Assembly (NCBI RefSeq): GCF_030433675.1
Contig: NZ_JAROCB010000001.1
Location: 955,632 to 1,019,631, forward strand
Origin: Leifsonia virtsii
Lineage (GTDB): Bacteria > Actinomycetota > Actinomycetes > Actinomycetales > Microbacteriaceae
Length of the DNA stretch: 64,000 nucleotides
Reading direction: 5' to 3'
Below, piece after piece: positions 1-64,000 of this stretch. Every line of letters starts with the position of its first letter. Positions within the stretch are counted from its first letter, which is position 1. The notes below the pieces were generated by a model that had not been told where the DNA came from, did no database searches, and worked only from the letters and a program-made list of their open reading frames with translations. A program made the position numbers and the translations under genes.

Positions 1-104
<104 letters not shown>

Positions 105-120
105 CACGACGTGCAACTCG
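105..120. repeat. Half of a palindromic 3'-end repeat, cut by the contig end
   Basis: CACGACGTGCAACTCG is identical to part of the right arm of the perfect inverted repeat at 37547-37609 and one base different from the copy at 18680-18703. Here the partner arm is missing because the contig ends. As in the other copies it lies a few bases (16) beyond the stop of a minus-strand gene (stop at 136), so it is probably the remnant of that gene's terminator hairpin. Confidence 0.75.
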
Positions 121-135
121 GCGGGCCGGGTGGGC

Positions 136-798
136 TCACACGAGGGCGGTGACAAGGGGGCGGAGCCAGGCGCGGAACGCGTGGGAGTCGTCGCGCAGGG
201 TCGCTGAGACGACGACGGTGTGCGGTCCGACGATCCACGCGCCCTTCTCGGCCAAGGGCAGCACGTCGAGGTCGAGCCGGAAGTAGCCCGCCTGGCGCCG
301 GAGCTCGTGCTCCCGCTCCCGGACCACGTCGACGATGTCGGCGGCGCGGCGGGCGTGGGTCGCCGCGGTCGCCTCCACGTACTCCGCGTGCCGGGCGGCG
401 GCCCAGCCGGCGGCGGCGTCGTAGTGGGCGATCACCGCATCCTGAAGCTCGAGCGCCCGGTCGAACGCCTCGAAGTGCGGCGGACGCAGCAGCGGCGCGG
501 TCAACCGCCGCGAGCGGTCGGCGACGATCTCGAACCAGGCCTGCCACTGCACCGCCAGCGGGTCGTCGCCGGCGCCCGCGGAATCGCCGGGCGCACCGCC
601 GGGAGCCGGGCGCGCGACCTTCCGCCCCGACCGCGCGCCGCGCGACCGCAGCGCCGGCGTCACCGCGGGGTCGAGCGCCGGGAGCGACGGCCGCACGGCG
701 TCCGACAGCCCGGCGAGATCGCGCACGGCGAGGGCGATGAGCAGGTCCCACGGGCAGTCCTCCGTGACCTGCCATCGAAGGGTGCCCTCGACGAACAT
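136..798 (-). CDS. Hypothetical protein
   Basis: A 220-residue protein of unknown function. I see no signal peptide or membrane segment. Residues about 55-80 form an Arg/Gly/Ala-rich low-complexity linker that separates an N-terminal part (WDLLIALAVRDLAGL) from a helical, Arg/Glu/Ala-rich C-terminal half that looks like a cytoplasmic helical domain. The ATG at 798 is preceded by TACAAT with six bases between, the leaderless layout seen repeatedly in this window, so this start is well supported. GC-rich third positions are normal for the window. I do not recognise a family and infer no function. Confidence 0.7.
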   Translation of the reverse strand: MFVEGTLRWQVTEDCPWDLLIALAVRDLAGLSDAVRPSLPALDPAVTPALRSRGARSGRKVARPAPGGAPGDSAGAGDDPLAVQWQAWFEIVADRSRRLTAPLLRPPHFEAFDRALELQDAVIAHYDAAAGWAAARHAEYVEATAATHARRAADIVDVVREREHELRRQAGYFRLDLDVLPLAEKGAWIVGPHTVVVSATLRDDSHAFRAWLRPLVTALV

Positions 799-804
799 GC
801 CGTC

Positions 805-810
805 ATTGTA
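805..810 (-). promoter_or_regulatory. -10 box TACAAT, leaderless start of 136-798
   Basis: TACAAT reads on the minus strand and is separated by 6 bases from the ATG at 798, so transcription should begin at or next to the start codon. No Shine-Dalgarno sequence is present. No clear -35 element is visible. Confidence 0.5.
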
Positions 811-851
811 GGTTCGCGCCGCGTGCGGAGGTAGGGGGATGCCGAACCGGT

Positions 852-1196
852 TCAGTCCTGCGGCCAGGGCTCCTCGGCGATCAGCTGCGACGCCGGGATG
901 ACCGCGGTCGCATACGGACCGCGCCCGTCCCGCCGGTGCTGCGGCTCCGAGAACGACACGGTCCAGGTGGTCAGGCCGTCGAGCGGACCGTAGACGTTCC
1001 GGAGGCTGCGGTCGCCGGGCGCGATGATCACGCCGGTCGGCTCCCCCACCCAGTCGTCGCCGGTCTCCGGCTCGTGCTCGCGCACGTACACCTGCACACC
1101 GACCCCGAGACCGGGGCGGCCCGCGGCAGGACGGCTCGCGTCCGCCTCCCGCCGGTCACCCGCTGCGCGCTTCCACATGCCGCCAGCCTGCCACAC
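852..1196 (-). CDS. Small hypothetical protein
   Basis: A 114-residue protein of unknown function. The conserved-looking core begins near residue 30 (GVGVQVYVREHEPETGDDW) and is followed by segments that look like beta strands (GVIIAPGD, TTWTVSFSEPQ) and an acidic tail ending EEPWPQD. It looks like a small soluble beta-rich domain. The GTG at 1196 has a GGAG a few bases upstream; an ATG at 1178 (starting MWKRA) is an alternative. It lies 16 bases downstream of yidC on the same strand, so it is probably co-transcribed with it. Confidence 0.6.
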   Translation of the reverse strand: MWQAGGMWKRAAGDRREADASRPAAGRPGLGVGVQVYVREHEPETGDDWVGEPTGVIIAPGDRSLRNVYGPLDGLTTWTVSFSEPQHRRDGRGPYATAVIPASQLIAEEPWPQD

Positions 1197-1212
1197 CCGG
1201 CTCCGCGGCCGC

Positions 1213-1986
1213 TCAGTGCGAGGTGGTCGCGCGGGCGCTGCCCCCGGCGCCCCGCTCGGGGTCGAGGAGACGGCGCAGTGTCCAGCGCTCGGCGACGGTC
1301 CACGCCGTCGACGTCAGGATGTAGACGGCCGCCGCGAGCGGGACGAACGCGGCGAACACCACCGTGATGTACGGCAGGAACGAGAGGGCGCGCAGCATGC
1401 CGCCCGGGGCGGCCGATCCCTCCGGCTGCGGGAGCGTCAGCACCCGCCGCGACACGGTGGTGACGACCGCGATCAGCGCGAGCACGCCGAGGTAGACGAG
1501 CATCGCGGGCCACACCCCCGCCGAGGCGCCGGTCAGCCCGACGAAGCTGGTGCCGAGCGGCGCGCCGAGGACGTGCTGGTCGAGCAGGCCGTTGGGGTGG
1601 CCGGCGATCGTCGGATGCGTGAACACCGCGTACACCAGCGTCACGACGGGGATCTGCGCGAACAGCGGCAGCATCCCGGCGAAGGGCGATACCTGCTCCC
1701 GCTGGTAGAGCTCCATCGTCTTCCTGGCGAGGGTCTCCCGGTCGCCGGAGTGGCGGCGCTGCAGCTCGGCGAGCTGCGGGGCGATGCGCCGGCGGTGGTA
1801 CTCCGCGCGCACCTGGCTGACGCCGACCGGCACGAGGAGGAGGCGGACGAGGACGGTGAGCACGACGACGGCGACGAGCCCCGCGGCGGCGCCGGCGAAC
1901 GGTTCCACGCCGGCGGAGAGGACGGTGACGAGGCCGTACGCCCCGTCGAGGACGGCCGCGATCGGCGGCCAGGAGAAGAAGTCCAT
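1213..1986 (-). CDS. yidC: YidC/Oxa1-family membrane insertase (second paralogue)
   Basis: A 257-residue polytopic membrane protein of the YidC/Oxa1/Alb3 family, which inserts and folds membrane proteins with or without SecYEG. A hydrophobic segment at about 32-55 leads into VRLLLVPVGVSQVRAEYHRR, where the Arg-containing first core helix and cytoplasmic helical hairpin are expected. Further segments follow around 105-125, 155-180 and 195-225, including FAGMLPLFAQIPVV, typical of the family. The protein is short, as expected for a Gram-positive YidC lacking the large periplasmic domain. It is not beside rpmH/rnpA, where the main actinobacterial yidC sits, so it is probably a second copy. A DUF6412 gene lies directly upstream. 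Confidence 0.85.
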   Translation of the reverse strand: MDFFSWPPIAAVLDGAYGLVTVLSAGVEPFAGAAAGLVAVVVLTVLVRLLLVPVGVSQVRAEYHRRRIAPQLAELQRRHSGDRETLARKTMELYQREQVSPFAGMLPLFAQIPVVTLVYAVFTHPTIAGHPNGLLDQHVLGAPLGTSFVGLTGASAGVWPAMLVYLGVLALIAVVTTVSRRVLTLPQPEGSAAPGGMLRALSFLPYITVVFAAFVPLAAAVYILTSTAWTVAERWTLRRLLDPERGAGGSARATTSH

Positions 1987-2076
1987 GAGTGAGTGATCCC
2001 TGCGATGAAGACGGTGGGTGGACGCGTCTGGTCGCGAGGGCGCGCCGGTCCCGCGGAGAGCGGGCGGCGGCGCCGG

Positions 2077-2379
2077 TTACGCGACCGGCAGGGAGGCGCC
2101 GGGCGCCCTGGGCCGCGGACGGCCGTCGGCGTCGGGATCGGAGGTGCTCTCCACGAGCCACCCGACCACCGGCTCCACCGGCCGCGACCACACCGCACGG
2201 CGGCGGAGGGAGGCGGTGAGCGCGGCGACCGACCGGGTCGCCGCGACGGCGACCACGGCGACGAGCCCGAGGGCCCCGGCCACACCGGCGAGGGCCACGA
2301 AGGCCGCGGGGCTGCCGCCGCCGAACGCGCCGAGCGCGAACGCGACGGAGCGTCCGAGCAGCTCGAGCAGGGCGGTCAT
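2077..2379 (-). CDS. DUF6412-like small membrane protein
   Basis: A 100-residue protein with one or two hydrophobic helices (about residues 8-45, AFVALAGVAGALGLVAVVAV) and a polar tail rich in Pro, Asp and Arg. From memory of Microbacteriaceae genomes this matches the uncharacterised DUF6412 family, often found beside the second yidC; I could not test that by search. A longer frame extends upstream, but the ATG at 2379 carries a TACCGT hexamer six bases before it and begins a sensible protein, so I take it as the start. The 90-base gap to yidC is compatible with an operon. Confidence 0.65.
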   Translation of the reverse strand: MTALLELLGRSVAFALGAFGGGSPAAFVALAGVAGALGLVAVVAVAATRSVAALTASLRRRAVWSRPVEPVVGWLVESTSDPDADGRPRPRAPGASLPVA

Positions 2380-2385
2380 GGTCCG

Positions 2386-2391
2386 ACGGTA
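2386..2391 (-). promoter_or_regulatory. -10 box TACCGT, leaderless start of the DUF6412 gene
   Basis: TACCGT on the minus strand, six bases before the ATG at 2379. It lies in the 112-base divergent region shared with the NAD(P)-binding gene on the plus strand. Confidence 0.45.
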
Positions 2392-2491
2392 ACAGAGCGG
2401 GCGCGGCCAGGCCCAGAGCGTTCGCGCCCGGCGGACGCGTGTCGCCGTTGGAATGGAGGCGGGGGAATGGAGGCGGTGGAAGGATGGACGC

Positions 2492-3151
2492 ATGAGAGTC
2501 GCGATCATCGGAGCCCACGGAAAAGTCGCCCAGCAGCTGATGCGGGTGCTCTACGACCTCGGCGACGACTTCGTCGGGATCGTCCGCAACGACGAGCACG
2601 CGGACGACGTCTACCGCCTGGGCGGCGAGGGCGTGCTCCTCGACATCGAGTCGGCCGACGCCTCCGCCCTCGCCGGCGCGATCGCCGGCTGCGACGCGGT
2701 CGTCTTCGCCGCGGGCGCGGGCGCCGGCTCCGGCATCGAGCGCAAGCGCACCGTCGACTACGGCGGCTCGGTGAAGTCGCAGGAGGCGGCCGCGCAGGCC
2801 GGCATCCGCCGCTTCGTGCAGGTGTCCGCCTGGGGCGTCGACGCGCCGGTCGAGGGCGACGACCCCGTGTGGACCGCCTACGTCGAGGCGAAGCGCGACG
2901 CCGACGCGGCGCTCCGCGCCTCCGGTCTCGACTGGACCATCCTGCGCCCCGGCGGCCTCACCACCGAGGAGGGGACCGGCCTCGTCACGCTCGGCGACAG
3001 CGTCCCGCGCGGCAGCATCGCCCGCGAGGACGTCGCGCGCCTCATCGCGGTCGCGCTGCACGAGCCGGGCACCATCGGCCGGCAGTGGGAGGTCGTCGCC
3101 GGCGACACCCCGCTGGAGGACGCCGTGCGGGCGCTCGTCGCCTCCGCGTAG
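2492..3151 (+). CDS. NAD(P)-binding Rossmann protein (atypical SDR)
   Basis: A 219-residue NAD(P)H-binding-domain protein of the atypical short-chain dehydrogenase group. The N-terminal MRVAIIGAHGKVAQQL carries the glycine motif (GxxGxxA-like) of the dinucleotide fold. VVFAAGAGAGSG follows strand 4, RFVQVSAWGVD precedes a YVEAKRDADAAL stretch that corresponds to the Y-x-x-x-K helix, and WTILRPGGLT is the usual C-terminal motif. The ATG at 2492 follows a GGAAGGA ribosome-binding site. Substrate and reaction are unknown; members act as reductases, epimerases or redox sensors. fadD follows within 11 bases but has its own promoter. Confidence 0.8.
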   Translation: MRVAIIGAHGKVAQQLMRVLYDLGDDFVGIVRNDEHADDVYRLGGEGVLLDIESADASALAGAIAGCDAVVFAAGAGAGSGIERKRTVDYGGSVKSQEAAAQAGIRRFVQVSAWGVDAPVEGDDPVWTAYVEAKRDADAALRASGLDWTILRPGGLTTEEGTGLVTLGDSVPRGSIAREDVARLIAVALHEPGTIGRQWEVVAGDTPLEDAVRALVASA

Positions 3152-3154
3152 GCT
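3149..3154 (+). promoter_or_regulatory. -10 box TAGGCT, leaderless start of fadD
   Basis: TAGGCT, seven bases before the GTG at 3162. Its first three bases are the TAG stop codon of the preceding gene, so promoter and stop codon are the same bases. No Shine-Dalgarno sequence precedes the GTG. Confidence 0.5.
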
Positions 3155-3161
3155 TGCGGCC

Positions 3162-4892
3162 GTGACCACCGACAGCGCGACGGGCGCCGGCGCCCGCGAC
3201 CACTCCCCCTACGACGCGATGCCCTGGGTGGCCTCCTACGCACCGGACGTGCCGGCCCGGGTGGAGGAGCCGGAGGGCTCCCTCTCGCACCTGATCGACG
3301 AGTCGGTCCGCACCTACGGCAGCCACGTCGCACTGGAGTTCTTCGGCGCCACCACCACCTACGCCGAGCTCGGCGACCAGATCGCGCGGGCAGCGGAGGG
3401 CCTCCGCAAGCTGGGAGTGAAGAAGGGCGACCGCGTCGCGCTGGTGCTGCCCAACTGCCCGCAGCACGTCGCCGCGTTCTACGCGGTGCTGCGCCTCGGC
3501 GCGGTCGTGGTGGAGCACAACCCGCTGTACACGCCGCGCGAGCTCAGGCACCAGTTCGAGGACCACGGCGCGACGGTCGCGATCGTCTGGGACAAGGTGG
3601 CCGGCACCGTCCAGGAGCTGCCCGCCGACCTCGGCGTGACCACGGTCGTCTCCGTCGACCTCACCCGGGCCATGCCCGCGTCCAAGCGGATCGCCCTGCG
3701 CCTGCCGGTGAAGGCGGCGCGCACGGCTCGCGACCAGCTGACCGCGAAGACGTCCGGGACCGTCCGGTGGGATGCGCTCGTCGCCTCCCGCAAGCTCAAG
3801 GCGAGCTACCCGCGGCCGGAGCGGGACGACCTCGCTCTGATCCAATACACCTCCGGAACGACCGGGCTGCCGAAGGGCGCCATGCTGAGCCACGGCAACC
3901 TGTCGGTCAACGCGGCGCAGTCGCGCGCGTGGGTGCCGACGATCGAGCGCGGTACCTCCGTGGTCTACGCGGTGCTGCCGCTGTTCCACGCCTACGGGCT
4001 CACGCTCTGCCTCACCTTCGCGATGAGCATGGGCGCCAGGCTCGTGCTGTTCCCGAAGTTCGACCCCGACCTTGTGCTGGACGTGGTCAAGAAGCGTCCG
4101 GCCACGTTCCTCCCCGCCGTTCCCCCGATCTACGAGCGGCTGGTGCAGTCGGCGGAGAAGCGGAAGGTGTCGCTGTCGGGCATCCAGATCGCGATCTCCG
4201 GAGCGATGAGCCTGCCGCAGAGCATCGTCGACCTGTGGGAGCAGAAGACCGGCGGCTACCTGGTCGAAGGCTACGGGCTGTCCGAGTGCTCGCCGGTGCT
4301 CATGGCGAACCCGGTCGGCGCGACCAGGAAGCCGGGCACCGTCGGCCTGGCGCTGCCGAGCACCGAGCTGCGCGTCGCCGACCCGGACGACCCCTCGGTG
4401 GACCGGCCGCTCGGCGAGGAGGGCGAGCTGCTCGCCCGCGGCCCCCAGGTGTTCTCGGGCTACTGGCGCAAGCCGGACGAGACCGCGAAGGTGCTCACGG
4501 CCGACGGCTGGTTCCGCACCGGCGACATCGTGACGATGGACGAGGACGGCTTCGTCCGCATCGTCGACCGCATCAAGGAGCTCATCGTCACCGGCGGCTT
4601 CAACGTCTCGCCGACCGAGGTGGAGGACGCGCTGCGCTCGTTCCCCGGCGTCGCGGACGTCGCAGTGGTCGGCCTCCCGCACCGGCGCGGCGGCGAGGAC
4701 GTGGTGGCCGCGGTCGTCATGGAGGAGGGGGCCTCGTTCGACGAGGAGGCCATCCGGGCGTACGGGCGCGACTGCCTGACCCCGTACAAGGTGCCGAAGC
4801 ACGTCGTGCAGGTGGACGAGCTGCCACGCTCGATCGTCGGCAAGGTGATCCGCCGCAAGGTGCGCGACCAGCTGCTCGCCGCGCACCAGTAA
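3162..4892 (+). CDS. fadD: Long-chain fatty-acid--CoA ligase
   Basis: A 576-residue ANL-superfamily enzyme that activates a fatty acid with ATP and CoA, via an acyl-AMP, to acyl-CoA. The AMP-binding P-loop motif YTSGTTGLPKGA lies near residue 230. GYGLSECSP (about 370) is the acyl-binding/A5 region, GWFRTGDI (about 450) holds the conserved Asp, and DRIKELIVTGGFNVSP is the hinge before the C-terminal lid. The catalytic Lys lies in SIVGKVIRRKVRDQL near the C-terminus. The length is typical of FadD. The GTG start is supported by the TAGGCT box seven bases upstream. A PaaI-type thioesterase converges on it, so this could be a small acyl-CoA module. Confidence 0.9.
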   Translation: MTTDSATGAGARDHSPYDAMPWVASYAPDVPARVEEPEGSLSHLIDESVRTYGSHVALEFFGATTTYAELGDQIARAAEGLRKLGVKKGDRVALVLPNCPQHVAAFYAVLRLGAVVVEHNPLYTPRELRHQFEDHGATVAIVWDKVAGTVQELPADLGVTTVVSVDLTRAMPASKRIALRLPVKAARTARDQLTAKTSGTVRWDALVASRKLKASYPRPERDDLALIQYTSGTTGLPKGAMLSHGNLSVNAAQSRAWVPTIERGTSVVYAVLPLFHAYGLTLCLTFAMSMGARLVLFPKFDPDLVLDVVKKRPATFLPAVPPIYERLVQSAEKRKVSLSGIQIAISGAMSLPQSIVDLWEQKTGGYLVEGYGLSECSPVLMANPVGATRKPGTVGLALPSTELRVADPDDPSVDRPLGEEGELLARGPQVFSGYWRKPDETAKVLTADGWFRTGDIVTMDEDGFVRIVDRIKELIVTGGFNVSPTEVEDALRSFPGVADVAVVGLPHRRGGEDVVAAVVMEEGASFDEEAIRAYGRDCLTPYKVPKHVVQVDELPRSIVGKVIRRKVRDQLLAAHQ

Positions 4893-4898
4893 CGCCGC

Positions 4899-4959
4899 CG
4901 CGATTCGTGCCGAATGTGCGTTTTGGCGCGCTGAAAGCGCACATTCGGCACGAATCGCG
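4899..4959. terminator. Bidirectional terminator hairpin, fadD/thioesterase
   Basis: A perfect 22-bp inverted repeat (arms 4899-4920 and 4938-4959, core GATTCGTGCCGAATGTGCG) with a 17-base loop. It lies between two convergent genes, 6 bases after one stop and 6 before the other. There is no clear U-tract outside the stem, so it resembles the U-less hairpin terminators common in actinobacteria. Confidence 0.75.
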
Positions 4960-4965
4960 CGCCGG

Positions 4966-5499
4966 CTAGTCGCCGATCGGGAAGACGAGGAGAGAGCCGG
5001 TCGCGGTCGCGACCGGCTTGCCCGTCGCGTCGGCGATCACGGCGTCGGCGAACGCGACCCGGCTGCCCGGCTTCGACACCGTCGCCGTGCACGTCAGCGA
5101 CCCGGAGTGCGCGTACACCGGGCGCAGGTAGTTCACGTTGATCTCGATGGACGTGTACCCCTGCCCCTGCGCGAGCGTCGTCTGCACCGCGCAGCCGAGG
5201 GCCGAGTCGAGCACCGTGCAGAGGAAGCCGCCGTGCACGGACCCGATCGGGTTGTAGTGCGACTCGTCCGGCTCGCAGACGAAGGTCGCGGTGCCCGGGT
5301 CGGCTGCGACCAGCGTCATCCGCATGAGCTCGGCGATGGGAGGCGGCGGGAGCTCGCCGCGGATCATCGACCGCAGATACTCGAGCCCGGTCATCGCAGG
5401 CATCCGTGCGACCCCGGGCGCCGGGTCCTCCCAGGTGACGGTGCGGGTTCGCTCGGTCGGGTGATCGGTCGGGGCCTCTTCGCTGGCGGCGTCGCTCAT
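4966..5499 (-). CDS. PaaI-family hotdog-fold acyl-CoA thioesterase
   Basis: A 177-residue hotdog-fold protein of the PaaI/YbgC type, hydrolysing acyl- or aryl-CoA thioesters. The diagnostic motif is NPIGSVHGGFLCTVLDSALG at about residues 95-115: HGG and the following Asp form the active site. TSIEINVNYLRPV and ATVSKPGSRVAFADAVI are the central strands. The first 35 residues are polar and probably disordered. The ATG at 5499 follows GAGAGGA. Its position opposite fadD suggests acyl-CoA turnover, but the substrate cannot be told from sequence. Confidence 0.85.
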   Translation of the reverse strand: MSDAASEEAPTDHPTERTRTVTWEDPAPGVARMPAMTGLEYLRSMIRGELPPPPIAELMRMTLVAADPGTATFVCEPDESHYNPIGSVHGGFLCTVLDSALGCAVQTTLAQGQGYTSIEINVNYLRPVYAHSGSLTCTATVSKPGSRVAFADAVIADATGKPVATATGSLLVFPIGD

Positions 5500-5542
5500 G
5501 CCGCCATCCTCTCGCGCCGACGGCCGGTCGCGCGAGCCGGGC

Positions 5543-6472
5543 TCAGGATGCGGCGAGACGGTCGAGTCGGCGCCGGGCGGCCAGCTCGGCCTGCGTCTGC
5601 GGGCCGAGCAGCACCCGGGCGCCGCGGAGCACCGCCGCGGTTGTCGCGTGCAGCGGCACGACCCGCTGCAGCGGAGTGGACGGGAGCCCGAGCATCGCGC
5701 GGTGCCGTGGCTCGAGCGTCGACACGGCGGCGTCGAACACCACCCGGTACGACGGTCGCAGCATGCGGCGGAGCGGCGCGCGGCGGATGAAGCGGACGAT
5801 CTCCTCCACCTCCGGACCGCCACGCAGCTCCCCCGCGTCGGTCGTCGCATCGATCTCCGTGCGGAGCTCGGCGGTCGTGCGCGGCGCGTCCGGCACGCCC
5901 ATGAGGTCCGCCGCCGTGGCCCACTCGCCCACGTACCCGTCGGCCCCTCCCGGGAGCGGCCCGCCCCACCGCTCGTGCGCGGTCAGGAAGGCGTCGGTGA
6001 ACGCCAGGTGCACCCAGCGGGCGAGCTCCGGGTCGTTCGCCGAGTACGGCCGCGCGACGCCGTGCCCGTCGACGAACGTGCCGGTCACGCGGCGGTGCAG
6101 GGACTTCACCATCTCCGACCCCGCGATCGCCTGGCCGCGGCTGCCGAAGGTGACCGTGTGGATCCACTGGATGGTGCCCGCGAGCCGGCCCAGCGGGTCC
6201 TCCCTGTAGCGCGAGAAGTCGCGCACGCCCGCCAGCGCCCCCGGGTGAAGCGCCTGGAGGAGAAGCGCACGCACGCCGGCGACGAGGGTCGGCATCCCGC
6301 CGTGCACCGCCCAAGCCGCGCTGCCGGGCCCGAAGAAGCCTTCGTCTTCGCCGAACTCGAGGCGCAGCACCCACGCCGGTACCTCGTCCGACCGCCCGGC
6401 GAGCGTCTCGATCAGGCGGGAGCGGACCGGGCCGAGGACGCCGCCCGAGACGCCGGTGGTCGTTCCTGTCAT
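5543..6472 (-). CDS. MpaB-family (DUF2236) oxygenase
   Basis: A 309-residue protein of the oxygenase MpaB/rubber oxygenase catalytic domain family (DUF2236), haem-binding in its characterised members. Family-like motifs include LLLQALHPGALAGVRDFSRY, GRLAGTIQWIHTVTFG (His/Gly-rich helix) and LARWVHLAFTDAFLTAHERW, which supply the conserved Arg and His residues. No signal peptide or membrane helix is seen. The ATG at 6472 lies 10 bases after the stop of the YbaK-domain gene, making it the last gene of the gatCAB-GNAT-YbaK-MpaB run. Its physiological substrate is unknown. Confidence 0.8.
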   Translation of the reverse strand: MTGTTTGVSGGVLGPVRSRLIETLAGRSDEVPAWVLRLEFGEDEGFFGPGSAAWAVHGGMPTLVAGVRALLLQALHPGALAGVRDFSRYREDPLGRLAGTIQWIHTVTFGSRGQAIAGSEMVKSLHRRVTGTFVDGHGVARPYSANDPELARWVHLAFTDAFLTAHERWGGPLPGGADGYVGEWATAADLMGVPDAPRTTAELRTEIDATTDAGELRGGPEVEEIVRFIRRAPLRRMLRPSYRVVFDAAVSTLEPRHRAMLGLPSTPLQRVVPLHATTAAVLRGARVLLGPQTQAELAARRRLDRLAAS

Positions 6473-6482
6473 CGTGACCGGC

Positions 6483-7040
6483 TCATCCCGCGGCGACCTC
6501 GAGGCCGAGACCGTCGATCGACCGGGCGGCAGGGAGCTCGGCCAGCAGGCGCCCCGGCAGGAGGATCTTCGACCGCCGCACGCCGGAGCCGATGATGACG
6601 ACGTCCTGCTCGCCGACACGGGAGTCCACCAGCACGGGCCACTCGGCTGGGATGCCGATCGGGGTGATGCCGCCGTACTCCATCCCGGTCAGCTCGACTG
6701 CCCGGTCCATCGGCAGGAAGGAGGCCTTGCGCACGTCCAGCATCCGCTTCACGGTGTTGTTCACGTCCGCCCGCGTGGTGGAGAGCACGACGCACGCGGC
6801 GATCCGCTCGACCCCCTCGCGCTTGCCCGCCACGACGACGCAGTTGGCCAGGTGGGAGGCGTCAAGCCCGAAGGCGTCGCGCGTCGCCGCGGTGTCGGAG
6901 ATGTCGGGGTCGATCTCCACGACGCCGACCTGCTCCAGCCAGCCGAGGTCTTCCAACGCGGCGAGCGTGGCAGGGGCCAGCAGATCGGTGCGGGTGGAGG
7001 CCGGCGCGGTGGTGAGCCCGCCGAGAGTGAAGACGCCCAT
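6483..7040 (-). CDS. YbaK/aminoacyl-tRNA deacylase-domain protein
   Basis: A 185-residue protein with a YbaK/EbsC-type fold, the domain that hydrolyses mischarged aminoacyl-tRNAs such as Ala- or Cys-tRNA(Pro). The C-terminal half is family-like: ACVVLSTTRADVNNTV, VRKASFLPMDRAVELTGMEY, GGITPIGIP and VIIGSGVRRSKILLP. The Lys of the canonical FKTL motif is not evident; the equivalent stretch reads LANCVVVAGKREG. It may therefore differ in substrate or be inactive, unlike the canonical paralogue at 22028-22516. The ATG at 7040 starts 5 bases after the GNAT stop. Downstream of gatB it sits among tRNA-charging genes. Confidence 0.75.
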   Translation of the reverse strand: MGVFTLGGLTTAPASTRTDLLAPATLAALEDLGWLEQVGVVEIDPDISDTAATRDAFGLDASHLANCVVVAGKREGVERIAACVVLSTTRADVNNTVKRMLDVRKASFLPMDRAVELTGMEYGGITPIGIPAEWPVLVDSRVGEQDVVIIGSGVRRSKILLPGRLLAELPAARSIDGLGLEVAAG

Positions 7041-7044
7041 GCCG

Positions 7045-7647
7045 CTACTCTGCCCGCGGAGGCTGGGAGTCGGCAAACAGCGAGCCGGGCAGCAGCGCGT
7101 CGGCGGCGGGCTCGTCGGAGAGCCGCTTGTACATCACAGTCGTGCCGCCGAGCCTGCCTGACGGCATGACCGCGAAGTCCGGGATGACGCCGACGGCGTG
7201 CCAGCCCCACCGCGCGTAGAGGGTCTCGGCCAGGCTGCCGGTCTCCGTGTCGAGGACGAGGAGCGTCAGTCCGGTGACGCGGGCGTGCTGCTCAAGCGCG
7301 CGCATCAGGGCGGGTGCGACGCCGCGCCCGCGAGCGTCCGGGTGCACCATCAGCTTGACGACCTCCCCGCGGTGCGGGCCGTTCGGCTTCGGCGAGAGGA
7401 GCAGTGTGATGGTGCCGAGCGCCCGGCCGTCGTCGCCCCGGGCCACCCACGACGTCGCGTCCGGGTCGTCGAAGAGCCGCAGCCACCACGACGTCGCCTC
7501 GTCTGCCGTCGGCGGCTCGATCCAGCCGACGCTGGCTCCGGCCGCGACGGTGGCGATCAGCACCGCGGAGAGCGCGGCGGCATCCTCCGCCGCGCTCTCT
7601 GCGGTGACACGCACGACGGCGACCGGAGGGCGTCCCGTCCCGGTCAT
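7045..7647 (-). CDS. GNAT-family N-acetyltransferase
   Basis: A 200-residue acetyl-CoA-dependent N-acetyltransferase of the GNAT superfamily. Acetyl-CoA-binding motif A is VVKLMVHPDARGRGVAPAL near residue 125, with RGRGVA corresponding to the Q/R-x-x-G-x-G/A signature. The preceding strand ALGTITLLLS and the following LTLLVLDTETGSLAETLY complete the fold, and the YARWGW segment corresponds to motif B. The start at 7647 lies 14 bases after gatB, so it is probably co-transcribed. The acceptor substrate is unknown. Confidence 0.8.
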   Translation of the reverse strand: MTGTGRPPVAVVRVTAESAAEDAAALSAVLIATVAAGASVGWIEPPTADEATSWWLRLFDDPDATSWVARGDDGRALGTITLLLSPKPNGPHRGEVVKLMVHPDARGRGVAPALMRALEQHARVTGLTLLVLDTETGSLAETLYARWGWHAVGVIPDFAVMPSGRLGGTTVMYKRLSDEPAADALLPGSLFADSQPPRAE

Positions 7648-7661
7648 CCGTCCGCCCTCGG

Positions 7662-9167
7662 CTACTCCGCCGAGCCGGCGCGCTCCAGCACCAGCTCGCG
7701 CACCCGGGCTGCGTCGGCCTGGCCGCGCATGGCCTTCATCACCGCGCCGATGACGGCGCCGGCGGCCTGCACCTTGCCGTCGCGGATCTTCGCGAGGACG
7801 TCCGGCTGAGCGGCCAGGGCCTCGTCGATGGCCGCGATGAGCGCCCCGTCGTCGGAGACGACGGCGAGGCCGCGGGCGTCGACGACCTCCTGCGGACGGC
7901 CCTCGCCGGCGATGACGCCCTCGAGTACCTGGCGGGCCAGGCGGTCGGTCAGCGTGCCGGCGTCGACCAGGGCGGCCAGCTCGGCGACGTGCTGCGGGCT
8001 CACCAGGGTGCCGGCCGGCACGTTCTGGGCGTTGGCGAGGCGGGCGATCTCGCCCGTCCACCACTTGCGCGCCGCGGCGGGAGAGGCACCGGCGGCGATG
8101 GTCGCCTCCACCTCGTCCAGCAGGTCGGCGTTGGCGACGTCCTGGAACTCCAGGGCAGTGAAGCCCCACTCCGCGGTCAGGCGCTTGCGGCGGGCGGCCG
8201 GCTGCTCCGGCAGGGTGCCGCGCAGCTCCTCCACCCACTCGCGGCTCGGCGCGACCGGGACGAGGTCGGGCTCCGGGAAGTACCGGTAGTCGTCCGCATC
8301 CGACTTCGGGCGGCCGGCGCTCGTGGTGCCGGTGTCCTCATGCCAGTGGCGGGTCTCCTGCACGATCGTTCCGCCGGCCTCCAGGATCGCCGCCTGGCGC
8401 TGGATCTCGTACCGCACCGCGCGCTCGATCGACCGGAGCGAGTTCACGTTCTTGGTCTCCGTGCGGGTGCCGAGCTCGGTGGTGCCGCGGCGACGGAGGG
8501 AGACGTTGGCGTCGCAGCGGACGTTGCCCTCCTCCATCCGGGCGTTGGAGACGCCGAGCGCCTTCACGATGTCGCGGATGGCGCGCACGTAGGTGCGGCC
8601 CACCTCCGGAGCGTCGCCCTCCGCGCCCTCGATGATCTTGGTGACGATCTCGACCAGCGGCACGCCGCCGCGGTTGAAGTCGACCAGCGAGTAGTCGGCG
8701 CCCTGGATGCGGCCGGTCGCGCCGCCCACGTGCGTGAGCTTGCCCGCGTCCTCCTCCATGTGCGCCCGCTCGATCTCGACGGTGATCTCGCGGCCGTTCT
8801 CCAGCTCGATGGTGATCGAGCCGTCGTGGGCGATCGGCTCGTCGTACTGCGAGGTCTGGAAGTTCTTCGCGAGGTCCGGGTAGAAGTAGTTCTTCCGTGC
8901 GAACCGGCTCGACTCGGCGATGTCGCAGCCGAGCGCGAGACCGAGGCGGATGCTCGACTCGATCGCCTTCTCGTTCACCTGCGGCATGCCGCCGGGGAGG
9001 CCCAGGCAGGTCGGGCAGGTGTTCGTGTTGGCGCCGGAGCCGAACTCGTTGGCGCAGCCGCAGAACATCTTGGTCTTGGTGTTCAGCTCGACGTGCACCT
9101 CGAAGCCGAGCACCGGCTCGAACAGCTCGAGGGCCTTGTCGTAATCCAGCAGGTCGGCCTTGGCCAT
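7662..9167 (-). CDS. gatB: Aspartyl/glutamyl-tRNA amidotransferase subunit B
   Basis: A 501-residue GatB, the kinase/tRNA-binding subunit of GatCAB, which converts Glu-tRNA(Gln) and Asp-tRNA(Asn) to the amidated forms. The N-terminal cradle domain starts [20 protein letters not shown], with the Zn-ligand cysteines continuing in [17 protein letters not shown]. The conserved [20 protein letters not shown] lies near residue 160, [13 protein letters not shown] near 290, and the C-terminal YqeY-like tail from about 355 binds tRNA. The length is normal. Its ATG overlaps the gatA stop (ATGA at 9165-9168), indicating translational coupling. Confidence 0.97.
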
Positions 9168-10714
9168 CAGACGGCTCCCTCTTCGCTCGCGAACATCTCG
9201 GTGGCGCTCAGGTCGGGCGCCGAGCTGAGCAGCGTCCCGCCCCAGCTCTCCTCCAGCAGCTGCTCCAGCGCCGCGCCGTAGGTGTACAGGCGGGCGTCGG
9301 CGCGCGCGGGCGCCATCAGCTGCATGCCGACCGGCAGGCCGTCCTCCGGCGCGAGGCCGATCGGCAGGCCCATGCCCGGCACACCGGCGAGGTTCGCCGG
9401 GATGGTGGTGATGTCGTTGAGGTACATCGCCATCGGGTCGTCGATCTTCTCGCCGAGCTTGAACGCCGTGGTCGGCGCGCTCGGGCTGACCAGCACGTCC
9501 ACCTTCTCGAACGCGGCCTGGAAGTCGCGCTGGATGAGCGTGCGCACCTTCTGGGCGCTGCCGTAGTAGGCGTCGTAGTAGCCGGCGCTCAGCGCGTAGG
9601 TGCCGAGGATGATGCGACGCTTGACCTCCGGACCGAAGCCCGCGTCACGCGTGGCGGACATGACGCGCTCGACCGTCACGGGCGGCTCGGCGGGGTCGAC
9701 CCGCAGGCCGAAGCGCACCGAGTCGAACCGGGCGAGGTTGCTCGACGCCTCGGCGGGCAGGATGAGGTAGTACGCGGCGACGGCGTACTCGAAGCTCGGG
9801 GCGCTGACCTCGACGATCTCGGCGCCCGCCGACTCCAGCAGGGCCAGGGACTCGTCGAAGCGCTGCTTGACGCCGGCCTGGAAGCCGTCGCCCGCGATCT
9901 CGCGGATGACGCCGACCCGGACGCCCTTGAGGGCGCCCTCGCGGTGCCCGGCGCGCGCGGCGTCGGCCATCGACGGCCAGGTGTCTGTGAGCGAGGTCGA
10001 GTCGAGCGGGTCGTGACCGCCGATGACGTCGTGCAGCAGGCCCGCGTCGAGCACGCTGCGCGACACCGGACCGACCTGGTCGAGCGAGCTCGCGAGCGCG
10101 ATCGCGCCGTAGCGGCTGACGCCGCCGTAGGTGGGCTTCACGCCGACCGAGCCGGTCACGGCCGCGGGCTGGCGGATCGAGCCGCCGGTGTCGGAGCCGA
10201 GCGCGAGCGGCGCCTCGAACGCGGACACCGCGGCGGCCGAGCCGCCGCCGGAGCCGCCGGGGATGCGCTCCAGGTCCCACGGGTTGCGGGTGGGGCCGTA
10301 CGCGGAGTGCTCGGTCGAGGAGCCCATGGCGAACTCGTCCATGTTGGTCTTGCCGAGGGGCACGAGGTCGGCCTCGCGCAGCTTGCGCACGACGGTCGCG
10401 TCGTACGGCGGGATCCAGCCCTCGAGGATCTTCGATCCGGAGGTGGACGGCATGTCGTGGGTCGCCAGCACGTCCTTGATCGCGATCGGGACGCCGGCGA
10501 GCGGGCCGAGCGGGTCGCCCGCGGCCCGGCGGCCGTCGACCTCGGCGGCGGTGCGGAGCGCGGTCTCCCCCGCGACGTGGAGGAACGCGTGGACGTCGGC
10601 GTCCACCGACTCGATGCGGTCGAGGTGCGCGCGCACGGCGTCCACGGAGGAGACCTCGCGCGCGGCGAGCTTCTCGGCGAGGGCGGAGGCGGAGAGCCTG
10701 GTCAGATCGGTCAT
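9167..10714 (-). CDS. gatA: Aspartyl/glutamyl-tRNA amidotransferase subunit A
   Basis: A 515-residue amidase-signature enzyme that releases ammonia from glutamine for GatB. The Ser-cisSer-Lys triad is visible: Lys in [12 protein letters not shown] (about residue 80), the glycine/serine loop [13 protein letters not shown] (about 155) and the nucleophile Ser in [13 protein letters not shown] (about 180). Length and domain layout are typical. It lies between gatC (3-base gap) and gatB (4-base overlap). Confidence 0.97.
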
Positions 10715-10717
10715 GGC

Positions 10718-11029
10718 CTACTCCTCGTCCAGGATGGTCGCGACCTTGAAGCGGTCGCCTTCGCGCGCCGGGGCGCCGGAGAGCGCCTGCTCGACCGTCA
10801 GCGACGGCCGCACCTCGTCCTTGCGGAACACGTTGGTCAGCGGGAGCGGGTGGCTGGTGGCCGGGACCTCCGGTCCCGCCACCTCCTGCACCTTCGCGAC
10901 GGACTCGACGATCTGGCCGAGCTCCTTCGTGAGGCTCTCGAGCTCGTCGGGGCTGAGGTCGATCCTGGCGAGGTTCGCCAGGTGCGCGACCTGTTCTGCG
11001 CTGATCTCGCGTGCGCTGGTTTCAGACAA
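10718..11029 (-). CDS. gatC: Aspartyl/glutamyl-tRNA amidotransferase subunit C
   Basis: A 103-residue GatC, the small subunit that stabilises GatA and tethers it to GatB. It shows the family pattern: an N-terminal helix (VAHLANLARIDLSPDELESL), a linker and a C-terminal DEVRPSLTVEQALSGAP that wraps around GatA. The start appears to be TTG at 11029, with GGAG seven bases upstream. It is the first gene of the gatCAB operon; a TAGAAT hexamer about 65 bases upstream (11093-11098) is a possible -10 box and overlaps the stop of the upstream phosphoesterase gene. Confidence 0.93.
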   Translation of the reverse strand: MSETSAREISAEQVAHLANLARIDLSPDELESLTKELGQIVESVAKVQEVAGPEVPATSHPLPLTNVFRKDEVRPSLTVEQALSGAPAREGDRFKVATILDEE

Positions 11030-11092
11030 GGGTGCGTCTCCGTGGGATTCGGTGGTGGGCGGCAGGGATCGCGTGGCATCCCGCCGCTATCG

Positions 11093-11098
11093 ATTCTA
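11093..11098 (-). promoter_or_regulatory. Candidate -10 box for gatC
   Basis: TAGAAT on the minus strand about 65 bases upstream of the TTG start of gatC. Its first three bases coincide with the TAG stop of the phosphoesterase gene. The leader would be about 55-60 bases and contains GGAG near the start codon. No convincing -35 element is seen. Confidence 0.35.
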
Positions 11099-12910
11099 GG
11101 ACGAGCCGAACAGCCCGCGCCCCAGCCGGTTGACCGCTTCGTAGGCCTGCTTGTAGGTGGCGGGCACGGGCGCGCCCGGCTCGCCGTAGCGCGCCATCAG
11201 GAGGCCGACGAGGCCGACGCCGGGCGGGCTGAGCGGCCGGTCCTCGTCCTGCGGCGCCGGCGCGTCGGCTTCGGGATTCGGCGGCAGATACTGCGGGTGC
11301 GTGTCCGGCCAGGTGCCCGGTTGGCGGGGCGCCGTGCGGTTGATGGCGTTGTCGATCGTCCGCGCCCCGCGGTCGCGCTCGGTCAGGTGCTTCAGCCCGT
11401 ACTTCTTGCTGAGCGTCGCCACGACCGCCGAGTGGTGCATCTCCTCGTGGATGATCGTGTTGCGCGCCGTGTACGCCGAGATCGCGATCGCCGGCACGCG
11501 CACGCCCAGGCGGTCGAACCCGAAGCCGTTCTCCCCCGGCCCGCTGTCGTCCGGAGGGGTGGCGGCCCCGGGCGCGACGTGGTCGTACGTCCCGCCGTGC
11601 TCGTCGAAGGTGACGAGCAGCATCGTGTTGAGCGCGTTCGACCCCTTCGCGCTCCGCGCCGAGCGGATCGCGGAGTACACCCGGTGCAGCAGCAGGTCGC
11701 CCGCGCGCACATCGGAGATGGCGCCGCCCACGACGATGTCGCCGGCGACCTCTTCTTCGGTCATCGGACCACCCGGCGGGTGCATGTCGTTGTGGTCGTA
11801 CAGCAGCCGCGGCTCGACGAAGGCGTAGTCCGGGAGGGTGCCCTCGGCCACATCCGTGTAGAACTGCGTCATCGTCCGGAAGTGGGTCTTCCAGTACGGC
11901 TGCAGCGCCGGCGCGTGGATGAACCCGGTCAGCGAGATCAGCTGCCGGTCGTCGAAATAGACCCGCCAGCTGCGGCCCGCCTCCTCCAGCCGGTTGAAGA
12001 TCGTCGGGCTGTCGTTCTTCGGGTCGAACCACTTGCCCGGCCCCTCGGCTCCGCCGTTGTCGACATAGCCGTGCGAGGTGGACGCGTGGAAGAACGAGCG
12101 GTTGCAGAAGGTCTGCGACGGGACGGCGCAGTGCCAGTGATCGTAGACCGCGAACTGCCGCGCGAGGGTGGAGAACACCGGGAGCATCTCCGGCGTGAAC
12201 CCGCCCATGATGCGGCGGTACTGATCGGTCGTCGGCTCCTGGCCCGTGTCCTTGCGGAGCACCCCGATGTAGTCGCGCACGAAGCCGCGCATGGTCGGCT
12301 TGGCGCCGGCGGCCGGCGCGTTGTACGGCGGGAGCATCTGCCGGAGACGGGCGTCGGCGTTCGACGGCGGGTCCACCACCTCGTAGAGCTGCGTGTTCAC
12401 GTGCGGGTAGACCTCGCCGGGGTCGGGCGAGGGCTGGCGCATGATGAAGTCGGTGGTGCCGTCGTAGGCGTGCGCCGGGATGTCGGGGCCGCCCGCGGGA
12501 TCCGGGTTGCTGTAGTCGCCGAACGCCAGCCCCTCGAAGCGCCGGCCCTCCGGCAGGTTCTCCTCGTCGTAGAGCAGGCCGAGGAGGTTGTCGAACGAGC
12601 GGTTCTCGTACATCAGCACGACGAGGTGGTCGAAGCCGGGACCGCCCGCGCGCGGCGGAAGGGGCGGGTACTCCTCGCCGGACTCGTCCGCCGTCGGCGC
12701 GGTCTGGCCGGCCGCCGACCCGAAGGCCGCGCCCGCGGCGCCGCCCGCTGCGCCGCCCGTGACGGCGCCGGCCGCGACGAGGCCCGCTCCCTTCAGGAAT
12801 GAGCGCCTGCTCGCGCCGGGGCGCCCGGGCTCCCCCGCAGTCTCCCCGGCGGCCTCACCGCTGGGCGCGCCAGGGCCGGGCACGGCGGGGTGGTCGTCGT
12901 CCGATCGCAT
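11096..12910 (-). CDS. Tat-exported phosphoesterase (phospholipase C/acid phosphatase family)
   Basis: A 604-residue secreted phosphoesterase (PF04185-type, the family of bacterial phospholipases C and acid phosphatases). A twin-arginine signal SRRSFLKGAG is followed by a long Ala/Gly-rich hydrophobic stretch. Catalytic-type motifs are DHLVVLMYENRSFDNLLG near the mature N-terminus, VPSQTFCNRSFFHASTSHG, and VTFDEHGGTYDHVAPG with metal-binding Asp/Glu/His. The gene probably starts at the ATG at 12910, seven bases after CATAAT; the in-frame ATG at 12919 lacks any ribosome-binding site. The product should act outside the membrane on phospholipids or phosphate esters. Confidence 0.85.
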   Translation of the reverse strand: MRSDDDHPAVPGPGAPSGEAAGETAGEPGRPGASRRSFLKGAGLVAAGAVTGGAAGGAAGAAFGSAAGQTAPTADESGEEYPPLPPRAGGPGFDHLVVLMYENRSFDNLLGLLYDEENLPEGRRFEGLAFGDYSNPDPAGGPDIPAHAYDGTTDFIMRQPSPDPGEVYPHVNTQLYEVVDPPSNADARLRQMLPPYNAPAAGAKPTMRGFVRDYIGVLRKDTGQEPTTDQYRRIMGGFTPEMLPVFSTLARQFAVYDHWHCAVPSQTFCNRSFFHASTSHGYVDNGGAEGPGKWFDPKNDSPTIFNRLEEAGRSWRVYFDDRQLISLTGFIHAPALQPYWKTHFRTMTQFYTDVAEGTLPDYAFVEPRLLYDHNDMHPPGGPMTEEEVAGDIVVGGAISDVRAGDLLLHRVYSAIRSARSAKGSNALNTMLLVTFDEHGGTYDHVAPGAATPPDDSGPGENGFGFDRLGVRVPAIAISAYTARNTIIHEEMHHSAVVATLSKKYGLKHLTERDRGARTIDNAINRTAPRQPGTWPDTHPQYLPPNPEADAPAPQDEDRPLSPPGVGLVGLLMARYGEPGAPVPATYKQAYEAVNRLGRGLFGSS

Positions 12911-12917
12911 CCCCACC

Positions 12918-12923
12918 ATTATG
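12918..12923 (-). promoter_or_regulatory. Candidate -10 box CATAAT upstream of the phosphoesterase
   Basis: CATAAT on the minus strand, seven bases before the ATG at 12910. It matches the leaderless spacing of the other promoters here but its first base deviates from TANNNT, so it is less certain. Confidence 0.35.
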
Positions 12924-12944
12924 GGCGCACCCGCCGACAGGGGC

Positions 12945-14318
12945 TCAGCGCGCGGAGGCGGTCTTCACGGTGTCGCCCGAGTACGGGCCCGGTGCGAGCA
13001 CCAGGTCGCCGCGGTCGATGCCGATCATCGCCAGGTTGCGCATGCACTCCGTCCCGGCCGTGAAGTACGCGTTGTGGCCCGACGAACCAGCGAGCGTGGC
13101 GTGCGTGAGGGGGTCGACCGCACCGCCGACGCCCATCGGCGTCGCGCCATAGCTCGGCGACCCCGGGTCGCTGCCGAAGAACGCGCTGTTCACGATCGGG
13201 TCCATCGGCGCCTCGCCGACGAACACGTTGCCGTGCGCCACGGCGAGACCCGCGACGGACTGCGCGGCGCTGCCCGGCGAGCCCATGAGCGCGAGCGCGT
13301 CGACCGTGACGGTGTGGCGTTCGAGCGCCATCAGGGCGGCGGTCGAGCCGTAGGAGTGCGCGAAGACGCTGAGGAACGGCTGATCCGCCTTGCGGATCGC
13401 CCGGATGCCCTGGAGGGTGCGCTCCAAGCTGTCGGCGCCCTGCGTGGCGAGCGTCGTGCCGCCGATGTTGGTCAGCACCGGCGTCTGGTACCCGATCCAC
13501 GCGACGACCGCGACGCCGGGCGCTCCGCCGCTCCCGCGCGGTCCGAGCACGCGGCGCAGGAAGCCGGTCTGCAGGTCGTACTGCTCCTGGGCGACCTTCG
13601 CCCAGTCCTGGATCTGCTCGCCCACCGACATGTACATCCCGGGGACCAGCACGCTGACGTAACGGGCGGTGGCGAGGTCGCCGACGACGATCGACGCCTT
13701 CGCATCGGTGGACGGATCCAGCCCGACCAGGGTCCTGGTCACCCCGTCGTGCTTCGACAGTGCCTTCCGCACGTTCTCCAGCGTCTCCAGCTGGCGCTGC
13801 AGGCCGACGCGCTCGGCGCGGCCGTGCTCGGTCCGCAGGCGCGTGGTGACGTGCGAGATGGTCTGCTTCAGGTCGAGGGAGTTCGCCCGGCCGCGCACGG
13901 CGTAGGGGACGCCCTCCAGATTGCCGATGACGTGCGGTGCCGCCTCGATGAGAAGCTTCTGCTTGGCCGGGTCGATCAGCTTCCAGAGCCGGCTGACGTC
14001 GGCCGCCGCCGGCGACTCGACCAGCAGCGACTCCAGTTTCGCCCGGTTGGCGTCGAGGAAGGCCGGGAGGGCGGACGCGTCGACGCTCGCGACGGAGCCA
14101 AGCAGCGAGGCCGCGGCGCCCCGGCCGTTGGGTGCCGAGGGCAGGTCCGAGACACCCGAAGCGATGGGGTCCCCCGAGACGGCGGATTCAGCCGTCGCGA
14201 CCGTGACGGAGGAGACCGCGGAGACCGGTTGCGGCAGGTCGGCGGGCATGACAGAGGCCCCGGTCAGTCCGGAGACGACCGAGGTCACAGTGAGTACAGC
14301 TGCAAAGCCGACCAGCAC
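12945..14318 (-). CDS. DUF1023 alpha/beta hydrolase, secreted
   Basis: A 457-residue exported protein with a C-terminal alpha/beta-hydrolase domain of the DUF1023 family. The nucleophile elbow is FAHSYGSTAA, preceded by the strand VAVVAWIGYQTPV; VFVGEAPMDPIVNS probably carries the acid and GSSGHNAYF the His. The N-terminal half is helical (LWKLIDPAKQKLLIEAAPHV). From the GTG at 14318 the protein starts with a good signal sequence (LVGFAAVLTVTSVVSGLTG). The frame stays open to a TTG at 14420, but the extension is Arg-rich and a -10 box (14347-14352) lies inside it, so I prefer the shorter form. Substrate unknown. Confidence 0.75.
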   Translation of the reverse strand: MLVGFAAVLTVTSVVSGLTGASVMPADLPQPVSAVSSVTVATAESAVSGDPIASGVSDLPSAPNGRGAAASLLGSVASVDASALPAFLDANRAKLESLLVESPAAADVSRLWKLIDPAKQKLLIEAAPHVIGNLEGVPYAVRGRANSLDLKQTISHVTTRLRTEHGRAERVGLQRQLETLENVRKALSKHDGVTRTLVGLDPSTDAKASIVVGDLATARYVSVLVPGMYMSVGEQIQDWAKVAQEQYDLQTGFLRRVLGPRGSGGAPGVAVVAWIGYQTPVLTNIGGTTLATQGADSLERTLQGIRAIRKADQPFLSVFAHSYGSTAALMALERHTVTVDALALMGSPGSAAQSVAGLAVAHGNVFVGEAPMDPIVNSAFFGSDPGSPSYGATPMGVGGAVDPLTHATLAGSSGHNAYFTAGTECMRNLAMIGIDRGDLVLAPGPYSGDTVKTASAR

Positions 14319-14346
14319 TCCGTCCGGGTCCCTCCGAGAGCGAGCG

Positions 14347-14352
14347 AGCTTA
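14347..14352 (-). promoter_or_regulatory. -10 box TAAGCT for the DUF1023 gene
   Basis: TAAGCT on the minus strand about 28 bases before the GTG at 14318. A GGAGG sequence at 14331-14335 lies between them, so this would be a short-leader mRNA. The promoter argues against the longer in-frame start at 14420. Confidence 0.4.
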
Positions 14353-14478
14353 GCCCTTGCGCGTGCGCCCAGGGGCAGCGCACGCCTCGACTCTACCCGT
14401 GAACGGGTGGCGGACGGCAAGCCGTTCTACCCCCGATTCGGGGGGAGAATTTCAATCCTGTCGGCGAGTTGGAGGACC

Positions 14479-14493
14479 GAAATCCCGCGGATT

Positions 14494-14495
<2 letters not shown>
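14479..14495 (-). terminator. Small hairpin overlapping the ligA stop codon
   Basis: GAAATCC (14479-14485) and GGATTTC (14489-14495) form a 7-bp stem with a 3-base loop that includes part of the ligA stop codon. A second, short CCCCC/GGGGG hairpin follows at 14430-14444. Neither has a U-tract, so termination is plausible but weakly supported. Confidence 0.4.
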
Positions 14496-16764
<2,269 letters not shown>

Positions 16765-16767
<3 letters not shown>

Positions 16768-17457
16768 TTCGGCACCCCCGACGTCCGACGCGGCCGCCGG
16801 CGTCGACCGCGGCCGGTGTTCGCGGCGCGACGGCGGCCGTACCGGGCGACGGCTGAGCACCGCCGCGACGAGGAAGCACGCCGCGCCCAGCAGCGTCCCG
16901 AGGTTCGCCCACAGCAGGCTCAGCGGGTCACCCGTCGACGGGATGGTGTACGCGCCGATCGCCGAGAGACCGAACAGCACCGACCCGACCAGGTTCAGCC
17001 CGGTGCCGTGCCAGGTGCGGGCGCTGGGATCCCACAGCCGCTCGCGGTCGACCGTCGCCGCCACCGCCAGCGCGCTGGAGACCAGGAAGCAGATCGACCC
17101 GAACGCGTCCGGACGCCAGCCGTCGCCGACCCGGGTGGAGCTGTTCGCCGCGGTGATGAGGGCCTCCGTCGTGCTGACGTTGAAGAACAGCGTCCCGGCG
17201 AACTGGATGGCCGCAGCCCACCAGTCGTACCGGTCCGGCGCGGAGCTCTCCCGGCGCGGCGGACGGCGACCGCTGAGCGCGAGCTGGATGAACGCGGCGG
17301 CTGTGAAGAACAGCGCCCCGACGAAGAAGGTCGCGTTGGCCACGACGTCGCCCACGGCGTCCTGGTACGCGGGAACGGCGCCGACCAGGAAGAACAGCGA
17401 GCCGATCGCGAAGCCCCACGCCTCGCGCCGCAGACGAGTCGACCGCTGTGCCGTCAT
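16765..17457 (-). CDS. YrhK-like membrane protein
   Basis: A 230-residue integral membrane protein with about six hydrophobic segments (WGFAIGSLFFLVGAVPAY, ATFFVGALFFTAAAFIQLAL, AAIQFAGTLFFNVS, FGSICFLVSSALAVAA, LNLVGSVLFGLSAIGAY, LGTLLGAACFLVAAVL). The repeated pattern of aromatic Phe-Leu next to small residues resembles YrhK-domain proteins. The C-terminal 25 residues are Arg/Pro-rich and probably cytoplasmic. The ATG at 17457 has TAGGCT six bases upstream and no Shine-Dalgarno sequence. No function can be assigned. Confidence 0.7.
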
Positions 17458-17463
17458 GGCGGG

Positions 17464-17469
17464 AGCCTA
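17464..17469 (-). promoter_or_regulatory. -10 box TAGGCT, leaderless start of 16765-17457
   Basis: TAGGCT on the minus strand, six bases before the ATG at 17457. Confidence 0.5.
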
Positions 17470-17513
17470 GGGCGCGGCGCCCCTCCCGGGTACCCCGTGC
17501 TGTCGGCGGCGGC

Positions 17514-18614
17514 TCAGACCGGGACGGCGGAGACCGTGCGGTCGATCGTCGTCTGGCCGAGCACGCGCGTTCCGATGTACACGACGGCGGTCTGGCCGGG
17601 CGCGACGCCGTTGAGCGGCGCATCGGGCCGGATGACGAGCTCCCCCGCGGTCACGGACGCGACGGCCGGCACCGGGTCGGCGTGGGCGCGGATCTGCACC
17701 TCGCAGGCGAACGGCGTCGCCGGGTCGGCCGGCGCGAGCCCCGCCCAGGTGAACCGCGACCCCGCGATCTCGGCGATGTCGAGCGCCTCGCGCGGGCCGA
17801 CGACGACCTCGTTCTCCTTCGGCCGCACCTCCAGCACGAACCGCGGACGGCCGTCGGGCGACGGATAGCCGACGTTCAGGCCCTTGCGCTGCCCGACCGT
17901 GTAGGCGTGCGCGCCCTCGTGCGTGCCGAGCCGGTTGCCCTCGCGGTCGACGATGTCGCCGGTCGCCGTGCCCACCCGCTCGGCCAGCCAGCCGCGGGTG
18001 TCGCCGTCCGGGATGAAGCAGATGTCGTGCGAGTCCGGCTTGTTCGCGACGGAGAGACCGCGGGCGGCCGCCTCGGCCCGCACCTCGGCCTTCGACGGCG
18101 TGGCGCCGAGCGGGAACATGGCGTGCGCCAGCTGCTCGGCCGTGAGAACGCCGAGCACGTACGACTGGTCCTTGGCCCAGGCGCTCGCGCGGTGGAGCTC
18201 GCGGTTGCCGTGCTCGTCGTTCACGATCGCGGCGTAGTGACCGGTGCAGACCGCGTCGAAACCGAGGTCGAGCGCCTTCTCCAGCAGCGCGGCGAACTTG
18301 ATGCGCTCGTTGCAGCGCATGCACGGGTTCGGGGTGCGCCCGGCGGAGTACTCGGCGATGAAGTCGTCGACCACGTCCAGCTTGAAGCGCTCGGAGAAGT
18401 CCCACACGTAGTACGGGATGCCGATAATGTTCGCCGCACGCTGCGCATCCATCGAGTCCTCGATCGTGCAGCAGCCGCGGCTGCCGGTGCGGAGCGTGCC
18501 GGGCATGCGCGAGAGCGCAAGGTGCACGCCGACCACGTCGTGCCCCGCCTCGACGGCGCGGGCCGCCGCCACGGCGGAGTCCACCCCGCCGCTCATCGCC
18601 GCCAGAACCTTCAC
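17514..18614 (-). CDS. mnmA: tRNA-specific 2-thiouridylase MnmA
   Basis: A 366-residue ATP-dependent enzyme that thiolates U34 of tRNA(Lys/Glu/Gln). The PP-loop [12 protein letters not shown] lies at the N-terminus, the first catalytic Cys in [16 protein letters not shown], and the second Cys in the [13 protein letters not shown] region; a C-terminal beta-barrel completes the protein. From the GTG at 18614 the sequence begins [13 protein letters not shown], the family's usual N-terminus, with TAGGAT exactly seven bases upstream. An ATG three codons earlier lies within that hexamer and is less likely. The sulfur donor, a cysteine desulfurase, is encoded immediately upstream on the same strand. 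Confidence 0.95.
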
Positions 18615-18621
18615 CTGCCCC

Positions 18622-18627
18622 ATCCTA
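18622..18627 (-). promoter_or_regulatory. -10 box TAGGAT, leaderless start of mnmA
   Basis: TAGGAT on the minus strand, seven bases before the GTG at 18614. It contains the alternative ATG (18621-18623), which could not then be part of the mRNA. Confidence 0.5.
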
Positions 18628-18646
18628 CCGCCGCGCTCCTGCGCCC

Positions 18647-18703
18647 CGAGTTGCACGTCGTGGTCGCTATCCGGCCGAAATAGGCGCCACTACGTGCAAC
18701 TCG
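18647..18703. terminator. Long palindromic hairpin (GAGTTGCACGTCGTGG family) after iscS
   Basis: Arms 18647-18670 and 18680-18703 pair over 24 bases with four mismatches and a 9-base loop. It lies 10 bases beyond the iscS stop and upstream of mnmA, both on the minus strand, so it probably ends iscS transcription. The outer arm sequence is shared with the perfect copy at 37547-37609 and with the half copy at 105-120. Confidence 0.7.
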
Positions 18704-18712
18704 AGGGCGGGG

Positions 18713-19894
18713 TCAGGGGGCGAGGCGGGAGGGGCGCTCGGAGAGGCCGGCGCGGGTCGCCTGCGCGTAGGCGGCGGGGAGCGCGGCGAGCAGCGCGTCG
18801 ACGTCGGCCTCGGTCGAGGTGCGGCCGAGCGTGAACCGCAGGGCGCTGCGCGCCTCCTCCTCCGTCCGTCCCATCGCGATCAGCACGTGCGACGGCTCCG
18901 GGATGCCCGCCTGGCACGCCGAGCCCGTCGAGACCGAGACGCCCGCGAGGTCGAGCAGGAACAGCAGCGAGTCGCCCTGCGCGCCGGGGAATGTGAAGTG
19001 CGCGTTGGACGCCACCCGCTCCCCCGACGCCGGCTCCGGCCCGCTCAGCACCGCCTCCGGCACCGCGGCCCGCACCCCGCGGATGAGCCGGTCGCGCAGC
19101 GCGGACAGCCGGGCCGTCTCCTCCACCCGTTCGGCCTCCGCCGCACGGGCCGCCACCGCGAACGACACGGCGGCCGCCACATCCTGAGTCCCGCTGCGCA
19201 CCTGCCGCTGCTGCCCGCCGCCGTGGATGAGCGGCACCACCGTCGAGGCCCGGCTCAGCACCAGCGCACCGATGCCCACGGGGCCGCCGATCTTGTGCGC
19301 CGACACGCTCAGCGCATCCACCCCGAGGGCGCGGAAGTCGAGCGGCAGGTGCCCGTAGGCCGACACCGCATCCACGTGGACGGGCACCCCGGCCGCGCGC
19401 GCGACCGCGGCGAGCGCCGCCACCGGCTGGACGGTGCCGACCTCGTTGTTGACGGCGAGGAAGCTGAGCAGCGCGACGTCGTCCCCGTCGATCGACTCCG
19501 GCACGACGATCCGGCCCTCGCGGTCGAGGGGCAGCCAGTCGGCACGAGCCCCCTCCGCGCGCTCCAGCCACTCCACGGTGTCCAGGGTCGCGTGGTGCTC
19601 CCCGCCCGGCGCGAGGATGCGCGGGCGCCGTCCGCCGTCGGCCCGCGCCCAGTACATCCCCTTGACCGCCAGGTTGACCGCTTCGGTGCCGCCGGAGGTG
19701 AACACGACCTCGATCGGATCGGCGCCGAGGGTGGCGGCCACGGTCTCGCGCGCCTCCTCGAGCATCCGCCGGGCCTGCTGTCCCTGGCTGTGGATGCTGG
19801 AGGGGTTGCCGACGACGGCCATGGCCTCGGTGTAGGCGGCGATCGCCTCCGGGCGCATCGGCGTGGTGGCGGCGTGGTCGAGGTAGACCGGCAC
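18713..19894 (-). CDS. iscS: Cysteine desulfurase (IscS/NifS type)
   Basis: A 393-residue PLP enzyme that takes sulfur from cysteine to an enzyme persulfide. It begins VPVYLDHAATTPM, the family signature. The PLP-binding region includes TSGGTEAVNLA and GEHHATLDTVEWLE, the Schiff-base Lys is in SVSAHKIGGPVG, and the catalytic Cys loop is VSTGSACQAG near residue 320. The GTG at 19894 with GGAGAAC upstream gives the correct N-terminus. MnmA downstream is the likely client; no iscU or iscR is present here, which fits a tRNA-thiolation role. Confidence 0.93.
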   Translation of the reverse strand: MPVYLDHAATTPMRPEAIAAYTEAMAVVGNPSSIHSQGQQARRMLEEARETVAATLGADPIEVVFTSGGTEAVNLAVKGMYWARADGGRRPRILAPGGEHHATLDTVEWLERAEGARADWLPLDREGRIVVPESIDGDDVALLSFLAVNNEVGTVQPVAALAAVARAAGVPVHVDAVSAYGHLPLDFRALGVDALSVSAHKIGGPVGIGALVLSRASTVVPLIHGGGQQRQVRSGTQDVAAAVSFAVAARAAEAERVEETARLSALRDRLIRGVRAAVPEAVLSGPEPASGERVASNAHFTFPGAQGDSLLFLLDLAGVSVSTGSACQAGIPEPSHVLIAMGRTEEEARSALRFTLGRTSTEADVDALLAALPAAYAQATRAGLSERPSRLAP

Positions 19895-19930
19895 GGTGTT
19901 CTCCGAGCTTTCTCTCCGGGCGGGTATCAC

Positions 19931-19937
19931 TACTGTA
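19931..19937. promoter_or_regulatory. Overlapping divergent -10 boxes, glgX and iscS
   Basis: TACTGTA contains TACTGT on the plus strand (19931-19936), seven bases before the glgX ATG at 19944, and TACAGT on the minus strand (19932-19937), about 37 bases before the iscS GTG. The two promoters share bases, so polymerase binding in one direction should exclude the other. Confidence 0.45.
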
Positions 19938-19943
19938 GATCGC

Positions 19944-22028
19944 ATGACCTCGTCCGATCCCCTGCGCAACCTCGGAGTACGTGTCGGGCCGCAGGCGGGC
20001 GAGCTCCGGGTGTTCTCCGCGAGCGCGGATGCCATGGAGCTGTGCCTGTTCGACGAGACCGACCCGAACTGGCTGGTCAAGTCGGTTCCGATGACCCGGG
20101 ACGCTAACGGCGTCTGGGTCGGCCGGTCGCGCTCGCTCACCGTCGGCACCCGCTACGCGCTGCGCGTGTCGGGTCCGAACGCGCCGGCGAACTCCTTCGA
20201 CCCGGAGGCCCTGCTGATCGACCCGTACGCGCGCGGCCTCGTGCACGTCGGGGGCGACGGGTGGCGCTCCGTCGTCGTGCCGGACGGCTTCGACTGGGGC
20301 GACGCGCGCAAGCCGGGGACGCCGCTCGACCACACGGTGATCTACGAGGCGCACGTGAAGGGCATCAGCCGGCTGAACCCCGACGTGCCGGAGGAGCTGC
20401 GCGGCAGCTATGCCGGGCTCGCCCACGAGTCCACGATCGCGTACCTGAAGGATCTCGGTGTCACCGCCGTCGAACTGCTCCCGGTGCAGGCGTTCGTCTC
20501 CGAGCAGCGCCTGGTGCAGGAGGGCCTCACGAACTACTGGGGCTACAACACGCTCAACTTCTTCTCCCCGCACACGCCGTACGCCTCCCGCGCTGCGCAG
20601 GCGGCGGGACCGGCGGCGGTCCTCGCGGAGTTCAAGGGCATGGTGAAGCTGCTGCACCTGGCGGGCATCGAGGTCATCCTCGACGTGGTCTACAACCACA
20701 CGGCCGAGGAGGGCATCGACGGCCCCCGCACCAGCTTCCGCGGCATCGACAACGCCACCTACTACCGGCACGACGACACCGGCGCGTACATCGACGTCAC
20801 GGGATGCGGCAACACGGTCGACTTCGGCAACCCCGTCCCGCAGCGGCTGGTGCTCGACTCGCTCCGCTACTGGGCGAACGAGATGCAGATCGACGGGTTC
20901 CGGTTCGACCTGGCCGCGACGCTCGGTCGCGGGACGGACGCGTCGTTCCATCGCGACCATCCGCTGCTCGTCGCCGCGCAGACCGACCCGGCGCTGCAGG
21001 GCGTCAAGCTCATCGCCGAGCCGTGGGACGTGGGGCTCGGCGGCTGGCAGACCGGCAACTTCCCCGGTCCCGTGGACGGGCACGCCGGCTGGTCGGAGTG
21101 GAACGACCGCTACCGCGACCGGGTGCGCAACTTCTGGCTGGCCGACATCGCGGAGGCGCGGCGCAACGGCCAGGCGCCGGTCGGCATCGGCGGCTTCGCC
21201 ACCCGCTTGGCCGGGTCGTCCAACACCTTCTCGCCGGAGCGCGGCCCGCTCGCCTCGGTGAACTTCGTGACGGCGCACGACGGCTTCACCATGGCCGACC
21301 TGACCGCCTACGACGTGAAGCACAATCTCGGCAACGGCGAGGACAACCGCGACGGCACCGACAACAACCGGTCGTTCAACCACGGCGTCGAGGGGCCGAC
21401 GGTGGATGAGGCCGTGCTGATGACGCGCGCCAAGGCGGTCCGCAACCTCCTCGGAACGCTGCTGCTGTCGGCGGGCGTGCCCATGATCACCGCGGGCGAC
21501 GAGTACGGCCGCAGCCAGCGCGGCAACAACAACGCGTACTGCCATGACAGCGAGCTCACCTGGCTGAGCTGGCTGCGCACGCGCGAGCAGCGGGAACTGG
21601 CCGACACCACCAAGCGCCTGCTGCAGCTGCGGCGCGAGAACCCGGCGCTTCGTCCCGCCCTCTACGCCGTCGCCGGGCAGACCACGCCGAACGCCAGCCA
21701 CATGGACTGGTACGACGCGACCGGCCAGCGGATGGACGACGACGACTGGAACTCGCCCGAGAACCGCACGCTCCAGTACCTCGCGGCCTCGACGCCCGAC
21801 AAGGAGGAGTTCAACCGCATCCTCCTGATCGTGCACGGCGTGGAGGACGACGTGGAGGTCTCCCTGCCGCAGGCCCCGGGCGTCACCTCGTACCAGCTGC
21901 TGTGGGACTCGGCGACCGAGGTGCCGATCCCGGAGGACGAGACCGAGCTGCCGCCGGGAACGACGCGACTCGTGGGCGGCACCTCCATGCAGCTGTACCG
22001 GGCGAACGGACCGCGGGAGGCGTCCTGA
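19944..22028 (+). CDS. glgX: Glycogen debranching enzyme GlgX
   Basis: A 694-residue GH13 enzyme hydrolysing alpha-1,6 branches of glycogen after phosphorylase trimming. The N-terminal CBM48 domain spans about residues 8-110. The (beta/alpha)8 barrel shows region I DVVYNHTAE, region II GFRFDLAATLGR with the nucleophile Asp, region III LIAEPWDVG with the acid Glu, and region IV FVTAHDGFT. NYWGYNTLNFFSPH and TAGDEYGRSQ are characteristic of GlgX/isoamylase. The ATG at 19944 follows TACTGT by seven bases. The downstream ybaK overlaps its stop codon. Confidence 0.93.
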   Translation: MTSSDPLRNLGVRVGPQAGELRVFSASADAMELCLFDETDPNWLVKSVPMTRDANGVWVGRSRSLTVGTRYALRVSGPNAPANSFDPEALLIDPYARGLVHVGGDGWRSVVVPDGFDWGDARKPGTPLDHTVIYEAHVKGISRLNPDVPEELRGSYAGLAHESTIAYLKDLGVTAVELLPVQAFVSEQRLVQEGLTNYWGYNTLNFFSPHTPYASRAAQAAGPAAVLAEFKGMVKLLHLAGIEVILDVVYNHTAEEGIDGPRTSFRGIDNATYYRHDDTGAYIDVTGCGNTVDFGNPVPQRLVLDSLRYWANEMQIDGFRFDLAATLGRGTDASFHRDHPLLVAAQTDPALQGVKLIAEPWDVGLGGWQTGNFPGPVDGHAGWSEWNDRYRDRVRNFWLADIAEARRNGQAPVGIGGFATRLAGSSNTFSPERGPLASVNFVTAHDGFTMADLTAYDVKHNLGNGEDNRDGTDNNRSFNHGVEGPTVDEAVLMTRAKAVRNLLGTLLLSAGVPMITAGDEYGRSQRGNNNAYCHDSELTWLSWLRTREQRELADTTKRLLQLRRENPALRPALYAVAGQTTPNASHMDWYDATGQRMDDDDWNSPENRTLQYLAASTPDKEEFNRILLIVHGVEDDVEVSLPQAPGVTSYQLLWDSATEVPIPEDETELPPGTTRLVGGTSMQLYRANGPREAS

Positions 22029-22516
22029 TGGCGAAGCAGAAGGCCGCGGCCGGCACCCCGGCGACGGTCGCGCTGACGGCCCTCGGCCTGCCGTTCGCGG
22101 CGCACCCGTACGAGCACGACCCGTCCGCGCCGTCGTTCGGGCTGGAGGCGGCCGAGGCGCTCGGCGTCGAACCCGACCGGGTGTTCAAGACCCTGCTGGC
22201 GGACACCGACCTCGGCCTCGTCGTCGGCGTCGTGCCGGTCACCGGGATGCTGGACCTGAAGGCGCTGGCCGCCGCCGTCGGTGCGAAGCGCGCGGCGATG
22301 GCCGACCCGGCCGTCGCGGAGCGGCGCACCGGCTACGTGGTCGGTGGCATCAGCCCGATCGGTCAGAAGACCCGTCACGTCACGGTCGTCGACGAGACCG
22401 CGCAGCTGTTCGACACGGTTTTCGTCTCCGGCGGCAAGCGCGGCTTCGACATCGAGCTCTCCCCCGCCGACCTCCTCACCGCGACCGACGCCAGCTACGC
22501 CCCCATCGCCAAATAG
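22028..22516 (+). CDS. ybaK: Cys-tRNA(Pro)/Ala-tRNA(Pro) deacylase YbaK
   Basis: A 162-residue trans-editing enzyme that hydrolyses mischarged tRNA(Pro). It has the canonical motifs: the Lys of VFKTLLADTD, KALAAAVGAKRAAMADP, YVVGGISPIGQK and FVSGGKRGFDIELSP. It belongs to the YbaK rather than ProX group. The start ATG overlaps the glgX TGA (ATGA at 22028), so the two are translationally coupled although functionally unrelated. Unlike the paralogue at 6483-7040, it keeps the conserved Lys. Confidence 0.88.
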   Translation: MAKQKAAAGTPATVALTALGLPFAAHPYEHDPSAPSFGLEAAEALGVEPDRVFKTLLADTDLGLVVGVVPVTGMLDLKALAAAVGAKRAAMADPAVAERRTGYVVGGISPIGQKTRHVTVVDETAQLFDTVFVSGGKRGFDIELSPADLLTATDASYAPIAK

Positions 22517-22520
22517 CCCG

Positions 22521-22601
22521 CCCCCAAGCCATCAGCTCCGGACTTTTTCGAGCGAATCGGCGCGAATCGGTCGAAAAAGTCCGGAGCTGACGGCTTGGGG
22601 G
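22521..22601. terminator. Very long bidirectional hairpin, ybaK/glgP
   Basis: Arms 22521-22551 and 22571-22601 pair over 31 bases with one mismatch. The loop contains a direct repeat of GCGAATCGG. It separates convergent ybaK and glgP, 4 and 5 bases from their stop codons. The sequence differs from the family at 18647 and 37547. Confidence 0.75.
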
Positions 22602-22606
22602 GTGGG

Positions 22607-25180
22607 TCAGGAGGCGGTGGTGACGAGGCCGAGCTCGGCGGGGGTCAGCAGGTACGGGTTGACCGGGACGACACGGACCGTGTAGCCGAAGGAGCCGGCC
22701 CACGCGAGACGGACCGTTCCGACGAACTCGTGCGCGACCGACGCGTCGTGCGTGCCGGGGACGGACGTGTCGACGGTGAGCGCCTGGCGGTGCACGTCGA
22801 CCAGCTCGTCGCCCTCCTGGCTGCGGCCGTAGACGACCTGCACCTCGACGTCGTCCGGCGACAGCCCGTTCAGCTGCACCAGCGCGCGGACGTGCAGCTC
22901 GTCGCCCACCTGCGGCACCGCGTCCAGCCCGCCGGCGTCGACGTGCGCGACCGCGACGCCCGGCCAGGCGGCCTTGACCCGGGTCTTCCAGTCGGCGAGC
23001 GAGCGGGCGCCGGCGTAGTCGTCGGTGGTCAGCCGGCTCTCGTAACCCGCCGCCGGCAGGTACAGCCGTTCGACGTACTCGCGCACCATCCGCTCCGCCG
23101 ACAGCGGCGAGGACAGCGTCGCGAGCGTGTGCCGGATGCGCGCGACCCAGGCGGCGGGGACGCCGTCGGCGTCGCGGTCGTAGAACCGCGGCGCGATCTG
23201 GTGCTCGATCAGGTCGTACATCGCCTCGGCCTCGAGCGCGTCGCGCTCGGCGCCGTCGCCCGCAGCGTCGGCGGACGGGATCGCCCAGCCGTTCTCGCCG
23301 TCGTAGAACTCGTTCCACCAGCCGTCGAGGATCGACAGGTTCAGCGCGCCGTTGAGGGCTGCCTTCATGCCGGACGTGCCGCACGCCTCGAGCGGGCGCA
23401 GCGGGTTGTTCAGCCACACATCGGTGCCCGGGTACAGCAGCTGCGCCATCCCGATGTCGTAGTCGGGCAGGAACACCATCCGCTGCCGGATGTCGTTCTC
23501 CGACGCGAACTGCACCAGCTTCTGGATGAGGCGCTTGCCTTCGTCGTCGGCCGGGTGCGACTTGCCCGCGATCACGAACTGCACCGGCCGCTCCGGGTCG
23601 GTGAGGATGCGGCGGAGCCGGTCGGGGTCGTGCAGCATCAGCGTGAGCCGCTTATAGGTCGGCACGCGGCGGGCGAAGCCGATGGTGAGCACGTTCGGGT
23701 CGAGCAGGTCGTCCATCCACGCGGGCGAGATGCCGCCCGGGTTCTGCTCCGCCCACGCGGCCTCGAGCCGTCGGCGCGCGTCCTGCACCAGCTGCTCGCG
23801 CATCCGGTTGCGCACGCCCCAGAGGTCGAGGTCGGTCACCGCGGAGGCGTTGCCCCAGTCGGCGTGCGTCGTGTCCTCGGTGCCGAGGCGCTCGAGGGCG
23901 AGGGCGCGGAGCATCGGGTCGGTCCAGGTCGGCGCGTGCACGCCGTTGGTGACCGAGTCGATCGGCACCTCCTGCGGATCGAAACCCGGGTAGAGGCCGT
24001 TGAACATGTGCCGGGACACGTCGCCGTGCAGCTGGGAGACGCCGTTGGCGTGCTGGCCGAGCCGCAGGCCCATGACAGCCATGTTGAACACGTCGGGCGA
24101 GCCGCCCGGGTAGTCCTCCGCGCCGAGCGGCAGAACCTCGTCGGCGCTCACCCCCGGCAGCAGCGAGGTGGAGAAATACCGCTGGACCAGCGCCCGGTCG
24201 AACCGGTCGATGCCCGCGGGCACCGGCGTGTGCGTGGTGAACACGGTGCCGGCGCGGACCACCTGGAGGGCCTGGTCGAAGGTCAGCCCCTCGCCGATCA
24301 GGTCGGAGATGCGCTCCAGCCCCAGGAACCCGGCGTGGCCCTCGTTGGTGTGGAACACCTCCGCGGGCGGCGCGCCGGTGAGCTCGGTCCACGCCTTGAC
24401 GGCGCGCACCCCGCCGACGCCGAGCAGCAGCTCCTGCAGCAGCCGGTGCTCTCCCCCGCCGCCGTACAGGCGGTCGGTCACCGAGCGCAGGCGCTCCTCG
24501 TTGTCCGGGATGTCGGTGTCGAGCAGCAGCAGCGTCACGCGGCCGACCGCGGCCTGCCAGACGCGCGCGTGCAGCACGCCATCCGGCAGGGCCAGCGAGA
24601 TCTGCACCGGCGAGCCGTCCGGGTTGCGCAGCACGCTGAGCGGCAGCCCGTCGGGGTCGAGCACGGGGTAGCTCTCCAGCTGCCAGCCGTCCGGCGAGAT
24701 CGCCTGGGAGAAGTAGCCGGAGCGGTAGAACAGGCCGGCCGCCACCAGCGGAACGCCGAGGTCGCTTGCCGCCTTCAGGTGGTCGCCCGCGAGGATGCCG
24801 AGGCCGCCGGAGTACTGCGGCAGGGTGGCCGCGATGCCGAACTCGGGCGAGAAGTACGCGATCGTCTGCGGCGCGTCCGACCCGAGCGACTGGTACCAGC
24901 GCGGCTCGCCGAGGTACGACCGGAGGTCGTCGCGGATGTGGTTCGCCCAGTCGACGTACCCCTGGTCGCCCGCCAGCTCCTGCAGCCGGGACGGCTCCAC
25001 GGCGCCGAGCAGCGCGATCGGGTCGTGTCTCACCTGCTGCCAGAGGTCGGGCGAGATCCTGGCGAAGAGCTCGCGTGTCGGCTCGTGCCAGGACCACCGC
25101 AGGTTGGCGGCGATCTCCTCCAATGCGGAGAGGTTCTCGGGGAGGACTGCGCGGACGGTGAATCTACGGATGGCCTTCAC
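22607..25180 (-). CDS. glgP: Alpha-glucan (glycogen) phosphorylase
   Basis: An 857-residue GT35 phosphorylase releasing glucose-1-phosphate from alpha-1,4-glucans, of the actinobacterial GlgP/MalP type. Signature regions are FSPEFGIAATLPQYSGGLG, HTNEGHAGF, VFTTHTPVPAG and GFARRVPTYKRLTL, and the PLP-site region NNPLRPLEACGTSGMKAALN with the PLP-binding Lys. From the GTG at 25180 the protein starts VKAIRRFTVR, the standard N-terminus, with TACAGT seven bases before it; a GTG three codons upstream is less likely. It is divergent from glgE with under 60 bases between the starts. Confidence 0.95.
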   Translation of the reverse strand: MKAIRRFTVRAVLPENLSALEEIAANLRWSWHEPTRELFARISPDLWQQVRHDPIALLGAVEPSRLQELAGDQGYVDWANHIRDDLRSYLGEPRWYQSLGSDAPQTIAYFSPEFGIAATLPQYSGGLGILAGDHLKAASDLGVPLVAAGLFYRSGYFSQAISPDGWQLESYPVLDPDGLPLSVLRNPDGSPVQISLALPDGVLHARVWQAAVGRVTLLLLDTDIPDNEERLRSVTDRLYGGGGEHRLLQELLLGVGGVRAVKAWTELTGAPPAEVFHTNEGHAGFLGLERISDLIGEGLTFDQALQVVRAGTVFTTHTPVPAGIDRFDRALVQRYFSTSLLPGVSADEVLPLGAEDYPGGSPDVFNMAVMGLRLGQHANGVSQLHGDVSRHMFNGLYPGFDPQEVPIDSVTNGVHAPTWTDPMLRALALERLGTEDTTHADWGNASAVTDLDLWGVRNRMREQLVQDARRRLEAAWAEQNPGGISPAWMDDLLDPNVLTIGFARRVPTYKRLTLMLHDPDRLRRILTDPERPVQFVIAGKSHPADDEGKRLIQKLVQFASENDIRQRMVFLPDYDIGMAQLLYPGTDVWLNNPLRPLEACGTSGMKAALNGALNLSILDGWWNEFYDGENGWAIPSADAAGDGAERDALEAEAMYDLIEHQIAPRFYDRDADGVPAAWVARIRHTLATLSSPLSAERMVREYVERLYLPAAGYESRLTTDDYAGARSLADWKTRVKAAWPGVAVAHVDAGGLDAVPQVGDELHVRALVQLNGLSPDDVEVQVVYGRSQEGDELVDVHRQALTVDTSVPGTHDASVAHEFVGTVRLAWAGSFGYTVRVVPVNPYLLTPAELGLVTTAS

Positions 25181-25187
25181 CCGGTCC

Positions 25188-25193
25188 ACTGTA
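25188..25193 (-). promoter_or_regulatory. -10 box TACAGT, leaderless start of glgP
   Basis: TACAGT on the minus strand, seven bases before the GTG at 25180. It overlaps the alternative GTG at 25187-25189. Confidence 0.5.
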
Positions 25194-25225
25194 AACGAGC
25201 CTCATGTCGCGCAGGTTAATGAGTG

Positions 25226-25231
25226 TACGGT
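25226..25231 (+). promoter_or_regulatory. -10 box TACGGT, leaderless start of glgE
   Basis: TACGGT, six bases before the GTG at 25238. The glgP -10 box lies 33 bases away on the other strand, so the two promoters would occupy nearly the same region. Confidence 0.4.
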
Positions 25232-25237
25232 CGGGAC

Positions 25238-27391
25238 GTGGTGAAGAACGCAGCGACCAGGTCAGCAGCCGCCGCGACAGAGGCGGCCACGGCGACGCCC
25301 GCGGCAGGCAGCCGGGGCACGAACGGGCAGGAGACGGACGACACGGGCACGAACGGACGGTCCGCGGCGAGCGCGCTGCAGGCGCAGGCTCCTGCGCCGT
25401 ACGAGCCGCTGCTGCCGCGTATCCCGATCCTGGAGCTCTCCCCGCAGGTGGATGAGGGGCTCTGGGCGGCGACGGCGTTCAGCGGCGAGGTGATCCCGTT
25501 CCGGGCGACCGCGTTCCGCGAGGGGCACGACAAGATCGGCGTCGACCTGATCCTGCTCGACCCCTCCGGCACGCAGACCGAGCACCACATGCACCCGATC
25601 GAGCCGGGCACCGACCGCTGGGAGGTGCACGTGCAGCTCGAGGAGACGGGCCTCTGGCGGTACCGCGTGCAGGCGTACGCCGACGAGTACGCGACCTGGC
25701 GGCACAACGCCGAGGTGAAGGTCCCGGCCGGGATCGACGTCGAGCTCATGCTGACCATCGGCCACGACCTGCTGGTGCGGGCGTCGAAGGACAAGCGCCG
25801 CAGCACGGCGGAGCGCCGTCACCTCTCCGAGGCGGCGAAGGTCGTCGCGGACACCAAGCGGCCAGTCGAGGAGCGCTTCCAGGCCGCCGTGGACGACCGC
25901 ATCCAGCACGTGCTCACCGAGCGCCCGGTGGTCAGTCTGCCGTCGCTGTCGGCCACCAGGGCCATCCAGGTGGAGCGCACGCGCGCCGGCGTCGGCAGCT
26001 GGTACGAGTTCTTCCCGCGCTCCGAGGGCGCGAAGAGGCTGGCCGACGGCTCCTGGCAGTCCGGCACGTTCCGCACCGCGGCGAAGCGGCTTCCGGAGGT
26101 CGCCGCGATGGGCTTCGACGTCGTCTACCTGCCCCCGATCCACCCGATCGGGCGCACCTTCCGCAAGGGCCCGAACAACACCCTGGTCGCGGGCGAGAAC
26201 GACCCGGGATCGCCGTGGGCCATCGGCAGCGCGGAGGGCGGCCACGACGCCATCCACCCCGACCTGGGCACCGAGAAAGACTTCGTGTTCTTCCTCGGCA
26301 AGGCCAAGCAGGCCGGACTCGAAGTCGCGCTCGACCTCGCCCTGCAGGCGTCGCCCGACCACCCGTGGGTGACCGAGCACCCGGAGTGGTTCACAACCCT
26401 CCCGGACGGCTCCATCGCCTACGCGGAGAACCCGCCGAAGAAGTACCAGGACATCTATCCGATCAACTTCGACAACGACTACGAGGGCCTGCGCCAGGAG
26501 GTGCTCCGCATCGTCCGGCACTGGATGTCGCTCGGCGTCCGCATCTTCCGTGTGGACAATCCGCACACCAAGCCGCTGCACTTCTGGGAGTGGCTCATCC
26601 ACACGGTCAACGCCACCGACCCGGACGTCGTGTTCCTCGCCGAGGCGTTCACGCGCCCGGCTATCCTGCGGACGCTCGCGAAGGCCGGCTTCCAGCAGTC
26701 GTACACGTACTTCACCTGGCGGAACACGAAGGAGGAGCTGGAGGAGTTCCTCGACTCGCTCGCGCACGAGACGGCCGACTACCTGCGGCCGAACCTCTTC
26801 GTGAACACGCCGGACATCCTCACCGAGTACCTGCAGTTCGGCGGTCAGCCGGCGTTCAAGATCCGCGCCGCCATCGCCGCGACCGCCGCGCCCACCTGGG
26901 GCGTCTACTCCGGGTTCGAGCTGTTCGAGAACGTCGCCCGGCCGGGCGCGGAGGAGTACATCGACAACGAGAAGTTCGAGTACCGGCCGCGCGACTACGC
27001 CAAGGCGCAGGCGCAGGGCCGCTCGCTCGCCGGCTATCTGACCATGCTGAATCGGGCCCGCAGCGAGCACCCCGCCCTGCGGCAGCTGCGCAACCTGACG
27101 CTGCACAGCAGCGACGACGACAGCATCCTCGTCTACTCGAAGTACCTCGACGGACGGTTCACCCGCAGCGGCAAGGCCGACGCGGTCATCGTCGTCGCCA
27201 ACGTCGACCCGCACTCGGTGCGCGAGACGATCGTCCACCTCGACTCCGCGGCGTTCGGCATCCCGTACGGCGCACAGTTCGAGGTGAAGGACCGGGTGAC
27301 CGGCCAGCGCTGGATCTGGGGCGCCGACGACTACGTCCGTCTGGACGCGTTCACCGAGCCCGTGCACATCCTGTCCGTCCGACCGCTCTGA
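25238..27391 (+). CDS. glgE: Alpha-1,4-glucan:maltose-1-phosphate maltosyltransferase
   Basis: A 717-residue GH13_3 enzyme that extends alpha-1,4-glucans with maltosyl units from alpha-maltose-1-phosphate. An Ala/Thr-rich disordered N-terminus of about 50 residues precedes the N domain. [18 protein letters not shown] holds the catalytic Asp near residue 440 and [12 protein letters not shown] the Glu. [17 protein letters not shown] and [12 protein letters not shown] are GlgE hallmarks. The GTG at 25238 is chosen because TACGGT lies six bases upstream; GTGs at 25223 and 25241 are alternatives. glgB follows after 38 bases; no treS or pep2 is nearby. Confidence 0.93.
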
Positions 27392-27429
27392 CCGCCGAAC
27401 GCGACCCGCAAACCGCAAGGAGTACCGCC

Positions 27430-29637
27430 ATGTCCCCGATCCCCGAAGGCGCGGCCGCCGTCGATCTGCCCACGCTCGACGACACCCTGCTCGCCACCAT
27501 CGCCTCCGGCAGCCACCACGACCCGCACACGGTCCTGGGCCAGCACCAGGTCGCCGCTCCCGGCGTCGCCGACCCGATCACGGTGATCCGGGCGCTCCGG
27601 CCGCTGGCGAAGGAGGTGTTCGCCGTGCTCCCGAACGGTGCGCACGTCGAGCTCGCCCACCTCGGGCACGGCGTGTGGCAGGGCGTCGACATCATCGGCC
27701 CCGGCGCGTACCTGCTCGAGGCGCGCTACGACGACGGCAGCGTGTGGACGGCGGACGACCCGTACCGCTTCCTGCCCACGATCGGCCAGCTCGACCTGCA
27801 CCTGATCGGCGAGGGCCGCCACGAGACGCTGTGGACCGCGCTGGGTGCGCACGTCCGCGACCTCGGCGGCGTGGTCGGCACCGCATTCACCGTCTGGGCG
27901 CCGCACGCGCGCGCCGTGCGCGTGGTCGGCGACTTCAACGGCTGGGACGGCACCCTGTACGCCATGCGCAACATGGGCTCCTCCGGCGTCTGGGAGCTGT
28001 TCGTCCCCGGCCTCGGCGAGGGCGCGATCTACAAGTTCGACATCCTGGCGCAGGACGGCCAGTGGGTGCGCAAGATCGACCCGCTCGCGCAGCTGGCCGA
28101 GACCCCGCCTGCGACCGCCTCCCGGATCACCGTCAGCCGGCACGAGTGGGCGGACGACGAGTGGATGCAGCACCGCGCCGCGCACGACCCGCACTCCGGC
28201 CCCATGAGCGTCTACGAGCTGCACCTGGGCTCCTGGCGCCCGGGCCTGGGCTACCGCGAGGCCGCGGACGAGCTGATCGACTACGTCGGCGCGCTCGGGT
28301 ACACGCACGTGGAGTTCCTGCCGCTCGCCGAGCATCCCTTCGGCGGGTCGTGGGGTTACCAGGTGACCGGGTACTACGCCCCCACCAGCCGGTTCGGCGA
28401 CCCCGACGACCTCAAGTACCTGATCGACCGGCTGCACCAGGCCGGCATCGGCGTCATCCTCGACTGGGTGCCCGGCCACTTCCCTAAGGACGACTGGGCG
28501 CTCGCCCGCTTCGACGGCCAGCCGCTGTACGAGCACGCGGACCCGCGCCGCGGCGAGCACAAGGACTGGGGCACCTACATCTTCGACTACGGCAACTCGC
28601 AGGTGCGCAACTTCCTCGTCGCCAACGCCCTGTACTGGCTGGAGGAGTTCCACGTCGACGGCCTTCGGGTCGACGCGGTCGCCTCGATGCTCTACCTCGA
28701 CTACTCGCGCAACGCCGGCGAGTGGGAGCCGAACATCCACGGCGGCCGGGAGAACCTGGAGGCGATCGGCTTCCTGCAGGAGGTCACCGCCACGGCGTAC
28801 AAGCGCAACCCGGGCACCGTGATGATCGCGGAGGAGTCGACCAGCTACACCGGCGTCACCGCGCCCACCTCCTCCGGGGGCCTCGGCTTCGGGCTCAAGT
28901 GGAACATGGGCTGGATGCACGACTCGCTGCAGTACATCCACGAGGACCCGATGTACCGCAACTACCACCACAGCGAGCTCACGTTCTCGTTCGTGTACGC
29001 GTGGAGCGAGAACTTCCTGCTGCCGATCAGCCACGACGAGGTCGTGCACGGCAAGGGGTCGCTGCTGAACAAGATGCCCGGCGACCACTGGCAGCAGCTG
29101 GCCAACGTGCGTGCGTTCCTCGCGTTCATGTGGGCGCATCCCGGCAAGCAGCTGCTGTTCATGGGCCAGGAGTTCGGTCAGCTCTCGGAGTGGAGCGAGG
29201 AGCGCGGCCTCGACTGGTGGATGCTCGACCAGCCCGCCCACCAGGGGCTCTGGAACCTCGTCGCGCAGCTGAACGCCGTCTACCGCGCGCACCCGCAGCT
29301 GTGGGCGCGCGACAACGAGCCGGCCGGCTTCGAGTGGCTCGACGGGTCCGACGCCCAGGGCAACGTGATCGCGTTCCTGCGGAAGGACCACGACGGGGAC
29401 CCGATCGCGGTGCTGTTCAACTTCTCCGGCAACCCGCACACCGACTACCGCGTCGGCCTGCCCTTCGCCGGGGAGTGGGACGAGCTGCTCAACACGGATG
29501 CGGAAGCGTACGGCGGCTCCGGCGTCGGCAACTTCGGCTCGGCGACCGCGGTCGACGAGCCGTGGATGGGGCGCCCCGCCTCCGCCGTGCTGACCCTCCC
29601 CCCGCTCGGCGCCCTCTGGCTCAAGCCCCGCCGCTGA
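27430..29637 (+). CDS. glgB: 1,4-alpha-glucan branching enzyme
   Basis: A 735-residue GH13_9 enzyme that introduces alpha-1,6 branches. There is an N-terminal N1 domain (about 20-110), then CBM48 ([20 protein letters not shown] at about 155) and the catalytic barrel: [14 protein letters not shown] (region I), [17 protein letters not shown] (region II, nucleophile Asp), [13 protein letters not shown] (region III, acid Glu) and [13 protein letters not shown] (region IV). The ATG follows AAGGAG with the correct spacing. Downstream of glgE it would branch the linear glucan that GlgE makes. Confidence 0.96.
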
Positions 29638-29660
29638 GCCGCGAGGCTCAGGCGCGGGCG

Positions 29661-30446
29661 TCAGGCGCGGGAGTCGAGCCAGGTGGCGTAGGGGGCGCCG
29701 TCGACGGCGTGCTCGGGGGCGAGGTTGCGGCCGGCGCGCCAGGTGGAGCCGAGCGGGCCTCCGAGCCGGATCGGGAGGATGTAGCGACGGCTGCCGCTGG
29801 CCCGCTTCCACTGCTCGGCCAGAGCGCGCGCGGACTCCACGCGGGGTCCGCCGATGTGCAGGACACCGTCCCGCTCCCCCGCGCCCTCCGCGGCGTCGAC
29901 GAGCACGCGGGCCACATCGGCCACCGCGATCGGCTGGAACCGGGTGCCCGTCGGCGAGAGCAGTGCGCCGACGGGCCGTCCCCGGTCGAAGATCGCGGTG
30001 ACGAAGTCGTGGAACTGGGTGGCGCGCACGATGCGCGTGTCCAGAGCGGAGTCGAGGTAGGCGCGCTCCTGCGCGGCCTTCGCCCGGTAGTAGCCGTACG
30101 ACGACCCCTCGATGCCGACGATGGACAGCAGCACCGCGCGGTGCACTCCGAAGCGGGCCGCGGTGTGGACCAGGTTCTGGGTTCCGGTCGCGAAGACGTT
30201 CGCGGCCTGCTTGCCCAGGCCGTTGCTGGTGTCGATGAGCACGTCGACGCCGTCGACCGCCTCCTCGAGCCCCGCCCCGGTGACGAGGTCGGTCGTCACA
30301 TAGGCGGCGCCGGGCACGTACGCCTCGGCGTCGTCGTCGGGCACCCGGCGGGCCGCGACCACCACCTCGTGCCCGCGCTCCACCGCCTCTTCGGTGACGG
30401 CGCGCCCGGCCAGGCCGGTGCCTCCGACGACGAGCACACGGGGCAT
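29661..30446 (-). CDS. NAD(P)-binding epimerase-like protein
   Basis: A 261-residue atypical SDR/NmrA-like protein. The N-terminal MPRVLVVGGTGLAGRAVTEE carries the GxxGxxG dinucleotide motif. DGVDVLIDTSNGLGK, VLLSIVGIEGSSYGYYRAKA (Y-x-x-x-K) and IVRATQFHDFV complete the pattern. It resembles predicted nucleoside-diphosphate-sugar epimerases common in actinobacteria. It starts after a GAGGGAG ribosome-binding site. It converges with glgB without an obvious hairpin in the short gap. Substrate unknown. Confidence 0.8.
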   Translation of the reverse strand: MPRVLVVGGTGLAGRAVTEEAVERGHEVVVAARRVPDDDAEAYVPGAAYVTTDLVTGAGLEEAVDGVDVLIDTSNGLGKQAANVFATGTQNLVHTAARFGVHRAVLLSIVGIEGSSYGYYRAKAAQERAYLDSALDTRIVRATQFHDFVTAIFDRGRPVGALLSPTGTRFQPIAVADVARVLVDAAEGAGERDGVLHIGGPRVESARALAEQWKRASGSRRYILPIRLGGPLGSTWRAGRNLAPEHAVDGAPYATWLDSRA

Positions 30447-30513
30447 GCGCGGTCACTCCCTCTGGTGGGGCGGACGGTGAGGATGCCGCCGGCCGGCCCG
30501 GTGGGGAGGGGCC

Positions 30514-31470
30514 TCAGTACAGCAGCGAGGCCAGCCTAGCCCTGGCCTTGGCCACCCGGGGGTCGTCGACACCCACGATCTCGAAATAGTCGAGCAGGCG
30601 GGAGCGCACCTCCTCCTTGCCCGTGGCGTCGAGCGACGGGAAGACGGAGAGCAGCCGGTCGAACGCGTCCTCGACGTGACCACCGGAGATGTCCAGGTCG
30701 GCGACGCCTAGCTGGGCAGCCGCGTCCTTCGGCGCCTCGGCCGCCGCCGTGCGCAGCTTGTCCGCGCTGTGCCCGCTCAGCCGCGCCAGGAGGCTGACCT
30801 GAGCGAGCCCGGCCACCGCCATCGCATCTCGCGGGTCCTGCGCGATCGCGGTGCGGTAGGCGCGGATCGCGCTCTCGTAGTCGCCGCGGTCGATCGCCTC
30901 GTACGCCTCGGCGTGCAGCGGGGGCAGCGGCGGCTCCGGCGCAGGCTCGGCCGCGGTGTCCGGCTCGCCGGCCGGGCCCTCGACGGCCACCGTGTCGGTG
31001 ACGCCGTTCTGGGCGGCGAGCTGCAGCAGCTGCTCGAGCACATCCTTCACCTGCTCCTCCGGCACCGCGCCGGAGAAGAGCTGGACGGGGCGCCCGGCGA
31101 CCAGCGCGGCGACGGTCGGCACGGCCGTCGCCTGGAACGCCTGGGTGAGCTGCGGGTTCGCGTCGACGTCGATGCGCACGAGCACGAGCCGGCCGCCGAA
31201 GCCGCCGACCAGGCGCTCGAGGACCGGCGAGAACTGCTTCCACTGCTCCGAGCGCTCCGTGCCCAAGTCGACCAGGACCGGGACCCGCATGGACAGGTCG
31301 ATGAAGTCGTTGAAGTTGGCGTCCGTGCCCTCGAAGTACAGGCTCGGGAGCGTCAGGGCGGCCGAGCCGGGCTGCGCGGCCGCGGCGGGCGTCCCCTCCG
31401 CCGGCCGGTTGACGAGCGAGCTGAGGTCGACGGCTCCGCGGAGATTGGTGGGCGGCGGGACGTTGCTCAT
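30514..31470 (-). CDS. Thioredoxin-fold TPR protein (YbbN-like co-chaperone)
   Basis: A 318-residue protein with an N-terminal low-complexity stretch (1-45), a thioredoxin fold (about 45-160) and TPR-like helices (about 190-318, e.g. AYEAIDRGDYESAIRAYRTA). The position of the thioredoxin CxxC reads DLGTERSEQWKQ, so it has no redox cysteines. This matches YbbN/CnoX-type proteins, which act in protein folding rather than disulfide exchange. The ATG at 31470 follows GGAGGATCA. It lies downstream of the large membrane protein on the same strand, 80 bases away. Confidence 0.8.
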   Translation of the reverse strand: MSNVPPPTNLRGAVDLSSLVNRPAEGTPAAAAQPGSAALTLPSLYFEGTDANFNDFIDLSMRVPVLVDLGTERSEQWKQFSPVLERLVGGFGGRLVLVRIDVDANPQLTQAFQATAVPTVAALVAGRPVQLFSGAVPEEQVKDVLEQLLQLAAQNGVTDTVAVEGPAGEPDTAAEPAPEPPLPPLHAEAYEAIDRGDYESAIRAYRTAIAQDPRDAMAVAGLAQVSLLARLSGHSADKLRTAAAEAPKDAAAQLGVADLDISGGHVEDAFDRLLSVFPSLDATGKEEVRSRLLDYFEIVGVDDPRVAKARARLASLLY

Positions 31471-31550
31471 TGATCCTCCAGATGCGTGCGGTTCCAGCGT
31501 TGCACGACAGACAAGCCTACTCGCGTGGGGACACCGTCCGGTGCGCCCCG

Positions 31551-33446
31551 TCAGCCGATCTGCTTGGCCGCGACGAGACCCTGGGCGAAACCGAGCAGGC
31601 GGATCTTGTCCTTCGACCCGACCGGCGGGACGTAGAACATCAGCTGGTAGTCGAACACCGACTCGACACCGGTGTTGGAGGAGGCGATCCCGCTCAGGGC
31701 GGCGGTCGTGGCGCCGGGAATGACCTGCGCGCCGGCCTCCACGACCTTGTGCAGCTGGGTCTCGCGGGGGTTGACCCAGACGATGGCGCCCGAATCGTTG
31801 GTGGCCATCGCGAGCACGTCTCCCGGCCCGACCCCCGGCGTCCAGCTCAGGGCGGAGGTGTTGCCGAACTGCTGGGCCAGCTGCTGCTGCTGCTTGAGCT
31901 TCCACGCCGCGCCGACCTGGGGCTGCAAGGTGTCGCCGGCGGAGTCGAACTGGCTCGCGTACTGGCTCTTGTCGCCGTTCATCAGGATGTCGCCGTACGC
32001 GGCGGCCACCTTCGCGGGCGGCAGGGCGAGCAGCTTCGAGTCCGGCGGCACGACGGCGGATCCGATGCTCGCCGGGGCGAGGTTCGGCACCTTCGCCTTC
32101 GGCTCGAGCGAGACGGCGTACTCGACCTTGTAGTTGTCGCGCGGCGTCTCCTGCACCATGGTCAGGGCGATGGGCGCCTGAGCGTTGCCCTTCGCGTCCT
32201 TCGGCGAGTCGATCACCGCGGCCACCGTGCGCGGCCAGGCGTCGGTCGCCTGCGGGAGGGACAGCACGATCGGGCTCGCCGGGATGGCCGGGAGCGCCGG
32301 CTCGTCCGCCTTCTTGGCGCGGATGGCGTAGTTCGCGGTGCGCAGCTGCAGCGCCGGCCCGACGAAGCGTGCCTTGGCCAGGTCGGGGCTCGCCTTCGCG
32401 TCGGCGTCGGCGGCGGACTCGGAGATGCGCTTGACGATGCGCTCCAGCTGCGGGACGGTCACCGCGGGCGGCAGCTGGTCCTTCGCGTCGGGCGCCTCGG
32501 TGGCGAGCGGCGTCGCGGTCTTCGTCGGGGTCGTGGCCGCATCCGTGCCGGTCGTGCAGCCGGTGAGGGCCAGCGCGCCGATCAGGGCTGCGGGGAGCAT
32601 GACGCGGGCGCGGCGGGTCGAGCGACGGCCGCGGGGGGTGGATTCGATCATGGCGGTCGGCTTGTACTTGGGCGCCTTCGGCAGCTTCGGCATCTTGGGG
32701 CCGCTCTTCCGGCGCGGGCCGCGCGAGCGGCGGTGCGCGTACAGGCCCCACAGGTAGAGGGCGATGCCGATCACGAGGAGGATCAGGCCGCCGATGATGA
32801 GCGGGAACGCCCACGGCGTGCTGGAGTCGACCGGCCAGGTGACGCTGACGTTCGACGGCGCCGCCTTCGTACCGTCGGAGGCGACGATGACGCTCACGTC
32901 GTCCGGGATGTTCATGCGGGTGACCTGCGCGGCCGTCCCGTCGAACTCCTCCAGCCAGAGGTCGGAGCCCGCGGGGTTCGGACCGGCCTTCGAGGCGGTG
33001 TCCGCCGTCGTCGCGGAGCCGGTGCCGGTCGCGGCGCCCGCGGCCGGAGTCGATGTGGGCGCCGGAGTCGAGGTCGAGGTCGAACCGCTGCCGCTGCCCT
33101 CGCTCGCGGCCTTCGGCGTGACGGTCTTCGTGGCGAGCTTGCCCGTCGCCTTCTGATAGCTGACGGCCACGTAGCGCTGGTCCCCGAGCCACGCCTTCAT
33201 GTCCGCTGTACGGCCGTAAGCGACCACCTGCTTGCCCGGCTCCGGCGTTCCGGTGACCGTGAGCGTCTGCTGACCGGGGTGCGCGTTCAGCACGGAGCCG
33301 TCGATCACGACGTAACGGGGATCGCCCGACACGGTCGTCGCCGCCTTGATGCTGGTCGGCGGAGCGAAGACGGTGCGCTGAGCGATCCCGGCGACGATCA
33401 TGACGGCGGCCACGACGAACGCGACGATGGCGAGTACGAAACGCAA
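31551..33446 (-). CDS. Large membrane protein with an internal lipobox-like segment
   Basis: A 631-residue protein of unknown function in two parts. Part one: a membrane segment (residues 3-22), an extracytoplasmic domain with a Ser/Thr/Pro/Ala linker (about 115-150), a second membrane helix (213-234) and a basic cytoplasmic loop rich in Lys, Arg and Pro (238-282). Part two starts with RRARVMLPAALIGALALTGC, which looks exactly like a lipoprotein signal with lipobox LTGC (Cys ~297), followed by a ~330-residue domain. No stop or frameshift separates them. The start is a TTG at 33446 with GAGGAG upstream. It is divergent from the coiled-coil gene. Confidence 0.75.
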   Translation of the reverse strand: MRFVLAIVAFVVAAVMIVAGIAQRTVFAPPTSIKAATTVSGDPRYVVIDGSVLNAHPGQQTLTVTGTPEPGKQVVAYGRTADMKAWLGDQRYVAVSYQKATGKLATKTVTPKAASEGSGSGSTSTSTPAPTSTPAAGAATGTGSATTADTASKAGPNPAGSDLWLEEFDGTAAQVTRMNIPDDVSVIVASDGTKAAPSNVSVTWPVDSSTPWAFPLIIGGLILLVIGIALYLWGLYAHRRSRGPRRKSGPKMPKLPKAPKYKPTAMIESTPRGRRSTRRARVMLPAALIGALALTGCTTGTDAATTPTKTATPLATEAPDAKDQLPPAVTVPQLERIVKRISESAADADAKASPDLAKARFVGPALQLRTANYAIRAKKADEPALPAIPASPIVLSLPQATDAWPRTVAAVIDSPKDAKGNAQAPIALTMVQETPRDNYKVEYAVSLEPKAKVPNLAPASIGSAVVPPDSKLLALPPAKVAAAYGDILMNGDKSQYASQFDSAGDTLQPQVGAAWKLKQQQQLAQQFGNTSALSWTPGVGPGDVLAMATNDSGAIVWVNPRETQLHKVVEAGAQVIPGATTAALSGIASSNTGVESVFDYQLMFYVPPVGSKDKIRLLGFAQGLVAAKQIG

Positions 33447-33638
33447 GCAGGACTCCTCATGTGCCGGAATTCGGGGGCGGGCACATTTATCCGACGATAG
33501 CGGACGTGCCTGAGAGGCAGCTAACCCTTCTCTGGACGCTCGCGCAGCCCCCCGTGCGGGCGCCGACGGCGGAATTGTAGGATCGACGCGGCACGCGAGC
33601 GGCGAGTCGACCCGAATCATCCCCCAGGAGCAACCACA
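33447..33638. promoter_or_regulatory. Divergent promoter region, membrane protein / coiled-coil gene
   Basis: A 192-base gap between divergent starts. On the plus strand TAGGAT (33578-33583) is a plausible -10 box about 55 bases before the coiled-coil GTG, which has CAGGAG as ribosome-binding site. On the minus strand TATCGT and GATAAA near 33495-33510 are candidate -10 elements for the TTG-started gene. No operator-like repeat stands out. Confidence 0.35.
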
Positions 33639-36473
33639 GTGGCCACCGACGAATCCAACTTCACGCAGGTCTTCCGCGGGTACGACAAGGACGAGGTCGA
33701 CAAGGCGCTGCAGGAGCTCCGCCGCGAGCTGATCAAGTCGAACACCCAGGCGGCGGACGCCGCGAAGGAGATCAAGCGCCTCCAGGCCCGCATCGAGGAC
33801 CTGAACGACGAGATCGAGGAGGTCGGCAGTCCCACCTACTCCGGCCTCGGCACCAAGCTCGAGAACACCCTGAGGGTGGCGGAGGAGCAGTCGACGCGCC
33901 TGATCGCGCAGGCCGACATCGACGCGGAGAAGCTGCGCGCCGGCGTCAGCGCCGAGGTGGAGAAGGTCAAGAAGGCCGCGGCCGCTCAGGCGGAGCGCAT
34001 CCTGGCCGACGCCCAGGCCCGCGCGACCACCCTGCTCGAGGACGCCCAGATCGAGTCGGGCGAGCTGCTCACCAAGACCCGCGCCGACAAGGAGACCCTC
34101 CTCACCGACGCGATGCGCGAGGCCGCCGCGATCCGCGGCGCGGTCGCGACCGAGGCCGCGGAGCTGCGCGCCACGAGCAAGCGGGAGGCCGCCGCCGTCC
34201 GCGCGGAGGCCGACCGGGAGGCGGCCGAGCTGAAGGCCGTCGCCTCGCGCGAGGCGGAGGCCGCCCGCGCCGAGGCCGCGGAGCTCGACCGGACCATCGC
34301 CGAGCGCCGGGCCGAGCTCGAGAACGCCCTGGCCGACGACCGTGCCGCCTTCGAGCGCGAGGCGGCACAGATCCGCCTCGATCTGGACCGCCGCGTCGCC
34401 GAGACGAACGACCGCCTCGCCGCGCAGGAGGCCGAGACCCGCAACGCCCTCGCCGCCGAGGCCGCGCAGGCCAGGGCCGACCTCGCCGCCGAGGTGGAGG
34501 AGCAGCGCGCCGCGCTCGCTGCCGACGTCGCCCAGACCCGCGCCGACCTGGAGAACGAGGACGCGACCACCCGGCAGGCCCTCGCCACCGAGGTCGAGCA
34601 GACGAAGAAGGCCCTCGCCGCCGAGGTCGCCCAGGCGAAGTCCGCCCTCGCCGCCGAGACGGAGCAGACCCGCTCCGCGCTCGAGAACGAGGTCACCACC
34701 ACGCGGTCCGCCCTGGCGGACGAAGTCCAGCGCACCAAGGCCGAGCTGGCCGACGAGGTGACCCGCACCCGCTCCGCCCTGGCCGAGGAGGTCGCCCGCA
34801 CGAAGTCGGAGCTGGAGACCGAGGTCACCACCACACGATCCGCCCTCGAGAACGAGGTCACCTCCACCCGCGCCGCCCTGCAGGACGAGGTGACCACGAC
34901 GACGTCGGCACTGGCCGAGCAGGTCGAGCGGACGACCAAGCAGCTCGCCGACGACGAGCTGCAGACGCGCAGCGCTCTGGAGAAGGAGTCCACCGAGACC
35001 CGTGCCGCGCTGGAGGCGGACCGCGTCGCGACCGCCGCCGCCCTCGCGGCCGACCGGGAGCAGACCGCGAGCGAACTGGCGGCCGAGGTCGAGCAGACCC
35101 GCACGCGCCTCGCCGCGGACGCCGAGCGGCAGCGCCGCGAGCTCGAGGCGGAGGCGGCGCAGCTGCGGGCCGACCTGGCGACCGAGGTCGACACCGCGCG
35201 CACCGCACTGGCGGACGAGATCGCCCGCGAGCGCAGCGCCGTCGAGGCCGAGCTCGCCGCCGAGCGCGCCCGCCTCGCCGCCGAGGTGGAGTCGACCACC
35301 ACCGCTCTCGCGGCGGAGGTCGCCCAGACGAAGTCGGCCCTCGAGACCGAGGTCGCCACCACGAAGGCCGCGCTCGCCGCCGAGGTGGAGCAGACGAAGT
35401 CCGCCCTCGAGACCGAGGTCACCACGACGAAGGCCGCCCTGGCCGACGAGGTGGAGCGCACCCGCACCGAGCTGGCCGCCGAGGTCGAGCAGACCAAGGG
35501 CGAGCTTGCGGCCGAGGTCGAGCAGACGAAGTCCGCCCTCGAGACCGAGGTGAGCACCACCAAGGCCGCCCTCGCCGCCGAGGTCGAGCAGACGAAGTCC
35601 ACTCTCGCCGCCGACCGCGAGCAGACCGCGAGCGAGCTGGCCGCCGAGACGGAGCAGACCCGCTCCCGCCTGGCCGAGGACGTGCGCCGCACGACGGTCG
35701 AGCTGGAGGACCTCCGGACCACCACCGCCACCGAGCTGGCCGACCAGCGCGAGCAGCAGCGGCTGGAGCTGGAGCGCGAGGCCGAGCGCACGCGCGTCGA
35801 GCTCGCGACGGAGACCGAGCAGTCCCGCGTCGACCTGGAGAAGGAGACGGCCCAGGCGCGCGCCGCCCTCGCCGCCGAGGTCGCCGAGGCCAGGACGTCG
35901 CTCGAGGCCGAGCTGGCCGAGCGGAAGGCCGCGTTCGAGCAGGAGGCCGCCGGCGCCCGCGCCGCCCTCGAGAGCGAGCTCGCCACGCTGCGCACCATGA
36001 CGCAGAAAGAGGCGGAGGCCCGCAGGCACGAGATCGAGCAGGCCCGCATCGACCTCGACGTCGAGCTGCGCGCTCGCCGCGACGAAGCGGAGAAGGAGTA
36101 CCTCGCCCGGCACCAGGAGGCGGTGGCGCAGACGCAGAAGTACCTGGACGAGGCGAACGTGCAGCTCGCCGACGCGGTGAAGCGCACAGCGCAGGCCCGC
36201 TCCGAGGCGGAGGCCTTCGAGGCCGAGGCGCGACGCACCGTCACCGAGGCTCGCAAGCAGGCCGAGGAGACCGCCTCCGAGGTCATCCGCGACGCCGAGG
36301 AGCGTTCGGCCGCCCTCCTGGAGGAGACGGAGGAGCGCACGCAACGCCTGGTCGCCGACGCGGAAGAGCGGCTCGCCCAGATTAGGATCGAGCGAGAGGC
36401 CGTCGCCGGGTACTTCGAGAACCTGCGCGGTGTACTCCAGCAGGCCGAGAAGGCGACCGCCGACCGCGAGTGA
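33639..36473 (+). CDS. Giant hendecad coiled-coil protein with DivIVA-like N-terminus
   Basis: A 944-residue, almost entirely helical protein. The N-terminal SNFTQVFRGYDKDEVDKALQ matches the membrane-targeting start of DivIVA/Wag31 proteins. From about residue 270 to 786 the sequence is ~47 uninterrupted 11-residue repeats, typified by ALAAEVEQTKS and ALETEVTTTKA, with hydrophobic residues at fixed positions. It contains no enzyme motif. The organisation recalls the Streptomyces polarity proteins Scy and FilP, and I infer a scaffold or intermediate-filament-like role in polar growth or the envelope. The GTG start follows CAGGAG. An AI-2E-type permease follows 31 bases downstream. Confidence 0.85.
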   Translation: MATDESNFTQVFRGYDKDEVDKALQELRRELIKSNTQAADAAKEIKRLQARIEDLNDEIEEVGSPTYSGLGTKLENTLRVAEEQSTRLIAQADIDAEKLRAGVSAEVEKVKKAAAAQAERILADAQARATTLLEDAQIESGELLTKTRADKETLLTDAMREAAAIRGAVATEAAELRATSKREAAAVRAEADREAAELKAVASREAEAARAEAAELDRTIAERRAELENALADDRAAFEREAAQIRLDLDRRVAETNDRLAAQEAETRNALAAEAAQARADLAAEVEEQRAALAADVAQTRADLENEDATTRQALATEVEQTKKALAAEVAQAKSALAAETEQTRSALENEVTTTRSALADEVQRTKAELADEVTRTRSALAEEVARTKSELETEVTTTRSALENEVTSTRAALQDEVTTTTSALAEQVERTTKQLADDELQTRSALEKESTETRAALEADRVATAAALAADREQTASELAAEVEQTRTRLAADAERQRRELEAEAAQLRADLATEVDTARTALADEIARERSAVEAELAAERARLAAEVESTTTALAAEVAQTKSALETEVATTKAALAAEVEQTKSALETEVTTTKAALADEVERTRTELAAEVEQTKGELAAEVEQTKSALETEVSTTKAALAAEVEQTKSTLAADREQTASELAAETEQTRSRLAEDVRRTTVELEDLRTTTATELADQREQQRLELEREAERTRVELATETEQSRVDLEKETAQARAALAAEVAEARTSLEAELAERKAAFEQEAAGARAALESELATLRTMTQKEAEARRHEIEQARIDLDVELRARRDEAEKEYLARHQEAVAQTQKYLDEANVQLADAVKRTAQARSEAEAFEAEARRTVTEARKQAEETASEVIRDAEERSAALLEETEERTQRLVADAEERLAQIRIEREAVAGYFENLRGVLQQAEKATADRE

Positions 36474-36504
36474 AGCTGCCCGCGACCGACCATAGGGGGA
36501 ACCC

Positions 36505-37542
36505 GTGAAGATCCAGAACCCGTTCCGCCTCGGACTGATCGGCACCCTCGGCGTCGGGCTCGGGATCCTCATCCTGAGCGCCATCACGAGCCTGGCGACG
36601 ATCATCACCTACATCGGCGCGGCGCTGTTCCTCGCGCTCGGCATCGAGCCGCTGATCTCGTTCCTCGAGCGCAGGCGGTTCCCCCGCTGGCTCGCGCTTG
36701 TCGTCACCCTCGTGATCATCATCGGCGCGTTCGTCGGACTCATCTGGGCCATCGTGCCGATCGCGGTCGGACAGGCCACGCAGCTGGTGCAGAACACCAT
36801 CTCCTGGGTGAACAACGGCGGCGCGGAGGACTGGTTCCTCAGCCTTCAGCACCAGTTCCCGTCGGTCATCAACCAGCAGAACATCGACGCGGTCACCCAA
36901 TGGCTGCAGCAGAACCTGCCGGACATCACCTCGAAGGTGCTGCAGACGGGCGTCGGGATCGTGCAGGGCGCCTTCGGCGTGATCATCGTCATCATCCTGA
37001 CCATCTACTTCACGGCGTCGCTGCCGAGCATCAAGCGCTCGGCCTACCAGCTGGTCCCCGCCTCCCGCCGGGCGCGCTTCGCCGACCTCGGCGACCAGAT
37101 CACCGACTCGGTCGGCAAGTACGTCATGGGCCAGGTGGCGCTGGCCCTCGTCAACGGCGTGCTGAGCGCGATCTTCCTGACCGTGATCGGAGCGAAGTTC
37201 CCCATCCTGCTCGCCTCGATCGCGTTCTTCTTCTCGCTGATCCCGCTCGTCGGAACCATCACCGGCTCGGTCATCATCGTGGCCGTGTGCTTCCTGTCCG
37301 GGACGCCGACCGCGATCACCGCCGCCATCTACTACCTGATCTACATGCAGGTGGAGGCCTACTTCTTGAGCCCGCGCATCATGAACCGGGCGGTCTCGGT
37401 CCCCGGAGCCCTGGTGGTCGTCGCCGCCCTCGCCGGCGGCACGCTGCTCGGCATCCTCGGCGCGCTGGTCGCCATCCCGTTCGCCGCCGCGATCCTGCTG
37501 ATCGTCAAGCAGGTCGTCATCCCGCGCCAGAACGAGCTCTAG
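36505..37542 (+). CDS. AI-2E/PerM-family transporter
   Basis: A 345-residue polytopic membrane protein of the AI-2E transporter (PerM/YdbI) family. There are about eight hydrophobic segments: two near the N-terminus (LGLIGTLGVGLGILILS and ITYIGAALFLALGIEPL), ALVVTLVIIIGAFVGLIWAI, a soluble helical loop (about 95-145), and the conserved C-terminal block FPILLASIAFFFSLIPLVGT and GGTLLGILGALVAIPFAA. The family exports small molecules or ions; real substrates are mostly unknown. The GTG start lies 31 bases after the coiled-coil gene, suggesting co-transcription. Confidence 0.85.
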   Translation: MKIQNPFRLGLIGTLGVGLGILILSAITSLATIITYIGAALFLALGIEPLISFLERRRFPRWLALVVTLVIIIGAFVGLIWAIVPIAVGQATQLVQNTISWVNNGGAEDWFLSLQHQFPSVINQQNIDAVTQWLQQNLPDITSKVLQTGVGIVQGAFGVIIVIILTIYFTASLPSIKRSAYQLVPASRRARFADLGDQITDSVGKYVMGQVALALVNGVLSAIFLTVIGAKFPILLASIAFFFSLIPLVGTITGSVIIVAVCFLSGTPTAITAAIYYLIYMQVEAYFLSPRIMNRAVSVPGALVVVAALAGGTLLGILGALVAIPFAAAILLIVKQVVIPRQNEL

Positions 37543-37546
37543 CCCG

Positions 37547-37609
37547 CCCCGAGTTGCACGTCGTGGCGGCTATTCCACTCGAATAGCCGCCACGACGTGC
37601 AACTCGGGG
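37547..37609. terminator. Perfect 29-bp palindromic hairpin (GAGTTGCACGTCGTGG family)
   Basis: Arms 37547-37575 and 37581-37609 are perfectly complementary over 29 bp with a 5-base loop. It lies between convergent genes, 4 bases after one stop and 2 before the other, so it should terminate both. It is the intact member of a family with copies at 18647-18703 and 105-120. Confidence 0.8.
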
Positions 37610-37611
37610 AG

Positions 37612-38352
37612 TCAGCGCGCGGGCGGCGGCCATTCGGTGGGGAGGGGAAGTGCGGCGGGGTTCAGGCGCTGCACGATCTCGGAGAGCACGCGGCGGGTCT
37701 GGTTCTCCCCCACCCACAGGTGCTTTCCGCCCTCCACGTTCACGAGCTCGATCTGCGGAACGGGCGCGAACCGCTCCGCGGCCTCCGCCGGTCGCAGATA
37801 GTCGTCGTGCTCCGGGATGAGCGCGACCATCGGTCGCCGGTCGCCGGCCCACGCCGCGAGGTGCTCCGGCTTCGCGCGGTGCAGCGGCGGCGACAGCAGG
37901 ATGACGCCCTCCATCGGCAGCTCGCGCCCGTACATCAGGGCGAGCTCGGTGCCGAACGACCAGCCCAGCAGCCACGGATGGGGAAGCCCGCGCTCCGCCA
38001 CGAACGCCATCGCCGCCTCCACGTCGTGACGCTCGCCCACACCGTGGTCGAACGCGCCCTGGCTGCGCCCGCGCGGCGACGCCGTGCCGCGGGTGTTGAA
38101 GCGCAGCACCGCGATGTCGGCCAGTGCGGGGAGCCGGCCCGCGGCCTTGCGCAGGATGTGCGAGTCCATGAACCCGCCACCGGTCGGCAGCGGGTGGAGG
38201 GTGACGAGCGTCGCCACGGGCGTCCGGTCGAGCGGCGCGGCAAGCTCGCCCACCAGCGTGAGCCCGTCGGCGGTGTGCAGCTCGATCTCCTCGCGCCGCG
38301 CGGGCAGCTCGATGCCGCCGCGGATCTCGGTCGTCGTTCCCTCGGTGCTCAT
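37612..38352 (-). CDS. Alpha/beta hydrolase (dienelactone hydrolase-like)
   Basis: A 246-residue alpha/beta hydrolase. The nucleophile elbow is GWSFGTELALMYG near residue 128. The oxyanion region is TLVTLHPLPTGGGFMDSHI, the acid lies in ALIPEHDDYLRP and the His in EGGKHLWVG. Its size and motifs resemble the KANL3/Tex30-like and dienelactone-hydrolase-like group. It is cytoplasmic, with no signal peptide. Its ATG overlaps the stop of the zinc-ribbon gene (ATGA at 38349-38352), so the two are coupled. Substrate unknown. Confidence 0.83.
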   Translation of the reverse strand: MSTEGTTTEIRGGIELPARREEIELHTADGLTLVGELAAPLDRTPVATLVTLHPLPTGGGFMDSHILRKAAGRLPALADIAVLRFNTRGTASPRGRSQGAFDHGVGERHDVEAAMAFVAERGLPHPWLLGWSFGTELALMYGRELPMEGVILLSPPLHRAKPEHLAAWAGDRRPMVALIPEHDDYLRPAEAAERFAPVPQIELVNVEGGKHLWVGENQTRRVLSEIVQRLNPAALPLPTEWPPPAR

Positions 38353-38648
38353 GCGATCCTCCAGCAGGACTCGTGCCAGTGCCGGCGTGCGGCGAGGTCG
38401 GCCGCGTCGCCGAGGACGCCGTCCGCGCGCCAGGCGACGACGTGGGCGACGCCCGGCGGGATGTCGCGCCCGCAACCCGGGCACAAGTAGCTCTTCTGCG
38501 CCTGCACGGACGACACCGGCTGCACGTTCCACTCGATGCCGCGGCGCACCTCGATGCGCCGCCAGCCCGCGAGAAGGCGTTCCAGCCCGTCCGGCTCCTC
38601 GTCCCGCTGGCCGCCGTGGCGGCCTCGGGGTCGGTTGCTGCGCGGCAT
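38349..38648 (-). CDS. Small zinc-ribbon-like protein
   Basis: A 99-residue protein. A basic N-terminus (MPRSNRPRGRHGGQRDEEP) precedes a conserved helix (LERLLAGWRRIEVRRGIEW) and a C-terminal metal-binding-like motif: CPGCGRDIPPGVAHVV, then RRHWHESCW. Two Cys, a distant Cys and His residues could bind one Zn. This is a conserved actinobacterial protein often annotated vaguely as ATP/GTP-binding, with no clear basis. The ATG at 38648 is preceded by TAGACT seven bases upstream. It is co-transcribed with the hydrolase. Confidence 0.75.
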   Translation of the reverse strand: MPRSNRPRGRHGGQRDEEPDGLERLLAGWRRIEVRRGIEWNVQPVSSVQAQKSYLCPGCGRDIPPGVAHVVAWRADGVLGDAADLAARRHWHESCWRIA

Positions 38649-38655
38649 GACTCCC

Positions 38656-38661
38656 AGTCTA
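38656..38661 (-). promoter_or_regulatory. -10 box TAGACT, leaderless start of the zinc-ribbon gene
   Basis: TAGACT on the minus strand, seven bases before the ATG at 38648. A small CTCCC/GGGAG inverted repeat (38651-38668) overlaps it. Confidence 0.5.
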
Positions 38662-38671
38662 AAGGGAGGAC

Positions 38672-39373
38672 TCAGTACCAGCCGTCGGACTCGGAGTGCG
38701 CCCAGGCGCCGCAGGGGTTCGTGTACCGGCCGGCGATGTAGCCGAGTCCCCAGCTGATCTGCACGGTGGCGTCGGTCTGCCACCCGGGGCCCATCTTGCT
38801 GCCGGGGAGCGCCTGCGGGATGCCGTACGCGCCGCTCGGGTTGGACGCGTTGACGCGCCAGCCGGACTCGCGGTTCCACAGCGAGACGAGGCAGCTGTAC
38901 TGGTCGTCGCCCCAACCGCGCGCCTTCACCATGTCGTACGCGATGGCCTTCGCCGTTCCGGGATCCGGCGCGGGGGCCGACGGCGCGCTCGCGCCGGACG
39001 ACGACGACTTCTTGGCCGTCGGCGTCGGGGTCGGAGTGGGGGTCGGCGTCGGCTTCGCCTTGACCGCCACCGGGTCGCGGCTGACGCTCAGGGCCGGCAC
39101 CTCGGGAGCCGTGAGGCTCTGCGTCGAGGCCTCGCCGTAGCGGGAGGTGGTGGGGATGTCGTGCAGGGCCTCCGCGTAGGCGGGAGTGGTCGTCGCACCC
39201 GAGAACGGATCGACGACATTCACGAGCGCGAACCCGACCGCGGCGGTGAAGGCGAAGCCCCACACCGCCGCGCGCGACCGGATGTGCGGCCGCCTCGAAC
39301 GGCGGAACGCGACACCGACCGGGTTGGCCGGAGTCAGCGGCACGATCTCTGCTGCTGCTTCTCGTCTACCCAC
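38672..39373 (-). CDS. Secreted lytic-transglycosylase-like protein
   Basis: A 233-residue exported protein. A basic N-terminus leads into a signal/anchor helix (AAVWGFAFTAAVGFALVNVV, about residues 35-55). A linker with PTPTPTPTPT and Ser-rich stretches (about 115-135) connects to an SLT/lysozyme-like domain: LVSLWNRESGWRVNASNP holds the catalytic-type Glu, followed by SGAYGIPQALPGSKM and the C-terminal DGWY. It should cleave peptidoglycan outside the membrane. The GTG at 39373 is my preferred start; a GTG two codons earlier (39379) is possible. TATCGT at 39383-39388 is a likely -10 box. Confidence 0.82.
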   Translation of the reverse strand: MGRREAAAEIVPLTPANPVGVAFRRSRRPHIRSRAAVWGFAFTAAVGFALVNVVDPFSGATTTPAYAEALHDIPTTSRYGEASTQSLTAPEVPALSVSRDPVAVKAKPTPTPTPTPTPTAKKSSSSGASAPSAPAPDPGTAKAIAYDMVKARGWGDDQYSCLVSLWNRESGWRVNASNPSGAYGIPQALPGSKMGPGWQTDATVQISWGLGYIAGRYTNPCGAWAHSESDGWY

Positions 39374-39427
39374 GATCACAGAACGATAACGGAGATCCGG
39401 CGAAAACCCAAGAAACCGGCCGCGCAC

Positions 39428-39973
39428 TCAGCGAACCGCCAGCATGACGTCGGTGACGCTGTCGAGCAGGAGGTCGACCTGCGCCTCCCGGTATCCGCCC
39501 CGTTGTTCGCGGAACGTGACCGTGCGCACCTCCTCGACGCTCATCGGACGGCCGTCCTGGAAGTAGCGCACCAGCCGGTTCGCGAAACGGTCGACGTCGT
39601 TGCGGTTGTAGCCGAGAGTGAGGAAGCCGACGCGGTCGAAACGGTGCCCGAGCGGACGATCGAGCCGGTTGAGCACGACCTGCGCGGTGGTGCGCGCCTC
39701 CTCGTACCAGGCGGCGTCGCCCTGACGCGCTCGCGCGTTCTCGCGCTCACGCGCCGCGAAGGCGTCCTCCAAGCGCTCCAGGGCCGCATCCACGTGCGTG
39801 GTGGAGTAGCCGCCCTTCGCCATCGAGAAGGCCGTGTGGCGGATGTCGGCGGCCGTCAGGGCGGGCGCGGTCTCGTCGCCGTCGTACGCGCGGCGCGCCG
39901 TCTGCAGGAATTCGTCCACCTGCTCGACGTCGTATCCCGGCGCGGACTTGGGGCTGCGGGGGAAGGTGCTCAC
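39428..39973 (-). CDS. DivIVA-domain protein
   Basis: A 181-residue protein with three DivIVA-like GY-x(4)-VD motifs: GYDVEQVDEFLQTARRAY near the N-terminus, KGGYSTTHVDAALERLEDAF near residue 55 and LGYNRNDVDRFANRLVRYF near 120; a variant (RGGYREAQVDLLLDSV) lies near the end. There is no long coiled coil, so it is not a canonical Wag31. It starts with GTG 12 bases after cdsA on the same strand and is probably in that operon, which links it to membrane synthesis or division. Precise function unknown. Confidence 0.8.
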   Translation of the reverse strand: MSTFPRSPKSAPGYDVEQVDEFLQTARRAYDGDETAPALTAADIRHTAFSMAKGGYSTTHVDAALERLEDAFAARERENARARQGDAAWYEEARTTAQVVLNRLDRPLGHRFDRVGFLTLGYNRNDVDRFANRLVRYFQDGRPMSVEEVRTVTFREQRGGYREAQVDLLLDSVTDVMLAVR

Positions 39974-39985
39974 TCCCCCATTGTG

Positions 39986-41068
39986 TCATCGGAAGATCAG
40001 GAACAGCACGTAGGTGGCCGCCGCAGACGGCAGGATCGAGTCCAGCCGGTCCAGGAACCCGCCGTGCCCGGGCAGCCACGAGCTCATGTCCTTGATGCCG
40101 AGATCGCGTTTGATCAGCGACTCCGCCAGGTCTCCCGCGGTGGCGGTCAGCAGCAGAACGACGCCGAAGACGACGCCGAACCACCACGGCTCGCCGAGCA
40201 TGAACACCGAGAGCACGATGCCCGCGACGATCGCGGCCGCCGCGGCCCCGGCGAAGCCCTCCCACGTCTTCTTCGGGCTGATCGTCGGCGCCATCGGATG
40301 CTTGCCCCACGACAGCCCGCTCACGTAGGCGCCGGTGTCGACGGAGACGACCGTGATCAGGAACGCCAGCACCCACCACTCCCCCTGCGGCTCGGCGAGC
40401 AGCAGGATGACGAAGCTGGCCAGCAGGCTGACGTACAGCTGCAGGAACACCGACCACAGCAGGTCGCGGCCCAGCGCCCGGCCGCCGTGACGCCGTGCGG
40501 CGGCGATGGCCTCCTCCACCAGCCGCCAGACGACGACCAGCACGATGCCGCCCGACAGCGCAACGAGCTGGCCCCCGGCGTGCAGGAAGAACGTCACCGG
40601 CACGATGGCGACCGCCGCGATCACAGTGGGGATGCGCGGCACGCGACGCCCCGCACCGCGGAACGCCTGGGCCAGCTCGAAGCTGGCGAACCCGGCCATC
40701 GCCATCCCGAAGACCAGGAACAGCTCCTTGATGAAGATCAGGCTGACCACGACCACCGCGCCGACGACGACGCCGATCACGATGGCCAGGATGAGGTTGC
40801 GGCCCGTCCGCTCCGCGATCCGCTCGTTGGTGGCGTCGAGCTGCGCCTTCCTGGCCTGCACCTGCCGCTCGAAGTCGGCACGCGTCGCCTGGACCTGCGC
40901 GCGGAACTCCTCCCGCGACTTCGCCTTCGCCCGGCGCACCGAGCCGGCCGCCGGGAGCGGCACTGAGGCGGGCAGAGGCGCGGAGGCGGGCGCCGACGCG
41001 GCTGGAACGGCCGTGTTCGCCCCCGGCGGCTCTTGCGCCGGGCCCCCCGGGCTGCTGTCGTCCGTCAT
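39986..41068 (-). CDS. cdsA: Phosphatidate cytidylyltransferase
   Basis: A 360-residue CDP-diacylglycerol synthase: CTP + phosphatidic acid gives CDP-DAG, the precursor of phospholipids. The C-terminal signature reads ESLIKRDLGIKDMSSWLPGHGGFLDRLDSI, abbreviated here as SLIKRD-KD-PGHGG-DRLDS, in the expected place. About eight membrane helices precede it. The first ~95 residues are Pro/Ala-rich and basic and probably cytoplasmic. It lies in the conserved order pyrH-frr-cdsA, 3 bases after frr. Confidence 0.94.
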   Translation of the reverse strand: MTDDSSPGGPAQEPPGANTAVPAASAPASAPLPASVPLPAAGSVRRAKAKSREEFRAQVQATRADFERQVQARKAQLDATNERIAERTGRNLILAIVIGVVVGAVVVVSLIFIKELFLVFGMAMAGFASFELAQAFRGAGRRVPRIPTVIAAVAIVPVTFFLHAGGQLVALSGGIVLVVVWRLVEEAIAAARRHGGRALGRDLLWSVFLQLYVSLLASFVILLLAEPQGEWWVLAFLITVVSVDTGAYVSGLSWGKHPMAPTISPKKTWEGFAGAAAAAIVAGIVLSVFMLGEPWWFGVVFGVVLLLTATAGDLAESLIKRDLGIKDMSSWLPGHGGFLDRLDSILPSAAATYVLFLIFR

Positions 41069-41071
41069 CGG

Positions 41072-41626
41072 CTAGACCTCGAGCAGTTCGGCTTCCTTGC
41101 GCTTCAACGCCTCGTCGACGGCGTCGACGTGGGTGCGCGTGATGGCCTCGAGCTCCTTCTCGGCGCGGGCCACCTCGTCGTCGCCGACCTCGCCCTTGAG
41201 CGCGTCGAGCTCGTCCTTCGACCGGCGGCGGATGTTGCGGAGCGCGACCTTGGCGTCCTCGCCCTTGCCGCGCACGATCTTGACGAACTCCTTGCGGCGG
41301 TCCTCGGTGAGCTCGGGCAGCGTGACGCGAACGATCTCGCCGTCGTTGCCGACGTTGGCCGAGAGGTTCGGCATCGCGACGATGGCCTTCTCGATCTCCT
41401 TGAGGGCCGACTTGTCGTACGGGGTGACCAGGAGGACGCGGGCCTCCGGGTTCTGGAGGCCGGCCAGCTGCGCGAGCGGCGTGGGCGAGCCGTAGTAGTC
41501 GACGAGCACCTTCTGGAACAGAGCCGGGTTCGCCCGGCCCGCGCTCACCGTGCCGAAGTCGTCCCTCGCCGCGTCCACGGTCTTGCTCATGCGCTGGCGG
41601 GCATCGGAAATCACATCCGCGATCAC
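41072..41626 (-). CDS. frr: Ribosome recycling factor
   Basis: A 184-residue RRF, which with EF-G splits post-termination ribosomes. Recognisable segments are [41 protein letters not shown] and the C-terminal helices [21 protein letters not shown]. The length is exactly that of the family. The start is GTG with GAAGGAGA upstream. TAGACT at 41659-41664 is a possible -10 box, so frr may also be transcribed separately from pyrH. Confidence 0.96.
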
Positions 41627-41658
41627 GGTCTCTCCTTCAGATCGGTGGGTCGGTGACT

Positions 41659-41664
41659 AGTCTA
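41659..41664 (-). promoter_or_regulatory. Candidate -10 box for frr
   Basis: TAGACT on the minus strand 33 bases before the frr GTG, in the 57-base gap between pyrH and frr. Confidence 0.35.
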
Positions 41665-41683
41665 TTGCGCCGCTGCTCGGCAC

Positions 41684-42397
41684 TCAGCCGAGCAGTGTGC
41701 CGATCTCCGCCCCGAGAAGGGCGGCCGTCACGTTGCCCGCGGGCTCGATGCCGAAGATGCGCATCGGCATCCCGTTGTCCATGCAGAGGCTGAGGGCGGT
41801 CGAGTCGACGGCCTTCAGGTTCTGCTGCAGCGCCTCCTGGTGGCTGATCTGGTCGATCTTGCGGGCGTCCGGGTTGGTGCGCGGGTCGTCGTCGTACATG
41901 CCGTCGACGCCGTTCTTGGCGACGAGCACCACGTCGGCGCTGATCTCGAGCGCACGCTGCGCGGCGACCGTGTCGGTGGAGAAGTACGGCAGGCCGGCGC
42001 CGGCGCCGAAGATGACCACGCGGCCCTTCTCCAGGTGCCGCTCCGCCCGCCGCGGGATGTAGGGCTCCGCGACCTGGGTCATGGAGATCGCCGACTGGAC
42101 GCGCGTCTCCGCTCCCGCCTGCTCCAGGAAGTCCTGCAGCGCCAGCGAGTTCATCACGGTGCCGAGCATGCCCATGTAGTCGGCCCGGCCGCGGTCCATT
42201 CCGCGCTGGGAGAGCTCCGCGCCGCGGAAGAAGTTGCCGCCGCCGACCACGATCGCGATCTCGACGTCCTGCGCCGCCTGGGCGATCTCGCGGGCGATGC
42301 TGCTGACGATGTCCGGGTTGACCCCGAGCTGGCCGCCGCCGAAGGCCTCACCGGAGAGTTTCAGAAGGACCCTGCGTCTCTTATTGACTGCCGACAT
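41684..42397 (-). CDS. pyrH: UMP kinase
   Basis: A 237-residue hexameric UMP kinase of the amino-acid-kinase fold. [10 protein letters not shown] is the N-terminal phosphate-binding segment, [11 protein letters not shown] follows, [18 protein letters not shown] is the UMP-binding region and [16 protein letters not shown] the ATP site. It sits in the typical order tsf-pyrH-frr, downstream of a strong terminator. GGAAGG lies about 13 bases before the ATG, a longer spacing than usual. Confidence 0.96.
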
Positions 42398-42458
42398 ACG
42401 TGAATAGCGTCCTTCCGTGTGTGGTTCTGGTCGATGCTAGTCGGTGGTGCGCACAGAA

Positions 42459-42494
42459 AAGGAGTCCGGATCGTCTGCACGATCCGGACTCCTT
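42459..42494 (-). terminator. Rho-independent terminator after tsf
   Basis: Arms 42459-42472 and 42481-42494 (core AAGGAGTCCGGATC) form a perfect 14-bp stem with an 8-base loop. Read on the minus strand it is followed by a T-rich stretch (CTTTTCTG), so it is a conventional intrinsic terminator for rpsB-tsf, 11 bases after the tsf stop. Confidence 0.85.
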
Positions 42495-42504
42495 CATCGT
42501 CTGC

Positions 42505-43335
42505 TTACGCGCCGACCTTGAACCGGGCGAAGCCGGACACGGTCAACCCCGCGTCCTTGAGCACCTGGCTGATGGTCAGCTTGTTGTCGCGGGCGTACTC
42601 CTGCTCCAGCAGGGCGACCTGCTTGAAGTAGGCGCCGAGGCGGCCCTCGATGATCTTCGGGAGCGCGGCCTCCGGCTTGCCCTCGTTGCGCGAGATCTCC
42701 TCGACGATGCGACGCTCGTTCTCGACCTCGTCGGCCGGGACGTCCTCACGGGTGAGGTAGGTCGGGTTCGCGAACGAGATGTGCTGCGCGATGCTGCGGG
42801 CGGTCTCCGCGTCGTCGCCGGCGTAGCCGAGCACGACACCGACCTGCGGGGGCAGGTCCTTGGAGGTCTTGTGCAGGTAGATCGCGAACTTCTCGCCGTT
42901 CACGACGGCGATGCGGCGGAGCTCGACCTTCTCGCCGAGGATGGCGGCCTCGTCACCGATGAGCTCGGCGACGGTCTGGCTGCCGGCGGGGGCCGCGAGG
43001 GCCTCCTCCACGGTGGTGGCGCCCGCGGCGGCGGCCGCGTCGAGGACCTTGTCGGCCAGGGCGACGAACTTGTCGCCCTTCGCGACGAAGTCGGTCTCGC
43101 AGGCGAGCTCGATCATCGTGGCGGTGCCGTTGCCGTTCTCCTTGGCGGCGACGAGGCCCTCGCTCGTGGAGCGGTCGGCGCGCTTCGCGTTGCCCTTCGC
43201 ACCCTTCAGGCGCAGGATCTCGGTGGCCTTCTCGACGTTGCCGTCGGCCTCCTCGAGCGCCTTCTTGGTGTCGACCATGCCGGTGCCGAGCTGCTCACGG
43301 AGAGCCTTGATGTCGGCGATGCTGATGTTTGCCAT
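42505..43335 (-). CDS. tsf: Elongation factor Ts
   Basis: A 276-residue nucleotide-exchange factor for EF-Tu. The N-terminal UBA-like domain (IKALREQLGTGMVDTKKALEE) holds the TGMVDTKKAL signature. The core shows RAD...TSEGLVA and MIELACETDFVAKGDKF, and HISFANPTYLTREDVP lies in the second subdomain. It starts 47 bases after rpsB and ends before a strong terminator, so rpsB-tsf form one transcript. Confidence 0.97.
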   Translation of the reverse strand: MANISIADIKALREQLGTGMVDTKKALEEADGNVEKATEILRLKGAKGNAKRADRSTSEGLVAAKENGNGTATMIELACETDFVAKGDKFVALADKVLDAAAAAGATTVEEALAAPAGSQTVAELIGDEAAILGEKVELRRIAVVNGEKFAIYLHKTSKDLPPQVGVVLGYAGDDAETARSIAQHISFANPTYLTREDVPADEVENERRIVEEISRNEGKPEAALPKIIEGRLGAYFKQVALLEQEYARDNKLTISQVLKDAGLTVSGFARFKVGA

Positions 43336-43382
43336 GTTCTGACTGGAACCTTCTTCTTCTCGAAGACTTCTGGTGGGGAGGG

Positions 43383-44306
43383 TTACTTGGACTCGGCGTC
43401 CGCGGCCGCCTCGGCGTCCGCCTCACCCTCGGCGATGACCTCGGCGGAGTCGGCCTTGGCCTCGGCCAGGTCGGCGTCCGCGTCCTTCTCGGTCTCGGCG
43501 CTCTCCTGGAGCTCGGTGTTCGCCTCGGTCGCAGCCGCCTCACCGGCGGACTGCTGCAGGAGCTCCTGCTCCCACTCGGCGAGCGGCTCGGCCTGCTCGG
43601 AGCCCTCCTCGGGCTTCTGGTGACGCTGGATGAGGCCCTCGGCCGCCGCGTCGGCGACGATGCGGGTCAGCAGCGTGACGGAGCGGATCGCGTCGTCGTT
43701 GCCCGGGATCGGGTACTGGACCTCGTCCGGGTCGCAGTTCGTGTCGAGGATGCCGATGACCGGGATGCCCAGCTTCTTGGCCTCGTCGATCGCGAGGTGC
43801 TCCTTCTTGGTGTCGACCACCCAGAGCGCGCTCGGGGTCTTCGACAGGTTGCGGATGCCGCCGAGCGACTTGTGCAGCTTGTCCAGCTCGCGCTTCTTGA
43901 TCAGCAGCTCCTTCTTGGTGAAGCCGCTGGTGGTGCCCTCGAAGTCGAGCTCCTCGAGCTCCTTCATGCGGGCGAGGCGCTTGGACACGGTCTGGAAGTT
44001 GGTCAGCAGACCGCCCAGCCAGCGCTGGTTCACGTAGGGCTGGCCCACGCGGGTCGCCTGCTCGGCGATCGCCTGCTGGGCCTGCTTCTTGGTGCCGACG
44101 AAGAGGATGGTGCCGCCGTGGGCGACGGTCTCGCGGACGAAGTCGTACGTCTTGTCGATGTACGCGAGCGACTGCTGCAGGTCGATGATGTAGCTGCCCG
44201 AGCGCTCGGTGAGGATGAAGCGCTTCATCTTCGGGTTCCAGCGGCGGGTCTGGTGCCCGAAGTGGACGCCGCTGTCGAGCAGCTGGCGCATGGTGACGAC
44301 GGCCAT
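43383..44306 (-). CDS. rpsB: 30S ribosomal protein S2
   Basis: A 307-residue S2. The start [20 protein letters not shown] and [10 protein letters not shown] are diagnostic, as are [16 protein letters not shown] and the central coiled coil. The last ~55 residues form an acidic Ala/Glu/Asp tail beyond the usual ~250-residue length, a feature often seen in actinobacterial S2. The ATG at 44306 is preceded by AAAAGGAGAA. Confidence 0.97.
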
Positions 44307-44537
44307 TGCCGTTCTCCTTTTGGTTGCGGTTGTCTCTGCGGCGGCCGGCGGCCGCCACACCTGGTGCCCCGCGCGCATCCGCACCCCTTCGACCGCACGG
44401 CGGTGGGCCGTGCTGTTCGCCAGAGGAGACCGGTGGATGCGCGTGCCGCCCCGGGCGGATGAACCGCTGAGGGCGTTCGGGCACGCGTAGTCACTCCGAC
44501 GAGCGGAGTGCTTGCAACATCCTAGCAGGAAAGGGCG
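44307..44537. promoter_or_regulatory. Intergenic region: porter 3' end and rpsB leader
   Basis: A 231-base gap with genes on the minus strand at both sides. It contains the porter's 3' hairpin (44492-44510), a TAGGAT hexamer on the minus strand (44519-44524) as a candidate rpsB -10 box, and about 185 bases of G/C-rich leader before rpsB. The long leader is where S2 autoregulation would be expected, but I cannot identify a known leader motif. Confidence 0.35.
44492..44510 (-). terminator. Hairpin downstream of the sugar porter
   Basis: CACTCCG (44492-44498) and CGGAGTG (44504-44510) form a 7-bp stem with a 5-base loop, 27 bases beyond the porter stop codon. No U-tract follows, so it is only a weak terminator candidate, or part of the rpsB leader. 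Confidence 0.35.
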
Positions 44538-46043
44538 TCAGGCGGACTCGCCGCCGGAGCGCACCTGCGGCCCGCGCGAGCGCCCGCCCGCGTTCTTGAA
44601 CAGCGTCTCCGCCTGCTCCAGCGCCATCCCGTTCGTCTCCGGGATCTTGAAGAACACGAAGAAGAACGACAGCGCCGCGAAGACGGCGTACATGCCGTAG
44701 GTGAACGGCAGTGAGAAGTCCGCCATCGGCGGGAACGAGATCGTCACCAGGAAGTTCGCGATCCACTGCGCCGCGGCGGCAACGCCGAGCGCCTTCCCGC
44801 GGATCCGGCTCGGGAAGATCTCGCCGAGCAGCACCCACACCAGCGGCCCCCAGGACGCGCCGAAGCAGACGACGAAGATGTTGGCCGCGACCAGCGCGAT
44901 CGGCCCCCACGGCTCCGGGAGGGTGACCGCGCCGTTCTCCTTGACCGCGAACGCGAACGAGAGGGCCATCACGCCGAGCGAGAGCGCCATCCCGACCGAA
45001 CCGGTGAGCAGGATCGGACGACGCCCGACGCGGTCGACGAGGAGGATGGCGACGATCGTGACGACGACGTTCGTCACCGAGGTGATGACGGTGATGAGCA
45101 GCGAGTTCTGCTCGGTGAAGCCGACCGCGCGCCACAGCGTCGTCGAGTAGTAGAAGATCACGTTGATGCCGACGAACTGCTGGAAGACGGACAGGATGAT
45201 GCCGATCCAGACGATGGGCTTCAGGCCCAGCCGGTTGCCCACGAGGGTGGCCTTCGCCCCCTCCTTGTCCTCCTTGATCGCGTTCTCGATGTCGCCGATC
45301 TGCCGGTCGATGTCGCTCTCGGGCACCAGGGTCGCGAAGATGCGCCGCGCCTCGTCGCGGCGGCCGCTGGCCAGGAGGTAGCGCGGCGACTCCGGAAGGG
45401 TCAGGGCGAGGACGCCGTAGACGACCGACGGGATGACGCCGACCAGGAACATCCACCGCCAGGCCTCGAGGCCGAGCCACAGCTCCTTGGACGCGGACCC
45501 GGCGATCCCGGCGAGGAGTGCGTCGGAGAGCAGCGCGACGAAGATACCGATGGTGATCGCCAGCTGCTGCAGCGAGGCCAGCCGTCCGCGCGACTGGCGC
45601 GGCGAGATCTCGGCGATGTACGCCGGTGCGACGACGGACGCGATGCCGATGCCGAGGCCGCCGATCACGCGCCAGAAGCCCAGGTCCCAGGCGGAGAACG
45701 CGAGCCCGGCGCCGATGGAGCTGGCCAGGAACAGGATCGCGCCGATCAGCATGACCCGCAGCCGCCCCCAGCGGTCGGCGAGCCGGCCTGCGATGAAAGC
45801 GCCGACGGCGCAGCCGAGCAGGGCGATGGCGACGATGAAGCCGGTGACGAAGGCGTTGAGCGCGAAGTTGTGCTGGATCGAGTCGACCGCGCCGTTGATG
45901 ACGGAGGAGTCGAACCCGAACAGGAAGCCGCCGACCGCCGCCGCGAGGGCGAGTCCGACGACTTTGCGTCGCATCGCCGCCGTCGGGCGGTGTGCGGCGT
46001 CGTCGTCGGTCGTGGAGCGTGCGGTGCTTCGTTGTTCTGACAT
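44538..46043 (-). CDS. MFS sugar porter
   Basis: A 501-residue proton-linked sugar transporter of the MFS sugar porter family, with 12 membrane helices. Family signatures are RLADRWGRLRVM between helices 2 and 3, PESPRYLLASGRRDEA after helix 6, the QQFVGINVIFYYSTTLW motif of helix 7, DRVGRRPILL and the PET motif (FFKIPETNGM) after helix 12. Both termini are cytoplasmic. The ATG follows AAAAGGG. The exact sugar cannot be read from sequence. Confidence 0.9.
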   Translation of the reverse strand: MSEQRSTARSTTDDDAAHRPTAAMRRKVVGLALAAAVGGFLFGFDSSVINGAVDSIQHNFALNAFVTGFIVAIALLGCAVGAFIAGRLADRWGRLRVMLIGAILFLASSIGAGLAFSAWDLGFWRVIGGLGIGIASVVAPAYIAEISPRQSRGRLASLQQLAITIGIFVALLSDALLAGIAGSASKELWLGLEAWRWMFLVGVIPSVVYGVLALTLPESPRYLLASGRRDEARRIFATLVPESDIDRQIGDIENAIKEDKEGAKATLVGNRLGLKPIVWIGIILSVFQQFVGINVIFYYSTTLWRAVGFTEQNSLLITVITSVTNVVVTIVAILLVDRVGRRPILLTGSVGMALSLGVMALSFAFAVKENGAVTLPEPWGPIALVAANIFVVCFGASWGPLVWVLLGEIFPSRIRGKALGVAAAAQWIANFLVTISFPPMADFSLPFTYGMYAVFAALSFFFVFFKIPETNGMALEQAETLFKNAGGRSRGPQVRSGGESA

Positions 46044-46282
46044 GTCATCCCTTTTCGGTTGTGCTCGCCTCGCTGTCCGCGCCGCTCGGGGGCGTTGCGA
46101 GGGCGAACCTCACGGTACGCCAGGAAGCGGGTGGGGAGAACCGTCGGGTCTCCCTCGCGGTGCCCACAGGCGCGGTGCACACGGAGTTGTGCACAGATCC
46201 CGCGCGAGCGGGATGCGGTTGGGGGTGCGGACGCGAGAGTGGGTGCCGGAGAACTCGCGTGAGGCGGGAGGGAGGCGTCGGG
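46044..46282. promoter_or_regulatory. Divergent intergenic region with paired GTGCAC and hairpin
   Basis: A 239-base gap between the porter and the M23 peptidase. GTGCAC palindromes occur at 46175-46180 and 46189-46194, centres 14 bases apart. A 7-bp hairpin (46197-46203 with 46208-46214) follows directly. This could be an operator for the porter or the peptidase. No strong -10/-35 pair is visible. Confidence 0.35.
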
Positions 46283-46792
46283 ATGGTGCGCTTGGCGATG
46301 GCGGGCTGGGTGATGGCGGTGGTGGCGATGGCGTTCGGGCCGTGGCCGGGAGCCGGATCGGTGAGCGAGTCCCGGTCGGGGTCGTGGCTGTGGCCGGTCC
46401 CGTCGCACATCCCGGTCGCGGCGTACGCCGCTCCCCCGACCCGGTACGCGGCCGGTCACCGCGGCATCGATCTCGCCGTGACGCCGGGCCAGCCGGTCGC
46501 CGCGCCGGCGGACGGGGTCGTGCGCTTCGCCGGGGTGGTCGTGGACCGCCCGGTGGTGACCCTCGACCACGGCGGCGGTGTGCTCTCCAGCTTCGAGCCG
46601 GTCGTGGCCGGCCTCCCGGTGGGTTCCACCGTCGCGCGGGGCGCCGTCTTCGGGACGACGGCGGACGGAGGGCACTGCGCAGATGGGTGTCTCCACGTGG
46701 GCGTGCGGATCGACGGCGAGTACGTCTCCCCGCTGCGGTTCTTCGCCCGTGTCCCGCGGGCCGTCCTGCTGCCGCTGGGGTCGGCGCGGTGA
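46283..46792 (+). CDS. Secreted M23-family (LytM-like) peptidase
   Basis: A 169-residue exported protein with a signal peptide (residues 1-25, LAMAGWVMAVVAMAF) and an M23 domain. AGHRGIDLAV contains the first metal-binding His and Asp. The usual HxH motif reads CADGCLHVGVR, that is C-x-H, a variant frequent in short actinobacterial M23 proteins, so catalytic activity is uncertain. Related proteins either cut peptidoglycan cross-bridges or activate amidases. The ATG at 46283 follows GGGAGG. It converges with xerC. Confidence 0.82.
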   Translation: MVRLAMAGWVMAVVAMAFGPWPGAGSVSESRSGSWLWPVPSHIPVAAYAAPPTRYAAGHRGIDLAVTPGQPVAAPADGVVRFAGVVVDRPVVTLDHGGGVLSSFEPVVAGLPVGSTVARGAVFGTTADGGHCADGCLHVGVRIDGEYVSPLRFFARVPRAVLLPLGSAR

Positions 46793-46813
46793 CCGCAGCA
46801 CACGACCACCCTC

Positions 46814-47866
46814 TCAGGCGCGCGGGTGCGCGATGCGGTAGGCCTCCTTGAGCCGCTCCGAGGAGACGTGCGTGTAGATCTGGGTGGTCCCCAGGCTGGC
46901 GTGCCCGAGGATCTCCTGCACCGCACGGAGGTCGGCGCCGCCGTCGAGCAGGTGCGTCGCCGCGGTGTGCCGGAGCGCGTGCGGCCCGGACGGCCCGCCG
47001 CCCGGCAGGTCGGCCAGCAGCCCTGCGACGAGTTGGTAGACGGCGCGGCTGCCGATGCGTCCGCCGCGCGCGCCGAGGAACAGCGCCGGACCGGAGGCCG
47101 CCGTCGCCAGCAGCGGCCGTCCCGCCGTGATCCAGCGCCGGATGGCCCGCAGGGCCGGGACCCCGAAGGGCACCACGCGCTCCTTCGACCCTTTGCCCGT
47201 GACCCGCACGGTGAGCCGGTCGAGGTCGACGTCGTCCACGTCGAGGCCCGTCAGCTCGGACACCCGGATCCCGGCCGCGTACAGCACCTCGATCAGGGCG
47301 ACGTCCCGGAGTGACCCGGGCTCCCCGTCCTCCGCGCGCGCCGCCAGTCCCGCCAGCATCCCGTCCATCTGCTCGCGCGTGATCACCCGCGGCAGCGTCT
47401 TGTCCGCCTTCGGCGCCCGCAACCGGGCCGCGGCATCGACGATCGTCGCTCCCGCACTCTCCGGCCCAGCGCTCTCCGACCCGGCGCTCTCCGGCCCTGC
47501 GCTCTCCTCACCGGCACGCTCTCCGCCGGGCCCGTCCGGCGCGACAGCCGGAGGTGCGCCTGCCGGACTTGCGCCTGCCGGAGTTGCGCCTGCCATCGCT
47601 GTCCGCGCCAGCCAGGCGCTGAAACCCCGGGCCGAGGCCGATCGGCGCGCGAGCGTGGACTTGGCGAGGCCCCGCTGCGACCCCTCCCAGAGCCAGTCGC
47701 GGTACAGGTCGAGGGTCAAGCCGGCCGGCGACACGACGCCGCGCGTCTCCGCGAATTCCGCCAACGCAGCGAGGTCGGAACGGTACGCCCGGATCGTCTG
47801 CGGCGAGTACCCGCGCTCCACGCGCAGATGGCGCTCGTACGCATCGATCGAGGCCGCCAGGTTCAC
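46814..47866 (-). CDS. xerC: Tyrosine recombinase XerC
   Basis: A 350-residue tyrosine recombinase for chromosome dimer resolution at dif. The SAM-like core-binding domain is at 1-88. The catalytic residues are all visible: Arg in [12 protein letters not shown], Lys in [13 protein letters not shown], His-x-x-Arg in [12 protein letters not shown], His in [12 protein letters not shown] and the nucleophile Tyr in IYTHVSS. Between the domains (89-142) lies an unusual repetitive linker ([10 protein letters not shown] and [10 protein letters not shown] units) encoded by 15-base tandem repeats. Location next to dprA is typical for actinobacterial XerC. The start is GTG. Confidence 0.92.
47453..47597. 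repeat. Two 15-bp minisatellites inside xerC
   Basis: Block one (47453-47508) holds about four 15-base units of the type CGCTCTCCGGCCC, encoding ESAGP-like pentapeptides. Block two (47554-47597) holds about three units of the type TGCGCCTGCCGGA, encoding PAGAS-like pentapeptides. Both keep the reading frame because the unit is five codons. Confidence 0.7.
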
Positions 47867-47949
47867 CCCTCAAGCATCGCGCGGCGGCCCTCGCGGGAGC
47901 GGGAGCGACGCGCGACGGCCGATGCAGCTCCGCCGACCGGGGCGGCGCA

Positions 47950-49617
47950 TCATCGGGTGGCCCGTCGTGGCTGGTCGCCGATCAGGACCCATCCTCCGCC
48001 CCGCTCCCGGGCTCGTCCGGCGAGATCCATGCGGCCGAGGACGGCGGCGACGGTTGAGAACGGGAGGCCGGCTCGCGCTGCGACCTCATCCGCGCTCGCC
48101 GCTCGCGACGACGACAGGTGGGCGATGACGCGGGGCTCCGGATCGGGGCCGTCCGGCACCCCGCCACTCGGACCGGCGTCGTCCGGAGGTGGAGCACTGC
48201 TGCCGAGCGGGTCCGCCAGTTCCGCCATCTCCTCGACCGTGGTCACACACGTGGCCGCGTACTCGCGGATCAGCCGGTGCGTGCCCGCCGACGCGGGCGA
48301 CAGGATGCTGCCCGGAACCGCCCCGAGAGGTCGGGCCATCTGTGCGGCGTGCCCAGCGGTGTTGAGCGAGCCGGAGCGGTGACCGGCCTCCACGACCACC
48401 GTGGCGGTGGCGGACGCCGCGATCAGCCTGTTCCGCATCAGGAAGCGCCAACGTGTCGGCGCCGAACCCGGCGGCAGCTCCGCGGCGAGCACGCCCGTGG
48501 CCGCGATGCGACGCAGCAGCTCGCTATTGCCCGCCGGATACAGCCGGTCGACACCGCCCGCGAGGAACGCGACCGTGACGCCCCCGCTGGCGACGGCGGC
48601 GCGGTGCGCGGCGGCGTCGATCCCGTACGCGCCGCCGGACACGATGGCGAAGCCGCGATCCACCAGTCCTGCCGCGCTCTCCCCCGCCACGTGCTCTCCG
48701 TACGCCGTGGCCGCCCGCGCCCCGACAAGGGCGATCGAGCGGTCGAGCCGTGCCAGACGGGATGGGTCGCCGCGGACCCACAGAGCCAGCGGCGCCGCTT
48801 CCTCGAGCGCCTCGAAGCCCGACGGCCAGAGCGGTGAGCATGGCGTCAGGAGCTGCGAGCCGATCCGTGCTGCACGCTCCAGCACGCGCTGCGTCTCCGC
48901 CAGAGTGAGGCGCGATCGCCATCGGGACAGGCATTCCTCGAGGCGGCGCTCCGCCCGGCTGTCACGCCGCTTCGAGTCACCGCGGGAAGGACGCGGGTCT
49001 GGCCGCGGAGCCCCGTCGACCGCTCGGGCGTCTCCGAGCGACGGGCCCCAATCGGCCGCCGAAGCGGACCCGCTGTTCGTGGGGTCGCTCTTCGAGTGAA
49101 TTCTCGCGTCTCCGCTCACTCGGCGCCGCGAGCTCCGGGCGGCGCCGGGTGCGGCGTCCGTTCTCGAAGGCGGTGACGAATCGGTCTGAGACTCCAATGC
49201 GACCGGCCTCGGACCGTCATACGCCTGCTGAGGCAGGAGGTCGCCGGAGCGTGCGAAGTCGTCCGCACTCCCCCTCAGCGCTTGCAGCAGGCGACGGGCA
49301 TCGGTCCCGTCGATGATCGCGGAGACCAGCGCCACCGGACCGAGAGCCCCCAGCAAGCGCCCGGCCTCCTGATCACCGGGTTCGATCGCCGTCGAGAGCG
49401 CGACGCGCGCGAAGAGTTCGGCGCAGACGGCGCGATCGCTCAGCGACCCGTCGGGCGATCCGTCGACCGGTGGCAGAACGGGTGCGAGAAGCCGCGGCAG
49501 CGCTGCGTCTGCGACGCCCGGGAAGTCTCCTGGAGCGAAGCCCGAGTCGCAGTCCGTACCGATAGTGGGCGCGGCGATGTGCCGGTGGACGGCGCAGTCA
49601 TCGCAGGGCCCGGTCAC
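47950..49617 (-). CDS. dprA: DNA-processing protein DprA, with long insertion
   Basis: A 555-residue DprA/Smf, which loads RecA on incoming single-stranded DNA. The Rossmann core begins SIALVGARAATAYGEHVA (about 294) and contains VSGGAYGIDAAAHRAA and the RFLMRNRLIAA region; a C-terminal winged-helix (VAARAGLPFSTVAAVLGRM) is present. It is longer than the usual 360-400 residues because of a 20-30 residue N-terminal extension with Cys/His and a Ser/Arg/Asp-rich insertion at about 130-222 between the SAM-like and Rossmann domains. The GTG start overlaps the comM stop (GTGA at 49614-49617). Confidence 0.9.
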   Translation of the reverse strand: MTGPCDDCAVHRHIAAPTIGTDCDSGFAPGDFPGVADAALPRLLAPVLPPVDGSPDGSLSDRAVCAELFARVALSTAIEPGDQEAGRLLGALGPVALVSAIIDGTDARRLLQALRGSADDFARSGDLLPQQAYDGPRPVALESQTDSSPPSRTDAAPGAARSSRRRVSGDARIHSKSDPTNSGSASAADWGPSLGDARAVDGAPRPDPRPSRGDSKRRDSRAERRLEECLSRWRSRLTLAETQRVLERAARIGSQLLTPCSPLWPSGFEALEEAAPLALWVRGDPSRLARLDRSIALVGARAATAYGEHVAGESAAGLVDRGFAIVSGGAYGIDAAAHRAAVASGGVTVAFLAGGVDRLYPAGNSELLRRIAATGVLAAELPPGSAPTRWRFLMRNRLIAASATATVVVEAGHRSGSLNTAGHAAQMARPLGAVPGSILSPASAGTHRLIREYAATCVTTVEEMAELADPLGSSAPPPDDAGPSGGVPDGPDPEPRVIAHLSSSRAASADEVAARAGLPFSTVAAVLGRMDLAGRARERGGGWVLIGDQPRRATR

Positions 49618-51152
49618 GAGGCGATCCCTCGACGCAGGAAGAGGGCGCGGCCGACGTGGTCGACGTCCGGTGACGGCGCCTGGTCGAGGTCGGCCAGCGT
49701 CCAGGCAAGGCGCAGAGTGCGATCGTAGCCGCGCATGGTGATCGCGCCGCGCTCGAGGGCGCGGTCGAGCGGAGCGATCGCGCGGGACCCCAGACGGCGC
49801 TCGCCGGCGCGCAGCCAGCTGCCGGAGACGTCGGCGTTGCGCGACCACTCCGTTCCGCGCAGGCGCTCTGCGGCGACGGCTCGCGCAGTCTCGACCCGAG
49901 CGCGGAGCAGCTCGCTCGTACGGTCAGAGCGCTGGTGATCGGCGGAACGGACCGCCGCCACGCCGAGCCGCCGGACCGTGAGCCGGATGTCGACGCGGTC
50001 GAGCAGCGGCCCGGACATTCGGGCGAAATAGCGACGCCGCGACATGGGCGAGCAGGTGCACTCCTCGTCCGCCGAGCCGTAGTGGCCGCAGGGGCAGGGA
50101 TTCGAGGCGAGCACGAGCTGGAAGCGGGCCGGGAAGGAAGCCGCCCCGCTCGCCCGGTGGATGGTGATGCTGCCGTTCTCGAGCGGCTGCCGCAGGGCGT
50201 CCAGCACCGACGGAGGGAACTCCGCCGCCTCGTCGAGGAACAGCACGCCGTGCGTCGCACGCACGATCGCGCCGGGGGCGATGCGGCCCGTCCCGCCACC
50301 GACCAGCGCGGCGGCGGACGCCGTGTGGTGCGGAGCCTCGAACGGCGGACGGCGGACGAGGTCTTTGCCGACGCCCGCTCCGGTCAGCGAGCGGATGCAG
50401 GTGGCCTCCACCGCCTCCGGCCCGGCCAGATCGGGCAAGATCGTCGGCAGGCGCCGGGCGAGCATCGTCTTGCCCGAGCCCGGTGGTCCGACCATCGACA
50501 GGTGGTGGCCGCCGGCGGCGGCCGCCAGCAGGGCCGCGATGGCCTCGTCGTTCCCGGCGACATCGGCCATGTCGGGCTCGGCCGCCTCGCGGACCTCCGG
50601 CTGAGGCGGCAGCACCGGCTCCTCCTCCACCGGATCGAGCTCGGCGCCGTGGGCGATCGCCGCGGCACGAAGGCCGGTGACGCCCAGGACGTCGATGCCC
50701 TCGACCAGCGACGCCTCCTCGGCGTTGCCCGCGGGCACGAAGACGCGGGCGAAGCCGGCGTCACGGGCGGCGAGCACGGCGGGAAGGATGCCCGAGACCG
50801 GCCGGAGCCTTCCGTCGAGCCCGAGCTCGCCGAGGTGGACGGCACCGGCGGCCGAGTCCGGCGGCACGGTTCCGGCCGCGGACAGGGCCGCGATGGCGAT
50901 GGCGAGGTCGAATCCCGATCCCTGCTTCGGAAGGGCGGCGGGCGACAGGTTGATCGTGAGCTTCTTCTGCGTCAGCGGGCACCCGGCGTTCACCGCGGCC
51001 GCTCCGACCCGCTTCCGGGACTCGCCCAGCGCGGTGTCGGGGAGCCCGATCAGGACGAAGGCGGGAAGGCCGGCGGAGATGTCGGCCTCGACCTCGACCA
51101 CATGACCGCGGACGCCGTGCAGGGCGACGGCGAAGGTGCGTGCGAGTGCCAT
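49614..51152 (-). CDS. comM: YifB/ComM-family AAA+ ATPase
   Basis: A 512-residue Mg-chelatase-like AAA+ protein. ComM is a hexameric helicase that promotes branch migration during natural transformation. The N-terminal Lon-like domain includes TINLSPAALPKQGSGFDLAIA. Walker A is GPPGSGKTMLARR near residue 225 and Walker B GVLFLDEAAEFP. SNPCPCGHYG and CTCSPMSRRRYFARMSGPL carry the Cys-rich insert typical of YifB. It lies between yraN and dprA, the usual actinobacterial order, overlapping both neighbours. Confidence 0.93.
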   Translation of the reverse strand: MALARTFAVALHGVRGHVVEVEADISAGLPAFVLIGLPDTALGESRKRVGAAAVNAGCPLTQKKLTINLSPAALPKQGSGFDLAIAIAALSAAGTVPPDSAAGAVHLGELGLDGRLRPVSGILPAVLAARDAGFARVFVPAGNAEEASLVEGIDVLGVTGLRAAAIAHGAELDPVEEEPVLPPQPEVREAAEPDMADVAGNDEAIAALLAAAAGGHHLSMVGPPGSGKTMLARRLPTILPDLAGPEAVEATCIRSLTGAGVGKDLVRRPPFEAPHHTASAAALVGGGTGRIAPGAIVRATHGVLFLDEAAEFPPSVLDALRQPLENGSITIHRASGAASFPARFQLVLASNPCPCGHYGSADEECTCSPMSRRRYFARMSGPLLDRVDIRLTVRRLGVAAVRSADHQRSDRTSELLRARVETARAVAAERLRGTEWSRNADVSGSWLRAGERRLGSRAIAPLDRALERGAITMRGYDRTLRLAWTLADLDQAPSPDVDHVGRALFLRRGIAS

Positions 51153-51508
51153 CAGACGATCCCGGTCAGGTGCTCGACCTGCGGGCGCTCACTCCACGCG
51201 TCGGTGACGGCGACCGCGTCGATGCGCACCTCTGCCGCGACCGGTGCGTGCTCACGGCACCACTGGGCCGCCAGACGCCGGAGCCTGGCACTCTTCTCGA
51301 ATGTGATCGCCTCGAACGGGTGGCCGAATTCGAGCGAGGACCGCGTCTTCACCTCCGCGAAGACCAGCGTCCGCCCCTGGCGAAGCACCAGGTCGAGTTC
51401 CCCGGTCGCGCACCGCCAGTTGCGGTCGATGACCCGGTAACCGAGCCCCTCCAGCCAGTCGGCCGCGACCTGTTCGCCGCGCCGACCCAAATCGTCTTTC
51501 CGTGCCAT
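51152..51508 (-). CDS. yraN: YraN-family (UPF0102) nuclease-fold protein
   Basis: A 118-residue protein with the restriction-endonuclease-like fold. GRRGEQVAADWLEGLGYRV is the N-terminal helix. The catalytic-type residues are in TGELDLVLRQGRTLVFAEVKTR, giving the pattern E-x-D...E-x-K. Activity and substrate are not established. The ATG at 51508 is chosen because GGAGG lies the right distance upstream; an earlier in-frame start at 51523 has no such site. Its stop overlaps the comM start (ATGA). Confidence 0.88.
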   Translation of the reverse strand: MARKDDLGRRGEQVAADWLEGLGYRVIDRNWRCATGELDLVLRQGRTLVFAEVKTRSSLEFGHPFEAITFEKSARLRRLAAQWCREHAPVAAEVRIDAVAVTDAWSERPQVEHLTGIV

Positions 51509-51637
51509 GTGAACCTCCGCCACCAGCCTCGTGGAGGCATCGAGGCGCAGAAGGGCGGAGGAAGAGAACGGTGGAGAACCGGCCGGTCCGTCAGGCTGTG
51601 GACGGAAACTCGATCATGCGAACAGCGTCACCGAGCG

Positions 51638-51961
51638 TCACTCGTCGAGCGCGAGCTCCTTCGGCAACTCGAACTCCTTCGACGACAGCTCCTCGATGTT
51701 GACGTCCTTGAACGTCAGCACCCGCACGGACTTCACGAAGCGGTCGGCGCGGTACACGTCCCACACCCAGACGTCGTTCATCGTCAGCTCGAAGTAGAAG
51801 TCGTGCTCGGTGTCGCGGCGCACGAACTCCACCTCGTTCGCGAGGTAGAACCGCCGCTCCGTCTCGATCACATACTTGAACTGCGAGACGACGTCCCGGT
51901 ACTCGCGATACAAAGCCAACTCGACCTCGCGGTCGTAGTCGTCGAACTCGTCTTCATCCAT
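51638..51961 (-). CDS. DUF2469 protein
   Basis: A 107-residue acidic actinobacterial protein of the DUF2469 family. MDEDEFDDYDREVELALYRE is the characteristic acidic N-terminus; YVIETERRFYLANEV and FYFELTMNDVWVWDVYR are the conserved core. It has no catalytic motif. It lies between rnhB and yraN as in most actinobacteria. TAGACT (51971-51976) on the minus strand precedes the ATG by nine bases, so the mRNA may start very close to the gene. Confidence 0.9.
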   Translation of the reverse strand: MDEDEFDDYDREVELALYREYRDVVSQFKYVIETERRFYLANEVEFVRRDTEHDFYFELTMNDVWVWDVYRADRFVKSVRVLTFKDVNIEELSSKEFELPKELALDE

Positions 51962-52015
51962 CGTCCGACAAGTCTATGCCGGTTGAGCCGGGAGCGCGCC
52001 GGGTGTGCGCCGGAC

Positions 52016-52681
52016 CTACTCGGACAGTTCGACCAGCGCGGGCTGCTTCAGCCAGGTGAGACGGTGCAGCGCACTGGGGCCGAGCTCGGCGATCGCAGCG
52101 AAATGCTCCGGAGACGAGTAGCCCTTGTTGCTCGCCCAGCCGTAGCCGGGATACTCCAGGTCGTGCGCGATCATCATCCGGTCGCGGTGCACCTTGGCGA
52201 TCACGGAGGCCGCCGCCACCGAGGCGCAGTCGCGGTCGGCCTTGATGCGGGTCACGACCTTCGCCGGACGCATCAGCGACGGATTGAGATAGTCGTAATT
52301 GCCGTCGAGGATGAGCGTGCTGTCGTGCACGGGGGCGTCCTGCTCCTCCAGCTGGGCGAGGGCGCGAGCACCGGCGAGACCCAGGCAGCGCATGATCCCG
52401 AGGGCGTCGACCTCCTCTGCGCTGGCGAGCCCGACGGCGTGGTGCATCGCCCACCTGCGGCAGAGCGGTTCGAGCGACTCGCGCGCGGGCTCCGGCAGCA
52501 GCTTGGAGTCGCGCAGCCCCGGCGGGATGCGCTTGACCGCGGTGTCGATGACGACCATCCCGACGGCGACCGGCCCGGCGAGCGCTCCGCGGCCGACCTC
52601 GTCCACCGCGACGATCGAGGTCACTCCCTGCCGGTACAGGGCCTTCTCGAAGCGCAGCGTGGGGGACACCGGGGTCATCAT
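52016..52681 (-). CDS. rnhB: Ribonuclease HII
   Basis: A 221-residue RNase HII removing ribonucleotides from DNA. The catalytic acidic residues are in VDEVGRGALAGPV (DE), TLILDGNYDYL and KADRDCASVAAASVIAKVHR (the fourth Asp region). RDSKLLPEPARE is a family motif. The ATG at 52681 follows GAGGGAG. rplS lies upstream on the same strand but is separated by a strong terminator, and no lepB is found between them. Confidence 0.95.
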   Translation of the reverse strand: MMTPVSPTLRFEKALYRQGVTSIVAVDEVGRGALAGPVAVGMVVIDTAVKRIPPGLRDSKLLPEPARESLEPLCRRWAMHHAVGLASAEEVDALGIMRCLGLAGARALAQLEEQDAPVHDSTLILDGNYDYLNPSLMRPAKVVTRIKADRDCASVAAASVIAKVHRDRMMIAHDLEYPGYGWASNKGYSSPEHFAAIAELGPSALHRLTWLKQPALVELSE

Positions 52682-52759
52682 CCGCTCGTCACTCCCTCAC
52701 GTTCCTGCCGACCGTCCCAGGATAAACGCTCGCGGAGCCGCGGGCCGACCGGAAACGAC

Positions 52760-52791
52760 GGAACCCCCGGTCCGAGTGGACCGGGGGTTCC
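52760..52791 (-). terminator. Terminator after rplS
   Basis: Arms 52760-52773 and 52778-52791 form a perfect 14-bp GC-rich stem (GGAACCCCCGGTCC) with a 4-base loop, 18 bases beyond the rplS stop on the minus strand. No long U-tract follows. Confidence 0.8.
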
Positions 52792-52809
52792 GGAAAGGGA
52801 CGCGGAGAC

Positions 52810-53157
52810 TCAGCTCTCGCGCTTCTCCTTGATCTTCGCCTTCTTGCCGCGGAGCTCGCGCAGGTAGTAGAGCTTCGCGCGACGGACGTCACCGCGGGTG
52901 ACGACCTCGATCTTGTCGATGACCGGGGAGTGCACGGGGAAGGTACGCTCGACGCCGACCTGGAAGCTGACCTTGCGGACCGTGAAGGTCTCGCGGACGC
53001 CCTCGCCGGAGCGGCCGATGACCACGCCCTGGAAGACCTGGATACGAGAGCGGGTGCCCTCGATGATGTTCACGTGCACCTTGACGGTGTCGCCGGCGCG
53101 GAACGCGGGGATGTCCTGCTTAAGGGACGCGGCGTCCACCTGATCGAGGATGTGCAT
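52810..53157 (-). CDS. rplS: 50S ribosomal protein L19
   Basis: A 115-residue L19. [39 protein letters not shown] and [20 protein letters not shown] are diagnostic, and the C-terminus is basic ([14 protein letters not shown]). The length is normal. The ATG at 53157 has only a weak ribosome-binding site. It is not contiguous with trmD here; a membrane protein and map intervene. Confidence 0.97.
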
Positions 53158-53342
53158 GGCTGTTCGCTCTCTGTACCCGCCGCAGGTCGGGGACGGACTC
53201 GGGGCCGGCTCCAGGCGGAGCGGCCATGATTCGGTAAGTGGGTGTCCGCGAGAAGTGCTGGCTCCCCTGTGGCAGAGCCTGGCCGCGGCACAAGGGTCAA
53301 TTCTGCCAGACGCGGGGCCTGAATGCCAAAGCGGACGACGGC
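53158..53342. promoter_or_regulatory. Intergenic region upstream of rplS
   Basis: A 185-base gap between the downstream end of a membrane-protein gene and rplS, both on the minus strand. TTGACC on the minus strand near 53297-53302 is the only good -35-like hexamer. The matching -10 region is G/C-rich, so the promoter is uncertain. I see no hairpin or known r-protein leader motif. Confidence 0.3.
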
Positions 53343-53840
53343 TCAGTCGCGCTCGCGCCGCTCCTCGATGACGATGTACTCGCCGCCGTCCACCGACTCC
53401 CCCGGCGCGTCCGGCACCTCGCGCGGCTGGGCGGCGCGCTGGTAGGCCTCGAAAGTGAGCTGGACGCGCGCCCGCGTCTCGGTCAGCAGCTCCCACAGCG
53501 ACACCCAGAAGATCGCGGCGAACAGCAGGAGGCCGATCACGGCGAACCAGCCGGTGGCGCCCGGCACGAAGAACCCGAACCCGATGATCGAGAGGTGCCA
53601 GAGGGTGAAGAGCAGGACGTCCCACCACGACACCGCGCGCTGCTCGCGCACACTGCGCCGTGCCATGACGATGCCGCCGACGACCAGCATGGCGACGAAC
53701 AGGATCGGGCACAGCACCAGGAGCCCGAGGAAGGACCAGCCGCTGCCCTGACTGAAGGCGGCCCAGCCGACGAGAAGCCACGCCGGCAGCACCACGGCGG
53801 ACGGGAAGAGCCACCAGTAGAACGCCTTGCGGATGATCAC
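53343..53840 (-). CDS. Hypothetical membrane protein
   Basis: A 165-residue membrane protein with four hydrophobic segments ([73 protein letters not shown]). It ends in an acidic/basic cytoplasmic tail ([12 protein letters not shown]). No family is recognised. The GTG at 53840 follows GGAGGC, and TACGCT lies six bases before it, so it could be read either as SD-led or leaderless. It is divergent from map. Confidence 0.75.
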
Positions 53841-53846
53841 GCCTCC

Positions 53847-53852
53847 AGCGTA
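53847..53852 (-). promoter_or_regulatory. -10 box TACGCT upstream of 53343-53840
   Basis: TACGCT on the minus strand, six bases before the GTG at 53840, matching the leaderless spacing used elsewhere in the window. Confidence 0.45.
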
Positions 53853-53933
53853 GCCGCGGGCGCCTGTGCCGGGGCTGCGGGTTTCCCTCGCGCACCTGAC
53901 AGACTGGAGTCGTCGCCGAAGAGAGGAACCCGC

Positions 53934-54698
53934 GTGATCGAGCTGAGGACACCCGCCGAGATCGAGCAGATGCGCCCGGCCGGACGGTTCGTCGCCGACG
54001 TGCTGGCACAGACTTCTGCGGCGGCGAAGGTGGGCGTGAACCTGCTCGAGCTGGACGCTCTGGCGCACGAGCTGATCCGGCGCCGCGGGGCCGAGTCCTG
54101 CTACATCGACTACCACCCCTCCTTCGGCGCGAGCCCGTTCGGGAAGGTGATCTGCACCTCCGTCAACGACGCGGTGCTGCACGGGCTGCCGCACGACTAC
54201 CGGCTGCAGGACGGCGACCTCCTGACGCTCGATTTCGCGGCGAGCGTCGACGGCTGGGTGGCCGACTCGGCCGTCAGCGTCGTGGTCGGCACGCCGCGCG
54301 ATCAGGACCTCCGGCTCATCGAGACGACGCGCCGCGCGCTCGCGGCGGGCATCCAGGCCGCGCAGCCCGGCGGCAAGGTGGGCGACATCTCGGCCGCGAT
54401 CGCCGCCGTCGCCCATGCGGAGGGGTACTCGATCAACACGCAGTTCGGCGGCCACGGCGTCGGGCGCACGATGCACGGCGACCCGCACGTCCCCAACGAC
54501 GGGCGCGCCGGCCGCGGCTACCCGCTCCGCCCGGGCCTCGTGATCGCGATCGAGCCGTGGTTCCTGGAGACAACCGACGAGATCTACACGGACAAGGACG
54601 GCTGGACCCTCCGCAGCGCGGACGGGTCCCGCGGCGCGCACTCCGAGCACACGATCGCCATCACCCCCGACGGCCCTCTCGTCCTCACCGCTCCCTGA
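53934..54698 (+). CDS. map: Type I methionine aminopeptidase
   Basis: A 254-residue metallopeptidase that removes the initiator Met. Metal ligands are visible: Asp in [20 protein letters not shown] (two Asp), His in [16 protein letters not shown], Glu in LVIAIEPWF and Glu in [10 protein letters not shown]. It has the short type I architecture without an N-terminal zinc domain. The GTG at 53934 follows GAGAGG. It converges with trmD. Confidence 0.95.
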
Positions 54699-54718
54699 CT
54701 CGCCCCTCCACGCCCCGG

Positions 54719-55402
54719 TCAGGGGAGGAGGTCGGGGCGGACGGCGCGGGTGCGCGCCAGCTGCTGCTCGTGGCGCCAGGCGTCGACGGCGCCATGATTG
54801 CCGGACAGGAGCACGGGCGGCACCTCCCGGCCGCGCCAGACGGCGGGCTTCGTGTAGCTCGGGTACTCGAGCAACCCGTCCTCGTGGGATTCCTCCACCA
54901 GGCTCTCGGGGTTGCCGACCACACCGGGGATGAGCCGCCCGATCGCCTCGATCATCGCCATGGTGGCGACCTCTCCCCCGTTCAGCACGTAGTCGCCGAT
55001 GCTCATCAGCCGCACCCGCGCCCGCGCGGCCGTGTCGTCGAACACTCGCTGGTCGATGCCCTCGTACCGGCCGCAGCCGAACACGAGGTGCTGCTCCTGC
55101 GCCAGCTCGCGCGCCGTGGCCTGGGTGAAGACCTCACCGGCCGGCGACGGGAAGATCACCACCGGGTCGGACGCGCCCTCGAGGATGCCGTCGAGCGCCT
55201 CCCCCCAGGGTTCCGGCTTCATCACCATGCCCGCTCCCCCGCCGTACGGCGTGTCGTCGACGGTGCGGTGCCGGTCGTGCGTGTGGTCGCGGAGGTCGTG
55301 CACGCCGAGCGTGATCAGCCCCGACTGGCGGGCCTTGCCGAGCAGGGAGATGTCGAGCACATCGAAGAAGGTCGGGAAGATCGTGACGATGTCGATGCGC
55401 AT
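54719..55402 (-). CDS. trmD: tRNA (guanine-N1-)-methyltransferase
   Basis: A 227-residue SPOUT methyltransferase making m1G37. [15 protein letters not shown] is the N-terminus and [17 protein letters not shown] the trefoil-knot strand. [16 protein letters not shown] and [15 protein letters not shown] form the SAM site, and [14 protein letters not shown] contains the catalytic region. The ATG at 55402 has TAGACT six bases upstream and no ribosome-binding site, so trmD has its own promoter although rimM, its usual operon partner, lies on the same strand further up. Confidence 0.97.
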
Positions 55403-55408
55403 GGGGAA

Positions 55409-55414
55409 AGTCTA
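55409..55414 (-). promoter_or_regulatory. -10 box TAGACT, leaderless start of trmD
   Basis: TAGACT on the minus strand, six bases before the ATG at 55402, in the 25-base gap behind the MFS gene. Confidence 0.5.
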
Positions 55415-55427
55415 GAAGGGCGCGGCC

Positions 55428-56639
55428 TCACACCGGCACGACGGCCAGCTCCCGGTCGCGCGGCACGAGCGGCGTCGCGACGGCCGGGCAGACCGCCACG
55501 AGCGCGAAGGCGAGCGGGTAGCCGACCCAGCCGATGAGCGCGCCGACGGCGGGGCCGACGACCGAGGCGGCGAGGAACTGGCCCGTGTTCTGCGTGCCGA
55601 GCGCGCGTCCCGACCAGAACGGTCCGGCGATCTCGGCGACCGAGGTGTAGGCGAGCCCGTTGTCGGCGACGGTCACGATCGCCGCCACGATGAGGATGAC
55701 GGCCGCGGCGACCGATCCGAGAGCCGAGGCCGCCGCCATCAGCAGCATGACCGCGACAGCGCACAGCGAGACCCAGCGCAGCGGCCGCAGGTGACTGCCG
55801 ACGCGGTCGCTGAGCAGGCCGACGCCGATGCGGCCGAGCGCCCCGGCGAACTGGCTGACGCCGATGACGATGCCGGCGGCGAGCGACGGGAAGTGCAGCT
55901 GCGACACCAGCCAGACCAGCCCGAAGGTGGACACGGTGAACTGGGGGACGACGAGCAGCATCGAGACCGCGTGGATGCGCCATAGCAGCGACGTCTCCCG
56001 GTACGGCCGCCAGGCCGCCTGCGGGTGCGCCCGCTCCCCTTCGGCCGCACGGCGCGGCGGGCGCGGCGGGTCGACGATGCCGATCGCGCACAGCACGGCC
56101 GACACCGCGCAGAGCACCGCGGGAACGACGAGCGCGGCCGCGATGCCGCCCGTCGAGGCGAGCACCGGGACGCTGACTGCGGCGATCGCGACGCCGAGCG
56201 GCTGGCACATCTGCCGGATGCCCATGGCGAGCCCTCGGCGCTCCTTCGGGAACCAGCCGATCACCACGCGGCCACTGGCGGCGTTCGGGCTGGCGGAGGC
56301 CATGCCGCCGACGAGGAACAGCGCGCCGAGCGCCAGGTAGGAGTCGGCGAACATCGCGGCGAACGCGGCCAGCGCGGTCACCGCGAGACCGGAGGCGATG
56401 ACCCAGCGCTCCCCGATCCGGTCGCTCAGGGCGCCCCAGGCGATCAGGGTGAGCACGAGCCCGAGCGTCGGCGCCGAGGCGAGCAGTCCGGCCTGCGCCA
56501 GGCTCAGTCCGCGCTCGGTGTGCAGCAGCGGGATGAGGAAGGCGGGGGTCGAGACGAACACGGTGGAGCTCGCCTGGGCGAGGACGCCGAAGGCCAGCAT
56601 CAACCAAGGGCGTGGATGACGTGCGCGCGTGCCGATCAT
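55428..56639 (-). CDS. MFS transporter, GntR-linked
   Basis: A 403-residue major facilitator with about 12 membrane helices. LIAWGALSDRIGERWV is the loop 2-3 motif and GIGVLLSDRVGSHLRP its second-half equivalent. The central loop is basic and Pro-rich (DPPRPPRRAAEGERAH). It belongs to a general MFS group; substrate unknown. The ATG at 56639 directly abuts a 10-bp palindrome (GGGTATACCC) and has TAGGGT six bases upstream, so the mRNA is probably leaderless. The divergent GntR regulator is its likely controller. Confidence 0.82.
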   Translation of the reverse strand: MIGTRARHPRPWLMLAFGVLAQASSTVFVSTPAFLIPLLHTERGLSLAQAGLLASAPTLGLVLTLIAWGALSDRIGERWVIASGLAVTALAAFAAMFADSYLALGALFLVGGMASASPNAASGRVVIGWFPKERRGLAMGIRQMCQPLGVAIAAVSVPVLASTGGIAAALVVPAVLCAVSAVLCAIGIVDPPRPPRRAAEGERAHPQAAWRPYRETSLLWRIHAVSMLLVVPQFTVSTFGLVWLVSQLHFPSLAAGIVIGVSQFAGALGRIGVGLLSDRVGSHLRPLRWVSLCAVAVMLLMAAASALGSVAAAVILIVAAIVTVADNGLAYTSVAEIAGPFWSGRALGTQNTGQFLAASVVGPAVGALIGWVGYPLAFALVAVCPAVATPLVPRDRELAVVPV

Positions 56640-56640
56640 G

Positions 56641-56674
56641 GGTATACCCTAGCGGTATACCAAGCCGGTATACC
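56641..56674. promoter_or_regulatory. Triple GGTATACC operator between MFS and GntR genes
   Basis: GGTATACC occurs three times at 56641-56648, 56654-56661 and 56667-56674, exactly 13 bases apart. Each is a palindrome with the GT...AC pattern typical of FCD-type GntR operators. The first copy overlaps the predicted -10 of the MFS gene (TAGGGT, 56646-56651), and the last ends just before the GntR ribosome-binding site. It is the obvious binding site for the adjacent regulator. Confidence 0.75.
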
Positions 56675-56685
56675 AAAGGAGGACC

Positions 56686-57354
56686 GTGTCAGAGCCGCAG
56701 CCCGTCGACGAGCCCTCCGGCGTGTACGACCGCCTCAGAGCCCAGATCCTCGACCTCGACCGCGTCCCCGGCTCGCGCCTCACCGAACGCGGACTCGAAG
56801 CCGAGCTCGGTGCCTCCCGCACCCCGCTCCGGGCGGCGCTCATGCGGCTCGAGGCCGACGGACTGGTGTGCCGAGACGGCCGGGCCTGGCAGGTCTCCCC
56901 CATCGACCTGGGCGAGATCGCCCGCCTCAGCGAGCTGCGGGACGCCGTGGAGACCGCCGCGGTCCGGCTCAGCTGCCGACGCGCGTCCGACTCCGACATC
57001 GCCGGCCTGGCGCACGACCTCGAGGCCGTCGATGGGGACCAGCCGGCCGACGACGCTGTGCGCGCAGGCACCGACTTCCACGTCAGGCTCGCCGCACTCT
57101 CGGGCAACCACTTCTTCGCCGACGCCGTCGGCTCCGCCATGACCCGGCTCGCGCGCTCGCGCTGGCTCGTGGCGCGCAGCGAGGAGGCCTGGGACGAGCA
57201 CCGCGAGATCCTGCGGCTCGTCGCCGAGAGGCGTCCGGAGGAGGCCGCGGAGCTCATCCACCGCCACATCGTCGGCACGCACGAGCGCCTGCTGCAGGCG
57301 CTGGATGCGGATGCCCGGACGCTGCGCGGCCGCGGCCTCGCGATCGTCCGTTAG
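56686..57354 (+). CDS. GntR-family (FadR/FCD) transcriptional regulator
   Basis: A 222-residue repressor. The N-terminal winged helix (about 12-75) contains GSRLTERGLEAELGASRTPL, the GntR recognition motif, followed by LEADGLVCRDGRAWQVSPI. The C-terminal FCD domain is all-helical, with metal/ligand-type residues in FHVRLAALSGNHFF, EHREILRLV and HRHIVGTHERL. The GTG at 56686 follows AAAGGAGG. It probably binds the three GGTATACC sites beside it, controlling both itself and the divergent MFS gene. Its stop overlaps the stop of the convergent PIN gene by three bases. Confidence 0.88.
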   Translation: MSEPQPVDEPSGVYDRLRAQILDLDRVPGSRLTERGLEAELGASRTPLRAALMRLEADGLVCRDGRAWQVSPIDLGEIARLSELRDAVETAAVRLSCRRASDSDIAGLAHDLEAVDGDQPADDAVRAGTDFHVRLAALSGNHFFADAVGSAMTRLARSRWLVARSEEAWDEHREILRLVAERRPEEAAELIHRHIVGTHERLLQALDADARTLRGRGLAIVR

Positions 57355-57755
57355 CCGCGAGGGCCGTCCAGCAGCTCCGACACCGGGGCGATCCGCACGA
57401 GGCGGTCGGCGCCGGGATACTGCGCGGGTGCGTCGCTGACCAGGGTGTCGGCGTGGAGCCGGGTGAGCGCCACGTACTCGGCCGCCTCGGTCTGCGCCCA
57501 GCCCAGCTCGGATGCGACCTTCCACGCGGTGCGCCGGAGCACCCGGTCGCCCAGCAGACGCACGCCGAAGGCGTCCACGGCAGCGAGGAGGGCGCGCGCC
57601 TCCTCATCCGGCCGGCGGCCCGTGACGGTGTCTGCGTGCAGCGCGGAGAGCGTCTGCGCGCGGAGCAGGGTCGGGGCGAGCAGATCGTGGCCGCCGCTCC
57701 AGCCGGCTTCGGCGAGCCGGATGGCGGCGGAGGCGTCGATCACGTAAGCGGCCAT
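57351..57755 (-). CDS. Solitary PIN-domain protein (VapC-like)
   Basis: A 134-residue PIN-domain protein. YVIDASAAIRLAEAGW carries the first catalytic Asp and TLVSDAPAQYPG the C-terminal Asp. The usual second acidic residue, in the LLAPTLLRAQTLSALHA helix, is Gln instead of Glu. The next position reads EYVAL rather than D-x-YVAL. No antitoxin gene lies upstream; the gap to rimM is only 60 bases. It is either an orphan RNase toxin or a non-toxic PIN protein. The ATG at 57755 is preferred; an earlier start at 57770 is possible. Confidence 0.75.
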   Translation of the reverse strand: MAAYVIDASAAIRLAEAGWSGGHDLLAPTLLRAQTLSALHADTVTGRRPDEEARALLAAVDAFGVRLLGDRVLRRTAWKVASELGWAQTEAAEYVALTRLHADTLVSDAPAQYPGADRLVRIAPVSELLDGPRG

Positions 57756-57788
57756 CCCGCATTCCACCATCCGTGGCGGGGAAACGGA

Positions 57789-57816
57789 AGAGGGCGACCC
57801 GTCCGAGTCGCCCTCT
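57789..57816 (-). terminator. Terminator overlapping the rimM stop codon
   Basis: AGAGGGCGAC (57789-57798) and GTCGCCCTCT (57807-57816) form a perfect 10-bp stem with an 8-base loop. Its last base is part of the rimM TGA. Read on the minus strand it is followed by TTCCGTTTCC, so it is a plausible intrinsic terminator for rpsP-khpA-rimM. Confidence 0.75.
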
Positions 57817-58454
57817 CAGTCCTCGTCGCCCGCAGGCTCGTCGCCCGCAGGCTCGTCGCCCGCAGGTTCCGGGTCGTCGTCCGGCAGCTCCTCGAAGAGC
57901 CCGGCCGGCGGCGTCAGCGTCACGGTCCCGGCGGCCAGATCGACCTCGGGGACGATCGCCTTCACGAACGGGACGAGCACCTCGCCGTTGCCGGTCGCGA
58001 TCGCGAGCAGGTCCTGCGCCGGCAGGTGGTCGACACGGACGACCCGGCCGACGCTGGCGCCGTCACGGATGGCGTCGAGCCCGACCAGCTGGTGGTCGTA
58101 CCAGGCGTCGTCCTCCTCGGGCAGCTCCTTCACGTCCTGGCTCACCCAGAGGATGGCCTTGACGAGGGTCTCCGCCTCGGTCCGGTCGTCGACGCCCTCG
58201 AAGAACCCGACGGGGTGGCCGTTGTACCAGCGCAGCTCGCGGAGCTCGAGGGTCTTGCCGTGCCATTTCGACGCCGTCGGCACCTGGAGCGTGAACACAG
58301 CGCCCGGGACGAACCGCTTCTCCGGCTCGTCGGTGTACAGCTCGAGCTTGATGGCGCCCTTCAGCCCGTGGGCCTTGGTGAGGCGCCCGACGCGCAGCTC
58401 GGTCTGACCGGGCCGGGGGGCGACCTCCTTGCGGGGCAGTTTGTGGTCCGCCAC
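57816..58454 (-). CDS. rimM: 16S rRNA processing protein RimM
   Basis: A 212-residue ribosome maturation factor binding S19 during 30S assembly. The N-terminal barrel contains LRVGRLTKAHGLKGAIKLEL and the PRC domain EEDDAWYDHQLVGLDAI. EVDLAAGTVTLTPPAGLFEE is the conserved end. A tail of three AGDEP repeats, encoded by 15-base tandem repeats (57823-57867), follows. The GTG at 58454 is preferred; a GTG at 58478 would overlap khpA by 23 bases. A terminator begins at the stop codon. Confidence 0.94.
   Translation of the reverse strand: MADHKLPRKEVAPRPGQTELRVGRLTKAHGLKGAIKLELYTDEPEKRFVPGAVFTLQVPTASKWHGKTLELRELRWYNGHPVGFFEGVDDRTEAETLVKAILWVSQDVKELPEEDDAWYDHQLVGLDAIRDGASVGRVVRVDHLPAQDLLAIATGNGEVLVPFVKAIVPEVDLAAGTVTLTPPAGLFEELPDDDPEPAGDEPAGDEPAGDED
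57823..57867. repeat. 15-bp tandem repeat in the rimM 3' end
   Basis: Three consecutive copies of a 15-base unit (TCGTCGCCCGCAGGC on the plus strand; the last differs by one base) encode the AGDEP repeats at the RimM C-terminus. Confidence 0.75.
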
Positions 58455-58455
58455 C

Positions 58456-58686
58456 TCAGTCGTCGACGACGTCGACACGGACGCGCCGGCCGTCGGCCAG
58501 CGCGGTCACGAGCGTGCGGAGAGCCTTGGCGGTCCGGCCGGAGCGGCCGATCACCCGGCCGAGGTCCTCGGGATTCACACGAATCTCGAGGACCTCGCCA
58601 CGCGGGGAGCTCTTGGCCACGACGTGGACGTCGTCAGGGTGATCGACGATTCCCTTGACCAGGTGCGTGAGCGCGGGTGCGAGCAA
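58456..58686 (-). CDS. khpA: KH-domain RNA-binding protein KhpA
   Basis: A 76-residue single-KH protein (formerly YlqC) found between rpsP and rimM. The KH loop reads VIGRSGRTAKALRTLV, with LTHLVKGIVDHPDDVHV before it. It binds RNA, in other bacteria together with KhpB. The TTG at 58686 gives the standard length and lies 4 bases after the rpsP stop; upstream codons would run into rpsP. It ends 1 base before the rimM start. Confidence 0.92.
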   Translation of the reverse strand: MLAPALTHLVKGIVDHPDDVHVVAKSSPRGEVLEIRVNPEDLGRVIGRSGRTAKALRTLVTALADGRRVRVDVVDD

Positions 58687-58690
58687 GACG

Positions 58691-59167
58691 TCAGGCCTTC
58701 TCGTCCGACGCGTCCTCGGCAATAGCCTCGGCCTCGGCGACGACGTTGGCCTCGTCGGCCTCCTCGCGCTCGACCTCGGCCTCGACGACGGCCTCCGCCT
58801 CGGCGGCGGTCGGCTTCTCAGCCTTGGGCTTGAGCACCGGCTTCTTCTTCTCGTCGGCGACGAACGCGACCTTCTCGTCGGCGACCTTCACGGTCGAGAC
58901 GGCGTTCTTGTCGCCCTTGAACTTGCCCCAGTCGCCGGTGAGCTTCAGCAGCGCGGCGACCTGCTCGGTCGGCTGGGCGCCGACGCTCAGCCAGTACTGC
59001 GCACGGTCGGAGTCGACCTCGATGCGCGAGGGCTCCTCGGTCGGGTGGTACAGACCGATCTCCTCGATCACACGACCGTCGCGCTTGGTGCGCGAGTCGG
59101 CGACGACGATGCGGTAATACGGAGCGCGGATCTTGCCCAGGCGCTTCAGTCGGATCTTTACAGCCAC
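58691..59167 (-). CDS. rpsP: 30S ribosomal protein S16
   Basis: A 158-residue S16. It begins [20 protein letters not shown], the family signature, followed by [21 protein letters not shown]. The C-terminal ~65 residues are an acidic Ala/Glu-rich extension common in actinobacteria. The GTG at 59167 follows AGGAGAA. It is the first gene of rpsP-khpA-rimM. Confidence 0.96.
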
Positions 59168-59349
59168 GATTCTCCTGTATGAGTGGATGAGTTGTGTCGA
59201 ACTGACTGCCGTGGGCGTGGGGGCACACGCGGCAGGAGGTCTAATGTTCGTCCCACGCACCGGATAGAGGGTCGGGTACGTCGAACTCAACTAGCTATTC
59301 TGTCAGACATTGCGCCGCTTTGAACAATCGGATGGACGGTACCCGACGC
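59168..59349. promoter_or_regulatory. Divergent promoter region, rpsP / GCS-like gene
   Basis: A 182-base gap. On the minus strand a TTGAGT...TATCCG pair about 18 bases apart (near 59260-59290) could serve rpsP, giving a leader of about 90 bases. On the plus strand TATTCT (59296-59301) is the best -10 candidate for the ligase gene. No clear operator repeats are visible. Confidence 0.35.
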
Positions 59350-60486
59350 ATGCAGATCGAATTCTCGGAGTCCGAGCGCTCCACCGTGGGTATCGAGTGG
59401 GAGCTGGCGCTGGTCGACGGCGCCACCGGCGACCTCGTCAACATCGCCGACGAGGTGCTGCGTGAGCTCGGAACGCCGGACGGCGAGGAGCACCCGCAGA
59501 TCACCCACGAGCTGCTGCTGAACACGGTGGAGCTGGTCAGCCGCGTGCACAAGACCGTTCCGGCCGCGATCACCGACCTGCAGGAGCTGATCGGGCTCGT
59601 CCGCGGAGTGACCGACCCCCTCGGCGTCGAACTCATGTGCGCAGGGACGCATCCCTTCGCCCAGTGGTTCGACCAGAAGGTCACCCCGAACGATCGCTAC
59701 GACCGGCTGCTCGACCGCACCCAGTGGTGGGGCCGGCAGATGATGATCTGGGGCATCCACGTGCACGTGGGCATCGACTCGGTGGACAAGGCGCTGCCGA
59801 TCGTGAACGGCCTGCTCACCTACTACCCGCATCTGCAGGCGCTGAGCGCGTCGAGCCCGTTCTGGGCGGGCGCGAAGACCGGGTACGCCTCGAACCGCGC
59901 CCTGATGTTCCAGCAGCTGCCGACCGCGGGCCTCCCCTGGCAGTTCGGCACCTGGGCGAACTACGAGGAGTACGTGCAGGACCTGGTGACGACCGGTGTC
60001 GTGGAGGACCACAGCGAGGTGCGCTGGGACATCCGGCCGTCGCCGAAGTGGGGCACGGTGGAGATGCGCGCCTGCGACGGGCTCTCGACGGCCGACGAGG
60101 TGGGCGCGGTGTCCGCGCTCATCCACTGCCTCACGGACCGCATGTCCGGGCAGCTGGACGACGGGGTCGAGCCGGTCACGCTGCAGCCCTGGTTCGTCCG
60201 CGAGAACAAGTGGCGTGCCGCCAGGTACGGGCTCGACGCCGAGATCATCCTCGCCCCGGACGGCAACGAGCGGCTCGTCTCGGACGACCTGCGCGACCTG
60301 GTCGAGGACCTGCAGCCGGAAGCCGAGCGCCTGGGCTGCGTCGACGAGCTCGCGACGGTCCTCACCATCCTGGGCACCGGGGCGAGCTACCAGCGGCAGC
60401 TGGCCGTCGCCGAGGCGAACGGCGGCAGCCTGCAGGCGGTGGTCAGCTCGCTGACGCACGAGCTGCGCAGCGGCCTCTCCCGCTGA
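59350..60486 (+). CDS. Glutamate--cysteine ligase-like (YbdK family) enzyme
   Basis: A 378-residue carboxylate-amine ligase of the YbdK/GCS2 family, forming gamma-glutamyl amide bonds with ATP. ERSTVGIEWELALVD holds the metal-binding Glu residues; MIWGIHVHVGIDS, SSPFWAGAKTGYASNRAL, RWDIRPSPKWGTVEMRACDG and the C-terminal GASYQRQLAVAEANGG are family motifs. Actinobacteria make mycothiol, so glutathione synthesis is not the obvious role. The ATG at 59350 is the most likely start; ATG 59332 is an alternative. Confidence 0.88.
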   Translation: MQIEFSESERSTVGIEWELALVDGATGDLVNIADEVLRELGTPDGEEHPQITHELLLNTVELVSRVHKTVPAAITDLQELIGLVRGVTDPLGVELMCAGTHPFAQWFDQKVTPNDRYDRLLDRTQWWGRQMMIWGIHVHVGIDSVDKALPIVNGLLTYYPHLQALSASSPFWAGAKTGYASNRALMFQQLPTAGLPWQFGTWANYEEYVQDLVTTGVVEDHSEVRWDIRPSPKWGTVEMRACDGLSTADEVGAVSALIHCLTDRMSGQLDDGVEPVTLQPWFVRENKWRAARYGLDAEIILAPDGNERLVSDDLRDLVEDLQPEAERLGCVDELATVLTILGTGASYQRQLAVAEANGGSLQAVVSSLTHELRSGLSR

Positions 60487-60519
60487 CGAACCGGGCAGCG
60501 GATCCATAGGATCCGAGCG

Positions 60520-60525
60520 TACTTT
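60520..60525 (+). promoter_or_regulatory. -10 box TACTTT, leaderless start of SGNH gene 1
   Basis: TACTTT, seven bases before the ATG at 60533. Confidence 0.5.
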
Positions 60526-60532
60526 TGATGTC

Positions 60533-61198
60533 ATGCTCGCCCGTCGCCCCCTCGCCGCAGCGGCGGCCTCGATGACGGCCGCGCTTCTGGCGCTGGTCGC
60601 GCTCTCGGGCTGCGCGGTGGCCGCTGCCGGTCCGCTTTCCGGCGCGGTCGTTCCGACGGGCGCCGAACGTGTCGCGGTGATCGGCGACTCGATCGAGTCC
60701 GGCCTCGGCCTCGACCCCGACGAATCGTGGCCCGCCCTCGTCGCCGCCAGTCGCGGCTGGCGGCTGAGCAACCTCAGCGTGCCGGGGGCCGGCTTCGTCG
60801 CGCAGGGCACGGACGGAGGCGACTTCTCGGCGCAGGTCGCGACCGCGATCGCCCAGCATCCGCAGCTCGTGTTCATCGGCGCGTCCGACAACGACCTCGG
60901 CACCGACCCCGCCACCGTTGGCGCGGCCGTCGAGAAGGCGGTCGACCAGATCCGCTCCGCCCTGCCGCACGCCAGGATCGTCGGCTTCAACGCGCTGACG
61001 GGACAGGCGGGCGACGACGACCTCGCTCCTCTCGACGCCGCCGTCAAGAAGGCGGTGGAGGCCGACGGCGGCACCTGGCTCGACCTGGGCCAGCCCTATC
61101 GCGGTCGCGCCGGCCTCGTGCAGGACGACGGCGAGCATCCGACGCTTCCCGGGCAGCAGGCCATCGCCGCGGCCGTCGAGGCGCAGCTCCCCGACTGA
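60533..61198 (+). CDS. Secreted SGNH/GDSL esterase-like lipoprotein 1
   Basis: A 221-residue lipoprotein. The signal peptide ends in ALSGC (lipid-bearing Cys ~27). The SGNH domain shows block I VIGDSIESGLG with the nucleophile Ser (~53), block II VPGAGFV, block III GASDND and block V DDGEHPTLPGQ with the Asp-x-x-His pair. Family members are esterases, lipases or acyl-hydrolases acting outside the cell. It shares pattern and order with the next two genes; this copy is the most divergent (GASDND instead of AATRND). The start has TACTTT seven bases upstream. Confidence 0.85.
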   Translation: MLARRPLAAAAASMTAALLALVALSGCAVAAAGPLSGAVVPTGAERVAVIGDSIESGLGLDPDESWPALVAASRGWRLSNLSVPGAGFVAQGTDGGDFSAQVATAIAQHPQLVFIGASDNDLGTDPATVGAAVEKAVDQIRSALPHARIVGFNALTGQAGDDDLAPLDAAVKKAVEADGGTWLDLGQPYRGRAGLVQDDGEHPTLPGQQAIAAAVEAQLPD

Positions 61199-61231
61199 AC
61201 GACCGCCCGGCGGCCTCCAAGAATGCGTGCA

Positions 61232-61237
61232 TATGCT
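61232..61237 (+). promoter_or_regulatory. -10 box TATGCT, leaderless start of SGNH gene 2
   Basis: TATGCT, seven bases before the GTG at 61245. Confidence 0.5.
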
Positions 61238-61244
61238 GTGGGGC

Positions 61245-61931
61245 GTGACGAACCGACGCCCCCGCCACCGTGTCGCCACGGCCCTCCTCGCCGGCGCGCT
61301 CGCGCTGTCGACGGTGGGGTGCACGGCCGCCGGCGGCCAGGCGGCGCAGCCGACCGCCACCACGACGCCGGAGTCGCGTCCGCCGACGGCGGCGGCGATC
61401 GGCGACTCGATCGCCATCGGCTATGGGGTGCCTGCCGACGACGCGTGGCCGCTCCTGGTCGCCAAGCGACTGGGCTGGGACCTCACCGACCTGGCCGACA
61501 GCGCCTCCGGCTTCACGCGCAAGGGCGGAAGCTCGCACACCTTCGACGACCAGGTCAGCGCCGTCATCCGGCTGCGACCCGACATCGTGGTGGTGGCGGC
61601 GACCCGCAACGATGCGGATGCGCCTCCCGCGACCCTGAAGGCCGCCGCCACCTCCGCTCTCGAACGCCTTCGCGCCGCACTCCCGGACGCCCGCATCATC
61701 GGCGTCAGCCCGATCTGGGGCGCCGACGCCCCCACTGCCCAGCTCGGCTCCGTCCGCGCGACGGTCCGCGCCGCCGTCCTCGACGTGGGCGGTTCGTGGG
61801 TGGACATCGGCCAGCCGTTCACCGGCCATCCGGAGTTGCTCATCGACAGCAAGCACCCCACCGTCGACGGCCAGGAGGAGGTCGCGACGGCTGTCGCGGA
61901 GAAGGTCGCCGCGATGCTCGCCCGCGGGTGA
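61245..61931 (+). CDS. Secreted SGNH/GDSL esterase-like protein 2
   Basis: A 228-residue exported SGNH hydrolase. The signal peptide (VATALLAGALALSTVGC) ends in a slightly degenerate lipobox, so lipidation is less certain. Block I is AIGDSIAIGYG, the Gly/Asn blocks are SASGFTR and VVAATRNDAD, and block V is DSKHPTVDGQ. GVSPIWGADAPTAQL resembles GITGIWGSDQPPATM of gene 3, so genes 2 and 3 are closest. The GTG at 61245 is chosen because TATGCT lies exactly seven bases upstream; an upstream in-frame GTG (61227) would place the promoter inside the coding region. Confidence 0.83.
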   Translation: MTNRRPRHRVATALLAGALALSTVGCTAAGGQAAQPTATTTPESRPPTAAAIGDSIAIGYGVPADDAWPLLVAKRLGWDLTDLADSASGFTRKGGSSHTFDDQVSAVIRLRPDIVVVAATRNDADAPPATLKAAATSALERLRAALPDARIIGVSPIWGADAPTAQLGSVRATVRAAVLDVGGSWVDIGQPFTGHPELLIDSKHPTVDGQEEVATAVAEKVAAMLARG

Positions 61932-62000
61932 CTCACGGCGGTTACCACCCCGCCGACACTCCCGGAAGCCAGTCACAGGCTGTTCGCAGCTTCGAGGCCG

Positions 62001-62006
62001 TAGCGT
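62001..62006 (+). promoter_or_regulatory. -10 box TAGCGT, leaderless start of SGNH gene 3
   Basis: TAGCGT, seven bases before the GTG at 62014. Confidence 0.5.
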
Positions 62007-62013
62007 CGCTTCC

Positions 62014-62745
62014 GTGCGCACCCGTACCCGACGCCTCGCAACGCGGCTCCCCCTCGTCGCCACCGCCGCTCTGACGGCCTCGCTGCTGGCCCTCGCGGGC
62101 TGCTCCGCCGCGCCGGCGGCGCACCCCGTCGCCGCGCAGTCGAGCGACGTCGCAGCCCCCGTCGCCGGCACCGCCGCCGGAAGCACGGCCACGGTCGACG
62201 CGGTCGCCATCGGCGACTCGATCGCCTTCGGGAAAGGCGTGACCCCGGCGGAGGCCTGGCCCGCGCTCGTCTCCGCCGCCCACGGCTGGCGCCTCACCGA
62301 CCTCGCGGTGTCGGGCTCGGGCTTCGTGAAGCCGGGCTGGAACGGCTCCACGTACCGTCAGCAGGTGGACGCCGCCCTCCGCCTCCACCCGCAGGTCATC
62401 CTCCTTGCCGCCACCCGCAACGACCGCGAGCAGGACCCCGCCGCGGTGACCGCCAACGCCGACCGGATGCTGCGCGAGCTCCGCGAGCGGTTCCCGAAGG
62501 CGACGATCGTCGGCATCACGGGCATCTGGGGATCCGACCAGCCGCCCGCGACCATGACGCGCGTCGACGGGATCGTCGGGGATGCGGTGCGCGACGTGAA
62601 CGGCACCTGGCTGGACATCGGCTTCCCGCTGGTGGGCCACCCGGAGCTGGTGCAGGCCGACGGCATCCACCCGAACGCGGCAGGGCAGAAGGTCGTGGCG
62701 CACACGATCGAGTCGAAGCTGCGGCCGCTCGACCTGGCGCTCTAG
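62014..62745 (+). CDS. Secreted SGNH/GDSL esterase-like lipoprotein 3
   Basis: A 243-residue lipoprotein with signal peptide ending LALAGC (Cys ~30) and an Ala-rich linker to about residue 60. Block I is AIGDSIAFGKG, followed by AWPALVSAAHGWRLTDLAVS, which is close to the equivalents in genes 1 and 2. Block III is LAATRNDRE and block V DGIHPNAAGQ. The GTG at 62014 has TAGCGT seven bases upstream. Its stop codon lies in a 16-base unit that is repeated twice more before the convergent ffh stop. Confidence 0.85.
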   Translation: MRTRTRRLATRLPLVATAALTASLLALAGCSAAPAAHPVAAQSSDVAAPVAGTAAGSTATVDAVAIGDSIAFGKGVTPAEAWPALVSAAHGWRLTDLAVSGSGFVKPGWNGSTYRQQVDAALRLHPQVILLAATRNDREQDPAAVTANADRMLRELRERFPKATIVGITGIWGSDQPPATMTRVDGIVGDAVRDVNGTWLDIGFPLVGHPELVQADGIHPNAAGQKVVAHTIESKLRPLDLAL

Positions 62746-62792
62746 CAGGCTCCGGCCAGCGACCTGGCGCCCTAGCGACCTGGCGCCCTAGC
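62731..62792. repeat. 16-bp repeat spanning the SGNH3 and ffh stop codons
   Basis: GACCTGGCGCYCTAGC occurs at 62731-62746, 62761-62776 and 62777-62792; the last two are exact tandem copies and the first differs by one base. The CTAG in copy one provides the TAG stop of the plus-strand esterase, and the CTAG in copy three provides the TAG stop of ffh on the minus strand. Confidence 0.75.
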
Positions 62793-64000
62793 GGCCCAGG
62801 AACTTCTGCAGCGCGGCCATCTCGTCCTCGGAAGGGCCGCCGTCCTTCGCGCCGCCGCCCGAACCGAGACCGAAGCCGCTGCCGCCGCCCGGGGCTCCGG
62901 CCGGCTTCACACCGGCCGCGAGGGCCGCGTTCTCCGCCGCCCGCTTCGCCGGGTTGCCCGAGCGCGAGCCGCCCTTCTTCTTGTTCTTCTGCTGCTTGCG
63001 CCCGGCGTAGGAGGCACCCGGGATCGGGCCCATGCCCGGCACGTTCGGCACGCCGCCCTTCGCGACCGTCTTCATCATCTTGGCGGCCTGCTCGAAGCGG
63101 GTGACGAGCTGGTTCACCTCGGTGACGGTCGTTCCGGAGCCCTTGGCGATGCGCAGGCGACGGGAGCCGTTCAGCAGCTTGGGGTTGGTGCGCTCGGACT
63201 TCGTCATCGACTGGATGATCGCCTCCGTGCGCACGATCTCCTTCTCGTCGAAGTTGTCGAGCTGCTGCTTCATCTGGCCGGCGCCCGGCAGCATCCCCAT
63301 CATCTTCTTGATGGAGCCCATGTTGCGCAGCTGCTGCATCTGCTTGAGGAAGTCGTCGAGCGTGAAGCTGTCGGTCGCGAACTTCTCGGCGACCTTGCGC
63401 GCCTCCTCCTCGTCGAAGGCCTCCTGGGCCTGCTCGATGAGGGTGAGGATGTCGCCGAGGTCGAGGATGCGCGACGCCATGCGGTCCGGGTGGAACGGCT
63501 CGAAGTCGTCCAGCCCCTCGCCGGTGGACGCGAAGATGATCGGGCGGCCGGTCACGGACGCGACCGACAGTGCTGCGCCGCCTCGGGCGTCGCCGTCGAG
63601 CTTGGAGAGCACGACGCCGGTGAAGTCCACGCCGTCCTGGAACGCCTTCGCGGTCGCCACCGCGTCTTGACCGATCATCGCGTCGATGACGAACAGCACC
63701 TCGTCGGGGTCGGTCGCCTTGCGGATGTCGGCCGCCTGCTTCATCAGCTCGGCGTCGACGCCGAGCCGGCCCGCGGTGTCGATGACGACCGTGTCGTACT
63801 GCTTGGTCTCGGCGAACTTCATCGCGTCCTTCGCGACCTTCACCGGGTTGCCGACGCCGTTGCCCGGCTCCGGCGCGAACACGGCGACACCGGCCTGCTC
63901 GCCGACGACCTGCAGCTGCGTGACGGCGTTGGGGCGCTGGAGGTCGGCGGCCACCAGGAGCGGCGTGTGGCCGTCCTTCGCGAGCCACTTGCCGAGCTTC
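62788..64000 (-). CDS. ffh: Signal recognition particle protein Ffh (5' end outside the window)
   Basis: The C-terminal 400-odd residues of the SRP GTPase; the N domain and P-loop lie beyond the right edge. The visible frame starts inside the G domain (KLGKWLAKDGHTPLLVAADL), then G3 VIDTAGRLGVD, G4/insertion VVLSKLDGDARGGAAL and GEGLDDFEPFHP. The methionine-rich M domain (GSIKKMMGMLPGAGQMKQQL, SRRLRIAKGSGTTVTEVNQL) binds 4.5S RNA and signal peptides. A Gly/Lys/Ala-rich tail ends the protein. In actinobacteria ffh is usually just upstream of rpsP, as here except for the inserted genes. Confidence 0.95.
   Translation of the reverse strand, partial: KLGKWLAKDGHTPLLVAADLQRPNAVTQLQVVGEQAGVAVFAPEPGNGVGNPVKVAKDAMKFAETKQYDTVVIDTAGRLGVDAELMKQAADIRKATDPDEVLFVIDAMIGQDAVATAKAFQDGVDFTGVVLSKLDGDARGGAALSVASVTGRPIIFASTGEGLDDFEPFHPDRMASRILDLGDILTLIEQAQEAFDEEEARKVAEKFATDSFTLDDFLKQMQQLRNMGSIKKMMGMLPGAGQMKQQLDNFDEKEIVRTEAIIQSMTKSERTNPKLLNGSRRLRIAKGSGTTVTEVNQLVTRFEQAAKMMKTVAKGGVPNVPGMGPIPGASYAGRKQQKNKKKGGSRSGNPAKRAAENAALAAGVKPAGAPGGGSGFGLGSGGGAKDGGPSEDEMAALQKFLGR

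Follow-up and report, generated by a model that had tools for sequence, protein, structure and literature searches.

The gene studied here raises two questions: what kind of protein starts like DivIVA and continues for hundreds of residues in uninterrupted 11-residue repeats, and what governs the length of such a rod? The gene lies in a stretch of 64,000 nucleotides from Leifsonia virtsii, which is called the window here. A preliminary description, made from the letters of this DNA, had reported a protein of 944 residues with about 47 skip-free hendecads (residues about 270-786) and a DivIVA-like N-terminus, and had compared it with Scy and FilP of Streptomyces. The open reading frame and its length were as claimed, and the features of the locus are collected in Table 1. 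Our best explanation, which we regard as probable, is that the protein is a FilP-type member of the FilP/Scy group, with a rod lengthened by hendecads and a FilP-like role in polar support. An in-frame start codon was found 66 residues before the GLG hinge in 35/35 rows of relatives, whose starts had been picked nearest to the expected distance from this hinge. By genome search, the gene is present in one copy, and the head was found in 27/27 same-genus relatives with one match each; no head match was obtained in three same-family relatives in the same search.

Table 1 Features of the locus, with positions in the window.
Feature	Position	Strand	Evidence
Whole gene: FilP-group protein, 944 aa, elongated hendecad rod, GTG start to stop	33639..36473	+	ORF translation, domain models, FilP match
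Head, residues 1-62: DivIVA-like domain (short N-terminal segment, FRGYDKDEVD, first coiled-coil helix 17-62)	33639..33824	+	TIGR03544, 2wuj profile match, AF2
FRGYDKDEVD motif, residues 12-21; F12 aligned with F of FRGYD in Bacillus DivIVA	33672..33701	+	Alignments
Hinge GSPTYSGLG, residues 63-71, conserved; N anchor for length measurements	33825..33851	+	G69, L70 and G71 invariant (n=17 rows); AF2 helix break
Proximal rod, FilP-like, residues 72-209, near-hendecad, single phase shift near 180-200	33852..34265	+	Phase scan, FilP match
52 uninterrupted hendecads, residues 210-781; holds the length-variable part of the rod	34266..35981	+	Fourier, register, 33-bp DNA periodicity
Tail, residues 782-944, conserved, ends in IRIEREAVAGYFENLRGVL and a short end; C anchor	35982..36470	+	Matches FilP C-terminal part
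AI-2E family transporter (PF01594), 31 bp downstream	36505..37542	+	189 bits
PolyDIV gene (TIGR03543), 3 kb away	39428-39973		Domain model

The period of the rod is that of hendecads and not of heptads, as had been described. In the Fourier spectrum of hydrophobic residues (residues 270-790), the peak was located at 3.667 = 11/3 with a power of 9.65, and the power at the heptad period of 3.5 was 0.04. At position 7, all 52 consecutive hendecads (starts 210 to 771) carry L, I, V, M or F, and the array is thus longer still than first reported. Between residues 265 and 786, 77 of the 86 LIVMF residues fell on positions 7 and 11, and the maximum was 34 in 2000 shuffles even with the best register allowed. 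Between about residues 177 and 792, the phase at 11/3 hardly moved (about 93-121 degrees), and nearer the N-terminus the local period was 3.39 (residues 1-66) and 3.56 (residues 23-88). The earlier estimate of 75 nm for 520 residues was correct, and the whole rod, which spans 849 residues between the GLG hinge and the tail block, comes to about 127 nm if each residue contributes 0.15 nm. When the full-length protein was predicted by AF2 as a single chain, helix breaks appeared within the rod at a pLDDT of 66, but they carry no weight because of the low confidence and the use of one chain.

Among the relatives, the rod changes its length mostly in steps of eleven residues. In 28/28 proteins (the window, 26 same-genus relatives and one from another genus), the anchor distance as first measured was divisible by 11, over ten lengths from 473 to 1012. 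The set was then widened to 185 proteins, 110 from the family of the window and 75 from twelve other families, and measured with a profile-defined C anchor; the 58 rod lengths (197-1068) fell into only six residue classes modulo 11. Class 2 comprised 89 rows, including the window, and class 10 comprised 57, which cover ten of the other families completely (including Streptomyces-like FilP) and two further ones in part, while classes 6, 9, 1 and 3 had 22, 9, 4 and 4 rows, respectively. On a tree of these 185 rows, built from head and tail only by a quick method, 65 length changes were required but only 8 changes modulo 11, compared with 54, 53, 52, 60, 58 and 60 for the control moduli 7, 8, 9, 10, 12 and 13. 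In one parsimony reconstruction, 54/65 length steps were exact multiples of 11, and four of the 8 class changes correspond to one stutter or one heptad (+4 or +7 modulo 11), whereas the other four do not. The same was seen with a tree of 114 rows, in which the rod required 38 length changes and 3 modulo 11, against 29 and 28 for the tail length used as a control. Some rods hardly varied: the FilP rod has 197 residues in 21/21 Streptomyces-like genomes, and a rod of 448 residues (by the regular-expression anchor; 442 by the profile anchor) was found in 50/114 rows, mainly of Cryobacterium and Agromyces. Since the rods of Leifsonia do vary, the lineages differ, some keeping their rod length and others changing it freely. 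A weaker form of the rule was obtained for Scy, whose 13 measurable rods had 9 lengths in 4 classes modulo 11 and in 7-8 classes under moduli 7, 9, 10, 12 and 13; six of the 21 Streptomyces-like loci had no Scy frame and two had no C anchor.

These counts should be read with the composition of the sample. The relatives were hand-picked for family spread, with long frames included deliberately, and are therefore non-random; they comprise 40/52 matching relatives (26/27 of the same genus), 19 and then 16 more of 147, and 60/142. The C anchor was defined first by a regular expression and then by a profile, and few residue classes were obtained with both. Four identical proteins were dropped, four loci were never counted, one lacked the C anchor, and seven with unparsed reading frames were left out; a further four were skipped in the 114-row set and included in the set of 185.

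We propose that the core strip must keep its phase from head to tail, so that the rod changes its length mostly by 11 residues; selection for phase, and not repeat slippage alone, would then cause the rule. The alternative that survives best, although we judge it somewhat unlikely, is that the steps of eleven are a mutational by-product of slippage or unequal recombination in a 33-bp array, with no selection for phase. Indeed, the rod DNA is a diverged 33-bp tandem array with 60-80% matches (TRF and repeat search), and no recent large duplication was found in the rod DNA of the window by the same searches. Identity at a shift of 33 bp was raised in 11/11 rods, short ones included (0.44-0.57, compared with means of 0.34-0.37 at other codon shifts), and since it was raised in every tested rod, slippage could supply 33-bp steps, at least in principle. 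The order among the lineages also points this way, because the Leifsonia rods, which vary much, are among the highest (0.55-0.57), and the rods of Cryobacterium and Agromyces (0.48-0.50) and of Streptomyces-like FilP (0.44) hardly vary. However, an identity of only 0.44-0.57 between neighbouring units over whole rods is a poor substrate for slippage today. The residues of the rod are also selected, as seen in 12 Leifsonia orthologues differing at 21% of rod residues. Identity was highest at hendecad position 7 (95%), followed by positions 10 (87%) and 3 (85%), with 69-79% at the rest including core position 11 (77%); this speaks partly against the proposed explanation, because position 10, which is outside the core, is specially conserved and core position 11 is not. 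For head, rod and tail, dN/dS amounted to 0.09, 0.23 and 0.17, respectively, the rod value being 0.16 at positions 3, 7 and 11 and 0.24 elsewhere. From these ratios and the conservation of position 7, the residues are under purifying selection, which is selection on residues and not on length. The lack of indels among the 12 is no independent evidence, because equal length (944 aa) was the criterion of their selection. Repeat supply and selection for phase are compatible with each other, and we think that both the supply of repeats and the removal of out-of-phase changes act, with the present data not separating them.

The chemistry of the rod bears on a second alternative, according to which the 11-residue helices lie amphipathic on a membrane, like those of apolipoproteins or alpha-synuclein, and form no coiled coil. 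The 11-residue periodicity is common to both, the Pfam Apolipoprotein E-value was 6.8e-20, and apolipoprotein chains were the top PDB matches of the single whole sequence. Nevertheless, the score for PF01442 (Apolipoprotein A1/A4/E) was 72, which is under the family cut-off of 90, and the composition of the helix faces is of another kind. The core strip, T3-L7-V11, spans just three positions (about 65 degrees from the geometry of the helix), with E/D at position 10 (94%) along one flank and R/K at position 4 (83%) along the other, an arrangement that fits a coiled coil with interhelix salt bridges; residues 265-786 have a net charge of -50 and zero proline. With this score and this composition, lipid-binding helices of the apolipoprotein type were rejected as very improbable.

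As for the head, its resemblance to DivIVA proved real but distant. The DivIVA-domain model TIGR03544 matched the protein with 26.5 bits (cut-off 22), and PF05103 gave 18.9 of 28 bits on the whole protein and, in the genome search, 26.9 bits for the head piece and 38.2 bits including the neighbours in frame. When a 37-row profile of the head was compared with solved structures, the best match was Bacillus DivIVA (2wuj, E 3.5e-4), and GpsB was also matched; with the single whole sequence, 2wuj appeared at E 0.12 only. Thus, neither heptad periodicity nor a mismatch to DivIVA profiles, the two outcomes that the preliminary description had named as speaking against it, was found by the Fourier analysis, TIGR03544 or the head profile. 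The head was predicted by AF2 (pLDDT 84) as a helix (residues 17-62), a break (63-67) and a second long helix, and a short N-terminal helix was absent from this prediction. By these matches, the start belongs, distantly, to the DivIVA-like superfamily, with the protein itself not being DivIVA. This superfamily was defined in PMC9858780, and two of the features given there for the FilP/Scy group are present, namely the RGYDxxEVD motif near the N-terminus and an extended hendecad rod. Another is a heptad coiled coil after the motif, where the helix of residues 17-62 was predicted and the local periods of 3.39 and 3.56 lie on either side of the heptad value. Twelve residues precede RGYD, among which F8 is invariant in 17/17 rows. 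The residue directly before RGYD is hydrophobic in 179/185 proteins and is F in 88/89 proteins of the modulo-11 class of the window. The F at this place in Bacillus DivIVA reportedly inserts into the membrane, and by this precedent the branch of the window may touch the membrane itself, which makes membrane targeting by FRGYD plausible.

Within this superfamily, FilP is among the closest known counterparts. For this comparison, Streptomyces-like FilP was assigned from the FilP sequence, the adjoining Scy-like gene and the 51/14 period of that gene. In BLASTP, head and tail both matched it in the same order, with E-values of 2e-9 and 1e-4, respectively, and hhalign gave probabilities of 96.5% for the head (E 9e-10) and 92.7% for the tail (E 4e-7), although coiled-coil composition can inflate both kinds of score, those of the tail most. 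The match of the head is safe because of the RGYD and GLG motifs, and that of the tail is less safe. The earlier comparison with Scy and FilP was right, and judged from sequence the likeness to FilP is one of homology at both ends and not just analogy. Orthology to Scy, a long polarity protein of Streptomyces, would agree with the similar size, the hendecad-dominated rod and the DivIVA-like motif. However, the published period of Scy is 51 residues per 14 turns (PMC3718342), and the Scy rods of the Streptomyces-like loci measured 3.640-3.6435, while the window rod has a power of 0.24 at 51/14 and 9.65 at 11/3. In addition, Scy is reported (PMC9858780) to start right before RGYD without the N-terminal segment that the window protein has; the gene is a single copy in its genome; and its head matches FilP (FilP heads alone were compared). 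Scy identity is hence highly unlikely. That this protein, with its unusual rod, serves the organism as its polar DivIVA/Wag31 is scarcely credible, since the TIGR03544 match and the weak match to the Wag31 equivalog model NF050102 over residues 13-260 are offset by a score of 26.1 against its cut-off of 260 and by a separate gene elsewhere in the genome (G000:C2:351182) with 52 bits to PF05103, which is a domain score and not a Wag31 score. Both identities were rejected.

The surroundings of the gene are well conserved. The AI-2E transporter lies downstream on the same strand in 79/80 relatives; the gap measures 10-69 bp in 74 of them and 104-734 bp in the other 5. The two genes are probably co-transcribed and may also be linked in function. 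In flanks of up to 6 kb, a thioredoxin-TPR gene was found in 78/80 relatives, PolyDIV in 67/80 and CdsA in 65/80. Across the genus, the length of PolyDIV is 178-192 aa. No Pfam family was found for the minus-strand neighbour (31551-33446).

If the protein is of FilP type, its most likely function would be that of an intermediate-filament-like rod at the pole, with FRGYD as its membrane tip. In the mechanism we propose, a DivIVA-like head, predicted to form dimers and to carry a hydrophobic, membrane-facing FRGYD loop, would be joined to the conserved tail by an alpha-helical coiled-coil rod, which in this lineage would have grown to about 850 residues through the addition of whole hendecads. 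Parallel coiled-coil units could associate both lengthwise and laterally to give a stiff subapical network, and this network, tied to DivIVA and to the polar membrane, could give mechanical support to the growing pole. The protein may accordingly be localised at the pole and may sense curvature, as had been suggested.

A bolder reading, which we consider doubtful, is that the rods of the FilP group are phase-locked rulers, in which selection holds head, core strip and tail in a single rotational phase; the filament unit would then be tuned throughout the class mainly by 11 residues (about 1.6 nm) and retuned repeatedly in some lineages such as Leifsonia. In this reading, the Val/Leu core of the Leifsonia form could not pack like the Ala-core dimer of FilP, and its rod would be a three- or four-stranded, slightly right-handed cable. 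If this is true, it would be a distinct bacterial intermediate-filament architecture; to our knowledge, few bacterial species have been described with proteins of the intermediate-filament-like kind. Returning to the FilP-type reading, the family itself is known: the hendecads and the spread of FilP are already published (PMC9858780 and PMC4255298), and in the latter FilP orthologues seem very widespread in actinobacteria, with Leifsonia xyli in the genome list. The modulo-11 rule and the extreme pure-hendecad form look new. In literature searches, with subscription papers including Walshaw et al. 2010 outside their scope, no published statement of the rule and no work on this Leifsonia protein was found. 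In the relatives, one homologous protein occurs with a rod of anything from about 30 to 160 nm between its fixed ends, mostly in hendecad steps. This is a natural length series, and thus filament spacing, stiffness and polar position can be tested directly against rod length. Furthermore, few changes modulo 11 among many length changes is a signature that can be searched in other coiled-coil cytoskeletal proteins.

Compared with the known systems, the window protein has several features in common and several of its own. First, it has the RGYDxxEVD motif and the helix after it in common with DivIVA/Wag31, but DivIVA is mostly heptad and much shorter. Second, PolyDIV (TIGR03543) belongs to the same superfamily, but, as described in PMC9858780, it has several domains per chain and no long rod. 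Third, Scy is of the same superfamily and has a very long hendecad-dominated rod with few length classes modulo 11, but this rod is built on a 51-residue repeat, its core is 74% A, and the gene adjoins FilP in the Streptomyces-like loci. For Scy and some FilP, crotonyl-CoA reductase and epimerase neighbours are reported; the neighbours found for the window differ from these two genes, which were outside the neighbour search, and the window neighbours searched for gave zero matches in five Streptomyces-like loci. Finally, FilP has the same DivIVA-like head, GLG hinge, hendecad-containing rod and tail block, and its rod length follows the same modulo-11 scheme, although in class 10 rather than class 2 and with 197 residues between the anchors rather than 849. 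Five Streptomyces-like FilPs have Arg before RGYD, where the window has Phe. The cores differ as well: among the residues no more than 20 degrees from the centre of the core, A makes up 64% in FilP, whereas the window rod has V 37%, L 24% and A 10%, so that the Ala-rich core reported for FilP was not found here. According to PMC9858780, where a core position of the hendecad points at the axis, either a higher oligomer or a small residue, above all Ala, is needed, and FilP and Scy, which are dimers, are rich in Ala at this position; with a Val/Leu core, the oligomer of the window protein may differ from the FilP dimer. For FilP, a rod of 37 nm and striations of 60 nm are reported, and hyphae become crooked when it is lost (PMC6599971). 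The FilP/Scy group spans proteins from <200 to >1000 residues, and the heptads of FilP are described as gradually expanded by hendecads (PMC9858780).

Among the 80 named relatives, a same-strand AI-2E family transporter lies downstream of the FilP-type gene in 79, a conserved pairing of a transporter with this cytoskeletal gene. A PolyDIV protein is present inside the flank (up to 6 kb) in 67 of the 80; in the window, only 3 kb separates it from the FilP-type gene.

Features around the FilP-type gene in the window
Feature	Position	Strand	Remarks
Divergent frame, 631 aa	31551-33446	-	Divergent from the FilP-type gene; hydrophobic segment at the N-terminus
Antisense open frame, 835 aa	33986-36493	-	Covers most of the FilP-type gene
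AI-2E family transporter	36505-37542	+	Downstream of the FilP-type gene
PolyDIV protein	39428-39973	-	TIGR03543, 227 bits

The antisense frame is probably a by-product of repetitive GC-rich codons, and no Pfam family was found for the divergent frame.

In g33, a genus of the window's own family, none of seven genomes gave a match to the FilP-type gene at 1e-10, and weak matches (about 1e-7 to 5e-8) were obtained in 3/6. In g33 the gene is either absent or very diverged. In a different family, f10 (loci L186-L196 and L071), 12 of 13 rows carry a very long rod of 702-1068 residues, and the family has its own residue classes modulo 11, namely 9 and 1.
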